DNA from: Chlorobiota bacterium
GTDB taxonomy: Bacteria > Bacteroidota > Ignavibacteria > OLB7
Direction of reading: 5' to 3'
Length of the DNA stretch: 64,000 nucleotides
NCBI GenBank assembly: GCA_028287785.1
Contig: JAQBOZ010000009.1
Span: 62,001-126,000, forward strand
This document shows positions 1 to 64,000 of the stretch, piece by piece; the first letter of the stretch is position 1; the number at the start of each line of letters is the position of its first letter. The translations under genes were made by a program, and so were the position numbers. The notes under the pieces were generated by a model that had not been told where the DNA came from, ran no database searches, and worked only from the letters and a program-made list of their open reading frames with translations.

Positions 1-322
1 CACTGCTCTGTCCGCCGATGATGTAGATCTTTCCGCCGATCGCCGCGGCGTATCCGCCGTAACGTGCTCCGGGAAGGTTAGCTACTGCCGACCAGGTGGT
101 TGCGCCAGTCGCAAGCGACTGGGCGGAGGTGAGGTACGCGGTGGAGGAAACTCCGCCGAATACGTAGAGCTTTCCATTCAGAAAGGTGGTCTGCGGCCAG
201 TTGCGCTCCGTGGTCTGGCTTGGCAACGCGGTCCACTGTGCCGAGGCCGTGTTGGCCCCCAAGGCGAGCAGTAGTGCCAACGCGGCTCCACCGCGCCGGA
301 TTCTTTGGTAAGCATGCGACAT
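1..322 (-). CDS. Secreted kelch-repeat protein, N-terminal part (runs off left edge)
   Basis: The frame opens at ATG 322 and stays open to the window edge (107 codons). It begins with a clear signal peptide: basic MSHAYQRIRRGG, a Leu/Ala-rich core and an AxA-type site before QWTALP. Two kelch-type blade motifs follow, YVFGGVSSTAYLTSAQ and a second ending KIYIIGG, with the usual hydrophobic-then-GG pattern and a W between repeats. Kelch repeats form beta-propellers, so an exported or surface propeller is likely. The C-terminus is outside the window, so any sorting domain is unknown. Family fit is good but the ligand cannot be inferred. Confidence 0.8.
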   Translation of the reverse strand, partial: MSHAYQRIRRGGAALALLLALGANTASAQWTALPSQTTERNWPQTTFLNGKLYVFGGVSSTAYLTSAQSLATGATTWSAVANLPGARYGGYAAAIGGKIYIIGGQSS

Positions 323-503
323 GCAGTTACTCCAGGGTTAATGGAAAATTATATGGTTGGGTACCAGGAGAAATTTCGTTGTAACACTCATCGATTGTAT
401 TGGAAACTTCATCGTCTGCGATGAAGCGGGGGGATCTCAGAACGCAAGGTTAACAAAGCATGACGACATACTCAACAAGTTTTTACAGATCGGTGATATG
501 TGG

Positions 504-540
504 GCCTCTTTGCTGTACTTGGTAGGTACAGCAAAGAGGC
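504..540. terminator. Perfect 15-bp inverted repeat between two minus-strand genes
   Basis: Arms 504-518 (GCCTCTTTGCTGTAC) and 526-540 are exact reverse complements around a 7-nt loop. It lies 20 nt past the stop of the gene at 561-1058, where a terminator would sit, but no T-tract follows on either strand. The rest of 323-560 holds no credible gene. Confidence 0.55.
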
Positions 541-560
541 TCTAATCGTAAAATATACGC

Positions 561-1058
561 TTAACTAAAGATTATAACGTGAATGCACCCAGACTCATCA
601 TACCAAGCCGCATAATGGATACAGATGAATCCACAGGCTGTGTTCTTACATTGATAAGGGTAAATGTAGGAAGCATTTGTAGGATCTGGCGCAGTGCTGC
701 TGTTGCCGACAGTAAGATCGAAGTCCGATGAACATGGAGACGGTGCATTCATATGAAGGTGAATGCCCGAAACGGGAGGATGAGATAATGGGAGACTAGT
801 TGCTTGTGCGTCAGTCACCGCCCCGCTAAAAGTCTGATGCTGAGAAGACTCAGACGTTCCTCCATTGTAATAATAGCTCAATGTGAATGTTCTGGTATCG
901 GGAACACTCGTGTCTTCCCAACCAGCGATGGTAACAACCGTTTGACAAGGGCCCAACTGAGCTGAGGCGTTAGAGGAGGCTGTTAGCCAGCCAAATCCCG
1001 CAACCAGAAAGATGAAGAGGATAGTAGACCTGCGGGACATCGTAGGCAAAAAATTCAT
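561..1058 (-). CDS. Small secreted Cys-containing protein, unrecognised
   Basis: I do not recognise this protein. ATG 1058 was chosen because MNFLPTMSRRSTILFIFLV gives a good signal peptide ending near SNASA; ATG 1040 is an alternative and the frame also extends upstream. The mature part (about 130 residues) is rich in Ser/Thr/Tyr and has seven Cys: early PCQ, a middle PCSSD, a cluster in YQCKNTACGFICIH, and SGCI near the end. That suggests disulfides in an exported domain. It follows hscA on the same strand but does not look like a ferredoxin, the usual gene at that place. Base composition is visibly AT-richer than the neighbours, which hints at separate origin. Confidence 0.6.
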   Translation of the reverse strand: MNFLPTMSRRSTILFIFLVAGFGWLTASSNASAQLGPCQTVVTIAGWEDTSVPDTRTFTLSYYYNGGTSESSQHQTFSGAVTDAQATSLPLSHPPVSGIHLHMNAPSPCSSDFDLTVGNSSTAPDPTNASYIYPYQCKNTACGFICIHYAAWYDESGCIHVIIFS

Positions 1059-1189
1059 ATAGAAAGCCTTAAAAAATGAAGAGGTATTGGGTTCCTCAGC
1101 CTGAATAGCCTGAATCAGGGCATATCCTAATGTACGCAATCCAGGTTCTTATATCTAGGTCATATCTAATAAGTAAGATTGTTCTTATA

Positions 1190-3052
1190 TCAGACTTCCT
1201 CGATCTTCTTCTGCCCGATTCCCTTCTGAACCGAATCGTTCATCACCCGCTGGGCAAGGGGCTCGGTGACGTGGTCCAGCTCCTCGGTGATCTCCCGTAT
1301 CAGCCGGTGATCTCCTCCATGCATGGCCTCACGCATCCGGCCGATGATCTCCTCGATCCGCTCCCGTTCGCCGGCCTCCACCAGATCGGCATGCTTTTCA
1401 ACGGTCTTCGTCGCGGCCTGGATCAGGGTTTCCGCCTCGGTCCGCGCCTCCACCACCATTCGCTCGTTGATATCGTCCTGTGCCCGCTCGATCGACTCCC
1501 GCAGCATCCGCTCCACTTCATCCTCGGTCAGCCCGTAGCTCGGACGAACGTCGATCTCCTGCTCGGTGCCGGTACGCATATCCTTCGCCTTGACCCGGAG
1601 AATCCCGTCGGCGTCGATCGTGAAGGCCACTTCGATCTTCGGCATCCCCGCCGGAAGCGGAGGGAGGGGGCCAAGCGTAAACGCGGCAAGCTGGCGATTG
1701 TCCCGCACGAACTCCCGCTCTCCCTGATAAACATTGATGTTGATCCCGGTCTGGTTGTCAACGAACGTGGTGTAGTGATCGCGCACCTGCGTCGGGATGG
1801 TGGTGTTCCGCGGGATCAGCACGGACATCATTCCGCCGACGGTTTCGATGCCGAGCGAGAGCGGAACCACGTCCAGCAGCAGCGTGTCGCGACGGTTGCC
1901 GCTGAGCACGTCCGCCTGGATCGCGGCCCCAAGCGCCACCACCTCGTCAGGGTTGAGGGAATCGAACGGCTCGCGCTCGAAGATCTCTCCCACCCTCTGT
2001 TTCACCAACGGCATCCGCGTCGATCCTCCCACCAGCACCACGGCATCGATCCCGGCGGCGGCCAGCCCGGCGTCGCGGAGGGCGCGTCGGCACGGCTCCA
2101 TCGTCCGTTCGATGATCGGCCCGGCGATCTCCTCAAGCTCATCCCTGCGGAACGCCCGATGGAATGTCACAGCATGATCGGCAAGGGTAAACTCCATCGC
2201 GATTTCCTCCGCCGTCGAAAGCGCCTGCTTTGCACGCTCCGCGGCATCGCGGATCTGCTGAAGCTCCTGCGGTGTCACCTCCGCCACGCCGTGCTGCTCC
2301 GCAAGCTCGGATCGCAGGCGGGTCATGATCGCCTGATCGATATCATCTCCTCCGAGATATGTGTCGCCGCCGGTAGCCAGAACCTGATAGACGCCCCCTT
2401 CAAGCCGGAGGATGGAGATATCGAACGTCCCGCCGCCAAGGTCGTAGACGGCGACGGTTCCCTTCCGTTCCTGATCGAGCCCGTATGCCAGCGCCGCCGC
2501 GGTCGGCTCGTTGAGAATGCGGAGGACATCGAGCCCCGCCAGCTTTCCGGCGTCCTTGGTTGCCTGCCGCTGGGCATCGTTGAAATATGCGGGGACGGTG
2601 ATCACCGCGGCCGTCACCGTCTCGCCGAAATGCTCCTCGGCCCGCGCCTTCAGATCGCGGAGGATCATCGCTGAAAGCTCGATCGGCGTATACTCCGTCC
2701 CGGCGATCTCCACTCGTACCAGCCCCTCGCGCCGGGGCGCAAGGCGGTAGGAGAGAAGGTGGGTATCCCGCTCCACATCGTTATATGATTTTCCCATCAG
2801 CCGCTTCACGGAGTAGACAGTCTTCTCCGTATCGGTGAAGAGATGTTCCTTCGCTCTGCGCCCAACCACAACATCACCCTGGCCCAGGACCGCGATCACC
2901 GACGGCACGATGCCATCGCCGTCGGCGCCGATGACGCCCGGCTGATCGTGCTCGTCGATATACGCCACCAGCGAGTTGGTGGTCCCGAGGTCGATGCCGA
3001 CAACGCGACGCTTGCGGCCGGGTCCAAGATCAATCTGAAGGAGAGAAGCCAT
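1190..3052 (-). CDS. hscA: Fe-S assembly Hsp70-type chaperone HscA
   Basis: HscA is the specialised Hsp70 that binds the LPPVK loop of IscU and, with HscB, drives cluster release by ATP hydrolysis. The 620-residue product (from ATG 3052) matches the family length of about 616 rather than longer DnaK. Visible Hsp70 signatures are [14 protein letters not shown] near residue 17, [20 protein letters not shown], a [10 protein letters not shown] motif, and [11 protein letters not shown]. The substrate domain and a helical lid follow. It is last in the isc operon, 84 nt after hscB. IscU in the same operon keeps LPPVK, supporting HscA over a general DnaK. An upstream in-frame start at 3106 would only add an unconserved tail. 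Confidence 0.93.
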
Positions 3053-3136
3053 GATGCTATCTGTTGAAGTCGTACGAATGGGAGAGTTATACCTGCGGAG
3101 AAACAATCGCGGTCGTCATCGTTGAGCGACGCGGGT

Positions 3137-3724
3137 TCAATGGCGGACTCCCTGGCCCCCACGAACGGCGGCATCGATGGTCGCCAGAAGCGTGCGGAGG
3201 TAGTTTCGCGTGTTGAGCAGGGTGTTGAGCCGGGTCAGGAGGTTTCTGCGGGCGTCGGCATCGCCGCCGTCGGCAATGCCGTCCCACTCCGTTGCCAGGG
3301 CATCGAGCGTTCCATCGAGATCGCCCATCTTGGTCTTCAGCCGTGCCTCGATATCGAGCAGTTCCCCCTGAAGCGCCGCTTTCCTGGATTCATCCACCTC
3401 GGAGCCAGCGTCGGCGATCTTCTCCTGCATCTCCATAACCTCCATCAGGAGGGCGGGGGGGATCTTCTTCTTTTCGCTTTCCGGCAGATCCGGCCATTCA
3501 AGCCAGAGGAGATGGCGGGCGCGCTCGTTCCGGTCCTTCAGCGTCCTGTACGCCTGATTCAGGACGCTCGACTGTTCCAGGCTCGTCTGGCGGCCAGGCT
3601 CTTCATCATGCGTATGAAAATCGGGATGATACTTCCGGCTGAGATCGAAATATCTCCTCTGAAGTTCGCCGGCATCAAGCGAGAGGCGTCGTGGAAAGCC
3701 CATGAAGGCGAAGTAGTCTTCCAT
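3137..3724 (-). CDS. hscB: Fe-S co-chaperone HscB (J-domain protein)
   Basis: HscB delivers IscU to HscA and stimulates its ATPase. The 195-residue product has an N-terminal J domain with the essential HPD triad at residues 33-35 (RKYHPDF), then a C-terminal three-helix bundle of charged helices, as in known HscB. ATG 3724 was chosen because MEDYFAFMGFP aligns with the conserved MDYF start of the family. A GTG at 3781 would overlap the stop of the preceding gene by 4 nt (GTGA), so translational coupling from there is a real alternative. It lies between an unrecognised operon gene and hscA. Confidence 0.92.
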   Translation of the reverse strand: MEDYFAFMGFPRRLSLDAGELQRRYFDLSRKYHPDFHTHDEEPGRQTSLEQSSVLNQAYRTLKDRNERARHLLWLEWPDLPESEKKKIPPALLMEVMEMQEKIADAGSEVDESRKAALQGELLDIEARLKTKMGDLDGTLDALATEWDGIADGGDADARRNLLTRLNTLLNTRNYLRTLLATIDAAVRGGQGVRH

Positions 3725-3777
3725 AATCGGGATGGATCGGAGTTGAACTGGAGAACCGTTTTCAATCGCCGCGGCGA

Positions 3778-4167
3778 TCACTCATCATCATCCAGATCGT
3801 CCAGCAGGTCGATCGCCTTGTCAACCTCGTCGTCGATCTGTTTGGCGATGCGCTCGGCCAGCTTGTAGAGGCGCAGAAGGGCTTCGCTGGAGGAGGCGGG
3901 GAGATTGTCGTGGGAGATCCTGAAGACGATCTCGCCGGTTTCGTTCCGCATCGTCAGGACGTACTTGTAGTTCTCCTTGATGCGGCGGAGGGTAAAGGTC
4001 GCCTTTCCCCGGAGCGATGCCACATATTCATCATGCTCGTCGCCAAGCTCCCAGATGATCTTCCGTTCCACCGTCCGGGTATGGAGCTTGTCGACAAGGA
4101 CGTCGTAATTCGGATCGACGTCGTACTCTCGGGCGTTATCGTTCGGGGTTATAGGATGTTCTTCCAT
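3778..4167 (-). CDS. Unrecognised isc-operon protein X3
   Basis: This is a 129-residue acidic protein between iscA and hscB. ATG 4167 gives MEEHPITPNDNAREYDV; an open frame continues to 4317 but looks like 5'-leader sequence. The first half reads as a short beta-rich unit (IIWELGDEHDEYVASLRGK, then FTLRRIKENYKYVLTMRN, then GEIVFRI), followed by one long amphipathic helix and a DDLDDDE tail. There are no Cys and no metal motif, so it is unlikely to carry a cluster itself. Its stop overlaps the possible GTG start of hscB. An adaptor or regulatory role in Fe-S assembly is inference from position only. Confidence 0.75.
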   Translation of the reverse strand: MEEHPITPNDNAREYDVDPNYDVLVDKLHTRTVERKIIWELGDEHDEYVASLRGKATFTLRRIKENYKYVLTMRNETGEIVFRISHDNLPASSSEALLRLYKLAERIAKQIDDEVDKAIDLLDDLDDDE

Positions 4168-4325
4168 GTCAGTCCGGAAAAAATCAAGGTATGATTGTGA
4201 AGCGCTCGCGCTCACCGATTCGTAGCCGATGAATCGCCGCCAAAACAAAGGCGGAATGTTGATACACTCCGCCCCGTTACTATCTCGAGTGCGTATGCGA
4301 TACAAGCCGTCTCGCAACCGCGCGA

Positions 4326-4700
4326 TCAGACACCGAAGCTGGAACCGCAGCCGCAGGTTTTTGCAGCCTGCGGGTTGTTGAAGACGAACCCGCGTCCGTT
4401 CAGGCCATCGGTGAAATCGAGCTGCGTCCCCATCAGGTAGAAGAGGCTCTTTCCGTCGATGAACATTCTGACGCCGTCCTGTTCCAGCAGCTTGTCCCCC
4501 TCGCGCTTCTCGGCGTCGAATCCGAGCGTGTAGCTCAGGCCGGAGCAGCCGCCCCCCTTCACGCCGACGCGAAGGCCGTAGGTCTCGGGAATGCTGTTCT
4601 GCTCCATGATCTTCCTGACCTCGGCCACGGCCTTTTCGGTGAGGACAATGGAGCTGTTCGACTGGGTTTCCGTCGGCTCGTTGATCTCTATATCCTGCAT
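4326..4700 (-). CDS. iscA: A-type Fe-S carrier IscA/ErpA
   Basis: A-type carriers accept clusters from IscU and pass them to apo-proteins. The 124-residue product has the three invariant Cys: C52 in GGGCSGLSY, and C116 and C118 in the KTCGCGSSF tail. ATG 4700 is chosen over the in-frame GTG at 4709 because a strong AAGGAG (4709-4714) sits 8 nt upstream of the ATG and overlaps the GTG. The first 18 residues are a non-conserved extension. The Pro/Glu/Thr start and the TCGCGSSF end would also fit ErpA; the isc context favours IscA. Confidence 0.92.
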   Translation of the reverse strand: MQDIEINEPTETQSNSSIVLTEKAVAEVRKIMEQNSIPETYGLRVGVKGGGCSGLSYTLGFDAEKREGDKLLEQDGVRMFIDGKSLFYLMGTQLDFTDGLNGRGFVFNNPQAAKTCGCGSSFGV

Positions 4701-4802
4701 GATATTCACTCCTTATAGGGCGTAACGGAATGGATTGCCGGCCCGCCGGTCAGGGCCATTCCGTTATGAATTTCTTGATAGCTGTTCAATCCGTCCGATT
4801 CC

Positions 4803-5213
4803 TCAGGCCACGGCCTCGGCCGGGTGTGCCTGCGCCTGCTTCTTCTTGTAGTCCTCGATCGCCGCCTTGATTGCGTCCTCGGCCAGCACCGAGCAGTGGA
4901 TCTTTACGGGCGGGAGGTTCAGGTCGGCAACGATCTGTGTGTTCTTGATCGCGGCGGCCTCTTCCACGTTCTTCCCCTTGATAAGCTCCGTGGCATAGCT
5001 CGATGATGCGATCGCCGAGCCACAGCCGAACGTCTTGAACTTCGCGTCCTCGATCACTCCGGTCTCCGGGTTGATCTTCAACTGAAGGCGCATTACGTCG
5101 CCGCACTCCGGCGCGCCGACCAGACCCGTGCCGACAGTGCTGTCGTTCGGGTCGAGTGTGCCCACGTTGCGCGGGTTGTTATAATGGTCGATGACCTTTT
5201 CTGAGTATGCCAT
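4803..5213 (-). CDS. iscU: Fe-S cluster scaffold IscU
   Basis: IscU is the scaffold on which IscS-derived sulfur and iron are built into [2Fe-2S]/[4Fe-4S] clusters. The 136-residue product has the ligands C37 and D39 (APECGDVM), C64 (TFGCGSA), H106 and C107 (KIHCSV). Residues 100-104 are LPPVK, the loop recognised by HscA, so the chaperone system encoded in the same operon should act on it. The start MAYSEKVIDHYNNPRNVG is canonical. AGAGGAG lies about 11 nt upstream. A Gln/Ala-rich tail of about 10 residues is slightly longer than usual. Confidence 0.97.
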   Translation of the reverse strand: MAYSEKVIDHYNNPRNVGTLDPNDSTVGTGLVGAPECGDVMRLQLKINPETGVIEDAKFKTFGCGSAIASSSYATELIKGKNVEEAAAIKNTQIVADLNLPPVKIHCSVLAEDAIKAAIEDYKKKQAQAHPAEAVA

Positions 5214-5309
5214 TGCTACGATTCTCCTCTGAGTGAATCACTCTGTTGTTCTATCATCTTCTGCATAGACGAATGGCGAGCGGTAAACGCGTTGTCGCCA
5301 GCGTCATTG

Positions 5310-5708
5310 TTATTCTTTGGAAAGAACGTTCGGGTCGTTCTCCTGGCTGGAGCTTCCCGCGCCGGCGTCCGGCGGGGGAGTGCCATACGGGACCTGGGCG
5401 CGAAGCCGGGCCTCGTCGGTTCCCAGATCTGGCGCATCCTGAAGCGATGACGCCGCCACACCTCCGGTCAGCAACTCCGAAACCTCGGTCTCGCCGGGGG
5501 GAACCACTGTTGTCTGAGGCGCGTTCGGGTCGGCGTTATGACGCTGTTCCTCGGCGGGAACTCCGGCCGGTTCGGCTTTCTCGGCGGGGGAGATATGCCC
5601 GGCTGCCGGCTGCGTTCCCGCCGCCGGCGCCCGCGTCCCCGGATCGGGCTTATCGCCCGGCGCCCCGGTTTCCCCCATCGTCTCGTCGTTGTTCAGTATA
5701 TCGGCCAT
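5310..5708 (-). CDS. Unrecognised low-complexity isc-operon protein X2
   Basis: This 132-residue protein is Pro/Ala/Gly/Glu-rich and almost certainly disordered: it has no signal peptide, no Cys and no hydrophobic core. It begins MADILNNDETMGETGAPG and ends with ENDPNVLSKE. A good Shine-Dalgarno (GGGAGG, about 7-8 nt before ATG 5708) and a gap of only 4 nt after the preceding X1 gene argue that it is translated, probably coupled to X1. It lies just upstream of iscU. No function can be assigned. It could be a flexible partner of X1, whose C-terminus is also Ala/Pro-rich. Confidence 0.65.
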   Translation of the reverse strand: MADILNNDETMGETGAPGDKPDPGTRAPAAGTQPAAGHISPAEKAEPAGVPAEEQRHNADPNAPQTTVVPPGETEVSELLTGGVAASSLQDAPDLGTDEARLRAQVPYGTPPPDAGAGSSSQENDPNVLSKE

Positions 5709-5712
5709 CGTT

Positions 5713-6234
5713 CTATCCTCCCTCGGCTTCGCGTTTGGCCTTTGCCGCGGCCATCCTGGCCTGCAACTCGGCGATCTTCGCGGCCTTCTCCGGATCGGTT
5801 CCGGGGGGGACGTGAAGCTTCGGAGCGGCGCCGGATGCCGCCGCGGCCGGTGTTGCGGCGGCAGGAGCAGCGGGAGCCGCCGGTGCCTTCGCTGCGGGGG
5901 CGGCCGGCGCCGGCTTCGGCTTCGGGGCCTCCTGCACCGGTTCCACGTAGAACTCGCCGGCGTAATATTCCGGCATGTTCAACTCGAATGTCTGGCGGTT
6001 GATCCGCTTTACAAGCCCTCGGTTCTCCCACGCATCGATCACTTCCTTCGTAACCTTCTCCATATCCGCGTACGATACCTTGGTCTGGCTTTCCTTCAAA
6101 TATCTCCAGAGCCCGTACTGAAAGTCCCGGAAGAAAATGTTCGACTTGTGATAGAACTCATACCGGTTCGACTTCATAAAGTCGAGAAACGGCTTCGGGT
6201 CCTTCTTGACCGTCCTGACATCCAGATGTTCCAT
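5713..6234 (-). CDS. Unrecognised isc-operon protein X1 with Ala/Pro/Lys-rich tail
   Basis: This 173-residue protein lies between iscS and iscU. ATG 6234 was chosen because AGGA lies 6 nt upstream and the longer frame adds an unconserved-looking leader. Residues 1-95 form a compact, aromatic and basic domain (FLDFMKSNRYEFYHK, FFRDFQYGLWRYLKE, VTKEVIDAWENRGLVKRI) that reads like three or four helices, perhaps a winged-helix-like fold. Residues 103-140 are an Ala/Pro/Lys linker. Residues 147-173 form a charged coiled-coil-like helix (AAKIAELQARMAAAKAKRE). There are no Cys. A role in cysteine desulfurase or scaffold handling is inference from gene order only. Confidence 0.78.
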   Translation of the reverse strand: MEHLDVRTVKKDPKPFLDFMKSNRYEFYHKSNIFFRDFQYGLWRYLKESQTKVSYADMEKVTKEVIDAWENRGLVKRINRQTFELNMPEYYAGEFYVEPVQEAPKPKPAPAAPAAKAPAAPAAPAAATPAAAASGAAPKLHVPPGTDPEKAAKIAELQARMAAAKAKREAEGG

Positions 6235-6380
6235 GGATCCTGTTCTGGTTAGGTTAGAATTGCCGCCGATGATTCCGACATGTGCCAGGGTTGCGCGCGC
6301 GACCGATGCCGGATCGGGGAGATAGAGGAGGGGGAAGTATACCACGATCTCCGCTATCCACCATCAGCCGGCCGGTGCTT

Positions 6381-7610
6381 CTAGTGATGCGCCCACTCGA
6401 CGCTCTTCAGGTCGATTCCCAGCTTCGCCATTTCGTACAGCGGCGACATCTCGCGCAGCTTGTTGACCGCCTCGATCACCTGATTCAGCGTGTAGTCGAT
6501 CTCCTCCTCGGTCGTAAACCGGCCGATGCCGAAACGGATCGACGTATGAGCCAGATCCTCGCCGACGCCGAGCGCCTTCAGGATATAGCTTGGTTCGAGC
6601 GAGGCCGAAGTGCATGCGGAGCCGGAGGAAACCGCGATATCCCTGATCCCCATCATCATCGCCTCGCCTTCGACATAGGCGAAGGAGACGTTGAGATTTC
6701 CCGGAAGGCGCTGCTCGTTCTTCTCCAGCGGATCGGGGCCGTTGATGTAGAGCTCATCGAGCGATTCCTTCAGCTTCGTCCAGAGCTTGTCGCGCAGTGT
6801 GCGCGCATGGGCGATATCCTGCTCCATCTCCGCCATCGCAAGCTCGAGCGCCTTGCCGAAGCCGACGATGCCGGGCACGTTCAGCGTGCCGGAACGCATG
6901 CCGCGCTCGTGGCCGCCGCCATCCATCTGCGCGACCAGGCGCACGCGCGGCTTCCGCTTCCGCACGTAGAGCGCTCCGCAGCCCTTCGGGCCGTACATCT
7001 TGTGGCCGGTGAACGAGGCCAGATCCACATTCATCTCCTCCACGTTGAACGGCACCTTGCCGATCGTCTGCGTGGCGTCGGTGTGGAACAGGACGCCGTG
7101 CTCGCGGCAGATGGCGCCGATCGACTTGATATCCTGAAGCGTTCCGATCTCGTTGTTGCCGTGCATCACGGAGACCAGGATCGTCTTGTCGGTGATCGCC
7201 TCGCGAAGGCGGTCCAGCTCGACAAAGCCCTCCTTGTCCACCGGCAGGTAGGTCACACGGAACCCGTCGCGCTCCAGCGCCTTGCAGGTATCGATCACTG
7301 CCTTGTGCTCGGTGGTCACCGTGATGATGTGATCCCCCTTCGGGCGATACATATGGGCGACACCCTTGATGGCGAGATTGTCCGACTCGGTGGCCCCGGA
7401 CGTGAAGACGATCTCCTTCGGGTCCGCGCCGATCGCCCTGGCGATCGTTTCCCGTGCGCCCTCGACGGCCGCCTCCGCCTCCCAGCCGAACTCATGGTTG
7501 CGGCTTGCGGCGTTGCCGAAAATGTCGGTGAAGTAGGGGAGCATCGCCTCCAGGACCCGCGGGTCCATCGGCGTTGTCGCGTTGTTGTCGAGATAAATAG
7601 GGATCTTCAT
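6381..7610 (-). CDS. iscS: Cysteine desulfurase IscS
   Basis: IscS is a PLP enzyme that converts cysteine to alanine and forms a persulfide for Fe-S and thiolation pathways. The 409-residue product carries PLP-Lys K204 in [13 protein letters not shown]102 in TTEHKAV, and the persulfide Cys C333 in [13 protein letters not shown] on the long flexible loop of group I desulfurases. The C-terminus [21 protein letters not shown] is almost identical to the IscU-binding tail of classical IscS, so this is IscS rather than NifS or SufS. It lies 56 nt after iscR and 146 nt before X1. Confidence 0.97.
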
Positions 7611-7666
7611 AATGCTTGCTCTATCTGTTCCGAGATTGATAATTCTCTGTTGATCATCAGCTTCGT

Positions 7667-8062
7667 CTAGATCATCTCCGCGAGCGTCATCTGCGTGAAG
7701 GTCGAGGTGATCCGTGCCTGAAGACGGCGGAGGGGGTCCTTGATGGTACAGATATCATGCAGCGCGCAGGTGCCATGCTCAATGCACTCCACAAGCGCCT
7801 GATCCCCTTCGATCGCCGTGATCACATCCTGAATCGAAATCGCCGCCGGCGCCCTGCCGATCGAATAGCCGCCCCGCATTCCCTCGGTTGCCAGCGCAAG
7901 GCCGGCCCTGGAAAGCTGCGAAAGGGTCTTGGCGCACAGTTCCGCCGGCAGGCAGTATTCCTCGGCGATCTCCCTGGCCGTCGTCGATTCTCCCTCCGGC
8001 AGGAGGGCCAGGTGCCGCAGCGCGATCAACCCGTATTCGATCTTTTTTGACAGCCGTAACAT
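7667..8062 (-). CDS. iscR: Rrf2-family Fe-S sensing regulator IscR
   Basis: IscR represses the isc operon when it holds a [2Fe-2S] cluster. The 131-residue product has an N-terminal winged helix ([21 protein letters not shown] recognition region, then GGYSIGR wing) and three Cys spaced as in IscR, C93, C99 and C105 ([17 protein letters not shown]). In E. coli the fourth ligand is a His three residues after the last Cys; here that position is Lys 108, while His 102 lies between the second and third Cys, so the ligand set may differ. The gene is first in the operon, and an IscR-type palindrome lies 46 nt upstream of its start, which fits autoregulation. Confidence 0.92.
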
Positions 8063-8107
8063 CTTTTGCCTGCGCCCGCTTCATGGTTCAACCGAGGGAG
8101 AAACGAT

Positions 8108-8136
8108 CCAACTCCGACCAAATTGGTCCGAGTTGG
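8108..8136. promoter_or_regulatory. IscR type-1-like operator upstream of iscR
   Basis: Arms 8108-8121 (CCAACTCCGACCAA) and 8123-8136 (TTGGTCCGAGTTGG) form a 14-bp inverted repeat around one base with a single mismatch. The core GAC-N7-GTC has the same spacing as the E. coli IscR type-1 consensus. It overlaps the predicted transcription start of iscR, so binding would block the promoter. Confidence 0.8.
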
Positions 8137-8138
8137 GA

Positions 8139-8169
8139 CAAACATAGCGAGTTGCGCTTCTTCGGGCAA
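8139..8169 (-). promoter_or_regulatory. Bacteroidota-type promoter of the isc operon
   Basis: On the minus strand TATGTTTG (8139-8146) is an exact match to the TAnnTTTG -7 element, with TTG (8167-8169) 20 bp upstream as a -33 element. The predicted start, near 8132, falls inside the palindrome at 8108-8136. The rest of 8147-8364, between iscR and coaE, shows G-runs but no further gene. Confidence 0.7.
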
Positions 8170-8364
8170 GCGGAGGGGGGCACGGGGGGAGGAATTTTTT
8201 ATGTAAAAGCGTATCAGGCTGCCGGGCACATCGCCAGCGTATCCATTTCCCCGCTTCCGCGCCCTATCAAAACCACGCCGGTCGCCGTTTGCCTATATTA
8301 ATGGATTGTTCCGGCGGTTGGCCCGCGATCCGGGGATTCCGCTTCATCGATTCAGGGCGAGCTT

Positions 8365-9024
8365 ATGTCTTCCGATACCTACATTCTCGTCGGCCTTACC
8401 GGTTCCATCGGCTCCGGAAAGTCGTCAGCGGCCAGGGTTTTCGAGGAGTGCGGTATTCCGGTGCTCCGGTCCGATCAGATCGCCAAGGAGCTGATGGTGA
8501 GCGATCCCGAGATGATGGAGGAGCTGCGCGATGCGTTCGGAGACGGGACGTATACCGACGGCGTGCTGAACCGGAGCCATCTGGCATCGCAGATCTTCAG
8601 CGACCGACGCAAGCTGGAGCTGATGAACTCCATCGTCCATCCCCGCACCATCGCCGAACAGGGACGCCGCGCCAACGCGCTTGTGGAGGAGGGATACAGG
8701 GTGGTGGCGTGCGAGGCGGCGCTGATCTTCGAGAGCGGCGGAGAGGGGCGGTTTGATTACATCGTGGTGGTGGATGCCGACCGGGAGATCCGGCTGGACA
8801 GGGCGGCCGGACGCGACAGGACATCGATCGAGGAGGTGATGCGCCGCGATGATTCCCAGATACCGGCGGAACGGAAAGTGGAGATGGCGGACTTCGTGAT
8901 CAAAAACAACGGCACGCTCGATGAGCTCGAACGCAACACCCGGTTCCTTGCCACGTTGTTGAAATCGCTTCCGCCACGCCAGAAGATCGAGACCGATGAG
9001 GCCGACGCGGGTGAAGCGTTGTAA
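8365..9024 (+). CDS. coaE: Dephospho-CoA kinase
   Basis: CoaE phosphorylates the 3'-hydroxyl of dephospho-CoA, the last step of CoA synthesis. The 219-residue product has the P-loop GLTGSIGSGKSS at residues 10-21, then the family motifs FEECGIPVLRSDQIAKEL, FGDGTYTDG, VHPRT, ACEAALIFESG and VVDADREIRLDRAAGRDR. It is transcribed divergently from iscR. ATG 8365 gives the usual short leader before the P-loop. A C-terminal acidic tail of about 20 residues is not part of the fold. Confidence 0.95.
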   Translation: MSSDTYILVGLTGSIGSGKSSAARVFEECGIPVLRSDQIAKELMVSDPEMMEELRDAFGDGTYTDGVLNRSHLASQIFSDRRKLELMNSIVHPRTIAEQGRRANALVEEGYRVVACEAALIFESGGEGRFDYIVVVDADREIRLDRAAGRDRTSIEEVMRRDDSQIPAERKVEMADFVIKNNGTLDELERNTRFLATLLKSLPPRQKIETDEADAGEAL

Positions 9025-9065
9025 AGCGGCGTTGTGCCGGAGCCCGTTGTGTGATAAGTTTATCA

Positions 9066-9102
9066 GATCGTAGGGGGACATTTGAAACATCCCCCCACGA
9101 TC
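9066..9102 (+). promoter_or_regulatory. Hairpin between coaE and miaB
   Basis: Arms 9066-9078 (GATCGTAGGGGGA) and 9090-9102 pair with one mismatch across an 11-nt loop, 41 nt after coaE and 20 nt before miaB. No T-tract follows. It could be a terminator for coaE or an element in the miaB leader. Confidence 0.45.
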
Positions 9103-9122
9103 CGATCCAGTCGATTTCAAGG

Positions 9123-10526
<1,404 letters not shown>

Positions 10527-10582
10527 GACCGGACCGGGAAGCATCAGCCCGACAGGCGCGACATCATCCGCAGGACAGTCAA

Positions 10583-10623
10583 GCCGCCGCCGGTTCGCGA
10601 GCCGATCGCGCGCCGGCGGCGGC
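10583..10623 (+). terminator. Two-stage GC-rich hairpin after miaB
   Basis: Perfect 11-bp arms (10583-10593 and 10613-10623, GCCGCCGCCGG) enclose a second perfect 5-bp stem (10596-10600 with 10606-10610). It lies 57 nt after miaB. There is no T-tract. Confidence 0.55.
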
Positions 10624-10661
10624 GCATCACATGAACATCTCGATTACTCGAAACCGATAGC

Positions 10662-11552
10662 ATGAAATCGCATACTTTTCTCCCCCTGGTCGTGGGCGGA
10701 TTTCTCGTTGGAATCCTCCTCGCCGGAACCAGCGCCTTCGCGCAGACGAACTACGAGGAGCAGGCCCGCTCCATCCTCCAGATTTTCGAATCCGGGCAGA
10801 AGGATAGCGCCTACGCATTGCTGGAGCCGTTGAAGCGGAGCGCCCGTTTCGTTCCGGCGGTGCTGTATACGCGCGGGCAGATGACCCCTGATGATCGCGC
10901 GCTCAACCTCTACAAGGAAGTGATAGCGATCGAGCCGGGAGGGCCGTGGGCCGATCGCGCCGCGCTGCAGCTCGTGATCCGCTACGCGGACAAGCGCGAT
11001 TCGATGGCCGCCTATACATGGGCAAACGTCCTCCGCGTGAACTATCCCCGCTCCCCACTCCTCGCCACCGCCGATGAAACGCTGAAGAACGCCCGTGGAT
11101 GGCGGCTGAGCGATGAGGAGATGGCCGATGCGATGGCCGGAAAGAAGAAGGACGATGGCAAGAAGGCCGATCCGAAGAAGGCGACCCCCGCGAAGACCGA
11201 TCCAAAGAAAACCGATCCCGCGAAAAAGGTCGATCCGAAGAAAGCAGTCGATGGCAAGGGCGTTGCAAAGGTCTCCTCGGTCACCCCGACCGAGACGTAT
11301 ACCGCGAGCGGCATGAAGGGCTACGCGCTTCAGGTGGGGCTTTATCCCACGCGCGATCTGGCCGATGAGCGCTCGGATGAGCTGAAGAAGCGGAACAACA
11401 TTCATGCGGTTGCCCTGCCGAAGCTGATCAACGGCAAGAAGCAGTATGCGCTGGTGATAGGCCCGTATACGACGATCGACGAGGCGAACAAGAGGAAAAC
11501 GGTGATATCGAGCGCATGCAACTGCCAGACGTTCGTCGTGAAGGTGCAGTAG
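10662..11552 (+). CDS. Secreted SPOR-domain protein with helical repeats
   Basis: The 296-residue product has a signal peptide (residues 1-27, ending SAFAQ) and an alpha-helical, TPR-like region (about 30-150, with NYEEQARSILQIFESGQKD and LNLYKEVIAIEP). A Lys/Pro/Asp-rich linker of DPKK-type repeats follows (about 155-205), then a SPOR domain in the last 75 residues (YALQVGLYPTRDLADE to YALVIGPYTTIDEANK). SPOR domains bind denuded peptidoglycan, so the protein probably acts in the periplasm at the cell wall or septum, with the basic linker spanning it. It is 16 nt upstream of the hydrolase gene and likely co-transcribed with it. Confidence 0.85.
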   Translation: MKSHTFLPLVVGGFLVGILLAGTSAFAQTNYEEQARSILQIFESGQKDSAYALLEPLKRSARFVPAVLYTRGQMTPDDRALNLYKEVIAIEPGGPWADRAALQLVIRYADKRDSMAAYTWANVLRVNYPRSPLLATADETLKNARGWRLSDEEMADAMAGKKKDDGKKADPKKATPAKTDPKKTDPAKKVDPKKAVDGKGVAKVSSVTPTETYTASGMKGYALQVGLYPTRDLADERSDELKKRNNIHAVALPKLINGKKQYALVIGPYTTIDEANKRKTVISSACNCQTFVVKVQ

Positions 11553-11568
11553 AACGGAGGGAAGCGAA

Positions 11569-12309
11569 ATGATGCTGACGCTGCACGGAACCGGCGCCGG
11601 AACTCCCGGCGGTGACAGGATGGCAAGCGCGCTGACCGCGACCTTCTCCGACGGCTCGCTGGTCCTCTTCGATGCCGGCGAGGGGTGCGCCCGCGCCATG
11701 CTTCGCGACCGGATCGATCTGTCTGCCATCAGCACGGTGGCGATCAGCCATATGCACGCCGACCACTGGACCGGCTTTCCCGCGCTTGTCATGGCCTGGA
11801 GCCTGGCAAAGCGGACAAATCCGGTCAGTGTCTACGTCCCTCCCGGCACCGCCGATTTCTTCGAATCGCTTCCTGCCCGCTGCTACAGCTTTCGCGAACG
11901 GCTCGGCTTCGAGCTTACGTTTCATCAGCTTGCCGGCTTTTCGATGCCGGATGGATGGCGCGTCGAGATCATTCCGACAACGCATCTCAATTCGGTCAGG
12001 GAGCTTGCCCAACGTTATTCGATGCCTCCGACGGCGTTCGGGTATCTGCTGCTGAATGGCGAGCGGCGTATCGTGCTGAGCCAGGATATCGGAGGGGAGG
12101 AGGATCTGCGGCCGCATCTGGACGGGGCGGAGCTGCTGGTCTGCGAATCGGCGCACGTGGACCCGGCGGCGGTGCTGGAGATGGCCCAGGCAGCGGGCGT
12201 CCGTCATGTCGTCTTCACCCACGTCCCGCCCGCCGATGCGCGGTTTCCGGTCGGGTTCGATGGGATCGCCTGGGATGTCGCCACCGACGGGTTGCGGATC
12301 GGTCTGTAG
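11569..12309 (+). CDS. Metallo-beta-lactamase-fold hydrolase, RNase Z-like
   Basis: The 246-residue product shows the binuclear-zinc motif HMHADH (residues 61-66), the early LFDAGEG strand, TTHLNSV, SQDIGG and VFTHVPP, in the order seen in the RNase Z/phosphodiesterase branch. GTGAGTPGGDRMAS near the start resembles the tRNase Z substrate loop entry. It lacks the long exosite arm of true RNase Z, so tRNA 3' processing is not assured; a general phosphodiesterase is the safer call. GGAGG lies just before the ATG. The predicted protein is cytoplasmic, with no signal peptide. Confidence 0.85.
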   Translation: MMLTLHGTGAGTPGGDRMASALTATFSDGSLVLFDAGEGCARAMLRDRIDLSAISTVAISHMHADHWTGFPALVMAWSLAKRTNPVSVYVPPGTADFFESLPARCYSFRERLGFELTFHQLAGFSMPDGWRVEIIPTTHLNSVRELAQRYSMPPTAFGYLLLNGERRIVLSQDIGGEEDLRPHLDGAELLVCESAHVDPAAVLEMAQAAGVRHVVFTHVPPADARFPVGFDGIAWDVATDGLRIGL

Positions 12310-12466
12310 GGCCGGTCACGGCGTTGCGATGCGCCCGGTTATCTTCCCAACGGATCATCTCCCGTCCACTTCCGCTTATCCCCGTTCCGTCTTTTCCCTT
12401 GCCCGTAGCCGCGTCTCCTTCGTAGTGTTGCCCCGTTCCGGTGATCTTCGATTAACATTCTCCTCA

Positions 12467-15400
12467 ATGCTCGTTCGCTCTGCCGCTGGTTCGTTCCGCA
12501 TCGCGTTGCTTTCGTTTGTGCTCCTCGTGCTCTTCGCGGGGGGGGGCACGGCGCGCGCGCAGCGGCGGCCGTCATCGGTGATCGTGCGTCTGAAGCCCGG
12601 CATTTCGGTCAGGGACGCGAACGCATCGCTTGCCACGCTTGCCGCCCGATTTGGCGCCCGTCCCGCCAGCCAGGCATTGTTTGCGCGGGGCTCCGGTCGG
12701 ACGCTTCTCGACGCCGGCCGGCTGGACCGCTATCTCGTCGTCTCCGGTGGCAATGGCGACATCGCCGGTCTTGTCTCCGCTCTGGAGGGATCGCCGGCCA
12801 TCGAGGAGGCATTTCCGAACGCCATCTACCATATCGATCAGGCGCCGAATGATTCCCTGTATGGCGATCAGTGGGCTCTGCGGACCGTGGAGGCGGAGGG
12901 GGCATGGGCGATCACGAAAGGGGACAGCTCGATCATCGTCGGGGTGGTGGACACCGGCATCGATTTCAATCATCCCGATCTGTCCGGCGCGCTGGCGATC
13001 AACCCGCCGGAGGACAGGAACCACAACGGCCGCTTCGATGCCTGGTGGTATCTCGATACCATCAACGGCGTGTCCGGCGATATCGACGGCATCGATCAGG
13101 ATGGCGACGGCTACGCCGATGATGTGATCGGCTACGATTTCGTGTCGCAGACGGTGCGGAACGTGGGCGACTGGAAGGACCGCGATCCGGTTCCGGCCGA
13201 TGAGCAGGGGCATGGAACGGGGGTTGCCGGGGTGATAGCGGCCAGGGGAAACAATCATATCGGCATAACCGGCCTTGCCCCCGGCGTTCGCGTGCTGGCG
13301 CTGCGGGCGTTCGACAAAACGGGAAACGGGGAGGATGATGATATCTCCGCCGCGATCGTCTATGCGGCCGATCACGGCGTGAAGGTGCTCAACCTCAGCT
13401 TCGGCGATTTCTATGCCTCGCCGCTCATGCACGACGCCATCCGGTATGCCTACAAAAAAGGGGTGACGGTGGTGACATCGAGCGGCAACGAGTCGGGAAG
13501 CGATCCGCATTACCCGGCGAACTTTCCCGAGGTGATGTCGGTCGGCGCCACCGGCGAAAGCGATTTCATCACATCGTTCTCCACGTTCGGCTCGCAGCTT
13601 TCGCTCACCGCGCCCGGCTCCAGAATCTATACAACGGCGCTCGATGGCCGCTACGCCCGGCTCGATGGAACCTCCTTCTCCTCGCCATATGTGGCGGCGA
13701 CCGCGGCGCTTCTCCTTTCGCTCCATCCCACCTGGACTCCCGATGAGGTCCGCGCCGCCATAGAGCTGAGCGCTGATGATCGCGGCACGCCCGGCTGGGA
13801 TATCAAATACGGAGCCGGACGCCTCAACGCGCGGCGCGCTCTGGAAATGCCCGGACCCCCTTCGGTCACAATCCTTTCGCCGGCCACCGATATGGGGCTT
13901 CGCGGCGATACCAGCATTCCCGTGATCGGCTCGGCGATGTCGCCGCTGCTCGATACGTGGGGGCTGGATATCGGCAATGGCGATGACCCGGATATCTGGA
14001 CGCCGATCACCGCGTCGCAGAGCCAGGGAAGGGTGGTCGACAGGCTCGGCGATCTTCATGTGGACGGCACGGCGCGCGGCATTTATACGCTGCGGTTGCG
14101 CCTTGTGCAGACCAACGGTCACGAGACTCAGCGTCGCGCCCGGCTCTTTCTGAACCAGACCAGGCCCGTTCTCCGGGATATCTCCATCCGCAATGTCTGG
14201 CGATACGGGGAGCGCGCCGTGGCGATGACGCTGAGCAGCGACCAGCCGACGCGGGCAACCATCTGGATCAGACGCGCCGATCGTCCCGGTGATCGGTTCC
14301 GGCCGGTGGCGCTGGAGCCGGAGCGCGCCGGATGGGTGCGGCGGCATATCATCATGATCACATCCGATGAGATGGAGCGCGATATCCCCTACTCCGCCTA
14401 TGTGGTGACGGAGAACGCCAGCGGCGATACCGCGATGGTCGGCTCTCCGGGATTGCCGCTTGCCATCGTCCGGGAGCGGGAGGCGTTTACCGATCAGAAC
14501 CTGACCCGGAAGCCGTACGATCTTCCGTTCGGCTACACGCTCAACGCCACGGCGCGATTCTTCGGCGACGGGCATCAATGCCTTGCGCTGAACCGGTTCG
14601 AGGATGGCGACTACGGAAGATTGTTCCTCTACTCGTTCGATGGCAAGGAGTTCGTCGCGCGCGACTCGACAAGGGATAGCTGGCTTCCACGCGGTTTCGG
14701 CGACAGCAACGGGGACGGACTGATGGAGGTGCTTGTGCAGGCGGGGGGGCGTGGCGGCATCTTCGAGCAGCCGGCCGCAACTGCCAGCCCCTTCGGGAAG
14801 CTCGCCTATATCGATACGACCTCCAGCGATTTCTGGGCCTGCGGTTTCCACGATTTCGATGGCGATGGAAAGGACGAGGTCGTGGCGCGCACCAACAACC
14901 GGAACCCGGCGCAGGATCGCGATCCGGTCTACTATATCGCCCGGAGAAATGGCGCATCCCTGACGCGGATCGCCGAGCTTCCCAACACCACGCTGCCGTC
15001 GCCGGAGGATACCCAGAACAACTTCAGCGTTTCGGTGAGCGCCTTCGGCGATTTCCTCGGCAACGGGCGGCAGGGGGTGCTGTTCGGCGATGACGACGCG
15101 GATTTCCTCCTCTACGAGCGAATGCCGGATGGGGCGTTCAGGCAGGTCTGGGCCGATACCAACAGCGGTTATGCCGGGAGCGATATGGTCGCCGCCGCCG
15201 ATATCGACGGCGATGGAAGGGCGGAGGCCATTGTCGGCTTCCGCTCGCGATCGGGATCGGGATACGACGCCGGCCATGAATACGATCCCCCCTTCTGGAC
15301 CATCAGGATCTTCAAGTTCTTCGAGGACGGCCACGATTCTCTCATCTGGCAGAGCCAGTTTGCCTACGTGCGGCCCCGCATACCGAACGCGGTTCCGTTC

Positions 15401-16864
15401 TTCAGCGGGATATCGACCGGCGATCTTGACCGGCGGCCGGGGAGCGAGGTAGCGATCTCCATCTTCCCGAACACCTATGTCTTCACCTGGGATTCCACGC
15501 TCAGGACATTGCGGCCATTCTGGTGGCACGACGAAACGAACACAAACGCCCCGATCATCGCCGATATCGATGGGGATTCCATCCCGGAAATCGGTGTGGG
15601 GGATGGCGAGCGGATCAGCTTCTACGGCCTTGGCTCCCCGGCTCGCGCGCCGCTGGCGCCGGCGGGGATGCGCGGCTGGGCAACGAGCGATTCATCGGCC
15701 TGGCTTGAATGGAACGCGGTCGCCGGCGCTGATTATTATACACTCTATCGCGGCACGTTCGCGCCGGGGGATGGATCGATCCACTTCGATTCCGTCGCCA
15801 TCACGGCCGGGACAAGCCTTGTCGATACCGGCCTCCGCCTGCCGAAGCGGCGACTCCCCGCGAACGCGCTGTTCTACTACGTTGTAACCGCGCGCGATAC
15901 CTCGATGCCGGTCGAGGAGAGTGGATTGAGCAATCTGGTGACGCTCTATACGCACCCGCTTCCCCGCATTGTCCGGGCGATCTCCACCGATCCCCAGACG
16001 ATTCGCGTCAGGATGAGCTTCGATATCCGCTCCGATCTCTATCGCGCCGGGACGTTCGATGTTGTTCCGGCCGGTGGCGGCGCGGCGCTGGCGGTTTCAT
16101 CGGTTGTCAGCGGCGATGACTCATCGCTGGTGGTAACGCTCGCGGCCTCCGCCTCCGGCGATACGCTCGACATCCGTCCAACCGCTTTCTTTCACGACGC
16201 CTACGGCTCGCCGGCCGATACATCGGTCGCGGCAACGGTGGTGATGATGCGGGAGGAGGCCCCCGGAGGGAGGTTTATCGCCACCCGCGCCACCCCGCTT
16301 CTTCCCGATACGATCGCCATCGATTTCAGCGCCGCGGTCGATTTGCCGTCGGCATCCGACGTCTCCCTGTACCGGCTGCAGCCGGACATAGCGATTGCCG
16401 CGGCGATGCGCGATCCCGGCAATCCCGATCGCGTGCTGCTGGTGCTGGGCGGAGGATATCGCCTTGGGGCCCTTGGTCGGGAGTATTCGATCAATGTGGC
16501 GGGCGTTCATTCCGCGGATGGAAGGGCGATTGCCGATGGTGCCGGAAGCATCGTGGGGTTTACGATCAACGCGGCCGATCTGGCGGGCGTGTTCGTCTAT
16601 CCGCAGCCGTTTTCACTGTCGCGGGATGCCAGCGTCACGTTCGCCGGCCTGACGCGCGCGGCGACGGTGAGGATCTTCACGCAGTCCGGCGCGCCGGTTG
16701 CGCTGGTGCAGGCGCGGGAAGGGGATGGCGGGGTGGATTGGAACGGCGAGGATGAGAAGGGCAGGAAGGTGCCTTCGGGGATCTACCTGTACCGCGTCAC
16801 CAGCACGGGGCCGGATGGCTCGTTGATCGAATCGGAGGTGCGGAAGCTGGCGATCATCCGGTAA
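12467..16864 (+). CDS. Giant secreted subtilisin-like protease with propeller and FlgD-like C-terminal domain
   Basis: The 1466-residue product opens with a signal peptide (MLVRSAAGSF, hydrophobic core, TARAQ). An I9-like propeptide region follows (about 33-125), then an S8 catalytic domain with D162 (VVDTGID), H249 (GHGTGVAG), oxyanion N341 (SSGNESG) and S403 (GTSFSSP). A calcium-loop-like DQDGDGYADD insert lies between D and H. Downstream are FG-GAP/VCBS-type repeats (GDSNGDGLMEV, DFDGDGKDEVV, DIDGDGRAEAI), a fibronectin-III-like domain, Ig-like segments and a C-terminal FlgD-like domain ending PSGIYLYRV to KLAIIR. That ending suggests type IX export. ATG 12467 was chosen for the signal peptide; the frame itself opens earlier within the preceding gene. 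Confidence 0.9.
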   Translation: MLVRSAAGSFRIALLSFVLLVLFAGGGTARAQRRPSSVIVRLKPGISVRDANASLATLAARFGARPASQALFARGSGRTLLDAGRLDRYLVVSGGNGDIAGLVSALEGSPAIEEAFPNAIYHIDQAPNDSLYGDQWALRTVEAEGAWAITKGDSSIIVGVVDTGIDFNHPDLSGALAINPPEDRNHNGRFDAWWYLDTINGVSGDIDGIDQDGDGYADDVIGYDFVSQTVRNVGDWKDRDPVPADEQGHGTGVAGVIAARGNNHIGITGLAPGVRVLALRAFDKTGNGEDDDISAAIVYAADHGVKVLNLSFGDFYASPLMHDAIRYAYKKGVTVVTSSGNESGSDPHYPANFPEVMSVGATGESDFITSFSTFGSQLSLTAPGSRIYTTALDGRYARLDGTSFSSPYVAATAALLLSLHPTWTPDEVRAAIELSADDRGTPGWDIKYGAGRLNARRALEMPGPPSVTILSPATDMGLRGDTSIPVIGSAMSPLLDTWGLDIGNGDDPDIWTPITASQSQGRVVDRLGDLHVDGTARGIYTLRLRLVQTNGHETQRRARLFLNQTRPVLRDISIRNVWRYGERAVAMTLSSDQPTRATIWIRRADRPGDRFRPVALEPERAGWVRRHIIMITSDEMERDIPYSAYVVTENASGDTAMVGSPGLPLAIVREREAFTDQNLTRKPYDLPFGYTLNATARFFGDGHQCLALNRFEDGDYGRLFLYSFDGKEFVARDSTRDSWLPRGFGDSNGDGLMEVLVQAGGRGGIFEQPAATASPFGKLAYIDTTSSDFWACGFHDFDGDGKDEVVARTNNRNPAQDRDPVYYIARRNGASLTRIAELPNTTLPSPEDTQNNFSVSVSAFGDFLGNGRQGVLFGDDDADFLLYERMPDGAFRQVWADTNSGYAGSDMVAAADIDGDGRAEAIVGFRSRSGSGYDAGHEYDPPFWTIRIFKFFEDGHDSLIWQSQFAYVRPRIPNAVPFFSGISTGDLDRRPGSEVAISIFPNTYVFTWDSTLRTLRPFWWHDETNTNAPIIADIDGDSIPEIGVGDGERISFYGLGSPARAPLAPAGMRGWATSDSSAWLEWNAVAGADYYTLYRGTFAPGDGSIHFDSVAITAGTSLVDTGLRLPKRRLPANALFYYVVTARDTSMPVEESGLSNLVTLYTHPLPRIVRAISTDPQTIRVRMSFDIRSDLYRAGTFDVVPAGGGAALAVSSVVSGDDSSLVVTLAASASGDTLDIRPTAFFHDAYGSPADTSVAATVVMMREEAPGGRFIATRATPLLPDTIAIDFSAAVDLPSASDVSLYRLQPDIAIAAAMRDPGNPDRVLLVLGGGYRLGALGREYSINVAGVHSADGRAIADGAGSIVGFTINAADLAGVFVYPQPFSLSRDASVTFAGLTRAATVRIFTQSGAPVALVQAREGDGGVDWNGEDEKGRKVPSGIYLYRVTSTGPDGSLIESEVRKLAIIR

Positions 16865-16978
16865 CGGATGACCGCTTCACCGGATGTGCGGAACGCAACC
16901 GATATCGGCGCGATACGCGCTCGGCGGCAGCCCCGAAGCGAGACGACGACGATCATCATCACATCTCATCCGGGCCGG

Positions 16979-18910
16979 TTATTCCTGCATGACGAGAAGA
17001 TCGTACATGCCGGTTGCCGCATCGTCCGGCCGGGGGCCGATTGCGACCAGATAATGGCGACCGGCGTTGATCTGCACGCCGTCCGCGCGGGCCAGAATGG
17101 TCGTCTCGCCGTGTGGAGTAACGAAGAACGAGTACTTCCGCTCGTCGAAAATATACGTCTGAGTCGGCACGCCGAAGGTCGCGGTTGAGTCGAGCGGCGG
17201 ATCGGTATTCCGTCCGATATGGATATCGAGCGCCGGGGAATTGGGGAAGGCGTTGATAAACCGGACGAACGCCTTGCCGACCGGCTGCGTGGATGTATCG
17301 GTCCGGAATGCGATCAGGCTCCTGCTGCTCCCCGTTCCAACAGACCCCACGAAATATCCCCCGCTTCCCGGATCGATCGTGATCTGCCCGGAGTTCGAAG
17401 TGATCGTGGAGACATTATAGGGGACCACGGTCGAGTAGACATAGCCATAGAACAGCGGTGGGAGCTGGAGGGCCCCCACGGTGAACTGCGCGTTGGCGTT
17501 GCGGACCAGATTGAAAAACGTGACCCGCGTGCCCGGCCCCGAAAGAGGGGAGAGGGGAGAGCCGGGAAGATCATCGCGGACGATCATCAGCGCGGGCGTT
17601 CCCAGCCGGTCCACGACGATCAGCGTATAGAAGCCGGGGGCAAGGGGCTGAACGCCTCCGCTGAGGAACTTGCCCGTATTGGCATCGGAGAGAAGGAACG
17701 GGTAGTTGCCGGCCGGCAACTGAACGTATCCGCTTGCCTTGCCGTAGGCGAGCGTGCCGAACGGACGTGAATCCGCGCCAACCGAGGTATCGCCGCCGGC
17801 TCCGATGGAGATGGAGGCCGCCGCCACGCCGGGCGCCACGTTTACCCCACGCAGATAGACGCCTCCGCTTCCTCCTCCAACCATATCACGGCTCAACGTC
17901 AACGCCCGCACGGAGCGCACGCTGTCGTAGGCTATCACCAGGGCGCGACTTCCCACGCTCAGGCGGATCGGCGTCTTGAACTGGTTCGATCCGGCATCGA
18001 TGACCAGCGAATCGCCATGAGGGTCAACGCATGCCTCCACGGTTGCCTCGGACGATATGTTCAGCGATGCAAGCGTGCTGGTGATCTGCGATCCCCCCTG
18101 AATGCGGGCGGAGATCGGCGTTTCGTCGGCCGTTGCGTTGAGCAGCTCCACGGTTGCGCCGGTGCGCGTCTCGGGCGGAGCTTCCGGGAGCATCCCGGTG
18201 AGCGCATCGTCGGTGGCGCTTATCGCAAACAGGTGGACGCTTCCCCCCATCCGGCCGGCAATCAGATACGTGATCGAGCCGGGGGGAGTATGAAGGTGCG
18301 TGGATGCGACCGGCATCGAATCGACGGTGCTGAAGAGATAGAGGGAGAGATCAGTGGCGGTTGTATCGTGCGTTGCGGGGTTCTGCGCGAACGCGGTCGG
18401 GCCGAAAAGAGTATCGCCACTCTGGCACCCGCTCTTGACATAAAAGCTGGTCCCCACGCTGTCCGGCACCGCGTTGATAAACACCACCTCCGCCGCGTTG
18501 CGGGATACCAGGGCAGTGGTTGCCAGCTTACCGATGGCCTGCGGAAGGATCGTGCTGGTGCCGTCGTTGTTCTTCAGGACGAAGAACACGACCTTTGCCC
18601 CGGCGCCAAGCACCGACTGGGTGGGGATGGTATCCAGCTTGTTCCGGCTGGGGCGTTTCACCGTCAGCGATGTCGGCGTCAGGACCAGATATTTCTGCGT
18701 TTCGGAGACCCTGAACGGGGCCAGGGCGTTGACGATCGGAATCCCGAAGAACCCCACATCGACCGGCTCGCTCTCTATCAGGTTGACGACACGGACCCGC
18801 GCGCTATCCTGCTGCGGCGGGTTGAGGAGATTCGGGTCCTCGCTGGTATCGCATCCGAAGAGCACAAGCGCCAGGGCGAACAGGGGGAGAATGCGGATAT
18901 CGATCTTCAT
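16979..18910 (-). CDS. DUF4397-type surface lipoprotein
   Basis: The 643-residue product has a lipoprotein signal with lipobox LFGC (MKIDIRILPLFALALVLFGC), so it should be lipid-anchored. The body is a run of Ig-like beta domains with the DUF4397 pattern, for example ARVRVVNLIESEPVDV, FVRFINAFPNSPALDI, GRHYLVAIG and RVTFFNLVRNANAQF; at least four related units can be seen by eye. The start at 18910 was set by the lipobox. It faces the protease gene tail to tail across a 114-bp gap with no convincing terminator. Function is unknown; a surface or adhesion role is inference. Confidence 0.82.
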   Translation of the reverse strand: MKIDIRILPLFALALVLFGCDTSEDPNLLNPPQQDSARVRVVNLIESEPVDVGFFGIPIVNALAPFRVSETQKYLVLTPTSLTVKRPSRNKLDTIPTQSVLGAGAKVVFFVLKNNDGTSTILPQAIGKLATTALVSRNAAEVVFINAVPDSVGTSFYVKSGCQSGDTLFGPTAFAQNPATHDTTATDLSLYLFSTVDSMPVASTHLHTPPGSITYLIAGRMGGSVHLFAISATDDALTGMLPEAPPETRTGATVELLNATADETPISARIQGGSQITSTLASLNISSEATVEACVDPHGDSLVIDAGSNQFKTPIRLSVGSRALVIAYDSVRSVRALTLSRDMVGGGSGGVYLRGVNVAPGVAAASISIGAGGDTSVGADSRPFGTLAYGKASGYVQLPAGNYPFLLSDANTGKFLSGGVQPLAPGFYTLIVVDRLGTPALMIVRDDLPGSPLSPLSGPGTRVTFFNLVRNANAQFTVGALQLPPLFYGYVYSTVVPYNVSTITSNSGQITIDPGSGGYFVGSVGTGSSRSLIAFRTDTSTQPVGKAFVRFINAFPNSPALDIHIGRNTDPPLDSTATFGVPTQTYIFDERKYSFFVTPHGETTILARADGVQINAGRHYLVAIGPRPDDAATGMYDLLVMQE

Positions 18911-19043
18911 TGACTTCGTGAATATGCAGTTGGGCAATCGTCCGGTTGATATCGGGCGTTGCAATGTACGATTGATCGCCAAGAAATGGCGCCCCATAAA
19001 TCATGGGCCAGCCGGTTTGCCGAGGGGCGCGCGCGACGGCATC

Positions 19044-20438
19044 TCAGGAGATTCTCCGCATCCGGGCGCCGAACGTCCCGTCCATCCGGTGCCTGTGGGG
19101 AAACGTCTGGAGATATCCCTCCTCGACCACGCTTGCCGGCAGCAGCTCGGACGCCGGGACAAGCTCGAACTCCGGGTGGTCGCGAAGGAACATCTCCACA
19201 ACCTCCTGATTCTCGGCCGGCTCTATTGTGCAGGTTGTGTAGATGAGATGCCCGCCGGGCTTCACCAGCTCCACCGCGCGTTCAAGGATCTCCCGTTGCA
19301 GTTTCGCCAGCGCGGTGATGTCCTCGGCCTGGCGTTTCCACCGGATGTCCGGTTTTTTGCTGAGGACTCCAAGGCCGGAACAGGGGGCATCCACCAGGAC
19401 GATATCGGCGGGATCGAGCTGGATGGTTCGCGCATCGCCGGCCGTCGGATGGATGATCCCCTCGAATCCGAGGCGCCGGGCCGTGTTCTCGATCAGCCTG
19501 AGCTTGGAATCGTACTTGTCCACCGCGATGATCTCTCCATCGCCGTTCATCGCCTCCGCCATCGCCGTGCTTTTTCCGCCGGGGGCGGCGCAGAGATCGA
19601 TCACGCGCATGCCGGGGCGGGCATCCGCGAGCTTTGTCGCCAGCGCCGCGCCGGTATCCTGGATCGTATACCATCCCTTTCTGAACAGATCATCCTCGCT
19701 GATGCCCCCCAGCCCATCCACGGTGATCATGCCCGGGAGATAGGGGGAGCTTTCCGGCATCAGCCCCCTGCCTCTGAGGTGCGCTTCCACCTCCTGTGTC
19801 GTCGCGCGGAGTGGGTTGACTCTGAGGGAGATGCTTGGCCGGAGATTGTTGCTTGCCAGGAACGCTTCGGTCTCCTCGGGCCCGAAGCGGGAAAGCCAGC
19901 GGCGCACCATCCATTGCGGGTGGGAGAGCATGATGGAGAGATAGCGCGATTGATCCTCGCCTGCCTCCGGGTAGGTGATCTCATTCAGCTTTCTGATCAC
20001 GCTTCGCAGAACGCCGTTGACGATATTGGCGGAACGCTCCCCTTTCAGTCGCTTGACGATCTCCACCGACTCATTGACGGCGGCCGAGAAGGGGATCTTA
20101 TCGAGAAAGAGAATCTGATAGAGGGCCACGCGAAGCGCGTTGCGGACAACCGGGAGGCATTTTGCGAACTCGCCGTGGTAGAACCCGGTAAGGATCCAGT
20201 CCAGCTTCCCCTGCCAGCGGAGGACGCCGGTGGCAAGCTCGTTGAGGAGCCTTCGGTCCATATCGTTCAGATCGCCCCCAGCCATCTCGAACGCCAGCAT
20301 CTTATCGAGGTAGGCATCGCTCTGTTCGATTCTCATCAGAATCTTCACGGCCGCCCCGCGCGCGCCCTTGAAGAGGGCTTGGTCGGCCGCGGCGCCACTC
20401 CCTGTTCCCGACTTCCCGTCGGAGTGTAACTTTTTCAT
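19044..20438 (-). CDS. rsmB: 16S rRNA m5C967 methyltransferase RsmB
   Basis: RsmB methylates C967 of 16S rRNA. The 464-residue product has the diagnostic N-terminal NusB-like RNA-binding domain (about 25-155). A Rossmann methyltransferase follows, with the SAM loop DLCAAPGGKS (281-290) and the two Cys of the m5C mechanism: C353 in DAPCSG and C403 in TTCTIEPAEN. The NusB domain distinguishes it from RsmF and from archaeal Nop2-type enzymes. A non-conserved, Gly/Ser-rich leader of about 20 residues precedes the fold. The gene is divergent from the beta-barrel gene at 20674 across a 235-bp spacer that I could not resolve into clear promoters. Confidence 0.93.
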   Translation of the reverse strand: MKKLHSDGKSGTGSGAAADQALFKGARGAAVKILMRIEQSDAYLDKMLAFEMAGGDLNDMDRRLLNELATGVLRWQGKLDWILTGFYHGEFAKCLPVVRNALRVALYQILFLDKIPFSAAVNESVEIVKRLKGERSANIVNGVLRSVIRKLNEITYPEAGEDQSRYLSIMLSHPQWMVRRWLSRFGPEETEAFLASNNLRPSISLRVNPLRATTQEVEAHLRGRGLMPESSPYLPGMITVDGLGGISEDDLFRKGWYTIQDTGAALATKLADARPGMRVIDLCAAPGGKSTAMAEAMNGDGEIIAVDKYDSKLRLIENTARRLGFEGIIHPTAGDARTIQLDPADIVLVDAPCSGLGVLSKKPDIRWKRQAEDITALAKLQREILERAVELVKPGGHLIYTTCTIEPAENQEVVEMFLRDHPEFELVPASELLPASVVEEGYLQTFPHRHRMDGTFGARMRRIS

Positions 20439-20673
20439 ATGCGAAATGGTTTAAGAAGGGTTAAGGCGTCGAAAAAAAGTCGAAGGCACCAAGAAAAATG
20501 ACCGATTGGCTCGTTTGCACAAGAGAATATCTGTAAATTCTGGTCATCCTTCGGCCCCAATGCGCCTCAATCGACGACTGATTGCCCCTGGAACGGCCGA
20601 TTCGGAGCGGAACCGCCTTTCCGGCTTTGGTTGCCCGGCTATTCCTTATCAGATATTTCCTCTCAGGCTACAT

Positions 20674-21501
20674 ATGACGGCTTACCGTGCCATAATCGTG
20701 GCATTCTCCCTTGCTGCGCTATCCGTTGCATCCGGTAATTCCCTGCGCGCGCAGGGTGGTGGGGGGGAGGACTCGCCGATTGAATTCCGTACCGAATTTC
20801 CTCGCGTGGGGGGGGAGCTGGGCTTTGCCTCGGTATGGCAATCCGGCACATATGATGCCGGATGTGGGCATTTCGAGAAGGGGTTCAGGATCAATCCGTT
20901 TGTCGCGGGTGCCTACGATATGCCGTTTCCCCCGTTCAATCGCCCTGGGTTCCGGTTCGAGGCGCTTCTCGGGTTTCAGGGGCGGAGCGTCAAAAGCTCC
21001 TACAACTCCCTGGAACAGGTGGTGCTGGTAGCGGAGGACAGCAGTCATGCGCGGGTCGATGTCAACTTCGAGAACGTGGGGACCGCCGACTTTACGTATG
21101 TCTTCTTCCTTCCGTCGATGAAATATTATATCACGAAGGGATTCTACGCCGGCGCCGGCCTCAACCTGGGGCTTCTTCTGAGCTCGACAACGCAGTACAC
21201 GAAGAATATCAGCTCGAAGACGGTCGACGTGAAGCCGCTCGGGCTTTCGGAGATTTACTATCCCGCGGGAGAATCCTCCGACCCCTACTCCAAGGTGTTC
21301 GATAAGGAATCCCGGACCGATGCATCGAGCCTTGGTGTCGATATCGCCGCCTACGTCGGCGCGGAGTTCGCGCTCGGTCACGGCTGGAAACTGGGACCAC
21401 GCATCCTCTACACGATCCCGATGACCACGGTCTTCAAAAGCCCCGATCTGAAGCTGAACACGCTGGAATTTCTTGTCGGCGCTCGCTACGATCTTCGCTG
21501 A
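20674..21501 (+). CDS. Outer-membrane beta-barrel protein
   Basis: The 275-residue product has a signal peptide (MTAYRAIIVAFSLAALSVAS, cleaved near LRAQ), then alternating hydrophobic strands with aromatic girdles, such as FRFEALLGFQGRSV, FYAGAGLNLGLLL and LEFLVGARYDLR. The final aromatic-to-Arg strand suits BamA-dependent insertion. It resembles small porin-like families (outer membrane protein beta-barrel type) common in this superphylum, but I cannot name a family or ligand. ATG 20674 was chosen for the signal peptide; the upstream open frame is not protein-like. The 278 bp after it (21502-21779) show nothing recognisable. Confidence 0.8.
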   Translation: MTAYRAIIVAFSLAALSVASGNSLRAQGGGGEDSPIEFRTEFPRVGGELGFASVWQSGTYDAGCGHFEKGFRINPFVAGAYDMPFPPFNRPGFRFEALLGFQGRSVKSSYNSLEQVVLVAEDSSHARVDVNFENVGTADFTYVFFLPSMKYYITKGFYAGAGLNLGLLLSSTTQYTKNISSKTVDVKPLGLSEIYYPAGESSDPYSKVFDKESRTDASSLGVDIAAYVGAEFALGHGWKLGPRILYTIPMTTVFKSPDLKLNTLEFLVGARYDLR

Positions 21502-21779
21502 TAGCTTCTCCGGACGGTGCCCTGCTGAAGAAGGCGCATCAGCCTGGAATGTCAATACCTGTTGCCGGAGGTCTACGGCCCGCCAGAAGGTGATGCTCCC
21601 GTACAAGGGATGGTGTCACGGCGGGTTGCTCTCCTCATCCTCCGCTTTCATCTCATGATGCTCCCGGATCGCATTCGCAGGAAAATCCGGGCGATCGCGC
21701 AGCGACAGCTTCTCCCCAAGGATGTCGCCGAACCGACGTGTCGACTAACCCGTGTCCGACATTAACTCTCCTGGACCCC

Positions 21780-24700
21780 ATGGATAATCGCTACAGAACG
21801 ACAACATTACGCCTCCCGCTTCCGGCCATCTGGTGTCTGGGAGTGATCGTGGCGCTGCTCGCGGCAACGCCGGCGGCGGCACAGAACTTTGCCCGCATCG
21901 GCAACCAGTTTGTCACGGCAAGCATCTGCTCGGACAAGGCGCCGGGAAACCTGGGAGGAGGGCGATTCTATATCTCGGCCGGCCCCGCCAACGGCAGCCA
22001 TAATCTTCTGTACGCGACCACATCCAACGTCGTGTTCCGGATCGTCAGCAACGGGACGCCCTCTCTCTATAGCAGCACCGGGTCCGGTGGATCGGGCGGG
22101 CGACCGCTTGTCGAGGGAACGCCGGTGGGGAACGCCACCCCCGTGACCTATATCCAGTACAGCAGCTTCTATGTGGCCCCGACGGGGGATAGCTGCGTGA
22201 CCACGTGGAAGGTGCAGGGATACACAATCCTCCAGCGTCTCTTCGTGGAGAAGCCGCAGACGGTCTACGACAATGGCACCGACGTGGTCATCGAGTATGA
22301 ATGGACGGTCGATCCGTTCGGTCCCCCCTCGGAGCTGGGGATCTTCATGATGCTGGATCTGTTCAACGGGCAGGCGGCCGGCACCGGCGGCAACGCCGAT
22401 TATACATCGGTGGTCACCAGCCAGGGGTATTTCCCGGTCGAACAGGGGGGAAAGCTCTTCACTCCGCCGTTCGATACCATCCCGGACTGGTATCACGCGG
22501 GGAACTTCCTCTTCCAGGCGCCGGTCAACAACGTCATGCCCATTCACCGCCTGAAGGGGACCACGCACGGTGGCCTTCCGGTGAACACGCCCGACATCTT
22601 TGCCATCGGCGACTGGATCAACTACCTCCGCTATTACTCCTGGGATATCAGCTCGGGTGATGTTGGCCGGCCGTTTCATGACTGCGCCTCGGCGATGCGC
22701 TGGGGACATCTGACCGGATCGGGGAAGATCAGGACGGCGTATGGCATGGATGATCGCACTGGAAACAACCTCTACCATTGTCGCGATACGGCGGTGTTCA
22801 TCGACATCAAGACCGAGCGGCTGGTGGAGCAGAAGGTGAAGAACGGCGTCTATTCCCCGACGACGTTCAACGTGGACATGTGGATTTCCAACACCAACCC
22901 GACCGGTCTGACCGATATGACCGTGACGATGACGCAGCCGATCGGCGGAGCGGCTGGAAGGAACCGACTGACGCTGAACCCGGCCACCCCCAACCCGGTC
23001 GGGTATGTGTCGCTGCCGGCGCGTTCGACCAAGCATCTGCACTGGGTGATCGACGTGGCGCCCGGCACGAACGACTCGCTGCTTGATATTCCGCTGGAAT
23101 TCAAGTACCAGTACAACGCCAGCCGCCAGCCTCGTGTCTTCAAGGTTCCCTGTTCGCCGATCGTGACCATCAAGGGCTATCGCGATCCCGTGCCGCCACC
23201 GCAGGATGTGATGGCGCCGGTCAATACCGTTCCGGTGCCCAACAAGACCACATGGTCCACCGATGTTCTTGATCGTCATCCCGGCTATGCGTATGATACC
23301 GGCCTGGATAAGATCCTTATCACGGCAAACGACAACAACAACTTCCTGGTGACGCAGACGCCGCAGGTGTTTACCCGGTGCGACACGACCATGACCGTGA
23401 ACTTCCTCTTCAAGGTGGTCGATACCACGCAGGCCGCCCGTGTGGTCTTCTGCGCGTACGACTGCAAGGGGAACTCCCACTGCGATTCCGTCATCTACAA
23501 GCCGCGGCCCGATACCTTCAAGCCGGAGATCGTCAGCATCGACAGCCTTGGCTCCGCCGGGCCTCCCTGCAACACGCGCGTCTTCGGGGTGCATGTGATC
23601 GACAGCACGCATCAGTTGCAGGATGCCGGGGATAATGGCTTCGGGATTATCGAGATTGTGGGGACACCGGTGAACTTCGACACGATGTCGATCAACTACG
23701 ACAAGGGATATGCCGGCATCGTCGCGTTCGACCCCCGCGCCAGCTTCAGAGTGCAGGTGCTGGACTCGATGAAGAATGGCTCGATCACGGTTCGCTTCGC
23801 CGATTACGCGGGGAACGCCGATACGATCACCTTCAATTACTGCACGCTCCCCGATATCCTTCCGCCGGTATCGACCAAAGTGGCCGTCGCCAACCCGATT
23901 CCGGGGCAGCCGACGATTCGGTGGGATGTCCATACCACCGACGAACGTTCGTGGGATCGGGGGCTGGACAGCATCGCGGTGCTTGCGCAGACCAATATGA
24001 ATTTCACCTATCCGCCGCTTGTCGGGGGGGATAGCGCCGCTGATTTCATGGTGACCGTGCCGGATGTCACCATCGCCGGGTTCCTTAAGCTGGAAGTGCG
24101 CGATACCTACTATCCGTCGATTCCCGGCGGCCATGCCGATACGATCGTCTTCGATTATTCGCCGATCCCGGACACGATGGCTCCGCTGATCGCCTTCCTC
24201 CCGGACGCTGCCACCAACGGCGCCAGCGCAATGGTGCAGGTCGATGACATTCATATCCTGCCGGGTGGCCTCACCTATCAGTACGATCGCGGATTGGATG
24301 TCGTCAAGGTCGCATCGAAATCGCCAAACATCGAGATCGACCCGGCCATGCCGATCAGCTTCACTCCGGGCGACAAGACGACGACGTTCCGCATTCGGAT
24401 TCTCGACACGCTGGCAATGGACCCGCTGGACAGCATCTGTATCGAGGCGACCGATCTGTACGGCAACAAGAGCGTCAACTGCTATCATTACCCGATTCAG
24501 CCGGATACCAGCAGCCCGATCCTGCTCGGCACGCTCGATCCGCTGCGTACATCGCTTTCGGCCACGGTCACCGATTCGCGTTCATACGATCGTGGCCTTG
24601 GTTCGATTGCCCTGGAAAACCCCGTGAATATCGCGGGACAGACATCGTGGACCGGGCTGAATGGCTCGCATTTGCAGCAGGTTGATTTCACGATCCCGGA

Positions 24701-25598
24701 CCCGACGAAGAGCATCTCCGGAACCTTCGTTGTCTACGATCTCGTCGGCCTGGCCGATCAGTCGGTCAATGGACAGATGATCCACGCGCTGAGAATACCG
24801 TTCGAGCTTCCGGCCGTCGATCTCAAGCTGGTCCTGCCGGCACAGGTGGAGCAGACCGCGGATCTCAACGCCGCACTGATTGTTTCTGGGGATTATAACC
24901 CGGCGCTTGTCAGCAACGTCAAGTTCGACGTTACGTTCGCGGGCCTTGCATCGTACAAGTCAACGAGGGATGTCAACGCATTGCTCACGACGACTCCCGC
25001 TGCCGGTGTGCTTCACATCAGCATTGCGGCGAAGCCCGGCATCGCCAGGATCAGGGCGGGGGATACCCTCGGCGTTATCACGTTCGCGCCAAAGGTCAAC
25101 AGCCAGATCGATTCGCTTCTGATCGGCATCGATAAGAACAGCATGGTGATCAACAGCAATCAGGGAAGCAGCATCACGGTGCAGAAGTCGAACGATCCGC
25201 TCAGCTCCAGGGTCGTGCTGCCGCCACCGTTCCTGCGGCTTGCCGCGGATTCCATCACCTACGTCAATGGCATCTGCGAGCGTATCCTGACCTCGCTCAA
25301 GGATCGTCGCGCCAAGCTGAACGGCCTTGCCATTCTCGCGGTAAGCCCGCAGCCCGCGGCCATCACCGGAGGAAATGTCCTCCAGGCCGATGTCCGTGAT
25401 ATCCCCGCCGACGGTGCCACGGCCGATCTCCTGGCGGCCGATGGCACGGTGGTAGCCTCCGTGCGCGTTTACGGCGGCACCGATCGCGTCACCCGCGTGA
25501 TGATACCGCTTCCCGCCTCGATCCCCGCTGGCGCGTACTTCCTCCAGATGTCCTCTCCCGCCGATCGCACGTGGGCGAAGGTGCTGGTGGTGCAGTAG
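21780..25598 (+). CDS. Very large secreted protein with five repeated modules and type IX-like C-terminus
   Basis: The 1272-residue product has a signal peptide ending ATPAAAQ. Residues 30-470 form an unrecognised beta-rich region. Five homologous modules begin near residues 476, 578, 692, 798 and 909, each opening with D-x-x-x-P (DVMAP, DTFKP, DILPP, DTMAP, DTSSP). Four carry a later Y/W-D-x-G-L-D-x-I signature, as in YDTGLDKI and WDRGLDSI. Then comes a cohesin-like stretch (VDLKLVLPAQ onwards) and a C-terminal sorting-type domain, IPAGAYFLQM to KVLVVQ. A surface or secreted structural role is likely. ATG 21780 was chosen over a GTG at 21738 for the signal peptide. Confidence 0.82.
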   Translation: MDNRYRTTTLRLPLPAIWCLGVIVALLAATPAAAQNFARIGNQFVTASICSDKAPGNLGGGRFYISAGPANGSHNLLYATTSNVVFRIVSNGTPSLYSSTGSGGSGGRPLVEGTPVGNATPVTYIQYSSFYVAPTGDSCVTTWKVQGYTILQRLFVEKPQTVYDNGTDVVIEYEWTVDPFGPPSELGIFMMLDLFNGQAAGTGGNADYTSVVTSQGYFPVEQGGKLFTPPFDTIPDWYHAGNFLFQAPVNNVMPIHRLKGTTHGGLPVNTPDIFAIGDWINYLRYYSWDISSGDVGRPFHDCASAMRWGHLTGSGKIRTAYGMDDRTGNNLYHCRDTAVFIDIKTERLVEQKVKNGVYSPTTFNVDMWISNTNPTGLTDMTVTMTQPIGGAAGRNRLTLNPATPNPVGYVSLPARSTKHLHWVIDVAPGTNDSLLDIPLEFKYQYNASRQPRVFKVPCSPIVTIKGYRDPVPPPQDVMAPVNTVPVPNKTTWSTDVLDRHPGYAYDTGLDKILITANDNNNFLVTQTPQVFTRCDTTMTVNFLFKVVDTTQAARVVFCAYDCKGNSHCDSVIYKPRPDTFKPEIVSIDSLGSAGPPCNTRVFGVHVIDSTHQLQDAGDNGFGIIEIVGTPVNFDTMSINYDKGYAGIVAFDPRASFRVQVLDSMKNGSITVRFADYAGNADTITFNYCTLPDILPPVSTKVAVANPIPGQPTIRWDVHTTDERSWDRGLDSIAVLAQTNMNFTYPPLVGGDSAADFMVTVPDVTIAGFLKLEVRDTYYPSIPGGHADTIVFDYSPIPDTMAPLIAFLPDAATNGASAMVQVDDIHILPGGLTYQYDRGLDVVKVASKSPNIEIDPAMPISFTPGDKTTTFRIRILDTLAMDPLDSICIEATDLYGNKSVNCYHYPIQPDTSSPILLGTLDPLRTSLSATVTDSRSYDRGLGSIALENPVNIAGQTSWTGLNGSHLQQVDFTIPDPTKSISGTFVVYDLVGLADQSVNGQMIHALRIPFELPAVDLKLVLPAQVEQTADLNAALIVSGDYNPALVSNVKFDVTFAGLASYKSTRDVNALLTTTPAAGVLHISIAAKPGIARIRAGDTLGVITFAPKVNSQIDSLLIGIDKNSMVINSNQGSSITVQKSNDPLSSRVVLPPPFLRLAADSITYVNGICERILTSLKDRRAKLNGLAILAVSPQPAAITGGNVLQADVRDIPADGATADLLAADGTVVASVRVYGGTDRVTRVMIPLPASIPAGAYFLQMSSPADRTWAKVLVVQ

Positions 25599-25615
25599 TT
25601 CTCAACGAATCCCTT

Positions 25616-25645
25616 CCGGCGCTCCGGCCATAACCGGAGCGCCGG
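25616..25645 (+). terminator. Perfect 12-bp hairpin after the large repeat protein
   Basis: Arms 25616-25627 (CCGGCGCTCCGG) and 25634-25645 are exact complements around loop CCATAA, 17 nt after the stop. A weak TTCTT follows; there is no real T-tract. Confidence 0.7.
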
Positions 25646-25691
25646 GCGATTCTTCCCGCCGCCAATTCACTCCCTCTCCGTAGATTTCCGC

Positions 25692-26102
25692 ATGACAACT
25701 ACGAAAGATCTCCTCATGCGCGCACGCGTTATCGCCGTTGTGGGCTGCTCCGACAAACCGTGGCGCGACAGCCACCGGATCGCCGCCTATCTCCAGGCCA
25801 GCGGCTATGTGGTCTACCCGGTCAACCCCGCGCTCGATACAGTGCTTGGCGTCACATGCTACCCCTCGGTCCAGGCGATTCCTGAAAAGGTCGATATCGT
25901 CGATGTCTTCCGCAATCCCCTGTATGTGCCGGAGATCGTGGAGGACGCGATCGCGGCCGGGGCGGGAGCCATCTGGCTGCAGCTTGGCGTTGCCCATCCT
26001 GAAGCCGAGAGGCGTGCCGCCGGCGCCGGCCTTGATGTGATCTCCGACCTCTGTATCGCCGTGGAGCACAGGCTGGACGGTATTCCGCACAAGGGAGAAT
26101 AA
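25692..26102 (+). CDS. CoA-binding protein, YccU-like
   Basis: The 136-residue cytoplasmic protein matches the small CoA-binding Rossmann family (YccU/Pfam CoA_binding_2): VIAVVGCSDKPWRDSHRIAAYL at the start, then GYVVYPVNP, VDIVDVFRNPLYVPEIV, AIWLQLGVAHPEAE, and a final DLCIAVEHRL. The Cys of the last motif is conserved in the family. The physiological role of these proteins is unsettled, and CoA or acyl-CoA sensing is proposed. It probably has its own transcript, because a strong hairpin lies just upstream. TAGATTTC 10 nt before the ATG is too close to act as its promoter. Confidence 0.88.
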   Translation: MTTTKDLLMRARVIAVVGCSDKPWRDSHRIAAYLQASGYVVYPVNPALDTVLGVTCYPSVQAIPEKVDIVDVFRNPLYVPEIVEDAIAAGAGAIWLQLGVAHPEAERRAAGAGLDVISDLCIAVEHRLDGIPHKGE

Positions 26103-26386
26103 AGAGGGGGGCGATGTCCCATTCCGCGTTCGTTCGATGTCTTTCCTGGTGATCGCCACGCCGTTGATTGACGGGGTGTCCGTCACCGAAGGCATCATCA
26201 GGGGCTTATAAGGGGTATGTGAGCCCATGATGAACCGGAGGGGCAAACAGGGAGGAAACTCCATTGCGGAGTGGATTCCTTCAATAATTCTGCAATTTCC
26301 CTCTCCTATATTCATGTTTGTTCCGTAGCTTTGCCGATCTTCTTGACATTACGATACTCAGTTATCCAAGCATTCGAATACCCCTT

Positions 26387-26680
26387 ATGTCCAAAGTCAT
26401 TTTGCTGGTAAACGTCGAGTTGGAGCCCGGAAAGCGCGAGGACTACCTGACGACGACCAACCTTCTTAGAAAGCGTTTCGACGCCGGCATCGGCTATGCT
26501 GTGTTCGAAAACCAGGGGAAGGAAGAGAATTCCTTCACGGAGATGTTCACGTTCAACGACATGGCTGCCTACGAGGCGTTCGATGACGGCGACGATGAGG
26601 AAGCAAATGACCTCTTCGCGAAGATCATAGGGATGTCGAAGCGTTCTCCGAAATACACGACGCTCCTCGAAATCGATTGA
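26387..26680 (+). CDS. Small dimeric alpha/beta-barrel-like protein, unrecognised
   Basis: The 97-residue product begins MSKVILLVNVELEPGKRED and resembles ABM/EthD-type dimeric alpha-beta barrels: a beta strand, then a helix (YLTTTNLLRKRF), then AVFENQGKEENSFTEMFTF, an acidic helix, and a last strand (KYTTLLEID). There is no clear active-site His, so a monooxygenase function is not supported. ATG 26387 was chosen because the fold begins there. TAGCTTTG (26326-26333) is an exact TAnnTTTG match upstream, though no good -33 element is seen. A perfect hairpin closes the unit downstream. The 26103-26325 stretch shows nothing else. Confidence 0.72.
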   Translation: MSKVILLVNVELEPGKREDYLTTTNLLRKRFDAGIGYAVFENQGKEENSFTEMFTFNDMAAYEAFDDGDDEEANDLFAKIIGMSKRSPKYTTLLEID

Positions 26681-26725
26681 GTCGGGGGTGAGCCACTTCT
26701 CCTGATTTCGGTCGGACGGAATATT

Positions 26726-26751
26726 CAAGGGCGGTCACGGCACCGCCCTTG
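26726..26751 (+). terminator. Perfect 10-bp hairpin
   Basis: CAAGGGCGGT (26726-26735) and its exact complement (26742-26751) enclose loop CACGGC. It lies 46 nt after the small protein gene and 55 nt before the next start. No T-tract. Confidence 0.65.
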
Positions 26752-26805
26752 CATGTAGTGGGAAGGGGAATCATCACGCTCATCTCGCGACCAATCGGGA
26801 ATGCA

Positions 26806-28281
26806 ATGAACCATGCGATGCTAGGGAAGCTTTCGTGGCGGGCCTTCGTGTTCGTCCTACTTGTGCTGTTCGGTTCCTCCGTCTCCGCCGATGCCCAGGA
26901 CCGGCTCGATCCGGTGGCAATGGGAAAAGCTCGCGCCTCGGTCGCCTCGGCGCAGGGGATCGCGGCAATCGCCTCCAACCCCGGAGGGCTCGATTATTCC
27001 CCGTTGCTTGGCAGTCGGTACGAGCCGGATATCTCCTTTACCCTCTATAACTTCGGCCTTACCGTAGGCTCCACCTATCTCTCATCCTCCGATTTCGAAC
27101 AGATCTTCGGCCGTTCCAAGGGCTGGCCGGATGCAACCGATCGCGCCCGGCTGGGGGATCTGCTGCAGGATGAGAGGCTTGCCGCCAATGGCGCCAACGA
27201 TCTTTTCGCCGTGCGCTATCACACCGATGATGGGACTTTCGGACTCCACTACGGGCACAGGGTGTACGCCAAAATCAATTTCCCCGAGGATTTCAACACC
27301 GTGCTGGTGAAGGGGGAATTGCTGGCCGATCATTATGGCTTCATCAATCGCGGGGTTGGCGTTTCCTGGATGACGGAGCTTGGGCTTTCGTATGCGAAGA
27401 ACATCGATCTCGGCACCGGAAGCTGGTTCCCGACGCTTGGCGTCGGGGCCACGGTAAAGCTGCTTCAGGGGGTGGCGCAGTTCGAGGTGAACGACAACAG
27501 CATTCTGACGGTCGATACAAGGACTGTCAACAACACAAGGGCCTACGTGGTGCAGGGGGGATTTCTGGTGCGCTCCGCGGAGCCCGATGGGTTTGATCCC
27601 GCCAGGGCGTTTTCGCAATTCGAGACGGCGCTCTTTCCATCGACATCGGGCATCGGCGTGGGAGGGGATATCGGCGTGAGCGGGGTGATCTATCGGACCG
27701 CCCCGCCCAAAGAGAGGGACTATGGGAATCTCCGTAGGAATTGGCCGTTTGTAAATGCCGTCACGTTCGGCATGGTGCTGCAGAATGTCGGTTCCATCAC
27801 ATGGAATAAAAATACCTACGAGCGCTCGTTGAGCAATGTCAACGATACGCTTGCCAATGGAGCGCTTACCAACGAGCAGTTCGCGCAGTACCAGGGAAAA
27901 CTGGCAAAACGTGGTGATTATTCCACGGCGACTCCGGCCGTCTTCCGTGTGGGATTCTCCGTAGATGTCGACGGGTTTACCGAGTATCGAAGACTTCCGC
28001 TGAAGATCGATATCGAGGGGGAGGCGCCGCTCAACAATTCTCCCGGCAACGCGACCGACCCGCGCCTGGCGATCGGCGCCGATTATCGCGTTTCCGATGT
28101 TTTCGCGGTTCGGACGGGAATCGGCGCGGGAGGCACGAATGGCTTCGGAATCGGCCTGGGTGTTGGCGTGCAGCCGTTCGACTGGCTGAGGATCGATGTG
28201 GGGACAAGCGAGATCAACGCGCTGTTCAACGGCAAACGTGTCGATCTTGCCGCCAGGCTTACCGCGATGTTCCCTCGCTGA
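26806..28281 (+). CDS. Outer-membrane protein, paralogue A
   Basis: The 491-residue product has a signal peptide (to about residue 30, SSVSADAQ), then LDPVAMGKARASVASAQGIAAIASNPGGLDY, GSTYLSSSDFEQIF, VYAKINFPEDF and a long run of amphipathic strands ending RVDLAARLTAMFPR. The early positive-signature region followed by strands resembles long-chain transporter or PorV/DUF5723-type barrels, but I do not assign a family. It is clearly homologous to the gene at 31911-33509, sharing LDPVA, GSTYLS, FPEDF and SWFPTLGVG-type motifs. ATG 26806 is chosen; ATG 26818 is also possible. The stop is followed by a bidirectional terminator. Confidence 0.8.
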   Translation: MNHAMLGKLSWRAFVFVLLVLFGSSVSADAQDRLDPVAMGKARASVASAQGIAAIASNPGGLDYSPLLGSRYEPDISFTLYNFGLTVGSTYLSSSDFEQIFGRSKGWPDATDRARLGDLLQDERLAANGANDLFAVRYHTDDGTFGLHYGHRVYAKINFPEDFNTVLVKGELLADHYGFINRGVGVSWMTELGLSYAKNIDLGTGSWFPTLGVGATVKLLQGVAQFEVNDNSILTVDTRTVNNTRAYVVQGGFLVRSAEPDGFDPARAFSQFETALFPSTSGIGVGGDIGVSGVIYRTAPPKERDYGNLRRNWPFVNAVTFGMVLQNVGSITWNKNTYERSLSNVNDTLANGALTNEQFAQYQGKLAKRGDYSTATPAVFRVGFSVDVDGFTEYRRLPLKIDIEGEAPLNNSPGNATDPRLAIGADYRVSDVFAVRTGIGAGGTNGFGIGLGVGVQPFDWLRIDVGTSEINALFNGKRVDLAARLTAMFPR

Positions 28282-28300
28282 GCGGCACAATACAGTGACA

Positions 28301-28350
28301 TTACACAGCAGGGCCGGACTTCCGATGTGAAGCCCGGCCCTGCTGTGTAA
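28301..28350. terminator. Bidirectional terminator between convergent genes
   Basis: A perfect 17-bp stem (28301-28317 with 28334-28350), a mismatch, then a further 4-bp stem and a 6-nt loop. It sits midway between the convergent stops at 28281 and 28371, and the arms end in TTA/TAA. This is the strongest hairpin in the window. Confidence 0.85.
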
Positions 28351-28370
28351 TCCCGGAACCATGCGATATG

Positions 28371-29210
28371 TTACCGCACATTGAACGTGGTATCGGTAAC
28401 CTGACGCGCTATAAATATGCCGACGGCATCTCCCTGCACATTCCACCGCGTATTATCCCCCGCGCTGAAGAAAATATCATCCCCTGATCCATACGGGTTA
28501 TCGGTGGTATAATAATCATAAAATGGTGTGTCAAATGAGAGCAGATGGACCGTTACAATATCTCCGGCGGAGACCACGCCCATTCCCGAACTGCCGTACA
28601 GCAACGCAATTGTTCCATCGGCAGACGTATCGCTCCTTCTCATAATCCGGGAATAATCATCGAGAGAGAAACTCTGTGAGAATGAATTGAGACTTGTATA
28701 ATCGAACGATAATCCATACACCTGATTGCCCACCGGGTGAAACACCACATTGGGAGCGAAATATTTATACGTGGAATCGTATTTGTAGGCGAGTTCCTTC
28801 AATTCGACCGAAGCGATGGGAACGGGATATGGCGCTGTTGTGGTTGCCGTAACATGCTTGCCGTGCCAGTCGATGCTCAGCTTGTAGACCGCGCCCGATT
28901 TTATGATAAGCTCCGGCGCGCTGTAATGCCCCGTCTGGTCATAATGCAGGGCATAGGGGGTGCCGTTTTCCTCAACCGTGACGGTTGCATCGGTCACTGC
29001 GGCTTTTTCCTTCGTATATGTTTCGGTGAGCGGGAGGGTCCGGGATATCTGAACATCCCAGAGTTTCTCTCCGACCTGCAGCTCGCCGCGTACAACCAGA
29101 CGTTCCCGGTACGGAACATCGCCGGGATCGCTAACCGTTTCGCACGCGGCCAGGCAGACGGCAAGGGCAACGATCGGAATAAGACAGGATATATATCGGG
29201 AAATTCGCAT
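28371..29210 (-). CDS. DUF4249 lipoprotein, partner of the TonB receptor
   Basis: The 279-residue product starts with a lipoprotein signal (MRISRYISCLIPIVALAVCLAAC; lipobox LAAC). RLVVRGELQVGEKLWDVQISRTLPL, VTDATVTVEENGTPYAL and a YKLSIDWHGKHVTATTTAPYPVPI segment follow; this order is the DUF4249 family. Members are typically encoded next to TonB-dependent receptors, exactly as here (114 nt after the receptor gene on the same strand), and are thought to help capture the ligand at the cell surface. The DNA is AT-richer than the surroundings. Its substrate is unknown. Confidence 0.88.
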   Translation of the reverse strand: MRISRYISCLIPIVALAVCLAACETVSDPGDVPYRERLVVRGELQVGEKLWDVQISRTLPLTETYTKEKAAVTDATVTVEENGTPYALHYDQTGHYSAPELIIKSGAVYKLSIDWHGKHVTATTTAPYPVPIASVELKELAYKYDSTYKYFAPNVVFHPVGNQVYGLSFDYTSLNSFSQSFSLDDYSRIMRRSDTSADGTIALLYGSSGMGVVSAGDIVTVHLLSFDTPFYDYYTTDNPYGSGDDIFFSAGDNTRWNVQGDAVGIFIARQVTDTTFNVR

Positions 29211-29324
29211 AAGGTTTTCGAGAGAGAAATTATCATTTGCCGTGCCCGATCCGGAATATTCCGGATGACTCGTGAGCTGGCATGTGCCTTCGGATATCCG
29301 GGGAGGAGGATATCCCTGCCAACC

Positions 29325-31751
29325 TCAGAATTTGAAGCTGAGGCCAAACGTCGGGATGAACGGGAAGAGCGTAATCCGTTTCAGCACCACTTTCTGTTCA
29401 TAATTGTTGGTCACCGGGTTCAGGACCTGTTCGGTGCTTATATACTGCGTAAACGTATTCTTGTGGTTGTACGCATTATAGATGTTGATCGAAAATTGCC
29501 ATGGGAGATCGAACCAGCTGAATTTATGTGTGAAATTCAGATCGAGCTTGTGGAACGGCGGCAGCCTGTAGCCGTTCCGTTCAGTATAATCGGAGCGGGT
29601 GTTATAGTTGTCGAACGATCCTGACGGCAAATGGGTATCCCGAATCGGGTCGATCTGATACTGTCCGGTCGCCATCGTAAACGCCTGTCCGGTTCCATAG
29701 ACCCACGTTGCTCCCAGCTCCCACGACTCTCCCAGTTTGTAGATCAGCACCACGGAGATATCATGACGGCGATCGTACCGGGGATAAAATGGTTTGCCGC
29801 CGTTTAATTCCGGAAATGTCCGCTGCGTCCATGCAAGCGTATATCCCAGCCAGCCGGTGAAATCGCCGATCTGTTTATTGAGAAAGAATTCGAGCCCGTA
29901 GGCATCTCCGTCGCCCGCGGTAAATGAAGTTTCCAGGGGAACGTCCAGCGAGAGGGATACCGTATCCTTGTACTCCAGCAGGTTCTTCATTTTCTTGTAG
30001 TAGCCTTCCACGGTGAGCAGATATGTCCGGTCATCGAAATAACTCTCCAGGCCCAGCACTCCCTGGTACGATTCGCTCGGCTTGATGGTCGTGGTGGAGG
30101 GGAACCAGACATCGGTCGGCAGCGGGATATCGTTTCGCGTGATCAGGTGAAGAAACTGATTCCCCGTGGAAACAGCCCCCTTCAGGGAGATATTATCGGT
30201 GATGTTATATGCCATCGACAGCCGCGGCTCCAGACGGACATAATTTCCTTTCTGGAAATAATAAAGTCGCGCGCCGATATTGGTTGAAAGGAGCGGCGAT
30301 ATCTTCCATTCATCCTGAAGGTAGAGCGACGCATCCAGGGACTTTAATATCGTCGGCGTCTGGTCGATTTTCCCGAAATCCCGTATCTCCGATGTCGCAT
30401 CGGCGCGGAAACGGTGCTCGGTTCCCTCCAGCCCCGCCTTGACCACATGATCGTCATCGGGGAAATACTGTGCTTCCGCTCTAAGCACGTAATCGCGGAT
30501 TCCCGAGACCGATTTGAAACCGCTTTGGGCGACTCCCTGATTATCGGTTGACTGGATGAACGTGGAAAAATCGTAATCGGTGACGATCGCCGAGAAATTG
30601 GTAAACAGATTCGGGGAGACGATGTGCATCCAGCGGGCGTTGGCGGTGAGATTTCCCCATCCTATCTCGAATTTATCACGATCGGCCGGCGGGCCGTTCA
30701 GCACATCCCTGCCGCTGTAGCCGCTCAGGAAAATCCTGTCGCTCTCCGAAATCTTGTAGTTGATCTTGCCGTTGAAATCGTAGAAATAATAGCGGGGGAC
30801 CGAATCGGGATTTGATACCGCGAGCAGCATCAGATCCAGATACATCCTGCGCGCGGAGAGCATGAATGTGGCGTTGTCGTTGATTGGCCCCTCCACCGTC
30901 AGGCGTGAGTTGATCAGCGAAACGCCGGCCGATCCGGAGATCTTCTCCTTTGTCCCCTCGCGCATTGTCATATCCAGCACGCTGGAGAGCCGGCCGCCGT
31001 ATTCAGCGGGGAAGGCGCCCTTGATCAGCTTGATATCCCGCACGGCGTCGGAGTTGAAGGTGCTGAGGAAGCCTCCGAGATGCGTCGGGTTATAGACGAT
31101 GACGCCATCGAGAAGGGTAAGGTTCTGATCGGGCGAGCCGCCGCGGACGTAGAGGCCGGAGGAAATCTCGCTGACCGATTTGACGCCGGGGAGGAGTTGC
31201 AGCGCGCGGAAGATGTCGGTTTCCCCTCCCAGTGCCGGCAACTGCTGGATGAACTCCGGCCGGATTTCCACGCGGCTGATCGAAGCGGTGGAGGAGCGCT
31301 CCCTTGCCCCTTCCACGACGATCTCTTTCTGTTGCAGATCCTGCGTCTCAAGCTGCACGTCCATGCGGACGGATTTACCGTCGGCTATCGTGATCGGTAT
31401 CCTCCGGGTCTGATAGCCGATTGACCGGATTGAGAGGATATACCTGCCGGGAGCTATGCCGGGAATGGAAAAGAAGCCATATTTATTGGAGATGGCGCCC
31501 CGGATTTTCTCCCCTGTAACTTGTTGGTTGCCTGTTGTGTCTTTCGACAGCGTTACAGTGGCGCCGGTAATCAGCTCGCCGGATTTCTTTTCGGAGACAA
31601 TGCCCGCGGCCGAAGCGTTCCCCCCGGACTGAGCCAGCAGCCGGTTGGTGGAGAGAAGAACAGCGCAGAGTGCCAGCGCTATCGTAAAAACTCCCGGTTG
31701 TAACCTGCGATGTCTTGAAATCATTCTTTTGAACAGTAAATGCTGGTTCAT
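29325..31751 (-). CDS. TonB-dependent receptor with carboxypeptidase-regulatory-like N-domain
   Basis: The roughly 808-residue product has a signal region (basic, then a hydrophobic core ending NRLLAQS) and a CarboxypepD_reg-like domain (about 45-130, GELITGATVTLS, GYFSIPGI-type loop, GYQTRRIPI). A plug domain follows with IRPEFIQQLPALGGETDI, LYVRGGSPDQN and AEYGGRLSSVLD, then a 22-strand barrel ending FIPTFGLSFKF with terminal Phe. It imports a ligand using the TonB-ExbBD energy system. The start is ambiguous: ATG 31751, or ATG 31724 nearer the signal core. It forms an operon with the DUF4249 gene. No repressor or riboswitch is seen upstream. Confidence 0.93.
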   Translation of the reverse strand: MNQHLLFKRMISRHRRLQPGVFTIALALCAVLLSTNRLLAQSGGNASAAGIVSEKKSGELITGATVTLSKDTTGNQQVTGEKIRGAISNKYGFFSIPGIAPGRYILSIRSIGYQTRRIPITIADGKSVRMDVQLETQDLQQKEIVVEGARERSSTASISRVEIRPEFIQQLPALGGETDIFRALQLLPGVKSVSEISSGLYVRGGSPDQNLTLLDGVIVYNPTHLGGFLSTFNSDAVRDIKLIKGAFPAEYGGRLSSVLDMTMREGTKEKISGSAGVSLINSRLTVEGPINDNATFMLSARRMYLDLMLLAVSNPDSVPRYYFYDFNGKINYKISESDRIFLSGYSGRDVLNGPPADRDKFEIGWGNLTANARWMHIVSPNLFTNFSAIVTDYDFSTFIQSTDNQGVAQSGFKSVSGIRDYVLRAEAQYFPDDDHVVKAGLEGTEHRFRADATSEIRDFGKIDQTPTILKSLDASLYLQDEWKISPLLSTNIGARLYYFQKGNYVRLEPRLSMAYNITDNISLKGAVSTGNQFLHLITRNDIPLPTDVWFPSTTTIKPSESYQGVLGLESYFDDRTYLLTVEGYYKKMKNLLEYKDTVSLSLDVPLETSFTAGDGDAYGLEFFLNKQIGDFTGWLGYTLAWTQRTFPELNGGKPFYPRYDRRHDISVVLIYKLGESWELGATWVYGTGQAFTMATGQYQIDPIRDTHLPSGSFDNYNTRSDYTERNGYRLPPFHKLDLNFTHKFSWFDLPWQFSINIYNAYNHKNTFTQYISTEQVLNPVTNNYEQKVVLKRITLFPFIPTFGLSFKF

Positions 31752-31910
31752 CCGGAATGTCGGTTTCCGGTTGCAATGGGATGTCGTCAAATGATGTAGT
31801 CCGGGCGTCCGCCGTCGCTGGATTGTTCCGACGATATCCGAATCGATTGGTGAGATGTCAAAATAGTGACAGGTCCAGGTCCGGTCTCATGAATTTATTT
31901 CCCCCTCCGT

Positions 31911-33509
31911 ATGAGAGATCCCGCTACGTGCTATCCTGCCGCGCGTGAACGCCGGCGTCATCCCCATTATCGATCGGTTCCGATTCCATCCATCGTTCTG
32001 TTGCTGCTGCTGGTTTCCTTCGGCGGAGCCCGCGCGCAGCAACGCCTCGATCCGGTGGCGATCGGCATGGGAAAGGCATCGGTTGCGACCGCGCGAGGGC
32101 TTTCGGCGCTCTCCTCCAGCATCGGCGCGCTTGGCCTGGATGAGCTTGGGCGGTACGACAGCAATCAGCATGTGGAGATCGATGTCTCCGTGCTGCCGGT
32201 CGGCGGCTCCGCCGGTTCCACCTATCTCAGCCCCGGCGATCTCAATTTCGTCTTCGACAAGAAGGACAGCGCCATCTTCACCGATGCCGACCGCCTGAGG
32301 ATCTCATCGCTGCTGGAGGAAGGGCGGCTTTCCGCCGATGCCGCTGTCGATCTGTTCGCGCTGAGGATACGGGCGCCGCGTATCGGGGCGCTTGGCGTGC
32401 ACTATACCCACCGCGTTCGCGCTCAGATGAGCTTCCCGGAGGATTTCCGGACGGGCGTGCTCGGAAGCGGCAGCAATGATCTCTTCAACAAGGATCAGTT
32501 GTTCCGCGACCCCGAGATCGGGGGAGAGTGGACGCGGAGCCTCACATTCGTGCTGGCGAGTTCCTGGGAGCGGATCAACGATAACCCGAAGAAGTCGAGC
32601 TGGTTCCCGACCTTCGGTGTCGGGATGAGCATGGCGTACGTGGAGGGCATTGTCCACTTCGATGTTGATCCGAAGAGCAGAGTAACGACGGAGGTGCTGC
32701 CGCAACGTAACGGCGTTCCCTACCAGAGCATCCAGGTGGACGGGCATTATACGTTCCGCAGCTCCGAGCCGATCGATCCGACCTTCAGCCCATCGGACGC
32801 GCTTCTCAACTCGGGCCTTCTGAACAGCAAGATCGCGGCCGGCTCGGGATGGGAGGGAGGATTCGGTCTGGCGATGGTCGTGCTGCGGAAGGCGAACGTT
32901 GCCGATCTGGAGATCACCGGAAGCCCGCTCGAAGCGCAGCAGTTCAAAAGCTCCGATCGCGGCACCCGCGACGCTCTTCTGTTCGGGATCGATATCGACG
33001 GGATCGGATCGCTGGAGTGGGCGGGGAAGAACCGCGAGCGGAACTACCGGAACATCCACGATACGGTCACCAATCAGCTCGGCGGCATCTCCAACAAGGA
33101 TATCTACCGCTACGAGGCAAAGCTGGATACGATCGGCCCGTTCCGGACGCAGTTGCCGACCACGCTGCGGCTTGGCCTTGGAGCCGATATCACCGCGTTC
33201 TTTCCCGACATCCCCGGCGATCTGCTTACCTCGTTCGAGACCGCGTTCGACATGAACCATGCGATCGGCGGCGAGCGGAATACGCGCTACTCGTTCGGCG
33301 CGGAGTGGCGGCCCACGCCGGGCTTCATCGTCAGAAGCGGAGCGCAGTTCGGGGGGAGAATCGGCGCGGCGATGGCGCTCGGCGTTGGCCTGCGCCCCTT
33401 CCGCTGGCTGACGCTCGATCTGGCCTCATCGGAGATCACCAGCCTCTTTTTCGCGGACCGGCGGCGGATCGATTTCGCCCTCCGGCTTGCCACGAAGGTC
33501 ACGATCTGA
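31911..33509 (+). CDS. Outer-membrane protein, paralogue B
   Basis: The 532-residue product is homologous to the protein at 26806-28281. Both have LDPVAIGMGKASVATARGLSAL after the signal peptide, GSTYLSPGDLNFVF, FPEDF, SSWFPTFGVGMS and a last strand before a basic end. The signal core is at about 25-42 (IVLLLLLVSFGGARAQ), preceded by an unusually long basic stretch of about 24 residues that may be 5'-leader, although no internal ATG offers a better start. It is divergent from the TonB receptor. Substrate and partner are unknown. Confidence 0.8.
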   Translation: MRDPATCYPAARERRRHPHYRSVPIPSIVLLLLLVSFGGARAQQRLDPVAIGMGKASVATARGLSALSSSIGALGLDELGRYDSNQHVEIDVSVLPVGGSAGSTYLSPGDLNFVFDKKDSAIFTDADRLRISSLLEEGRLSADAAVDLFALRIRAPRIGALGVHYTHRVRAQMSFPEDFRTGVLGSGSNDLFNKDQLFRDPEIGGEWTRSLTFVLASSWERINDNPKKSSWFPTFGVGMSMAYVEGIVHFDVDPKSRVTTEVLPQRNGVPYQSIQVDGHYTFRSSEPIDPTFSPSDALLNSGLLNSKIAAGSGWEGGFGLAMVVLRKANVADLEITGSPLEAQQFKSSDRGTRDALLFGIDIDGIGSLEWAGKNRERNYRNIHDTVTNQLGGISNKDIYRYEAKLDTIGPFRTQLPTTLRLGLGADITAFFPDIPGDLLTSFETAFDMNHAIGGERNTRYSFGAEWRPTPGFIVRSGAQFGGRIGAAMALGVGLRPFRWLTLDLASSEITSLFFADRRRIDFALRLATKVTI

Positions 33510-33562
33510 TCGGCGCGCGCGAAGGGGAATCCGGGCCGTATGACGGGTCGGTTGACGAATGA

Positions 33563-34906
33563 TCAGCCTTTGTCGGCGACGAAATCGATCAGCCCCTGCT
33601 CGTTCAGGATCACGTGTACCGTATCTCCTGCCGAGAACTCTCCCTCCAGCAGCATCGTGGAGAGGGGATTGACCAGGTGCCGCTGGATCACCCGCTTCAA
33701 CGGGCGGGCTCCATAGGCGATATCATAGCCGAGCTTCGCAATCCAGTCCTTGGCCTCGTCGGTGATATCGAAGCCGGTCCCGTTTGCCTTCATCAGCCGC
33801 GCCACGCGATCGGTCTGAATATCGACAATCTGCCGGATCTCCTCCTCGGTCAATGGTTTGAAGACGATGATATCATCCACGCGGTTCAGGAATTCCGGGC
33901 GAAGCTGCACGCGGAGCATATCGATCAGCTTCTGACGAAGTTCGCCCATCGTCGATTCCCGGTTCTCCGGCGTCATCGTCGTCAGGCGCTCCTGGATCAG
34001 ATTGGAGCCCAGGTTGGATGTCATGATGATGATCGTGTTCTTGAAGCTGACCACATGTCCCTGGCTGTCGGTCAGCCGGCCCTCGTCCAGAACCTGAAGG
34101 AGGATGTTGAACACTTCCGGATGCGCCTTTTCGATCTCATCCAGCAGCACCACCGAATATGGCCGGCGGCGCACGGCCTCGGTCAACTGTCCTCCTTCCT
34201 CATAGCCCACATAGCCCGGAGGAGCCCCCATCAGCCGCGACACGGAGAATTTCTCCATGTACTCCGACATATCGATTCTGACCATCGCCTTTTCATCGTC
34301 GAAGAGGAACTCCGCGAGGGCGCGTGCCAGCTCCGTCTTGCCGACGCCGGTGGTGCCGAGGAAGATGAACGAGCCGATCGGCCTGTTCTGGTCCTGAAGG
34401 CCGGCGCGCGATCGGCGTATCGCGTTTGCCACCGCCGTCACCGCCTCATCCTGCCCGATGATCCGGTCGTGGAGGCGGTCCTCCATCCGTACCAGCTTGG
34501 TCCGTTCGGATTCCAGCATGCGGGTGATCGGTATGCCTGTCCATTTGGAGACCACCTCGGCGATATCATCGGCATCGACCTCCTCCTTCAGCATTCTCTT
34601 GCCGCGCTGGGCCGCCTCCAGCTTCGTCGTGGTCTCGGCGATCTGCCGTTCAAGCTCGGTGATTTTGCCGTACCTGATCTCGGCAACCTTCCCCAGATCT
34701 CCCTGGCGCTCGTAGGTGGCCGCCTCGGTCCTGAGCTCATCGATCTGGCTCTTCATGGCGCGGATGGAGCCGATCAGCTCCTTTTCGAGTTGCCACTGGG
34801 CTTTCAGCTCGCTCCGTTTCTCCTGAAGCTGGGCAAGCTCGTTATCGATCTCATGAAGGCGCACCCTGGTCGCGCCATGGATATCGGCCGATTCGGCTTT
34901 TGCCAT
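33563..34906 (-). CDS. Half-length ClpB-like disaggregase: middle domain plus NBD2 only
   Basis: The 447-residue product corresponds to the C-terminal half of ClpB (about 860 residues). It begins in the coiled-coil middle domain (RLHEIDNELAQLQEKRSELK, WQLEKELIGSI, DLGKVAEIRYGKITELE), continues with WTGIPITRMLESE and a complete NBD2 (Walker A GTTGVGKTE; Walker B VVLLDEIEKAH; GYVGYEEGG pore loop; sensor TSNLGS; LRPEFLNRVDDI), and has a normal C-terminal domain. The N-domain and NBD1 are absent. ATG 34906 has AGGAGGG 7 nt upstream, so it looks like a proper gene start. The 310 bp upstream do not encode NBD1 and hold an in-frame stop. ClpB needs both rings, so the mechanism must differ, or a partner supplies the rest. 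Confidence 0.88.
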   Translation of the reverse strand: MAKAESADIHGATRVRLHEIDNELAQLQEKRSELKAQWQLEKELIGSIRAMKSQIDELRTEAATYERQGDLGKVAEIRYGKITELERQIAETTTKLEAAQRGKRMLKEEVDADDIAEVVSKWTGIPITRMLESERTKLVRMEDRLHDRIIGQDEAVTAVANAIRRSRAGLQDQNRPIGSFIFLGTTGVGKTELARALAEFLFDDEKAMVRIDMSEYMEKFSVSRLMGAPPGYVGYEEGGQLTEAVRRRPYSVVLLDEIEKAHPEVFNILLQVLDEGRLTDSQGHVVSFKNTIIIMTSNLGSNLIQERLTTMTPENRESTMGELRQKLIDMLRVQLRPEFLNRVDDIIVFKPLTEEEIRQIVDIQTDRVARLMKANGTGFDITDEAKDWIAKLGYDIAYGARPLKRVIQRHLVNPLSTMLLEGEFSAGDTVHVILNEQGLIDFVADKG

Positions 34907-35216
34907 GTTCAAGCCCTCCTGATCGCTGTCGATTGAAGATGTTTCCCATCCGATTCCCCGAAGTGACCTGAACGGGGAGCATTCGCATCATTGCGAACCG
35001 GTCCCGGCACGGTTACTGCGATATGATCGTCTGCGAACGTACGCGAATTTACCGAGCAATCGGGACACCCGCCGGGGCGGGGTATAATCTTTTTACAAAC
35101 AGATTGTTCAAAGCGTCCAGTTCGGTATTTTATACGTTGACTCGTCTCCCTCTCTCCAGCATCGCATCGGGCTTTCGCCCGGCGGGTGATCTGGAGGACA
35201 TGCTCAAATCGGCTCC
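34907..35216. other. Divergent spacer between the half ClpB and plsY
   Basis: No coding sequence. It holds the AGGAGGG ribosome site of the ClpB gene. TATAAT (35083-35088) lies in an AT-rich tract to about 35145 and may be part of a promoter, but no matching upstream element is clear. Neither flank shows transposase or ClpB NBD1 remnants. Confidence 0.5.
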
Positions 35217-35882
35217 ATGGAAATCCTCCTCATTGTCCTCATCGGCTATCTTCTCGGCTCCATCCCTTCGGCCGTCATTGTCAGCCAAGTCTTTTTCGGT
35301 TTTGATATCAGGAAGAAGGGGAGTGGAAACATGGGAAGCACCAACACCTTCAGGGTGCTGGGGTGGAAGGCCGGCGTGGCTGTCCAGCTTCTCGATATTC
35401 TGAAGGGGGTGGCGGCCGTCGCCGTTGCCGTGAAAGTGTTCCATGGCGTTCTGCCGTTTCCGAACGCCACGGGCTTCGAGGATATCACCGTCGTCAAGAC
35501 GATTGCGGGGGTGGCGGCGGTGATCGGGCATATCTGGACGGCGTTCGCTGGTTTCAAGGGGGGGAAGGGGATCAACACGGCGCTCGGGATGCTGATCGGC
35601 ATCGCGCCGGTGGAGCTGGCGGTGGCGGTCGGGATCTTCCTGCTGGTGGTCTCGGCCTCGGGCTACGTCTCGCTGGCCTCGATGATCGCCGCGGTGGCGC
35701 TTCCCACCACGATGGTGGTCCGATACAACATCTTCCATGTGGATATCGAGGGATATCACACGCTTATCCTCTTCTGCATCGGCCTTGCCGCGCTGATCAT
35801 CTTCTCTCACCGCGCAAATATTCGCCGGCTCGCCGAAGGTCGGGAGAACCGATTCAACAAGCTCAGAATTTTTCATCGATAG
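35217..35882 (+). CDS. plsY: Glycerol-3-phosphate acyltransferase PlsY
   Basis: PlsY transfers acyl from acyl-phosphate to glycerol-3-phosphate in the inner membrane, the first step of phospholipid synthesis. The 221-residue product has the three family motifs: GSGNMGSTNTFR (35-46), AGFKGGKGINT (about 110-120, the acyl-phosphate loop) and SHRANIRRL near the end. About five hydrophobic segments separate them. ATG 35217 gives the usual LIVLIGYLLGSIPSA first helix. It overlaps nothing, and gpsA starts 5 nt after its stop, so the two genes make the pathway in sequence. Confidence 0.95.
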   Translation: MEILLIVLIGYLLGSIPSAVIVSQVFFGFDIRKKGSGNMGSTNTFRVLGWKAGVAVQLLDILKGVAAVAVAVKVFHGVLPFPNATGFEDITVVKTIAGVAAVIGHIWTAFAGFKGGKGINTALGMLIGIAPVELAVAVGIFLLVVSASGYVSLASMIAAVALPTTMVVRYNIFHVDIEGYHTLILFCIGLAALIIFSHRANIRRLAEGRENRFNKLRIFHR

Positions 35883-35887
35883 CCCGC

Positions 35888-36886
35888 ATGGTCGTTGGAT
35901 TTATTGGTGCGGGAAGCTGGGGGACCACCCTCGCTGTACATCTTGCGCGGCTCGGCAACGAAGTCCTTCTCTGGGCCCACGGCGCCGAGCAGCGCGGACA
36001 TCTCCGTGATGATCGCGAGAACAGGCTCTATCTTCCCGATACTCCATTCCCCGATTCGATCGCGATCGTCGACGAGCCCGCGCAGGCCGCCGTTGCGCCG
36101 GTCGTGGTGATCGCAACCCCCACGCAGTTCATCCGCAATTCCATGGCAACCATCCCCACCGATGCTCTGGCGGGGGCAACCGTCGTGAACATCTCCAAGG
36201 GGATCGAGCGGGGATCGCTGCTGCTTATCAGCCAGCTTCTGGCGGAGACGCACGCCATCGCGACCGAGCGTTTCGTCTGCCTTTCCGGGCCGAGCCATGC
36301 CGAAGAGGTCGCCACCGGAATTCCCACGCTGGTGGTGGCGGCCGGGGGATCGCTGGATGTGGCGGAGCAGGTGCAGGATCTGTTTACCTCCGAATCGTTC
36401 CGGGTGTACAAGAGCAACGATCTCCTTGGCGTGGAGCTGGGCGGCTCGTTGAAGAACGTTATAGCCCTGTGCGCCGGCATTCTGGACGGACTGAACCTTG
36501 GCGACAACACGAAGGCGGCGCTGATCACGCGCGGTCTGGCGGAGATTACAAGGCTGGGAGCGATCCTCGGCGCCGATCCGCAGACATTCAGCGGCCTTTC
36601 GGGGCTTGGCGACCTTGTCGTGACCTGCACCAGCCGGCACAGCCGCAACAGGTTTGTGGGCGAGCAGATCGGCCGGGGCCGGAAGCTCCCGGACGTGATG
36701 GCGGAGATGAACATGGTGGCCGAGGGAGTTACCACCACGGAGTCCGCCTTCCAGCTTGCCGCTCGCCACGGCGTGGAGACGCCGATCATCAATGAGGTCT
36801 ACAGCGTCCTGTTTCAGGGGAAGGACCCGCGCGAGGCGACCTATACGCTGATGACCCGGCAGACAAAGCACGAGATCTGGATGTAG
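35888..36886 (+). CDS. gpsA: NAD(P)-dependent glycerol-3-phosphate dehydrogenase GpsA
   Basis: GpsA reduces dihydroxyacetone phosphate to the glycerol-3-phosphate that PlsY acylates. The 332-residue product has the dinucleotide loop GAGSWGTTLA at the start, then PTQFIRNSM, NISKGIERG, LSGPSHAEEVA, and the catalytic ELGGSLKNVIALCAGI with the conserved Lys. C-terminal GLSGLGDLVVTCTS and GRGRKLPD are typical. ATG 35888 was chosen because the frame continues far upstream into plsY without protein-like sequence. The 5-nt gap after plsY indicates one transcript. Confidence 0.95.
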   Translation: MVVGFIGAGSWGTTLAVHLARLGNEVLLWAHGAEQRGHLRDDRENRLYLPDTPFPDSIAIVDEPAQAAVAPVVVIATPTQFIRNSMATIPTDALAGATVVNISKGIERGSLLLISQLLAETHAIATERFVCLSGPSHAEEVATGIPTLVVAAGGSLDVAEQVQDLFTSESFRVYKSNDLLGVELGGSLKNVIALCAGILDGLNLGDNTKAALITRGLAEITRLGAILGADPQTFSGLSGLGDLVVTCTSRHSRNRFVGEQIGRGRKLPDVMAEMNMVAEGVTTTESAFQLAARHGVETPIINEVYSVLFQGKDPREATYTLMTRQTKHEIWM

Positions 36887-36959
36887 GCCCGCGATCCCGC
36901 CAGCCAGCGCATTTCCAGGGAAACCCATCCGGTCTTCCCGTCATAAACTCTTATCGACC

Positions 36960-38240
36960 TTGTGGCGTTTTCTTTACCGATCGGCCCTCTACCCGCTGTT
37001 CCGGCTTGCCGCCGGCGGGGCCGGGGCGGCCAGCGATAAGGGAAGGCGTGGAAATGCCGGACGCACAGGATGGCGGGAGCAGCTTTCGGGCCTGCGGGCA
37101 AGAGAACCGGGGGAGTTCGCTGTCCATTTCCATGCGGCTTCCGTCGGGGAGTTCGAGCAGGCGAAGCCGCTTATCGAAGCCTTGCGCGCGGACGGAGGGA
37201 AGTATCGCATCACCGCTTCCTTTTTTTCTCCGAGTGGATTCGAGCAGCAGGGGCGTTATCCGGCGGTCGATGGCGCCTGTTATCTGCCGTGGGACAGGGC
37301 GGCGGAGATGCGCGATTTTCACGATCGGATCGCGGCCGATCTGGTGATCATCATCCGCTATGATCTATGGCCGGAATTTCTGCTGGAATCGGCCCGGCGT
37401 AATGTCCCCGTCGCGCTTGTCTGCGGCGTGCTGCGGGAGAACTCGGCGCGGTTCAAGCCTCTGCTTCGCGATTTCTTCAGGGATGTGTACCGGCATCTCT
37501 CCCTTATCTGCGCCGTGGGGGAGGAGGATGCGGCCGCGTTCCGGCGACTTGTCCCCGACGTTCCGCTGGCCGTTTCCGGCGATACCCGCTACGATCGCGT
37601 GCTGGCGCGTGCCGCCGCCATCGCCGATGTCGGCGTATTCTCCGAGGGGCTCCGGGCGGGGCGCAGGATTCTGGTTGCCGGCAGCACATGGCCGCGCGAT
37701 GAGGACTGTCTCCAATCGCTCTCCGGTCTGAATGATCTTCTCATGGTTATCGTCCCGCACGAGCCCACCGAAAAGCATGTCGCCTCGCTCCTTGACGCGT
37801 TTCCCGGAAGCATAACGCTCTCGCGACTGGAATGTGATGGTCCCGAAACTCCCCCCCGCGCTGTCATCGTCGATCGGACCGGAATTCTCGCGGCGCTGTA
37901 TCGTGTCGGGGATATCGCCTATGTTGGGGGCGGGTTCGGCGATGGAGTTCATAGCGTGCTGGAGCCGGCGGCCTACGGGGTTCCCGTGCTGAGCGGGCCG
38001 GGAATCGGACGCTCGCGCGATGCCGTTCTGATGGCCGATGCCGGGGCGCTTACGGTGATAGCGGATGGCGATGATCTGGCCGGGAGGGTCAACGATCTCC
38101 TGCGCGGGGATGCCGTGCGGAGGGCCGGCGCCATCTCCCGCGCCGTCGTGGAGGAACGGATCGGCGCCACCGGAAGGATTCTGTCGTTGCTGCGGCGGCG
38201 CCGGCTTCTGCCCGACGGGGCGGAGAGCGGGGAGGGTTGA
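36960..38240 (+). CDS. waaA: 3-deoxy-D-manno-octulosonic acid (Kdo) transferase WaaA/KdtA
   Basis: WaaA adds Kdo to lipid A at the inner-membrane face, so the cell makes LPS. The 426-residue product has an N-terminal anchor (MWRFLYRSALYPLFRLA) and a GT-B fold with the family motifs HFHAASVGEFEQAKPLIEAL, ITASFFSPSGFE, YDLWPEFL, GDTRYDRV, AGSTWPRDE, VPHEPTEKH and YVGGGFGDGVHSVLEPAAYGVPVLSGP. TTG 36960 is the only start that keeps the N-terminal anchor in frame. The last 25 residues are Arg/Gly-rich and weakly conserved. Confidence 0.93.
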   Translation: MWRFLYRSALYPLFRLAAGGAGAASDKGRRGNAGRTGWREQLSGLRAREPGEFAVHFHAASVGEFEQAKPLIEALRADGGKYRITASFFSPSGFEQQGRYPAVDGACYLPWDRAAEMRDFHDRIAADLVIIIRYDLWPEFLLESARRNVPVALVCGVLRENSARFKPLLRDFFRDVYRHLSLICAVGEEDAAAFRRLVPDVPLAVSGDTRYDRVLARAAAIADVGVFSEGLRAGRRILVAGSTWPRDEDCLQSLSGLNDLLMVIVPHEPTEKHVASLLDAFPGSITLSRLECDGPETPPRAVIVDRTGILAALYRVGDIAYVGGGFGDGVHSVLEPAAYGVPVLSGPGIGRSRDAVLMADAGALTVIADGDDLAGRVNDLLRGDAVRRAGAISRAVVEERIGATGRILSLLRRRRLLPDGAESGEG

Positions 38241-38319
38241 GATCGGTAGGAAATGTCAGCGCGGAGATTTCGGAATCGTGCGATGCGCAAATCTCCTGAA
38301 TGCGCTCCGATCAAATCTC

Positions 38320-38327
38320 TATCTTTG
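38320..38327 (+). promoter_or_regulatory. Possible -7 element of larC
   Basis: TATCTTTG is an exact TAnnTTTG match 27 nt before the larC start. No TTG lies at the expected -33 spacing, so only the -7 half is supported. Confidence 0.4.
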
Positions 38328-38353
38328 CAGCTCATTAATGGATTCCCTGCATC

Positions 38354-39739
38354 ATGAAGATCGCTTACTTCGATTGCTTTTCCGGCATCAGCGGTGATAT
38401 GGCTGTTGGCGCCCTGCTGGATGCCGGCGTCCCGCTCCGCGTTGTGGAGGAGGGGCTGGCGAAACTCGGTCTGGACGGCACGCGCCTCCAGGTTTCCACC
38501 CGATCGATCACCCGCAGCCAGATTCACGCAACGAAGTTCGATGTTCTGACCCCCGAGGGGACTCCAATCGATCAGGTCGCGCAGCACGCCGACCATGATG
38601 ATGAGCATCACGGGCATGGTCATGAGCACAAGCATGAACATGGTCACGGGCATAAGCACGACCATGAGCATGGACATCATCATGACCATGAGCACCACGA
38701 GGAAAAAGATCACGATCATGGTCATCTGAACGGTCAGCATCACGATCATGAGCATCGTTCCTATCGGTCGATCGTGGAGATGATCGAGCGGAGCGCGCTT
38801 CCGGAGAGCGTACAGGGGAGGGCGAAGGCGATTTTCCGGGCGATTGCGATCGGCGAGGCGCGTATCCACAACATGACCGTGGACGACGTTCATTTTCACG
38901 AGGTCGGGTCGCTCGATTCCATTGCCGATATCGTCGCGGTGGCCCTCTGCCTGGATCATCTGGGGATCGAGGAGATCTATTCATCGGTTGTTCCGCTGGG
39001 GACCGGCGGCATGATCAGGACACAGCACGGGGTGATGCCGCTTCCGGCTCCCGCGACGCTGGAGATTCTGAAGGGGCACCCGGTAACGTTGACATCGATT
39101 CCATTCGAGCTTACCACGCCGACCGGCGCGGGGATCATCAAGGCGCTTTCCAGCGGAACGCTTGCATCGGAGCGGATGCAGGTGGAGCGTATCGGCTTCG
39201 GGGCGGGAACGCGGGAGCTGCCGGACCGGCCCAATCTGATCCGCGTGGTGATTGGAGAGCTTGTGGGGGAGGAGGAGCACGATGTGGTGACGGTGATAGA
39301 ATCGAACATCGACGACATGAATCCGCAGGTTTATCCGTATGTGATCGAGCGGCTGCTGGAGTCGGGGGCGTTCGATGTCTACCTTTCGCCGGTGATCATG
39401 AAGAAGGGGCGGCCGGGGATGGTATTGACGGTGATAGCGCCGGCCGGGGCCGTGGATGAGCTGACAAAAGTCATCTACCGTGAAACCACGACCATCGGCG
39501 TCCGTTTCCGTGAGACAACCCGTCGCAAGCTTCCGCGCGAGGAAATCGTCGTCCCGTCGGAGTTCGGGCCGCTTCGGATGAAACGGATCGTCACGGTGGA
39601 CGGTCTACGGATCGCCCCGGAGTTCGACGAGGCTCGCCGGATCGCGCGCGAGCGTGCTCTTCCGCTGCACGAAGTGCTGGCGCGGATGGAGGATGTGGCG
39701 CGGGGGCTGGCCGCCGAGCAGTCCGCGCGGAAGAGCTGA
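38354..39739 (+). CDS. larC: Nickel-pincer nucleotide cofactor synthase subunit LarC
   Basis: LarC inserts nickel into the pincer nucleotide cofactor of lactate racemase and relatives. The 461-residue product has the family start MKIAYFDCFSGISGDM and motifs NMTVDDVHFHEVGSLDSIADI, VPLGTGG, TPTGAGI, SNIDDMNPQ and the C-terminal TTIGVRFRETTRRKL. Residues 78-134 are a His-rich insert (27 His), built from repeated GHEH/DHEH-type units, in the usual loop for metal handling. In Lactobacillus plantarum larC is read through a programmed frameshift; here a single continuous frame encodes the whole protein. No larA, larB or larE lies in the window. Confidence 0.9.
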   Translation: MKIAYFDCFSGISGDMAVGALLDAGVPLRVVEEGLAKLGLDGTRLQVSTRSITRSQIHATKFDVLTPEGTPIDQVAQHADHDDEHHGHGHEHKHEHGHGHKHDHEHGHHHDHEHHEEKDHDHGHLNGQHHDHEHRSYRSIVEMIERSALPESVQGRAKAIFRAIAIGEARIHNMTVDDVHFHEVGSLDSIADIVAVALCLDHLGIEEIYSSVVPLGTGGMIRTQHGVMPLPAPATLEILKGHPVTLTSIPFELTTPTGAGIIKALSSGTLASERMQVERIGFGAGTRELPDRPNLIRVVIGELVGEEEHDVVTVIESNIDDMNPQVYPYVIERLLESGAFDVYLSPVIMKKGRPGMVLTVIAPAGAVDELTKVIYRETTTIGVRFRETTRRKLPREEIVVPSEFGPLRMKRIVTVDGLRIAPEFDEARRIARERALPLHEVLARMEDVARGLAAEQSARKS

Positions 39740-39780
39740 TCCATCAGCCGGTCCCGATCTATTTTCAGCAGAAATCTTTC

Positions 39781-40506
39781 ATGGCAACAACCCGTTCGCA
39801 GTTCACGTTGATCGTCGGCAGGATGCAGTCTCTTTATCGCCAGCGGGCGGTGGCTACCTTCTGCGCGCTCGGCTTCGCCTCGTTCGCCTGCGCGATGATG
39901 GTGGCCGGGCGGATCTACTTCACCGGGAGGATGACCTACGGGTTTCTCCTCTGGAACCTGCTTCTGGCCTGGGTTCCGTTCCTTATCTCATTCAGCCTGT
40001 ACCAGTTCAAAATCCACAACCGCTCGCGGGTTGCCACGGCGATCGCCGGGCTTGCATGGCTTGCGTTCTTTCCGAACGCGCCCTATATCGTCACCGATTT
40101 CATTCATCTTCGCACCACGGTCAGCGCGCCGCTCTGGTTCGATGCGATCATGATCGCCCTGTTCGCCTGGACCGGGCTGACGATGGGGCTGATCTCGCTG
40201 CGGATGATGCAGAGCCTTGTGCGTAACCGTTTCGGAAAGGCGACCGGATGGATATTTGCGCTGGCGGTGTTATGCCTGAGCAGCTACGGTGTCTATCTGG
40301 GTCGTTTCGAGCGCTGGAACAGTTGGGATATTCTCACCAACCCGGCGGCGCTCTCCCATTCGGTGCTCAGCCAGATCCTCAACCCGTTCTCCTCTCTGAG
40401 GAGCATCGGCGTCACGCTCCTCTTCGCGACATTTCTCACGGTCACCTATTTCATGACCTCAACACTGCTGGCCCGGAACGTGGACGCCGGCGAACACGAA
40501 TTCTAG
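39781..40506 (+). CDS. DUF1361 integral membrane protein
   Basis: The 241-residue product has about seven hydrophobic segments and the DUF1361 hallmarks: LAWLAFFPNAPYIVTDFIHLR in the middle and SYGVYLGRFERWNSWDI later. The function of this family is unknown. It lies 41 nt after larC and 14 nt before ugd, so it may be co-transcribed with either. The conserved polar patches (N-A-P-Y-I-V-T-D, Y-L-G-R-F-x-R-W-N-S-W) sit at membrane ends and could bind a lipid or sugar, but that is inference. Confidence 0.85.
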   Translation: MATTRSQFTLIVGRMQSLYRQRAVATFCALGFASFACAMMVAGRIYFTGRMTYGFLLWNLLLAWVPFLISFSLYQFKIHNRSRVATAIAGLAWLAFFPNAPYIVTDFIHLRTTVSAPLWFDAIMIALFAWTGLTMGLISLRMMQSLVRNRFGKATGWIFALAVLCLSSYGVYLGRFERWNSWDILTNPAALSHSVLSQILNPFSSLRSIGVTLLFATFLTVTYFMTSTLLARNVDAGEHEF

Positions 40507-40520
40507 AACCCTCTAACGAT

Positions 40521-41870
40521 ATGCCATATACTATTGCAGTTATCGGTACCGGTTATGTTGGATTAGTTACCGGAACCTGTTTCGCCGAGAGTGGGTGCCA
40601 GGTCAACTGCGTCGATATCGATCATAAGAAGATTGACATGCTGGAGCGTGGTGAGATCCCGATCTACGAGCCGGGACTCGATATCCTGCTGGCGCGCAAT
40701 ATCCGCGAGCGGCGCATCAAGTTCACGCTCGATCTGGAACGCTCCGTGCTGGCCTCCGATGTGATCTTCCTCTGTCTGCCGACCCCGCCGGGGGAGGATG
40801 GCTCGGCCGATCTGAAGTATATCCTGGGCGTTGCCGAACAGATCGGAACCATTCTGCATAACAATCCATCGGCCGGGTACAAGGCCGTTGTGGACAAGAG
40901 CACGGTGCCGGTCGGGACCAGCGAGCTGGTGCGCGATACGATCCGCCGCAACGCTCCCGGCGCCGATTTCGATGTGGTCTCCAACCCGGAGTTCCTGCGC
41001 GAGGGATATGCCGTGGAGGACTTCATGCGGCCGGAGCGGGTGGTGATCGGCACGCAGTCCAAGCGGGCGGAGGAGATCATGCGGGAGCTGTACGAGCCGT
41101 ATGTGCGGAGCGGCAACCCGATCTTCGTGATCTCCGAGCGGAGCGCCGAGATCGCCAAGTATGCCGCCAATTCCTTCGTCGCGATGCGCATCTCCTTTAT
41201 CAACGAGATGGCGAACTTCTGCGAGCAGGTTGGCGCGAACATCGACGACGTTCGGGCGGCAATCGGTTCCGACTCGCGCATCGGCAAGAAATATCTCTAC
41301 CCCAGCGTCGGCTACGGCGGAAGCTGCTTCCCGAAGGATGTCCGCGCAATTCTCAAAAGCGCGGCTGACAACAGCACCACGCTTCAGGTCATCGAATCGG
41401 TGGAACGGGTCAACAAGGAGCAGCCGGTCAGGTTCTTCGAGAAGATCCGTGCCCATTTCGGCGATCTGACGGGGCTTCGTTTCGCCGTGTGGGGGCTTGC
41501 CTACAAGGCCAATACCGACGATGTCAGGGAATCCCCGGCGTTTGTGATCATCGATCAACTCCTTGCCGCCGGCGCCGAGGTTATCGCCTACGATCCCGAG
41601 GCGATGGAAGGGGCCCGCAAGAAGTACGGCCGCACCGTCACCTACGGCGCCGGGATGTACGAGACGGTCCGCAATGCCGACGCGCTTGTGATCCTGACCG
41701 AGTGGAACGAGTTCCGCAACCCGGATTTCGAGCGGCTGCGCGAGTGCCTGAACAATCATGTCATCTTCGACGGCCGCAATCTCTTCAACACGGCGGAGGT
41801 GGCCGCGAAGCATTTTACCTATTATTCGGTGGGACGCGCCACGACCAGTGCTGATAAAGTGGTTGAATAG
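40521..41870 (+). CDS. ugd: UDP-glucose 6-dehydrogenase
   Basis: Ugd oxidises UDP-glucose to UDP-glucuronate for surface polysaccharide. The 449-residue product has the NAD motif IGTGYVGLVTGTCFAESG, then PTPPGEDGSAD, STVPVGTS, NPEFLREGYAVEDFMRPERVVIG, and the catalytic GYGGSCFPKD with Cys 269. The C-terminal domain has GLAYKANTDDVRESPA and TEWNEFRNP. ATG 40521 was chosen because the frame continues upstream inside the DUF1361 gene. The C-terminal FTYYSVGR is typical of this enzyme in the phylum. Confidence 0.95.
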   Translation: MPYTIAVIGTGYVGLVTGTCFAESGCQVNCVDIDHKKIDMLERGEIPIYEPGLDILLARNIRERRIKFTLDLERSVLASDVIFLCLPTPPGEDGSADLKYILGVAEQIGTILHNNPSAGYKAVVDKSTVPVGTSELVRDTIRRNAPGADFDVVSNPEFLREGYAVEDFMRPERVVIGTQSKRAEEIMRELYEPYVRSGNPIFVISERSAEIAKYAANSFVAMRISFINEMANFCEQVGANIDDVRAAIGSDSRIGKKYLYPSVGYGGSCFPKDVRAILKSAADNSTTLQVIESVERVNKEQPVRFFEKIRAHFGDLTGLRFAVWGLAYKANTDDVRESPAFVIIDQLLAAGAEVIAYDPEAMEGARKKYGRTVTYGAGMYETVRNADALVILTEWNEFRNPDFERLRECLNNHVIFDGRNLFNTAEVAAKHFTYYSVGRATTSADKVVE

Positions 41871-41976
41871 AACCGGCTTACTGCGAGTAGCTGCACTATT
41901 TTAACAGGTTCCTTGCAACCAGGGTAGTCTTTTGTGTAAGTTGTGACTTCTTCTCTTGAAGTAGCCCACATGCTGA

Positions 41977-42354
41977 ATGAAGGACTTGCAGATCAAGAAA
42001 CTCTACTACTCGATCAGCGAGGTTAGTAGAATGCTGGGATTGGAGCAGTACGTCCTTCGTTACTGGGAAACGGAATTCGAGCAATTGCGTCCCCAGAAGA
42101 ATAGGGCGGGAAACCGCATTTATACGGAGAAGGACATCGATGTCGTGAAGCAGATCAAGCGGTTGACCCGCGAGGATCGCTACACGATCGAGGGAGCCAG
42201 GCAGGTGCTCAACGGCCTGGTGGTGGAGAACGGCCAGGTGATGAAGGACGGAGCGGAGAAGAAGCCGGAGACGGTTTCGGAAGCTGTCTCGCTCGACGAC
42301 ACGCTTCGAAGCCTCAGAACCATTCTGGCGGATCTTCGCGGCAGGCTCGATTGA
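41977..42354 (+). CDS. MerR-family transcriptional regulator
   Basis: The 125-residue product has a MerR-type DNA-binding domain (YYSISEVSRMLGLEQYVLRYWETEFEQLRPQKNRAGNRIYTEKDI) with the W-E/T-x-F wing. A KQIKRLTREDRYTIEGARQVL dimerisation helix and a short C-terminal helix follow. It has no Cys and no effector domain. It closely resembles the one-domain MerR proteins often found next to tRNA genes and surface-protein genes in Bacteroidota, whose regulons are unknown. Its stop lies 36 nt before tRNA-Pro. Confidence 0.85.
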   Translation: MKDLQIKKLYYSISEVSRMLGLEQYVLRYWETEFEQLRPQKNRAGNRIYTEKDIDVVKQIKRLTREDRYTIEGARQVLNGLVVENGQVMKDGAEKKPETVSEAVSLDDTLRSLRTILADLRGRLD

Positions 42355-42389
42355 GCGTGAGAGTATCGGAAGGGACAATCTATCAAGTT

Positions 42390-42463
42390 CGGAGCGTAGC
42401 GCAGCCCGGTAGCGCACTTCCTTGGGGTGGAAGGGGTCGTGGGTTCAAATCCCGCCGCTCCGA
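42390..42463 (+). tRNA. tRNA-Pro(GGG)
   Basis: A 74-nt tRNA. Acceptor arms CGGAGCG (42390-42396) and CGCTCCG (42456-42462) pair fully, with discriminator A 42463 and CCA not encoded. The D arm is GCGC-AGCCCGGTA-GCGC. The anticodon arm is CTTCC, loop TTGGGGT, GGAAG, so the anticodon is GGG (reads CCC/CCU Pro). The T loop is TTCAAAT. A rho-independent terminator follows 6 nt later, so the tRNA probably ends its own transcript. Confidence 0.97.
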
Positions 42464-42468
42464 CGAAC

Positions 42469-42501
42469 GAAAGCCAGCAGTGTTGCTGGCTTTCCTTTTT
42501 T
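42469..42501 (+). terminator. Rho-independent terminator after tRNA-Pro
   Basis: Perfect 11-bp stem GAAAGCCAGCA / TGCTGGCTTTC (42469-42479 and 42484-42494), loop GTGT, then six T's. This is the most classical terminator in the window. Confidence 0.95.
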
Positions 42502-42560
42502 GTGGCAGATCGAGGGAACGTGGTTTCCCCAAAGGCCCGATTATTGCTTGGAGTGCTCTC

Positions 42561-43094
42561 ATGCAGCGATACATTACGACAGCACTGATAATCTTTGCGG
42601 CGGCAACCTCCGCCTGGGCACAGAAGACCACGACATATTCCGAGTTGATAGTGATTCCCCATAATTCCGTGGCGGTAAACCTGGGGGGGCTGGCTCTGGA
42701 TTTCGTGAACCTGAGCTATTTCCACTCGCTGGGAGAATCGCACGGCATCGGTGCCTACCTGGGATATCTCTATCATCCGGTCGGCTCCGAGCAGATCAAG
42801 GGATATGGATACGGGATCTCCTATCGGTACTACCCGGCGGCAAAATCGCTCGCGCGATTCTATTACAGCCCCAGCATCGGCATCCAGCAGATCGGCCTCT
42901 CCGATGGCGATCTGACGACGGGGGTGTTCGTGAGCGGGATGATGGGGTGGCAGTGGTATGTCAGCCAGCACTTCGGCGTGGGGCTGGGGATCGGCGCGAG
43001 GGTGATCTTCGGCAACGGAGATGATCGTCCGGTCCTGAAGGATGCGTTCGGCACATCGCCGAGTCTCACGCTCGATCTTGGATATGGCTGGTAG
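42561..43094 (+). CDS. Small outer-membrane beta-barrel protein
   Basis: The 177-residue product has a signal peptide (MQRYITTALIIFAAATSAWAQ) and short alternating strands with aromatic ends (GIGAYLGYLYHPVG, YGISYRYYP, YSPSIGIQQIGL, FGVGLGIGARVIFG) closing in LTLDLGYGW. A terminal W strand is unusual but still aromatic. ATG 42561 is the only sensible start; the open frame runs back into the tRNA. I do not recognise a family beyond a general small porin-like barrel. Confidence 0.78.
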   Translation: MQRYITTALIIFAAATSAWAQKTTTYSELIVIPHNSVAVNLGGLALDFVNLSYFHSLGESHGIGAYLGYLYHPVGSEQIKGYGYGISYRYYPAAKSLARFYYSPSIGIQQIGLSDGDLTTGVFVSGMMGWQWYVSQHFGVGLGIGARVIFGNGDDRPVLKDAFGTSPSLTLDLGYGW

Positions 43095-43100
43095 CATCGG

Positions 43101-44138
43101 TCACATCCATCCCTTCCGTTTGAAGTAGATATACATCCCAAGCGATACAAGGATCATCACTCCCCAGGCAAACGGATAGCCGAGATACCAGTTCAGCTCG
43201 GGAAGATTATACGGCGATCGCGCGGTGTTGAAGTTCATCCCATACACGCCGGCGATAAAGGTGAGCGGAAGGAAGAACGTGGAGATCACCGCCAGCACTT
43301 TCATGATCTCGTTCATCCGGTTGGATGTCATCGAAAGATAGGCGTCGAGCATTCCCGTCAGCACGTCCCTGTAGGACTCCGCCAGCTCCGCCGCGCGGAC
43401 AAGGTGATCGAACACATTCCGGTAGTACGCCACTTCCCGTTCGGTGATCAGATCGAACTCCCCCCGCGCCAGCCTGTGAACCATCTCCCGCTGATAGGTT
43501 GTGATCCGCCGGAGCTTGAACACCTGCCGCTTCATCCCGAGGATTCGCTCCAGCGTGCCCGATGATTTGCGGCTGAAGATGTCATCCTCCAGCGTGTCGA
43601 TCACCTCATCGAACCTGTCCAGAATCGGCGAGATATCATCGACGATATCATCGAGGATCATGTGGTAGATGTAGTCCGGGCCGCGTTCCAGATGCGCCGG
43701 GTTCTTGGAGCACATCGCAAGCGCGTTGCTTACCGCGTGCGATGGCTCGTAGTGATGCGTGACGATCATCCTGCTGGAGAGAAACGCGTTGAGCTGAAAC
43801 GTGACGATCTGATCCACCCCGGTGTCCGGATCGGGCTCCGCCAGCTCGATCGGGTTGATGATCGAGAAGATGTAGCTGCCGTAGTCCTCGACCTTCGGCA
43901 GATGATCCCCGCGCCGTGGTGTCAGCCTTTCGGCCCGGCAATCGAGAATCGCAAGCGGGTGGAAGGCGAGGATATCGCCGAGGATCAGGTCCTCCTCATC
44001 GCTCGTCGGGTTGTTCATATCAACCCATATCATCGGGATATTCTCCCCGGAATGCTCGGCCCCCGCGATCTTCCGCAGCTCATCGATCCCTATGGTCCGC
44101 AATCCTCCGCCGGAGGAAACCGTGAAAATCTCAACCAT
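43101..44138 (-). CDS. corA: CorA-family magnesium/divalent cation transporter
   Basis: CorA pentamers move Mg2+ across the inner membrane. The 345-residue product has a large cytoplasmic funnel domain followed by two transmembrane helices. Between them is YGMNF with the selectivity triad GMN at residues 300-302, and a short basic tail KRKGWM. The helical stalk (KVLAVISTFFLPLTFIAG) leads into TM1. It begins 5 nt after the stop of the Xer gene on the same strand, so the two form one transcript. A ZntB-type zinc exporter would not normally have a GMN pore, so CorA is favoured. Confidence 0.93.
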   Translation of the reverse strand: MVEIFTVSSGGGLRTIGIDELRKIAGAEHSGENIPMIWVDMNNPTSDEEDLILGDILAFHPLAILDCRAERLTPRRGDHLPKVEDYGSYIFSIINPIELAEPDPDTGVDQIVTFQLNAFLSSRMIVTHHYEPSHAVSNALAMCSKNPAHLERGPDYIYHMILDDIVDDISPILDRFDEVIDTLEDDIFSRKSSGTLERILGMKRQVFKLRRITTYQREMVHRLARGEFDLITEREVAYYRNVFDHLVRAAELAESYRDVLTGMLDAYLSMTSNRMNEIMKVLAVISTFFLPLTFIAGVYGMNFNTARSPYNLPELNWYLGYPFAWGVMILVSLGMYIYFKRKGWM

Positions 44139-44143
44139 TTCCT

Positions 44144-45133
44144 CTAGTTCTCCTCAATGGGGACTGCGTTTGCGTTGGTTCCGAGCTTTCCGCGAATCTT
44201 GAAATAGAGCTGCGCCGTCGGCTGCCACTCGATACGCATCCGCCGCATCACTTCCTCGATCGTGGCGCCGCTATCCACCAGAATCAGACCGGCGGTATGC
44301 CGGAGCGAGAACGGCGTCAGGCGTCGATCGCGATCTCCCTTTACGCCGCTGGATTTCAGCCATCGGTTTACAGCCTCCCTGATGCCGCGCGATGTCATGC
44401 GGCCCCCCTGCGTCCGGTTGCTCATGCTGGCGAACAGGGGAGCGGTTTCGACCCGCGCCTCGGCGCCGAACCTCTTGTTCAGATAATCGTCGAGCGCCTC
44501 GCGCATCTCCACCGGGATCGACGCGACCTCATCCTTGGATTTTCTCCCTTTTCCCTGAACGTTCATCACCCATTCGCCGGAGTCGAGCTGACGGATATCC
44601 CCCACATCGGCAAGAAGGCATTCATGTTCCGAGAGGGCGCAGCCGAGCATCGACCGGATGATCGCGTAATCGCGGGCCCCCTGAACCGAGGAGCGATCCA
44701 CCGATGTGAGAAGCTGATCCAGCTCCTCGTAGGTGAGAAACGTCCGGGAGTGGCGGGAGGGGCGTCTGCCGCCGACCACGCGTTTGGCGGGGTTGGCATC
44801 CAGCAGTTTGATATCGATGAGATACTGCGCAAATCGTCGCAGTGCCGTCATATAGGTTGCCACCGAGACATTCTGAAGATTTTTTTTCTCGACGAGGTGG
44901 CGTTTATAGCGTTCCACATCGCGCACGCGGAACTGAAACCGTTTATCGATGGGGAACCACTTGATGAAATCGCGCAGCGCGCGCTGATACGTGCCTCGCG
45001 TTTCCGGGCTTTTTCGTTCGCATTCCTTGAGAAATCCCTCGTAGTGATCCACGAGTTCCTTCAATGTCAGCTTGAGCGGTTTGAACGAATCTTCGATCAT
45101 GGAGATAGATTGGTATCGCGTCGATATGCCCAT
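44144..45133 (-). CDS. Xer-like tyrosine recombinase with eroded catalytic set
   Basis: The 329-residue product has a SAM-like core-binding domain (about 25-110, LKELVDHYEGFLKECERKSPET) and an integrase fold. Aligned without gaps to XerD, the first catalytic Arg (GLRVSEL) is Ser (ALSEHE). The active-site Lys is kept (GKGRK). The His of the HxLRH motif is Phe (TPFSLRH), although its Arg remains. The second His is Ile, and the nucleophile Tyr remains (QLYFK). So three of six residues are lost, and normal strand exchange is doubtful. The start at 45133 or 45100 is uncertain. A 16-bp palindrome abuts the first ATG. corA follows 5 nt downstream. Confidence 0.85.
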   Translation of the reverse strand: MGISTRYQSISMIEDSFKPLKLTLKELVDHYEGFLKECERKSPETRGTYQRALRDFIKWFPIDKRFQFRVRDVERYKRHLVEKKNLQNVSVATYMTALRRFAQYLIDIKLLDANPAKRVVGGRRPSRHSRTFLTYEELDQLLTSVDRSSVQGARDYAIIRSMLGCALSEHECLLADVGDIRQLDSGEWVMNVQGKGRKSKDEVASIPVEMREALDDYLNKRFGAEARVETAPLFASMSNRTQGGRMTSRGIREAVNRWLKSSGVKGDRDRRLTPFSLRHTAGLILVDSGATIEEVMRRMRIEWQPTAQLYFKIRGKLGTNANAVPIEEN

Positions 45134-45299
45134 CGCTCCGGCCGGAGCGTGAACGGCTCAACCTACCGTTATTGCACAATAAAACCAACACGTCACATCA
45201 AGTCCGGGCAGATAGTCATCTCGTATATATACAGGGACTTCATGTTCCGGCATGGAGGCCGCAGGTGGAGAAATTCCGTGGCGGGGGGTAGGGGAAACA

Positions 45300-45333
45300 A
45301 GCGAAATTTATCGGCGTATCGCTAAATTTCGCT
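45300..45333. promoter_or_regulatory. 11-bp inverted repeat next to the YdjM-like start
   Basis: AGCGAAATTTA (45300-45310) and its exact complement (45323-45333) surround a 12-nt spacer, ending 4 nt before the ATG at 45338. It could be an operator or an RNA hairpin covering the ribosome site. It does not match a LexA box. Confidence 0.55.
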
Positions 45334-45337
45334 CATT

Positions 45338-45823
45338 ATGTCGGGTTATCGCGGGCACATCTCCACGGCGGTTCTTTTCGGGCTGCTGCTGGTCATAGGG
45401 TTGAGCTTCACATCGGTCGCGATTGCGATGCCGGTGCCGGAGAAACTGGTCAAGGCGGCGGCGATCGTCTGGCTGGCGGTGCTCTTCGCGCTCTTTCCCG
45501 ATATCGATATCAAGAGCAAGGGGCAGATGCTCTTCTACAGGCTCTTCTTCCTCTTCGACCTCATCCTCCTGGTCGCCAAACAGTACGAGGGGGCCGCGCT
45601 GCTCGGCTTTCTGGCGCTGATTCCAATCCTCAGCCGGCATCGCGGATGGACCCATACGATATGGGCGATGCTCCTGATTCCCCTGCCGATCCTCGCCGGA
45701 CCGATGCTGATGGCGAAGTCGGCGACGATGGTTGGGCTTCCGTACTATCTTGGCGCGGTGGCCGGCTACCTGAGCCATCTGATGGCCGACGGCATGCTCT
45801 TCAGAAGAAAGGGGCGCCGCTGA
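45338..45823 (+). CDS. YdjM-like membrane-bound metal-dependent hydrolase (DUF457)
   Basis: The 161-residue product has four hydrophobic segments and the family signature of polar motifs at the membrane face: LFPDIDIKSKGQ, then SRHRGWTHTIWAM with an HxxxxxH-type metal site, then GYLSHLMADGM. This matches the YdjM/LexA-binding-region hydrolase family (DUF457). In E. coli ydjM is induced with the SOS response, and its role is unclear. It has a short basic tail. The 11-bp palindrome just before its start may regulate it. Confidence 0.88.
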   Translation: MSGYRGHISTAVLFGLLLVIGLSFTSVAIAMPVPEKLVKAAAIVWLAVLFALFPDIDIKSKGQMLFYRLFFLFDLILLVAKQYEGAALLGFLALIPILSRHRGWTHTIWAMLLIPLPILAGPMLMAKSATMVGLPYYLGAVAGYLSHLMADGMLFRRKGRR

Positions 45824-45998
45824 AATTTCATTGCTCGGCGGGCGCTTCCGCGCTAAACTAGACCCACTTATAAGCCGTCGTTAGTCCGGTGTGTATATCC
45901 ATGGAAACGGTACGACAATGTCCATGGACGGGCCTCGACCATCCGGTGAGGCTGTCTGCATCCAGGTCCGAATCTTCAGAACTCTTTTCCGTTCAATC

Positions 45999-46142
45999 AT
46001 GAATGAATTACTTCTTGTCCTGGCATCCGGTGTTTCTGTGATGGTGGCGGTTGTGATCGCCCGCGCGGCGGCCGCCAGGGCCGAATTGCGCCCGGTTCGC
46101 ATCGAAGGCTCGCGTGAGCGTCGTCTGCGCAGGAGAGGGTAG
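45999..46142 (+). CDS. 47-residue single-helix membrane microprotein
   Basis: The product starts MNELLLVLASGVSVMVAVVIARAAAARAE, one hydrophobic segment of about 20 residues, followed by a strongly basic tail (RERRLRRRG). ATG 45999 is favoured over a GTG at 45891 because the longer frame adds an unlike leader. It ends 3 bp before the GTG of recO, so translational coupling is plausible. It could be a short membrane anchor or merely a leader peptide for recO. No family is recognised. Confidence 0.5.
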   Translation: MNELLLVLASGVSVMVAVVIARAAAARAELRPVRIEGSRERRLRRRG

Positions 46143-46145
46143 CCG

Positions 46146-46925
46146 GTGATCGTCAAGACCGACGCGATTGTGCTACGCACTCGCAAGTTCAGGGAATCCA
46201 GCAAAATCGTGACGCTCTATACCCGAGAGCACGGAAAGATGAGCGTGGTTGCCCGTGGCGTGGTCAGGCCGAAAAGCAAGTATGGCTCCGCGCTTCAGCC
46301 AATGGCCTTTCTTTCCACCATCGTGTATAGAAAGGAAGGGCGGGATCTGCATAACCTCTCCATCGCGGAACCGCTGGAACGGTTCAACGTCCTAAGCAGC
46401 AGCCTGGAACGTCTCTCCGCCGGCATGGTGATCGTCGAGATCGTGGAAGCTGCGATGCACGATGAAGACAGGAATGAGCCTCTCTTCGATGCGCTGCTCG
46501 ATGCGCTCCGGACGTTGAACGATGTGCAGTCGAGCGAGCAGAGCGTGGTGCTCTGGTTTCTGATCCGCCTTGCCACTATCCTTGGATACGCCATCCGCAC
46601 CGACGAGTGTGGGGTCTGCGATGAGCCAATCGTTCGGGAGCGTCTGCCGGTTCCATACAGTATTTCCATCGGTGCGCCGCTCTGCGCCGAGCATCGGGAA
46701 GTCGGCTCGTTTAGAACGCTTTCGGCTCCGACATTCGATCTTCTCTGCGAGCTGAGCAGGGGGAATGTTACGGATGCCGCGATGTTGCGTCCGGAAGAAC
46801 GATCGGTCACTGAACTGGGTGATGCTCTCAACGCGTTTATCCGCTTCCATGTGGAGGGACTTCGCAGATTGAAAGTCCGTGGAATCAGCGCCAAGGTTCT
46901 CGATGATATGGTGCCGTTGGCATGA
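46146..46925 (+). CDS. recO: Recombination mediator RecO
   Basis: RecO loads RecA onto SSB-coated DNA in RecFOR repair. The 259-residue product has an N-terminal OB fold (IVKTDAIVLRTRKFRESSKIVTLYTREHGKMSVVARGV) and a helical C-terminal domain with two of the usual zinc-cluster pairs (CGVCDEP and PLCAEHRE). The start is GTG 46146; the residue-1 region VKTDAIVL is typical. It may be coupled to the microprotein just upstream. No recR or recF is in the window. Confidence 0.93.
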   Translation: MIVKTDAIVLRTRKFRESSKIVTLYTREHGKMSVVARGVVRPKSKYGSALQPMAFLSTIVYRKEGRDLHNLSIAEPLERFNVLSSSLERLSAGMVIVEIVEAAMHDEDRNEPLFDALLDALRTLNDVQSSEQSVVLWFLIRLATILGYAIRTDECGVCDEPIVRERLPVPYSISIGAPLCAEHREVGSFRTLSAPTFDLLCELSRGNVTDAAMLRPEERSVTELGDALNAFIRFHVEGLRRLKVRGISAKVLDDMVPLA

Positions 46926-47168
46926 GCGGAACCCGTCGAAATTTCACGAATCCATCATGCAACCTCTCTAAGTTTGTGTGCGTAGGATTGGCTTGATAAT
47001 TACGGTGTGAAACGGATAACTCCCGGTGATGCGATGGTTGGATCATCTCGCTTTGTCACTCCTTTTGGTTCGATTGATATTCACCCATCGCTTTGCCACC
47101 CGTGTGTAGCGCACGACATCTTTTGTAGTCACTAATCAATTTCACGTCTTCTCAGGAAGGAGCATACA

Positions 47169-48716
47169 ATGTCGAAGAAGCAACTTTTCATTGTCGGCAC
47201 GCTGATGGCGATGTGCGTCGCGATCGGTGTGCTTCTGGCCACGGACTGGGGGAAAACCCCGTTCGGCTTTGCCGGTCCCAACGGCGTCAAGCTCGGCGTG
47301 GATAACCCGCCGGTTGCCACATCCAATGAAGTGAAAACCCTGAACGACGCCTTTGTGGCAGTCAGCAAGGCGGTTACCCCGGAGGTTGTCAGCATCGTCG
47401 TAACCTCAAAGGCTTCGGCCGCGATGAACAACGACGAAGGGGATGATCCCGATGAAGAGGGGGGATCGTCCGATCCTTTCGAGATGTTCAAGCAGTTCCG
47501 CGATCGCGCTCCGCAGCGTGGCTCCGGTTCGGGCGTGGTGATTACCCCGGACGGCTATATCCTTACCAACAATCATGTGGTGGAAGCCGGAACCGGAAGC
47601 ATCGAGGTTGATCTGAATGACGGCCGTCACTTCGACGCCAAGCTGATCGGCCGCGACTCGCTCACGGATCTCGCGGTGATCAAGATCGCCGCCACCGACC
47701 TTCCGACCGCCGCGTTCGGCAACAGCGAGGAGCTTCAGGTCGGCCAGCTCGTCCTCGCGGTCGGCAACCCGCTGGGCCTGAACTATACGGTCACGCAGGG
47801 CATCGTCTCCGCGCTTGGGCGTGGACAGCTCAACCTGAACCGCGACCGTGAGGGATACGGCATCGAGGATTTCATTCAGACCGATGCGGCGATCAATCCG
47901 GGGAACTCCGGCGGTGGCCTCTTCAATCTGAATGGCGCGCTGATCGGCATCAACAGCGCGATTGCCACGCGCACCGGATATTACCAGGGCTATGGCTTCG
48001 CAATTCCCGTGAACCTGGCACGCTCCGTGGCTCAGGATCTTATCGATAACGGCCATGTCAATCGCGGCTACATCGGCGTGAAGATCGCCAACCTCGACGC
48101 GAAGCTTGCCAAGGGGCTTGGAGTTCCGCAGGGACAGGGAGTGCTGGTTCGCGAGCTGGTTCGTTCCGGCGCGGGCGAGCAGGCCGGCCTGAAGCCGAAC
48201 GATGTGATCCTCGAAGTCGATGGTCAGAAGGTCACCACTTCGAACCATCTTCAGAGCATCGTCGCGCAGAAGCATGCGGGGCAGGATGTGAAGCTGAAGG
48301 TGTTCCGCGACGGAACCATCATCGAGAAATCGGTGAAGCTGAAGGCGCGTGATGAGAGCGAGAAGATCATCGAGCCGACCAGCAACACTGACGATCAGCG
48401 CATCCAGCGCGATACCCAGCGGAACACAAAGCTGGCCGAGCTTGGAATGGAAGTCCGCCCGCTCGACAACGCAACCCGCAAGAGTGCCGAGGTGGAGTCG
48501 GGCGTGGTTGTTGGAAACGTCGATATGTACGGTGAGGCTATGAATCAGGGGCTCCGCCGTGGCGATGTGGTCCTCTCGGTGAACCGGAAGCCGGTGTCGT
48601 CGCCGGCCGAGTTCCAGCAGATGGTGGACAACACCCAGTCGGGGCAGATCCTGCTTCTTCAGGTCAAGAGCCCCGGTGGCTCCACGAACCTGGTCGCCGT
48701 CGAGGTGAAGAAGTAA
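47169..48716 (+). CDS. degP: Periplasmic serine protease/chaperone of the DegP/HtrA family
   Basis: The 515-residue product has an N-terminal hydrophobic signal or anchor (about 5-24) and a trypsin-like domain with H136 (TNNHVVE), D167 (LTDLAVIK) and S247 (NPGNSGGG). The LA loop is Glu/Asp-rich (NNDEGDDPDEEGG). Two PDZ domains follow (about 295-385 and 430-515). It degrades or refolds damaged envelope proteins. AAGGAG lies before the ATG. The 243-bp upstream spacer is AT-richer; TTTG 20 bp before TAATTACG is only a weak promoter match. A strong terminator follows. Confidence 0.95.
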   Translation: MSKKQLFIVGTLMAMCVAIGVLLATDWGKTPFGFAGPNGVKLGVDNPPVATSNEVKTLNDAFVAVSKAVTPEVVSIVVTSKASAAMNNDEGDDPDEEGGSSDPFEMFKQFRDRAPQRGSGSGVVITPDGYILTNNHVVEAGTGSIEVDLNDGRHFDAKLIGRDSLTDLAVIKIAATDLPTAAFGNSEELQVGQLVLAVGNPLGLNYTVTQGIVSALGRGQLNLNRDREGYGIEDFIQTDAAINPGNSGGGLFNLNGALIGINSAIATRTGYYQGYGFAIPVNLARSVAQDLIDNGHVNRGYIGVKIANLDAKLAKGLGVPQGQGVLVRELVRSGAGEQAGLKPNDVILEVDGQKVTTSNHLQSIVAQKHAGQDVKLKVFRDGTIIEKSVKLKARDESEKIIEPTSNTDDQRIQRDTQRNTKLAELGMEVRPLDNATRKSAEVESGVVVGNVDMYGEAMNQGLRRGDVVLSVNRKPVSSPAEFQQMVDNTQSGQILLLQVKSPGGSTNLVAVEVKK

Positions 48717-48758
48717 TCTCGCCGGATGGCGGGATCACCAGATATCCGTAAACAGCAG

Positions 48759-48809
48759 AGCGCCCTTCGAAATCCGGGAGATTCCGGTTCCGAGGGGCGC
48801 TTCTTTTTT
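48759..48809 (+). terminator. Rho-independent terminator after degP
   Basis: AGCGCCCTTCG (48759-48769) pairs with CGAGGGGCGCT at 48791-48801 through one G-U pair, with a long inner loop, then TTCTTTTTT. Confidence 0.88.
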
Positions 48810-48926
48810 GCGAATCCCTGGTAGTGCGGGGCGATTCCCCGCGCTACCAGGGATTGCGCCCCTCCGGGGCTTGGGATAGTGCCTCCGTTGTCGCTGGAGT
48901 AGGGCAACAGCCTGCGAGGGGGGCAG

Positions 48927-50216
48927 TTATCTGAGCGGGTTGAACAACAGCCCGCTCGCCAGCTTTGGGTAGAAATACGTGCTCTTCTGCGGCATCACCG
49001 ATCCTGATCCGGCCACATTCTCGACCTGTTCAAGACGCGTCGCGTTCATGACCACCACCAGTTGCACATCCTCCCCGGCGGCGGCTTCCAGCGCATCCTC
49101 CATGCTCTTTACATAGCGGAGATTGCTCTGCGCCGCCTGCGCTTCCGGCGTGATGCCGAGGAGATTCTGGAGAATATGATCGTGCAGAACCGTGACATCC
49201 AGCTCCTGCAATGGCTCGGGGAGGGAGGGATCGACCAGGCTTGCCGCTGCGATTTCGGGACGCAGCGTTGCCAGTACCGCCCGGTTGCCGGCCAGCAGCA
49301 GAAAGCCCGGCGTCGAGGTGTGTCGCGAAAGCTCCGTGACAGCCGTATCGACCGCCTCATCGCGCAGCGCGAAGTTCGGTTCAAGCCGCGCCAGCAACGC
49401 GTCGAAATCGAAATCAGGGAGCGAGTGGATGATGCGATGTGTCGGGAGAATCACAAGGCCGGGATCGCTTGAAGGGGCAAGGAAGATCATGATCGAATCG
49501 CACGGCGCGCCGTCCGGTAACTCCGGGTTGCGCTCGCGCATCATTCGCTGGTAGTTGAGCGCCGTCTCATAGCGATGATGCCCGTCCACGATAAAGACGC
49601 GGTTTCCCCGCAGATCCGCCGCGATCCCATCGATATCGCCGGGCGCGGAAGCGCGCCACAGCCTGTGCTCCACGCCGTCGCTGTCGGTGACGGTCAGCAA
49701 TGGATCGGCATTCTCCATCAATCTGTTCAGCCGTTCGGTCGATGAACCGGCTGGATCGGGGTAGACGCCGAAGATCGGCTCAAGGTTGGCATCGGTCGCC
49801 AGCATCAGCTTCAGGCGATCGGCCTTGGGTCCGCTCAGAGTTTTCTCGTGCGGGAGGATCTCACCGGCGGAAAAAGGGGAGAGGCGGGCAACGGCGATAA
49901 AGCCCCGGCGCTCGATCCGGTCGCCGGTGACGGGATGATCGAAGAGCTGGGCATACGGATAGATCGCCTCATCCGGCTCGCGCTCCAGGATGCCGGAATC
50001 GATCCACTGGCGGTACAGCTCGTTGGCGTGGGCGTACTTCTCCGCATCATCCCCTTCGGGAAGGATCAGCAGGATCACATTGTGCGGGTCGCGCTGGATC
50101 AACGCGCGACGTTTCTCCGCGGAGATCACATCGTAGGGGGGAGCGATCACGGCGCCGGGATCGTTGATGTGAGCGGGATTGTAGCGATACGGCCGAAACG
50201 ATGAAATGACTGGCAT
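48927..50216 (-). CDS. DUF1015 family protein
   Basis: The 429-residue product starts with the family signature VISSFRPYRYNPAHINDPGAVIAPPYDVIS. Its other landmarks are LILPEGDD, YPYAQLF, GEILPHEKTLSGPKADRLKLM, the conserved VFIVDGHHRYETALNYQ in the middle, PTHRIIHSL, and a C-terminal PQKSTYFYPKLASGLLFNPL. The fold is cytoplasmic with many invariant His and Arg. No activity is established from sequence here. It stands alone between the degP terminator and the CxxC microprotein, reading opposite to both. Confidence 0.9.
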   Translation of the reverse strand: MPVISSFRPYRYNPAHINDPGAVIAPPYDVISAEKRRALIQRDPHNVILLILPEGDDAEKYAHANELYRQWIDSGILEREPDEAIYPYAQLFDHPVTGDRIERRGFIAVARLSPFSAGEILPHEKTLSGPKADRLKLMLATDANLEPIFGVYPDPAGSSTERLNRLMENADPLLTVTDSDGVEHRLWRASAPGDIDGIAADLRGNRVFIVDGHHRYETALNYQRMMRERNPELPDGAPCDSIMIFLAPSSDPGLVILPTHRIIHSLPDFDFDALLARLEPNFALRDEAVDTAVTELSRHTSTPGFLLLAGNRAVLATLRPEIAAASLVDPSLPEPLQELDVTVLHDHILQNLLGITPEAQAAQSNLRYVKSMEDALEAAAGEDVQLVVVMNATRLEQVENVAGSGSVMPQKSTYFYPKLASGLLFNPLR

Positions 50217-50355
50217 CAGCAGGATGTGAATGTTACGAAGTTGAAGATTATCTTACGGCCACGGAACTTCCGTAGTGTCAGGAGCCCACCTCTCTGAGTG
50301 CCGGAATGGGCTCGATCAACGGGCCGCTGGCCCTGTTCTAAGAAAGGCTGGAACT

Positions 50356-50565
50356 ATGTCAAAACCAACTCAGACCAAGCGTGGCCAGAGATATCTCGGC
50401 GACGAAGGAAACATGATTGTCCACGATCTGGAGCGCGCTCGCGGATCGTGCGAAATCGATGAGATTCTCGATGAGAGCCGGGGCGTTCGTTTCGACCCGG
50501 ACATCCTTGAGCAGGCGTCTCTTGAGAAGTTTCGTCCGTGCAATCGGTGCATCAGCTCATACTGA
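50356..50565 (+). CDS. 69-residue CxxC microprotein, unrecognised
   Basis: The product begins MSKPTQTKRGQRYLGDEGN and ends EKFRPCNRCISSY. It is basic at the N-terminus, then helical and acidic (VHDLERARGSCEIDEILDESRG), with three Cys: one near residue 33 and a C-terminal CxxC five residues from the end. GAAAGG lies about 9 nt before ATG 50356, and the codon use resembles the neighbours. It does not resemble a known small redox or zinc-ribbon protein by eye. A zinc knot or disulfide role is possible. It may instead be a processed peptide. Confidence 0.6.
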   Translation: MSKPTQTKRGQRYLGDEGNMIVHDLERARGSCEIDEILDESRGVRFDPDILEQASLEKFRPCNRCISSY

Positions 50566-51112
50566 TGCGCCACTCTTCAGCGTCCGGCGCAACTTCCGGG
50601 CGGAATTGAAGCGGGGAAGCGCGAGCCTGCTCCGAGTCTCCGCCGGCATTGGCCGGGGCCGCCGCGCTGGGCAGCGCACACGTGCGGCGGCTCCATCGTT
50701 CCTCCCCATGATCAATCGTTACCATCCATTCCCGTACCGGTATCCTCCCTCCGGTCCCGAGAGCGCCAGTTCGCGCGGGATTGATCAGCGCATCCCGGCG
50801 CTTCTCCGGGCAAATCTCCGGAAATTCTAACAAAGCGTTCAACCGGGCCGTTTCGTGACAGTCACTCCTGTCTTCGGCATTCTGTCCGCGGCTTCTCCGA
50901 TCCGATCAATGGAGCGGGCGGCTCGATGTACATCCTCCAGGCAGAAAGCCTTGCCGGTTCCCTCGATAGCGGCTTGCCGGCCTAACTCGATCGATGGATC
51001 GAACGGCCCGTTCGCAGGGAGCTTTTTGCCGGTTCCGGGCAAATGTCGCCTTTTTTGGCAGAGTGATTGCTCATGAATCCGGTGAACTTCATCAACAGTG
51101 ACTCAATCTTTC
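50566..51112. other. Intergenic stretch before the beta-barrel gene
   Basis: No believable gene on either strand. An 8-bp GCCGCCGC hairpin with an 18-nt loop lies at 50658-50691, perhaps ending the microprotein transcript. A short hairpin around 51023-51044 (TTTGCC with GGCAAA) is followed by a T6 run and may be a weak terminator. Confidence 0.5.
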
Positions 51113-51973
51113 ATGAAAACTTCCTTACTCGCGGTGCTGCTCCTCATGGCTGCCACGCCCGCGTTCGCCGATCCGCCTCCCGGAGAGGACGTGCTGCGTC
51201 CGAAAGTGGGACCTCGCAGTGCTTTCTACTGGCAGATCGACGCCGGTTTGAACGGAACGCTCCTCGACGGCAACCCGTATATCCGCCCGCTGATGTCCTT
51301 CGAGCAGGAGAATGCGATTTTCAAGAGCGGCATCGGGTTCGCTCCGCTCGTCTCGCTCAGCCTGGGCTATGACATCTCTCCGCACTTCAGCCTGGAGTTG
51401 CGTGCCGATTATGATCCGCGCAACGCTTCCAACTCCTCGTCGGTCAACGATACCTGTTTTCTGACCGATCCGATTTCGGGGAACCGGGTGGGCATGCCGA
51501 TGGCGGTGGATAAATCGTACAGCCTCAACGCAACGTATCTCTCGCTGTCGCTGCTGCCGGCATATCGATTCGAAAACCTCTTCATCTTCGCCGGCCCGAC
51601 GGTTTCGATTCCGCTCATCAGATCGTTGAAGGAAACCGACGCGATTGTCGGGGTGACCCCGTGCTACTATCTGGCCGGATCGGCCGACAGCACCAAGACG
51701 GTGGTGGCGCAGAATACCGACAAGGGAAACGCCGCAACGCGGGTTTCGCTGAAGCTGGGGGTGGGATATGTGTTCGAGCTGACCCCGACGATCGAGTTCG
51801 TTCCGAGGGTCGGGCTGGATCTGGCATTGAACGATCTGCTCACCGCCGACGAAACGCTGATGCTGAAGAACCCCGATCGTCCGGCTTCCACAAACAGCCT
51901 TGACGTTCCGGTCAACCGGCATATCCGGCTCAATTCATTGCAGGCGACTGTCGGTCTCCGCTTTCACTTCTAG
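51113..51973 (+). CDS. Outer-membrane beta-barrel protein
   Basis: The 286-residue product has a signal peptide (MKTSLLAVLLLMAATPAFAD) and strands ending in aromatics (FYWQIDAGLNGTLL, FSLELRADYD, YLSLSLLPAYRFENLFIFAGPTVSIPL, FVPRVGLDLALNDLL) with a terminal LQATVGLRFHF. A pair of Cys lies in loops (DTCFLTD and GVTPCYY). ATG 51113 was chosen over GTG 51098. It sits 24 nt upstream of the OmpA-domain gene, so the barrel and the peptidoglycan-binding protein are probably one unit. Confidence 0.83.
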   Translation: MKTSLLAVLLLMAATPAFADPPPGEDVLRPKVGPRSAFYWQIDAGLNGTLLDGNPYIRPLMSFEQENAIFKSGIGFAPLVSLSLGYDISPHFSLELRADYDPRNASNSSSVNDTCFLTDPISGNRVGMPMAVDKSYSLNATYLSLSLLPAYRFENLFIFAGPTVSIPLIRSLKETDAIVGVTPCYYLAGSADSTKTVVAQNTDKGNAATRVSLKLGVGYVFELTPTIEFVPRVGLDLALNDLLTADETLMLKNPDRPASTNSLDVPVNRHIRLNSLQATVGLRFHF

Positions 51974-51997
51974 CAGCACTGGAGCAGCAACAACACC

Positions 51998-53620
51998 ATG
52001 AAGAAGATCATAGATGTATCGATTGTCGTTGTCCTGGCAATGCTTGCATCCGCCACGACGAAGGCGCAACCGCCGGCGGGGACCCCCGTGAAGGACCGGC
52101 CGGAACTTCAGATAGCGCCGCTTGGCATCAATTCCTCGGAGGATGATTTCGCCCCCGTCCCCCTGCGCGGCGGGGAGATGCTGATCTACACATCGTCCAG
52201 CTCCGGCCCCTACGGCGGCGCGGGCAAGCAGCGGATCTGGATGGCCGTCCGCACTCCCGGAGGCTGGGGGCCGCCGATCGCAACGGGCGAGGCGCTCAGC
52301 CACGCGAAACAGGTGGGATCGGCAACGCTCACGCCCGATGGGAATTTCATGATCTTCGCCGCGTACAAGTGGGATGATCCGCAGCAGGAGGGGGCCGGCC
52401 GGACCGATCTTTATTCGGCGGAGTTGATCGGTGGAGAGTGGGAGAATATTCGGAACCTCGGGCCGGAGATCAACAGTTCCTCCTGGGACTCGCAGCCGGC
52501 GCTGACCCCGGACGGGCGGACGCTCTATTTCGCCAGCGATCGTCCCGGCGGAATGGGGGGGGCCGATATCTATGTCTCGCGGAGAACCGCCGCGGGCTGG
52601 TCCACGCCGATCAACCTTGGCGCGCCGATCAATACGCCGGAGGATGATCTGGCCCCGACCATTGCCCCCGACGTGAAATCGTTGTTCTTTTCGAGCAGGG
52701 GACACGGCGGCGTTGGCGGCCTGGATCTGTTCGTGGCGCGCGGGAGCGATCCTACCGGAGCGCGCTGGAGCACCATCGAGAACCTCGGCACGCCGATCAA
52801 CTCGGAGCGCGATGATTATTTCTTCGTCTCGCTCGCCAACTCTCAGAACAGCTATATCTCCTCCGATCGCGGAGGGAATCTCGATATCTATACGGTCTAT
52901 CCAAATCCGTTTCCGCCCGAGGCGCTTGTCACGGTTGGCGGGCATGTGATCGATGCGGCAACGCGCCGCCCGGTCGCCGCGGATATCACCGTCACCGATC
53001 TCTCTTCCGGCGAAGTGGTCGCCACGTACCGCACGGATGATCGCAATGGCGATTATTTCGTGGTGCTGACGCGCGGCCGTCGCTATTCGATCACGGCGCA
53101 GGCGCCCGATTATATCTTCTATTCCGACGAATATTCGGTTCGCCCGGATGCGGAGGGGAAGGATCTGAAAAAGGATATCGCGCTGAACAGGACAAGCGGC
53201 GGCACCACGCGGCTGCTTGTCTTTTTCGATTTCGACAAGTCCGATCTTCAGAACGAATCGAAGCCCGATCTGGGTCGCGCGATCGAGTTCCTGAAATCGA
53301 ATCCGACTATCAATGTGGAAATCGCCGGGCATACCGATTCGGTGGGAGATGCGACGTATAACAAGAAGCTCTCGCAGGATCGTGCCGATGCGGTGAAACA
53401 GTATTTCGTGAACGGAGGGATTCAGGGCCCAAGGATCTCCACTCGCGGCTACGGAGAATCGCAGCCGACCGCGGATAACGCAACCGAGGAGGGACGCGCC
53501 CGCAACCGTCGCGTGGAAATGCGCGTGATGGACCCGAACGAGGGGAAAGCCTCCGAGCCGCGCCGTCCCGCCAATCCTGATGATGGAAAGCAATCAGAGC
53601 CGCGCCGTAAACCCAAGTAG
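51998..53620 (+). CDS. PorE-like OmpA-domain lipid-free protein with beta-propeller
   Basis: The 540-residue product has a signal peptide (residues 1-23), not a lipobox. Next are PD40-type propeller repeats (about 40-300, for example LTPDGRTLYFASDRPGGMGGADIY), a carboxypeptidase-regulatory-like domain (about 310-385, VGGHVIDAATRRPVAADI), and an OmpA C-terminal peptidoglycan-binding domain (about 405-511, FFDFDKSDLQNESKPDL to GYGESQPTADNATEEGRARNRRVE). The domain order matches the PorE component of type IX secretion minus its TPR region. It is encoded just after a beta-barrel. A periplasmic, wall-bound role is likely; a PorE function is inference. Confidence 0.88.
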   Translation: MKKIIDVSIVVVLAMLASATTKAQPPAGTPVKDRPELQIAPLGINSSEDDFAPVPLRGGEMLIYTSSSSGPYGGAGKQRIWMAVRTPGGWGPPIATGEALSHAKQVGSATLTPDGNFMIFAAYKWDDPQQEGAGRTDLYSAELIGGEWENIRNLGPEINSSSWDSQPALTPDGRTLYFASDRPGGMGGADIYVSRRTAAGWSTPINLGAPINTPEDDLAPTIAPDVKSLFFSSRGHGGVGGLDLFVARGSDPTGARWSTIENLGTPINSERDDYFFVSLANSQNSYISSDRGGNLDIYTVYPNPFPPEALVTVGGHVIDAATRRPVAADITVTDLSSGEVVATYRTDDRNGDYFVVLTRGRRYSITAQAPDYIFYSDEYSVRPDAEGKDLKKDIALNRTSGGTTRLLVFFDFDKSDLQNESKPDLGRAIEFLKSNPTINVEIAGHTDSVGDATYNKKLSQDRADAVKQYFVNGGIQGPRISTRGYGESQPTADNATEEGRARNRRVEMRVMDPNEGKASEPRRPANPDDGKQSEPRRKPK

Positions 53621-53637
53621 ATGATGTGATGCGATCA

Positions 53638-53678
53638 GGGAAGATGTCGGTTGTCCACGTGGCGACCGATATCTTCCC
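53638..53678. terminator. Hairpin between convergent OmpA-like and TPM genes
   Basis: GGGAAGATGTCGGT (53638-53651) pairs with ACCGATATCTTCCC (53665-53678) with one G-U pair; the loop contains CCACGTGG. It lies 18 nt after the OmpA-like stop. No T-tract. Confidence 0.65.
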
Positions 53679-53746
53679 GGCCGCGATCAGCCTTTCCTTG
53701 TCACCGGCGCGCGCCGTCCCGCGATGCATCAGTGCCCGGAAGCCTT

Positions 53747-54529
53747 TCACCAGCCGCCGCTTGAGCCGCCGCCGCCGAACGATCCGCCACCGCCGCTGAA
53801 CCCACCACCACCGCTCGAACCGCCACCGCTCGATCCGCCGCCCCAGCCGCCGCCGCCTCCCCATCCACGCGATGCGATAATCCACGGCAGTATCGAACCA
53901 CCGCCGCCACGCCGTCCTCCTCCGCCACCGCGACGGATGATCGAGGAGACGATAAAGATGATAATGAGAAACATGATGATGGTTCCCATGCCTATCCCGT
54001 CGGGCGCGGCGCTCCTGGGCGCGGCTCGATACTCGCCGGCGCCAGCCAGCATCAACGCGCGGAGCCCGGCCTGAAGTCCGCCGAAATAATCACCCTGCCG
54101 GAATCTGGGAGCGATTTCGTTCTCGCGAATCAGCGCGGTGGTCACATCGGGAATCGCTCCCTCAAGACCGTATCCCACTTCGATCCTGATCTTATGCTCG
54201 GCAATCGCCACCAGCACCAGCAGACCATTTCGCTGCTCCTTCTGTCCAATCTGGTTTGCCGTGGCAACGCGCAGGGAATAATCCTCCAGCACTTCGCTGC
54301 CGAGCGTCGGGATAATCAGCACCACCATCTGATTGCCGGTGGTGTCCTCATAATTTTTCAGCTCACGCTCAAGGCTTATCCGCTCCTCCGGCGTCAGCGT
54401 TCCAGCCAGATCGGTTACGCGCGTGACCAGCTTCGGAATCGGAAGTTGTCCGGTGCCGGAGGTGGGGGATTGCGCCGCCGCCACAAACGGCAGCAGGAGC
54501 AGAAGAGCCGAGAAGATGTAGGAGCGCAT
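53747..54529 (-). CDS. TPM-domain (YgcG-like) membrane protein with Gly-rich tail
   Basis: The 260-residue product has a signal peptide (MRSYIFSALLLLLPFVAAAQ) and a TPM domain (VTDLAGTLTPEERISLERELKNYE, QMVVLIIPTLGSEVLEDYS, NGLLVLVAIAEHKIRIEVGYGLEG). One transmembrane segment follows (about 178-195, MGTIIMFLIIIFIVSSII), then a tail made almost only of Gly and Ser. This build is normal for TPM proteins. It is 86 nt after the LemA gene on the same strand, and TPM-LemA pairs are a common conserved unit with no agreed function. Confidence 0.9.
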   Translation of the reverse strand: MRSYIFSALLLLLPFVAAAQSPTSGTGQLPIPKLVTRVTDLAGTLTPEERISLERELKNYEDTTGNQMVVLIIPTLGSEVLEDYSLRVATANQIGQKEQRNGLLVLVAIAEHKIRIEVGYGLEGAIPDVTTALIRENEIAPRFRQGDYFGGLQAGLRALMLAGAGEYRAAPRSAAPDGIGMGTIIMFLIIIFIVSSIIRRGGGGGRRGGGGSILPWIIASRGWGGGGGWGGGSSGGGSSGGGGFSGGGGSFGGGGSSGGW

Positions 54530-54615
54530 AACGTCGATATCCGAACTGTTCCCAGATGGAATGGAGGCATAATCCATCGATTATCCCCATTCCATGCTGC
54601 ATTGGTGAGCTGATC

Positions 54616-55212
54616 CTAGAACGTGACGGTCGGGGCCCGGTCGGAGCCGGGGGTTGCCTGGAAATATGCTCTCGGATGGAACCCGAGCATCCCCGCGAAG
54701 ATGGTCTCGGGGAAACTCCGTACCTCCGTGTTGTACAGGCGCACCTGTTCGTTGAATCTCCCCCGCGCCACGGTTATGCGGTTTTCGGTTCCGGCCAGAT
54801 CCGTTTGCAGCGCCAGAAAATTCTGGTTCGATTGCAGTTGGGGATATGCCTCAGTCACCGAAAGGAGTCGCGAGAGCACTCCAGAGAGCTCCCCCTGTGC
54901 CGATTCGAACCGTTTCAGCGCCACGGAATCATCAAGAACATCCTTGGTCACCGTGATCTGCGTTGCGCGCGACCGCGCCTCCACAACCTGCGTGAGCACC
55001 TGCTGTTCCTGTTTTGCATAGCCCTTGACGGTGTTCACCAGATTCGGGATCAGATCGGTGCGCCGCTGGTACTGGTTCTGCACCTCGCTCCATGCGCTCT
55101 GCACCTGCTGGTCGGCGCTTACAAGTTTCTGATACGCATTGCAGCCGGACATCAGCAGGATGAGCAGCACAAGGGCAATGGCGCCGAAGACGACGAGAGA
55201 AGGTTTTTTCAT
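54616..55212 (-). CDS. lemA: LemA family lipoprotein
   Basis: The 198-residue product begins MKKPSLVVFGAIALVLLILLMSGC, and a lipobox MSGC fits a lipid anchor. It continues with the LemA hallmarks YQKLVSADQQVQSAWSEVQNQYQRRTDLIPNLVNTVKGYA, EARSRATQI, SRLLSVTEAYPQLQSNQNFLALQTDLAGTENRITVARGRFNEQV and YNTEVRSFP. The fold is a long helical bundle. It is the upstream partner of the TPM gene. The start at 55212 was set by the lipobox; an in-frame start nine residues earlier is less likely. Confidence 0.93.
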   Translation of the reverse strand: MKKPSLVVFGAIALVLLILLMSGCNAYQKLVSADQQVQSAWSEVQNQYQRRTDLIPNLVNTVKGYAKQEQQVLTQVVEARSRATQITVTKDVLDDSVALKRFESAQGELSGVLSRLLSVTEAYPQLQSNQNFLALQTDLAGTENRITVARGRFNEQVRLYNTEVRSFPETIFAGMLGFHPRAYFQATPGSDRAPTVTF

Positions 55213-55290
55213 GGCAATACCGGGTCGATGCTTGATCAATTATATAGGACATCGAATCATCCTGCCAAGCCCATGCCATCGGGCGCGACC

Positions 55291-55324
55291 TTTGTCCATT
55301 TCTCTCGCCGGCCTGTTACATTTA
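55291..55324 (+). promoter_or_regulatory. Likely promoter of the lipoprotein gene at 55425
   Basis: TTTG (55291-55294) is followed after 22 bp by TACATTTA (55317-55324), a seven-of-eight match to TAnnTTTG. This would start transcription about 95 nt before the gene. Confidence 0.45.
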
Positions 55325-55424
55325 CCTCGTTGCCGTGTCTGTCCAGTCAATTGTGCATGTTCAACAAGGGCGCCCGCTGCGTGGCGTTTAATTCGATAAC
55401 TGAATCCAGTTCAGGGAGATTTTG

Positions 55425-56180
55425 ATGACTCTGTTCAATCGCATCGTCGCAGGCCTTACGATTGCCTCGGCGATCACGTTATCCGCGTTCGTCGGCGGAT
55501 GCACCGATACGCCAACCAGCACTGGCGGCAACTCCACGACGATTACCCCGGCCAAGCAGGGGAGCACCTTCACTTCCTATACGTACTCCAAGGATTCCCT
55601 GGGGCAGATGCAGCAGGGAAGCCAGGACACGACCGTTTCCACGATCGCGAAAACCGGCCTGACGATCGGCGGAAAGTCCGATGTCAACATGGCTATCGGG
55701 GTCAAGAAGAGTGGAGGAACGGATACCACGTATTTCCGGTACGAGTCGAATGGCGATGTCTCGCTCTACTTCAATGCGACGGATTCCTCGGGCGGTGCTC
55801 CCCCCATGCAGACGGCCTGGATAACGCTTCCGTTCGCGAGCAAAACATCGATGAATCTGACCATCGTCGATACGGCCATGTCCGATTCGACCTTCGGCGC
55901 GGGACGCTTCAAGGTGACAAGCAGCGCCGTGCAGACGGGAACGGAAAACATCACGGTCGGCTCCGAAACTCTGAGCGCGGAGAAGGTGCAGTGGAAGTTT
56001 GAAACCAGCGCGACGTTCGGTCTGTTCGGCATCGGGCAGTCGGTTGTCAGCACAATCTGGTTCGCGCCGAAAATCGGCTTCATCGCCAGGCAGGAGCAGA
56101 TTACCAGCGAGGGCATTCCAGGATTCCTCTCGGTCAGCGGATCATCATACCAGAATCTTGTCGCCTACTCGCTCAAGTAA
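55425..56180 (+). CDS. Secreted lipoprotein, unrecognised
   Basis: The 251-residue product has a lipoprotein signal with lipobox VGGC (MTLFNRIVAGLTIASAITLSAFVGGC), then a Thr/Ser-rich segment and a beta-rich body (FTSYTYSKDSLGQMQQG, VNMAIGVKKSGGTDTTYFRYESNGDVSLYFN, WITLPFASKTSMNLTIVDTAM, IGFIARQEQITSEG). The mature protein has no Cys beyond the lipid anchor. ATG 55425 follows AGGGAG by about 7 nt. It resembles small DUF-type lipoproteins common in the phylum, without a confident match. A clean terminator closes it. Confidence 0.75.
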   Translation: MTLFNRIVAGLTIASAITLSAFVGGCTDTPTSTGGNSTTITPAKQGSTFTSYTYSKDSLGQMQQGSQDTTVSTIAKTGLTIGGKSDVNMAIGVKKSGGTDTTYFRYESNGDVSLYFNATDSSGGAPPMQTAWITLPFASKTSMNLTIVDTAMSDSTFGAGRFKVTSSAVQTGTENITVGSETLSAEKVQWKFETSATFGLFGIGQSVVSTIWFAPKIGFIARQEQITSEGIPGFLSVSGSSYQNLVAYSLK

Positions 56181-56216
56181 TTCACGCGGAAACGCATCAG
56201 CCGAACCGTCGTTACC

Positions 56217-56256
56217 AAACCCTCCGCTCATAGCGATATGGCGGAGGGTTTTTGTT
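56217..56256 (+). terminator. Rho-independent-like terminator
   Basis: Perfect 11-bp stem AAACCCTCCGC / GCGGAGGGTTT (56217-56227 and 56241-56251), loop of 13 nt, then TTGTT, 36 nt after the lipoprotein stop. Confidence 0.85.
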
Positions 56257-56412
56257 ATGTTGAGGAGCGCCCCGATGGAGGGCACCTCTCCAACATCGTT
56301 ATTCCCATCGTAAGGTGCGGTGCCGGGGCGCGTGCTTCCGGTGGCTGGAGATCCACGGTGCCCGATATCCTCCCCCGATTGAAATCCCTCCGGACCAATG
56401 ACAATCTGATTT

Positions 56413-58239
56413 ATGAGCAATTTCCAGCTTCTCCGCGCGCTGTCGTTCATCATTATCTGCGTCACCGCGCTGCTGAGGGCCGATGCCGCCGTGCGCGTTG
56501 ATACCCTGCTGACGATGTCCGATGGCGTGAGGATCAACGTGGTATATTTCCGTCCGCAATCAACGCAGCCGCCAGCCGGCTATCCCGCGCTGGTGCTGGT
56601 GCATGGGTTTGCCGGCTCCAAAAATGATTACGCCTCATCCCTTGCCCCGGTATATGCGGACAGCGGGTATTTTTCGCTCGCCTATACCGTTCGAGGACAG
56701 GGGCTGGATAATCCCGCATATGCGTCGGAGGGGGAATTTGAATGGTTTACCGGGAACCGTGAACTGGCCGATTGTCGCGAGATCATCGAGTGGGTGCGGA
56801 GCCGTGCCGATGTAAATCGGGAGCGAGTGGGGATCGAGGGGGCATCGCAGGGCGGGTTGACATCGTGGGGAGCGGCGCTGGCACGCATGCCGATCCGATG
56901 CGCGGTGCCGATCATCGGGGTTCCATACTACAGCAGCATTCTCTGCCCGAATAAAACGGAAAATTATTTCTTCCTGGGCGCGCTCTATGTGGCGAAGCTC
57001 ACCGGCAAAGTCCGCATGGCTCCGCCGCTCGGGGATACGCTCTATAATTTCCTGGCGGCGGATCAATATGAGTCGGCGCTGAACCATGTCAGACGCTACG
57101 ATCCCGCATCGCTTGCCGCGGTTCAGGTTCCGGTGTTTATGCAGATGGCATGGCAGGATGATCTTTTTACGGGTCGGGAATTCTATCGCGGTTTCCAGGA
57201 GCTGACGGTTCCGAAGAAATTATTTGTCTGGCCGGGGCCGCACGCGCTTCCATCGGGCGATCTGGGCCTCAAACGGATCGAGCTTACGTTGCGTTTTTAT
57301 CGAAAATGGCTGAAGGATGATAATTCCGAAACGATAATGGCGCGGGATTCCGCCGTGCTTCTGACCGATCCCGCGACATCGATCGTCCACCATTTCCGCG
57401 AGGACCAGATCTCCGCGTTTGTGCCGAAGTCCGCCGGAAGCGCGGATATCATATCGCTCTATTGTACACCGGACGGGCATCTGAGCCCTGTTCCTGCGGC
57501 GACAGGTACAAATTTCTCGCGACTTTATCTTCAGAATATATCGAACGATGCTCTTACGTTCCAGTCAGCGCCGTTCTCCAGTCCAACCGTGATACTTGGC
57601 GCGGGGGCCAGCCTGATGGTGAACTCCACGGGCCGTATCTATCAGGCCAACGTTCTTCTGTACGATTACGATTCGGCGGCCCTGACAACGGCTCCAATTA
57701 CCAGAGGCGCGTATGAAGTGCGCCTTGCCGCTGGTGAATCTCCCGCGCGCCGGAATGTGAGCTATGATCTCAGCCCTCAATATTATACGATACAACCGGG
57801 GCACCGGCTGGTTGCCTCCGTGAAATTCGGCATTCCGGGTTTTCCTACGGCCAGGCCCTCCGATGAATTCGGCCAGGTGGCCTATGGTCCCCAGGAAACC
57901 GCCACCGATACGCTTTTCGTTGGCGGGGAATTCTCCAGCAGGGTCGATCTCTATCTGGCGCCGAACAACGGAGTCGTATCCGTCCCGGCTTCGAAGTCCG
58001 ATCAGGATGTGTTTATCATCGGCGGACATATGGTGGTGCGTGGCGAATCAATTCGCCTGCGCGCAATGCATGGCGGTGCGATCGATGTTGTCGATATTCA
58101 GGGACGGCTTCTCTTTTCCCGGAATATGGCCGATGGCGAGAGCGCCATTGAAACCGGGCAGCTTCCCGCTGGAGTTTATTTCGTCAGGCATAGATCCAAT
58201 GGGAAAACATGCTCCGACCGATTTATCGTGATGGAGTAA
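56413..58239 (+). CDS. Secreted CocE/NonD-type alpha/beta hydrolase with type IX-like sorting domain
   Basis: The 608-residue product has a signal peptide (about 1-25) and an alpha/beta-hydrolase core with VLVHGFAGSKNDYA, YTVRGQGLDNPAY, nucleophile Ser in IEGASQGGLTSWGAALA, and AWQDDLFTGRE near the acid position. After it is the jelly-roll C-domain of the S15/CocE family (YEVRLAAGESPARRNVSYDLS, HRLVASVKFGIPGFPT). The end, GQLPAGVYFVRHRSNGK to RFIVME, is a type IX-like sorting domain. It likely cleaves acyl or peptide bonds outside the cell. A terminator directly follows the stop. Confidence 0.9.
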   Translation: MSNFQLLRALSFIIICVTALLRADAAVRVDTLLTMSDGVRINVVYFRPQSTQPPAGYPALVLVHGFAGSKNDYASSLAPVYADSGYFSLAYTVRGQGLDNPAYASEGEFEWFTGNRELADCREIIEWVRSRADVNRERVGIEGASQGGLTSWGAALARMPIRCAVPIIGVPYYSSILCPNKTENYFFLGALYVAKLTGKVRMAPPLGDTLYNFLAADQYESALNHVRRYDPASLAAVQVPVFMQMAWQDDLFTGREFYRGFQELTVPKKLFVWPGPHALPSGDLGLKRIELTLRFYRKWLKDDNSETIMARDSAVLLTDPATSIVHHFREDQISAFVPKSAGSADIISLYCTPDGHLSPVPAATGTNFSRLYLQNISNDALTFQSAPFSSPTVILGAGASLMVNSTGRIYQANVLLYDYDSAALTTAPITRGAYEVRLAAGESPARRNVSYDLSPQYYTIQPGHRLVASVKFGIPGFPTARPSDEFGQVAYGPQETATDTLFVGGEFSSRVDLYLAPNNGVVSVPASKSDQDVFIIGGHMVVRGESIRLRAMHGGAIDVVDIQGRLLFSRNMADGESAIETGQLPAGVYFVRHRSNGKTCSDRFIVME

Positions 58240-58240
58240 A

Positions 58241-58266
58241 GAAAATCGGCGTGCCCGCCGATTTTC
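58241..58266 (+). terminator. Perfect 11-bp hairpin after the secreted hydrolase
   Basis: GAAAATCGGCG and CGCCGATTTTC (58241-58251 and 58256-58266) around loop TGCC, 2 nt after the stop. The 3' arm itself is T-rich. Confidence 0.85.
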
Positions 58267-58348
58267 GTTAAAGCCCTGAATGCCGGAAGATTCTCGGAAA
58301 TGGTTCGTCGTGCAATCCCGGTGTCAACGAACAATATCAATGCTCTCT

Positions 58349-59041
58349 ATGAAATTTATCCCTGTGTTCCTTGCCGTGGCCCTGCTTGCGGGCTGCTCGA
58401 AAAATCGCGTGCCCGATACAAAAAACGTCGCAAGTGGTTCCGCAGTCAGGCATGACAGCGCACGGAGCACCCGCAACGTGGGAAATTCCTTTCGTAATCT
58501 CGCGTTCGATAAGGCACGTGCGGCGCGGGAGTTCAAGGTCACGGGAAAGATCTCCGGCGGCGCGCACTGGGCCGATGCAAATGGTGAAAATACTCTGATC
58601 ATCTCCGAGGAGAGCACGCGCGATAAAAAACAATCCGATGTCACCATTCAGAAGATCTTCGGATATCTTTACGCACAACAGGATTCCACGCGACTTCTAT
58701 GGAAAATGGAGGATAACGCGGAGAATTATTGCGATCACGGTGTCGGGCTTGCCTCGAACATCATCGTTCAGGATCTGGATGGCGATGGCGTGGCGGAAAA
58801 TCTCTTCGTGTACAATATCGCCGGCGCATGCGATGTATCACCCGTTCAGTATAAGCTGATGCTCCACAGCGGCTCGCGGAAATTCGCCGTCCGGGGGAAC
58901 ACCCATGTCAAACCGGGTGGAACTACGGTCATGGGAGGGGAAAAGAAATTCGATGCTGATTTCGCGTCGGCTCCGGCCAGCTACAAACAGGCCGCATCGG
59001 ATCTCTGGGATAAGATCGTCGGAGCCGCGGCGCTGCCGTAA
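58349..59041 (+). CDS. Lipoprotein with EF-hand-like DxDGDG motif
   Basis: The 230-residue product has lipobox LAGC (MKFIPVFLAVALLAGCSKN), then a charged linker. The beta-rich body has ENTLIISEESTRDKKQSDV, NYCDHGVGLASNIIVQDLDGDGVAENLFVYNIAGACD and VQYKLMLHSG. The DLDGDGVAE motif with flanking Cys resembles the M949_RS01915-type proteins of Bacteroidota that pair a CDHG motif with a DxDGDG loop. Their role is unknown, perhaps surface glycan related. It converges with pfkA across 49 bp that show only 5-bp palindromes. Confidence 0.75.
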   Translation: MKFIPVFLAVALLAGCSKNRVPDTKNVASGSAVRHDSARSTRNVGNSFRNLAFDKARAAREFKVTGKISGGAHWADANGENTLIISEESTRDKKQSDVTIQKIFGYLYAQQDSTRLLWKMEDNAENYCDHGVGLASNIIVQDLDGDGVAENLFVYNIAGACDVSPVQYKLMLHSGSRKFAVRGNTHVKPGGTTVMGGEKKFDADFASAPASYKQAASDLWDKIVGAAALP

Positions 59042-59090
59042 TATTTTCTGAAATTCAGGAATGAATGCGCGTGAAACGCGGAACCGAATG

Positions 59091-60050
59091 TCAACGCAAC
59101 AATTCCACCAGATCGCATAATGACGGCGTTATCTCCGCTCGTCGTTCCCATGTGTGGCGCATCGGCGTAAGGACCACTTCGCCTTTGATCTCGCCCGCCA
59201 TCACGGATCGCTCGCCATCGATCAATGCCTGCACCGCGGCCGAACCAAGTCGTGTGGCAAGGATGCGGTCGCGAGCGGTGGGAGGGCCACCCCGCTGCAC
59301 ATGACCAAGGATCGTGACCCGGGTCTCGATATCGAATCGCTTACGGAAGTCCTCGGCGAACTTCATCGCGCCGCCGTATTGATCTCCCTCGCTGATAATG
59401 AAAATATGGCGCTTCGGGCGTGGGAAGCCCTCCATGTAATTGCAGAGCGCATCGAAATTCGTTTCCCTTTCGGGGATGGCGATAAACTCCGCGCCGGTGG
59501 CAATCCCCACATCGATGGCGATAAATCCCGCCCTGCGCCCCATCACCTCCACGAAGAATGTGCGGCTGTGGCTCTCCGCGGTATCGCGAATCTTGTCGAC
59601 CGCCTGCATTGCCGTATTTACAGCGGTATCGTAGCCGATGGTGAAATCAGTGCCGTAAAGATCATTATCGATGGTGCCCGGTGTTCCAACCATCGGAATG
59701 CCGTACTCCTCGAAGAATATCGTTCCCCCCTCGAACGTGCCGTTTCCGCCGCACGCCACTAACCCGTCGATTTCAAATGTTCGCAACCGTTCGTTTGCGA
59801 TGGCGCGTCCTTCAGGTGTCAGAAATGCCTTGCAGCGGGCTGTTCCCAGGATTGTTCCCCCGCGCCCGATGATTCCACTCACGGATTCGCCGGTCAGCGG
59901 GATGATGTCGCCATCGACCATGCCCTGATAGCCGTGGCGTATGCCGTAAACTTCCAGTCCGCGGGCCAGTGCATGGCGGACAGCCGCCCGGGTACACGCA
60001 TTCATTCCAGGGGCGTCGCCACCGCTCGTGAAAACACCGATTCGTTTCAT
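59091..60050 (-). CDS. pfkA: 6-phosphofructokinase
   Basis: PfkA phosphorylates fructose-6-phosphate, the committed step of glycolysis. The 319-residue product has the P-loop-like GVFTSGGDAPGMNA, the active-site PGTIDNDLYGTD, VEVMGRRAGF and LGHVQRGGPPTARDR. In E. coli numbering, residue 103 is Asn in CGGNGTFEGG rather than the Mg-binding Asp of GGDGS, while Gly 104 fits an ATP-type enzyme. The regulatory Arg/Lys pattern (R at 162 in the MGRRAG loop, RG near 212) is intact. Two 11-bp direct repeats lie immediately upstream. The start ATG 60050 is canonical. Confidence 0.93.
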   Translation of the reverse strand: MKRIGVFTSGGDAPGMNACTRAAVRHALARGLEVYGIRHGYQGMVDGDIIPLTGESVSGIIGRGGTILGTARCKAFLTPEGRAIANERLRTFEIDGLVACGGNGTFEGGTIFFEEYGIPMVGTPGTIDNDLYGTDFTIGYDTAVNTAMQAVDKIRDTAESHSRTFFVEVMGRRAGFIAIDVGIATGAEFIAIPERETNFDALCNYMEGFPRPKRHIFIISEGDQYGGAMKFAEDFRKRFDIETRVTILGHVQRGGPPTARDRILATRLGSAAVQALIDGERSVMAGEIKGEVVLTPMRHTWERRAEITPSLCDLVELLR

Positions 60051-60334
60051 TCAATGTACTCCGCTCTTGAGTTGATAGACGGTTTCAATGTACTTCTTTG
60101 CATGCACATGGGGGATATTCTCGCACCGGCTGATTTCGTCTCCGCGAGATGGGAATCCGGGATGGCAATCGCGCGGTCATGTTTTGATGACTCGATACTG
60201 TATCCGGTGGGTGGAAGATGTTAAATTGTCGTTACGTGCCGGAAATCGGCGCGCTGTTCAGTCGGGAAATCGCGATGCGACGCATGGAATTTTCTTTTTT
60301 CCTGTTTTCTCTACGATAGCACTCTGGTGATACT

Positions 60335-62539
60335 ATGAAGAAGGTCAGATCAGGTGGTGGTTGGGCCGCTGTTGCATACACTGTTCGGAAGTCCTTTGAA
60401 GCCGAGGGAGGGCCGCGCCGTTTCTGGAAGCGGATGAGCGCCCGCAACTCCTGCAAGACCTGCGCCTACGGCATGGGGGGGCAGGCGGGGGGGATGCGGA
60501 ACGAGCTTGGGCATTTCCCGGAGTTCTGCAAGAAGAGCGTTCAGGCGATGGCCGCTGATATGCAGCCGCCGATAGCGGGGGATTTTTTCGAGAATCATCC
60601 GGTCGCCGGGCTTGCAGCGCTCTCCCCGCGCGAGCTGGAACATCTTGGACGGCTTTCCTATCCGGTGGTTCTCAGGCACGGCGATACTCATTATCGTCGT
60701 TTGAGCTGGGATCAGGCGCTGGACGGCATCGCGACCGCGCTTCGCGGGACAAATCCCGATCGAACATTTTTTTATTCATCAGGACGGAGCAGCAACGAGG
60801 CGGCATTTCTGCTGCAATGGCTGGCGCGGGTCTACGGCACAAACAACGTCAATAATTGTTCGTTTTACTGCCATCAGGCCAGCGGTGTCGGCATGGGACA
60901 GAGCATCGGAAGCAGCACGGCAACCGTGACGCTGGAGGATGTGGAGTCGGCTGATTTTGTGCTGCTGATCGGCGCCAACCCCGCGAGCAATCATCCCCGG
61001 TTGATCACGACGCTCTCGCACATTCGCGATCACGGCGGGAAAGTGGTGATCGTTAATCCCCTCCGCGAAACCGGGCTGGATCGTTTCAATATCCCGTCAC
61101 GCGCGGGATCGCTCATATTTGGCTCCACCATCAACGACCTTTATCTGCAACCGCGTATTGGTGGCGATATCGCGTTGCTGAAAGGCATGCTGAAGGTGGT
61201 GATTGCCGAGAAGATGATCGACCCGGAATTTATCCGCGATCATACCAACGGCTTCGATGAGCTGGCACGCCGGCTTGAAGGCGAATCGCTGGCAGATCTC
61301 TCCGCCGGATGCGGGATCGATGAGGAGACGATTGTGCGGGTGGCGCGGATGTACGGCGCGGCGCGGAACGCCGTGTTCATGTGGGCGATGGGGATCACGC
61401 ATCATGAACATGGTGTCGATAATGTGCAGGCAATTGCGAATCTGGCACTGGCGCGTGGGATGGTCGGCAGAAGGAATGCGGGGTTGATGCCGATTCGGGG
61501 TCATTCCAATGTGCAGGGAATCGGCTCGGTTGGATTTGCGCCGGAATTGAAAGCCGGATTTCTGAAGGCGATGGAGGATCTGTACGGCCTGAAAATGCCG
61601 GAGGGAAAGGGGCTGGATTCCATCGGTTCGGTCCATGCGGCGGCGGCGGGGAAGATCGACGCTGCGCTTTTCCTGGGAGGGAATTTCTATGGCGCGAATC
61701 CTGATCTGACATATGCGTCCAACGCGCTCGGAAATATCGGTACGGCAATCCATATAAATACCAAGCTGAATCAGGGACACGTCAACGTTACACCGGAACG
61801 GGTTGGCGGCGAGGTTTTTATTCTGCCGACCTGCGTTCGCGATGAGGAGATGCAATCGACCACCCAGGAGAGCATGTTCAGTTTTGTGAGGCTTTCGGAT
61901 GGCGGCATGCTTCCTCCCGGCGGTGAGCTGAAGGCGGAGGTGGAGATTATCACCAGCATCGGAGCGCGGCTGCTGCCGGAAAATGGCCCGATAGATTTTC
62001 GCGCGCTCAGAAATCATGACGCAATCCGCGATGTGATGGCGAAGGTTGTGCCGGGTTACGAACAGATCGCGAAGATCGGTCGTACAAGAGAGGAGTTTCA
62101 TGTCGATGGTCGCGTGCGGCACGAGCCGAGCTTTCCGTTCCCGGATGGCCGGGCTCGTTTTATTCCCGTCGATTCGCCGAAGGATGATCTGCTTCCCAAT
62201 GAGCTTCGGCTGATGACGATTCGATCGGAAGGGCAGTTCAATACCGTTGTCTACGAGGAGAATGATCGCTACCGCAACCAGTCCGCGCGCGATGTGATTC
62301 TTCTGAATGCGCGCGATATCGAGCGGTTTGGTTTCCGCGATGGCGAGCGCATTACCGTGCGCTCATCCGTCGGCGAAATGCGGAACATTCGCGTGGCCTC
62401 GTACGATATCGCTTCCGGAAGCGCCGCGATGTATTATCCCGAGGCCAATCTTCTGGTAAGCACCGGCGTCGATCCGAAGAGCGGCACGCCGGCGTACAAG
62501 AATGTGCGCGTGACGTTGGAAACGTCAGGCAGGGGATGA
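60335..62539 (+). CDS. YdeP/FdhF-like molybdopterin oxidoreductase
   Basis: The 734-residue product has the YdeP-family N-terminus (NSCKTCAYGMGGQAGGMRNELGHFPEFCKKSVQAMAAD). A bis-MGD oxidoreductase body follows (FYSSGRSSNEAAFLLQWLARVYGTNN, ADFVLLIGANPASNHPRL, GGKVVIVNPL, RGHSNVQGIGSVG, LGGNFYGANPD) and the C-terminal dinucleotide domain (LRLMTIRSEGQFNTVVYEEND). It has C40, C43 and C65 but not the four-Cys set of formate dehydrogenase, so a standard N-terminal [4Fe-4S] is incomplete. The substrate is unknown. No formate-dehydrogenase partners are nearby. Of the 284 bp upstream, only the pfkA-side repeats are notable. Confidence 0.9.
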   Translation: MKKVRSGGGWAAVAYTVRKSFEAEGGPRRFWKRMSARNSCKTCAYGMGGQAGGMRNELGHFPEFCKKSVQAMAADMQPPIAGDFFENHPVAGLAALSPRELEHLGRLSYPVVLRHGDTHYRRLSWDQALDGIATALRGTNPDRTFFYSSGRSSNEAAFLLQWLARVYGTNNVNNCSFYCHQASGVGMGQSIGSSTATVTLEDVESADFVLLIGANPASNHPRLITTLSHIRDHGGKVVIVNPLRETGLDRFNIPSRAGSLIFGSTINDLYLQPRIGGDIALLKGMLKVVIAEKMIDPEFIRDHTNGFDELARRLEGESLADLSAGCGIDEETIVRVARMYGAARNAVFMWAMGITHHEHGVDNVQAIANLALARGMVGRRNAGLMPIRGHSNVQGIGSVGFAPELKAGFLKAMEDLYGLKMPEGKGLDSIGSVHAAAAGKIDAALFLGGNFYGANPDLTYASNALGNIGTAIHINTKLNQGHVNVTPERVGGEVFILPTCVRDEEMQSTTQESMFSFVRLSDGGMLPPGGELKAEVEIITSIGARLLPENGPIDFRALRNHDAIRDVMAKVVPGYEQIAKIGRTREEFHVDGRVRHEPSFPFPDGRARFIPVDSPKDDLLPNELRLMTIRSEGQFNTVVYEENDRYRNQSARDVILLNARDIERFGFRDGERITVRSSVGEMRNIRVASYDIASGSAAMYYPEANLLVSTGVDPKSGTPAYKNVRVTLETSGRG

Positions 62540-62598
62540 ACTGCCCGACGATCGATTATTTCCGGATTCAGCGATGGATGCGATCCCTGCCTGACGTT
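62521..62598. repeat. 14-bp inverted repeat spanning the oxidoreductase stop
   Basis: AACGTCAGGCAGGG (62521-62534) and its exact complement (62585-62598) are separated by 50 bp. The left arm lies in the last codons of the oxidoreductase gene. It may terminate transcription or be a remnant of a mobile element end. Confidence 0.65.
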
Positions 62599-62787
62599 AC
62601 GTTCACTTGATAATTATCGTGAAGCGGTTCACGACGAACAGATAGCTTCGAGGATAGTATATTCACCCCGGATCGGGGCCTGAAAGCCATCGCGCCGATC
62701 ACGCCACTCCCCCCGCCATGCCTCGAACACAATCGCGTCGGCGCGGAATATCCGTGAAGCGACATCGATACCATTTCTTCCGCGATC

Positions 62788-64000
62788 ATGAAAAATGCAT
62801 CGGGCTTCGCACTCGTCGTCGTTCCTGCTCTTATCCTCTCCTCCTGCTTCTTTAAATCCGACGAAACCGGATCGGCGGATAATGTGAAGGAGACAATGAT
62901 CTGTCACACGCCGAAAGGGGATTATCTCATCACGCACGAGGAGATATTTCACGCGACATCGAAATCATCAGGTAGCTCCGGCACATTCATATCCGGCTAC
63001 GCCGATTATCGGTTTACGGTTCGTGAGCTCCAGTCGGGCAGGCTGGTGAAGCGATTGGTTACGGGAGATCGATCCGAGGATATTCTGCCGCTTGGATATG
63101 ATGGAACGCGCCTCTGGTGCTATAGCGCCGATAAGGAAATCGGGCTGCATGGGCGCGATCCGATAACGCTGCTCGTTACCGTTACGCAGGCGCAGATCAC
63201 GGCGGCAAATCCATCGCTCGCACATAATCTGAGCGCCCCGGCGGCCACCGAAGCTGGTAAAATGTATTCCTACGATTATTTCAGCGGGCGCGTGATCCTG
63301 ACCGATCTTCAGGGAAATATTCTGGCGCTCGATCCCGCCACGCTCCGCACGACATCGATTCCCAAAATGCCGGAGTCTCCGGTGCATTTCCACAATGCCA
63401 GCTCCACCAGCGCGTATCGGTGGGGGAAGGAGACGATTTCCCTTGTCGGCGAGCCACGCAGGAAAATAGAGCTCTCCGGCGGCCGGACGAGCCGGGAGAG
63501 TTATCTGAATGCGGCGCTGTTGCTGGAGCAGGGGAGCGATCATCTGGCGGAAGTTGGAAATCGAATGAAGGGGGGAAATCAGGATGCCAGAGCGGATCTG
63601 CGGCGGCAGTGCGATTCCCTGAAGCTTCTCTATCCCGTCCTGAGCGAAGGGCGTCGGGCATATGCCAGCATTCGCGATGCCGATATCCCCAATCATTATT
63701 ACGAGAAGGCAAGAATGCTGGAGCGATTGACCGAGGACAGCGTTCACGACGATGACCGGACCCTCGATCACCTTTCCTCCATGGTGCTCGGCTGCGATTC
63801 CACCACGGCCTATATCCTTCATTCAGGCAATCTGACCGACACCAGCAATATTCTCATTTCCAGAATCGGCCTGAAGAATGGAGAATATGTGACGCTCTGG
63901 ACAACACGGGTTCCGAACATTTTCTTCGACCCTTCAAAGGGCATCAGGAAAAATTCTCTCGGCGATGTATTTAAATCGGGAAATCCCCATTTCGATTATG
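62788..64000 (+). CDS. Lipoprotein, PA2928-like, runs off right edge
   Basis: The frame opens at ATG 62788 and continues without a stop to the window edge (404 codons). It begins with a lipoprotein signal, MKNASGFALVVVPALILSSC, where SSC is an acceptable lipobox. The body has ILPLGYDGTRLWCYSADKEIGLHGRDPITLLVTVTQ, a phrase typical of PA2928-type proteins, then YDYFSGRVILTDLQGNILALDP and a helical segment of about 60 residues (ESYLNAALLLEQGSD). Codon and reading-frame quality favour this strand over the antisense frames here. Function is unknown. The C-terminus is missing. Confidence 0.75.
   Translation, partial: MKNASGFALVVVPALILSSCFFKSDETGSADNVKETMICHTPKGDYLITHEEIFHATSKSSGSSGTFISGYADYRFTVRELQSGRLVKRLVTGDRSEDILPLGYDGTRLWCYSADKEIGLHGRDPITLLVTVTQAQITAANPSLAHNLSAPAATEAGKMYSYDYFSGRVILTDLQGNILALDPATLRTTSIPKMPESPVHFHNASSTSAYRWGKETISLVGEPRRKIELSGGRTSRESYLNAALLLEQGSDHLAEVGNRMKGGNQDARADLRRQCDSLKLLYPVLSEGRRAYASIRDADIPNHYYEKARMLERLTEDSVHDDDRTLDHLSSMVLGCDSTTAYILHSGNLTDTSNILISRIGLKNGEYVTLWTTRVPNIFFDPSKGIRKNSLGDVFKSGNPHFDY

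Follow-up and report, generated by a model that had tools for sequence, protein, structure and literature searches.

What controls the assembly of iron–sulfur (Fe-S) clusters in the little-studied branches of the Bacteroidota? The question is raised by a palindrome that precedes a regulator gene and a series of isc genes in a Chlorobiota bacterium; in a preliminary description it was taken for the type-1 site of an Escherichia coli-like IscR, overlapping a promoter of the Bacteroidota type. Here, we analyze this palindrome in the window (the whole 64,000-nucleotide stretch of contig JAQBOZ010000009.1 presented above) and compare it with the corresponding regions of related genomes. We suggest that it is very probably an autoregulatory Fe-S operator through which the operon is closed by its own regulator.

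The palindrome

The two arms of the palindrome (8108-8121 and 8123-8136; Table 1) are 14 nucleotides long, are separated by a single nucleotide and are complementary at 13 of 14 positions. Among the odd-centred 29-mers of the window it ranks first, and no other 29-mer there has at least 13 of 14 pairs; in 40 copies of the window generated by an order-1 Markov model there were no sites at this level and 18 with at least 12 of 14 pairs. The palindrome is thus far above chance and, as first described, is real. An open-spacer pattern derived from it, with up to three mismatches allowed, matches once in the bacterium's own genome, the control giving no match. On the minus strand it includes a GAC (8128-8126) and a GTC (8118-8116) that together form a GAC-N7-GTC core. 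The runner-up among the odd-centred 29-bp palindromes of the window, CTTTGCTGTACTTGGTAGGTACAGCAAAG at 508-536, has 12 of 14 pairs.

Table 1. Elements of the operator region and of the operon it precedes, with a set of loci that share an upstream motif
Feature	Position	Strand	Remarks
Operator palindrome	8108-8136		29 bp, 25-bp core arms 8110-8134; pairing, Markov control, class conservation
-33-type TTG element	8167-8169	(-)	TTG-N20-TATGTTTG match, likewise in genus mate L002
-7 box TATGTTTG (TAnnTTTG)	8139-8146	(-)	10 nt before GAC, also in L002
Predicted +1	8134	(-)	placed by taking the -7 box as -12 to -5
Rrf2-family regulator (iscR/risR-like)	7667-8062	(-)	C93-X5-C99-X5-C105; PF02082 99.4 bits, TIGR00738 94.4 bits
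iscS cysteine desulfurase	6381-7610	(-)	TIGR02006 659.6 bits, cut-off 643.2
Protein X, proline/alanine-rich tail	5713-6234	(-)	predicted start codon
iscU scaffold	4803-5213	(-)	TIGR01999 219.8 bits, cut-off 192.4
IscA/ErpA-type carrier	4326-4709	(-)	TIGR00049 119.6 bits, cut-off 58.8
GGAAC-N18/19-GTT loci (family f12)			L003, L010, L106-L110, L112-L114, L117, L120, L125, L127, L128, L145

The promoter

Reading along the minus strand, one encounters TTG, 20 nucleotides, TATGTTTG, two nucleotides, the palindrome, 45 nucleotides and the ATG of the regulator gene. The consensus promoter of Bacteroides is TAnnTTTG with TTTG near -33 (PMC7366714), and in Flavobacterium psychrophilum the -7 box occupies positions -12 to -5 (PMC9723704). 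The window has both elements of such a sigma-A promoter, TAnnTTTG at -7 and TTG near -33; with the spacing of F. psychrophilum the predicted start falls at 8134, within two bases of the 8132 estimated earlier, and the operator would consequently cover about -2 to +27. The pattern TTG-N20-TAnnTTTG has 50 occurrences in the bacterium's own genome and 68 in that of a genus mate, compared with 12 and 16, respectively, when it is read backward, an excess which indicates that this type of promoter is probably used in both. The proposal of an operator that overlaps the start predicted for a promoter of the Bacteroidota type, ahead of an Rrf2 regulator and the isc genes, agrees with the sequence, and the arrangement is conserved in the genus mate.

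The operon and its regulator

The genes are ordered iscR-iscS-X-iscU-iscA, and coaE is divergent. Protein X has no Pfam or NCBIfam match; a tblastn match to it adjoins iscR at 34 of 53 loci, a count that takes in the window, and H28, S30, N31, F33, R35, D36 and E58 are invariant in 15 aligned sequences (numbered along the first row of the alignment, from which the start Met is missing). The label "imelysin-like", considered for one downstream protein, was dropped as there was no Pfam match.

The regulator, the sole Rrf2 match in its genome (95% complete), clearly belongs to the Rrf2 superfamily (cut-offs of 30 bits for PF02082 and 73.3 for TIGR00738) and falls below every equivalog cut-off tested, the nearest being TIGR02944 (83.5 vs 110.65 bits). 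Its three cysteines are invariant in all 19 aligned regulators (the window protein counted), and these 19 proteins match the Rrf2, TIGR02944, IscR, RirA, NsrR and CymR models with E <= 0.001. In a true orthologue of IscR, bound to an E. coli-type type-1 site, one would look for the ligands C92, C98, C104 and H107. The window protein has the three cysteines at the same spacing as in E. coli (PMC3899308), its gene is the first of the isc cluster and the GAC-N7-GTC spacing is also equal; however, it has no histidine ligand, all 19 regulators having either K or R at the position of H107, and the S40, E43 and Q44 of E. coli IscR are replaced by E41, A44 and K45 (a mapping with a one-residue offset, as given by matching the protein to chains of E. 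coli IscR). Its score with the IscR equivalog model TIGR02010 is 49.3 bits against a cut-off of 207.55. The palindrome itself fits the E. coli type-1 consensus, ATASYYGACTRWWWYAGTCRRSTAT (PMC3899308), at 16 of 25 positions, compared with 14 for the site of the genus mate and 18 for the class consensus string, and the IscR group, IS1, is described as confined to the Proteobacteria (PMC9973013). Of the identity with the E. coli type-1 site that was originally proposed, the common core stands; identity beyond this core is not supported, and orthology with IscR is very unlikely.

That the NsrR, RirA and TIGR02944 models all outscore that of IscR might suggest instead that the regulator senses some other signal, for example NO or iron, and that its control of Fe-S assembly is indirect. 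The same models, nonetheless, all score under their cut-offs, the genome has a single Rrf2 gene, and the clear targets in relatives (see below) are isc and suf genes; we regard this alternative as unlikely.

Conservation in the genus and the class

In the genus mate (isolate SZAS-92, contig JAFDZV010000011.1; loci L002 and L032 are this same contig), the sequence TTG-N20-TATGTTTG-N10-GAC-N7-GTC precedes an iscR whose product is 78% identical to that of the window, even though the intergenic DNA to either side is in large part divergent. Among 111 iscR-type genes of the class, 84 have GAC-N7-GTC at most 120 nucleotides upstream of the start; in the same regions, the control spacings (0-6 and 8-14) give 0-3 occurrences and six alternative half-sites with the N7 spacer yield 0-2. 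These 111 regions are a non-random sample, composed of the best-scoring matches plus 58 picked one per genus among the matches listed, with the own genome included. The 84 include one locus (L170) whose core probably sits in coding sequence, and positions may err by a few bases in five regions with GTG or shifted starts. In the first set of loci the core was present in 22 of 38 (L002 and L032 being one contig); L031-L039 are outside the 111, being duplicates or beyond the class draw, and among these omitted loci L036 and L037 have the core and L038 and L039 are without it. The refutation named at the outset, a palindrome without conservation upstream of iscR in related genomes, was not borne out.

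The 27 regions without the exact core near iscR are distributed among families f4 (4/4), f13 (7/7), f14 (9/9), f15 (2/2), f19 (1/1), f29 (1/1), f10 (1/10) and f17 (2/10), so that f4, f13, f14 and f15 (22 regions) are wholly without it; degenerate sites can be discerned by eye in some of these core-less loci (L006, L007, L011, L012 and L016). The genus-weighted profile of the 84 operators is A-W-A-T-A-G-GACT-N5-AGTC-G-T-A-T-W-T, in which GAC and GTC are fixed by the selection of the sites. Compared with the outer arms of the class (AAATA/TATTT), those of the window (AACTC/GAGTT) have changed on both sides.

Further sites and the suf genes

Across 149 genomes, the strict class pattern RGACYNNNNNRGTCGTATWT is present in 34, with a total of 46 sites, whereas its backward control has 17. 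The bacterium's own genome is without it because its arms differ, and pattern scans revealed no further credible operator there. Two extra matches to a looser 23-bp pattern, for which the control gives two matches in the own genome and four in the genus mate, were rejected as operators since they lie inside long reading frames, the first of which is presumably nuoD. Of the targets first proposed for such a scan, suf is missing here: neither genome of the genus (G000 and G001) has the SufB/D core protein, in a search that was positive for 14 of 14 control genomes. As a consequence, the single isc site may set most of the Fe-S assembly in this genus.

Elsewhere in the class suf does come into play. 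At the 30 strict-pattern loci that were fetched, the next gene is iscR-like in eight, SufB in seven, a TonB-dependent receptor in one and a multihaem cytochrome in one; a further three sites (L075, L100 and L101) precede, by their coordinates, an iscR on the opposite strand, and 10 have no clear target. The seven sites heading SufB are all in family f14, with an iscR of the same orientation lying 6.5-6.7 kb further downstream; in this family the core is found before the suf operon (7 of the 30 fetched sites) and never next to iscR (0 of 9). In three of the seven suf loci TATATTTG, itself a TAnnTTTG box, forms the operator's right arm, so that the operator there would cover the promoter spacer.

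These observations bear on whether the palindrome could act mainly in the RNA, as a 5' hairpin that either stabilizes the isc transcript or regulates how it is translated. In the predicted leader it can fold into a hairpin whose 12 pairs are interrupted by a single mismatch and closed by a loop of 3 nt (-27.1 kcal/mol, z -2.2, equalled by 5 of 200 shuffles). The genus mate, however, retains GAC-N7-GTC with the inner arm bases unpaired, and in the three suf loci the right arm, being a -7 box, would belong to promoter DNA and not to leader RNA. We consider a primary role in the RNA very unlikely and prefer to view the palindrome as an operator.

A predicted terminator before the operator in sister families

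In the sister families the surroundings of the operator are different. Four or more T in a row, located 9-26 nucleotides before GAC, accompany 70 of the 84 operators, and 44 of the 84 have TTTG-N11-GAC; in both genomes of the window's genus this run is absent and the promoter box is in its place. At 51 of the 70 loci a stem-loop abuts the T-run (8.0 expected from shuffles), and its stems vary between families. Where long flanks were available, a crude rule based on the longest frame (it misses coaE at the window's own locus) gives a divergent upstream neighbor in 29 of 51 loci, at which the stem-loop does not, therefore, serve that neighbor as a terminator. Upstream of the T-run, TTG-N19-22-TAnnTTTG (with TA kept and at least three of TTTG) occurs at 25 of the 70 loci, against 2.6 expected and 2 on the opposite strand; it ends 44-91 nucleotides before GAC, and its distribution is f3 11/18, f12 7/17, f17 4/7, f18 2/9 and f5 1/4. 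The simplest reading of this layout would be a promoter, a short leader, an intrinsic terminator, the operator and the start codon. It could be argued that the TTTTTTTG run of the relatives may itself be a weak -7 box of iscR, but upstream promoters exist and TA is scarce at the start of the run. With the promoter before the leader terminator and the operator behind it in many loci of f3, f12, f17 and f18, the layout in which the operator covers the start region was observed in just the two genomes of the window's genus.

Such an order suggests, as a tentative and somewhat doubtful possibility, that in the sister families the Fe-S repressor affects elongation instead of initiation: transcripts would begin upstream and meet the terminator, and the repressor, bound at a fixed distance behind the T-run (TTTG-N11-GAC), would be a roadblock that enforces termination, the loss of its cluster leading to read-through into iscR. 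If this were true, the window's genus would represent a second state, without the terminator and with the operator merged into the promoter; a metal-cluster repressor coupled in this way to the termination of transcription would be out of the ordinary.

Family f12 has an additional element. Upstream of its leader, GGAAC-N18/19-GTT is present in 16 of 17 loci (Table 1), with controls over all 111 regions of 2 and 1 for the reversed motif and 1 and 0 for the opposite strand. We take it to resemble an ECF-sigma promoter, which would suggest that stress feeds into Fe-S assembly. As an RNA hairpin the element was rejected, since it has no consensus fold and its spacing, constant at 18-19 nt, is more in keeping with an ECF-type promoter. 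A comparison of 20 loci with Rfam gave three weak matches, all far under the gathering score. In three f3 loci (L126, L130 and L141) GTCG, half of the operator motif, lies before the -7 box of the upstream promoter (GTCGTATATTTG), and may be a second weak site overlapping that promoter.

Discussion

Taken together, the position of the operator, its conservation and the cysteines of the regulator make it likely, in our judgment, that this regulator represses iscR-iscS-X-iscU-iscA by cluster-dependent binding over the promoter start. A dimer of the cysteine-ligated Rrf2-family protein (8062-7667), most likely loaded with its cluster, would bind GAC-N7-GTC and cover the start of the Bacteroidota-type sigma-A promoter, so blocking the initiation of what is presumably a single transcript of the operon. 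When Fe-S clusters are in short supply, the regulator would lose its own cluster, the site would be freed and the operon would be switched on, in a negative feedback. The operator is new for this lineage, of a sort already described, and it offers a defined, testable element in the control of Fe-S assembly for a branch of the Bacteroidota that has received little attention. Among the open-access matches listed, which include two genome papers on Melioribacter and Thermonerobacter, none concerns the regulation of iscR in this class or the coupling of a repressor to a terminator at iscR.

Three known systems invite comparison. The TIGR02944 regulators of the SUF system (Xanthomonas type) provide the best-scoring equivalog model, under whose cut-off the window protein nonetheless remains. 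IscR of E. coli and Pseudomonas has its site before the iscR-isc genes, with the same core and the same cysteine spacing (PMC3899308), but differs in the residues discussed above, and the outer arms are ATA-N3-GAC in E. coli, AACTC-N1-GAC in the window and ATA-N1-GAC in the class profile. The third is RisR of Myxococcus xanthus, a member of the Rrf2 subgroup IS6, which takes in the Chlorobi (PMC9973013). The recurrence of the core across phyla, initially thought to be noteworthy in itself, loses its novelty here, since the report on RisR already places GAC-N7-GTC under a distant Rrf2 regulator (PMC9973013). RisR binds this palindrome over the -10 and start region of isc and has three cysteines (PMC9973013), and the core of the window likewise lies, by its position in the sequence, over the predicted start of the isc promoter. 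The suf site of RisR is in the -35 to -10 region, which the suf site of family f14 would match, and the base-contact residues of E. coli IscR are not conserved in RisR (PMC9973013), nor are they in the window protein. A derepression of 3- to 4-fold is reported for RisR. There are also differences: the cysteines of RisR are C92-X9-C102-X5-C108 and not C93-X5-C99-X5-C105, risR heads suf whereas the window regulator heads isc in a genus without SufB/D, and the RisR promoters have -35/-10 hexamers in place of TTG/TAnnTTTG (PMC9973013). Nevertheless, on the likeness of site and regulator, RisR of Myxococcus is a closer analogue than the E. coli IscR switch, and the operator of the window is thereby tied to a RisR-type logic instead of that of IscR.
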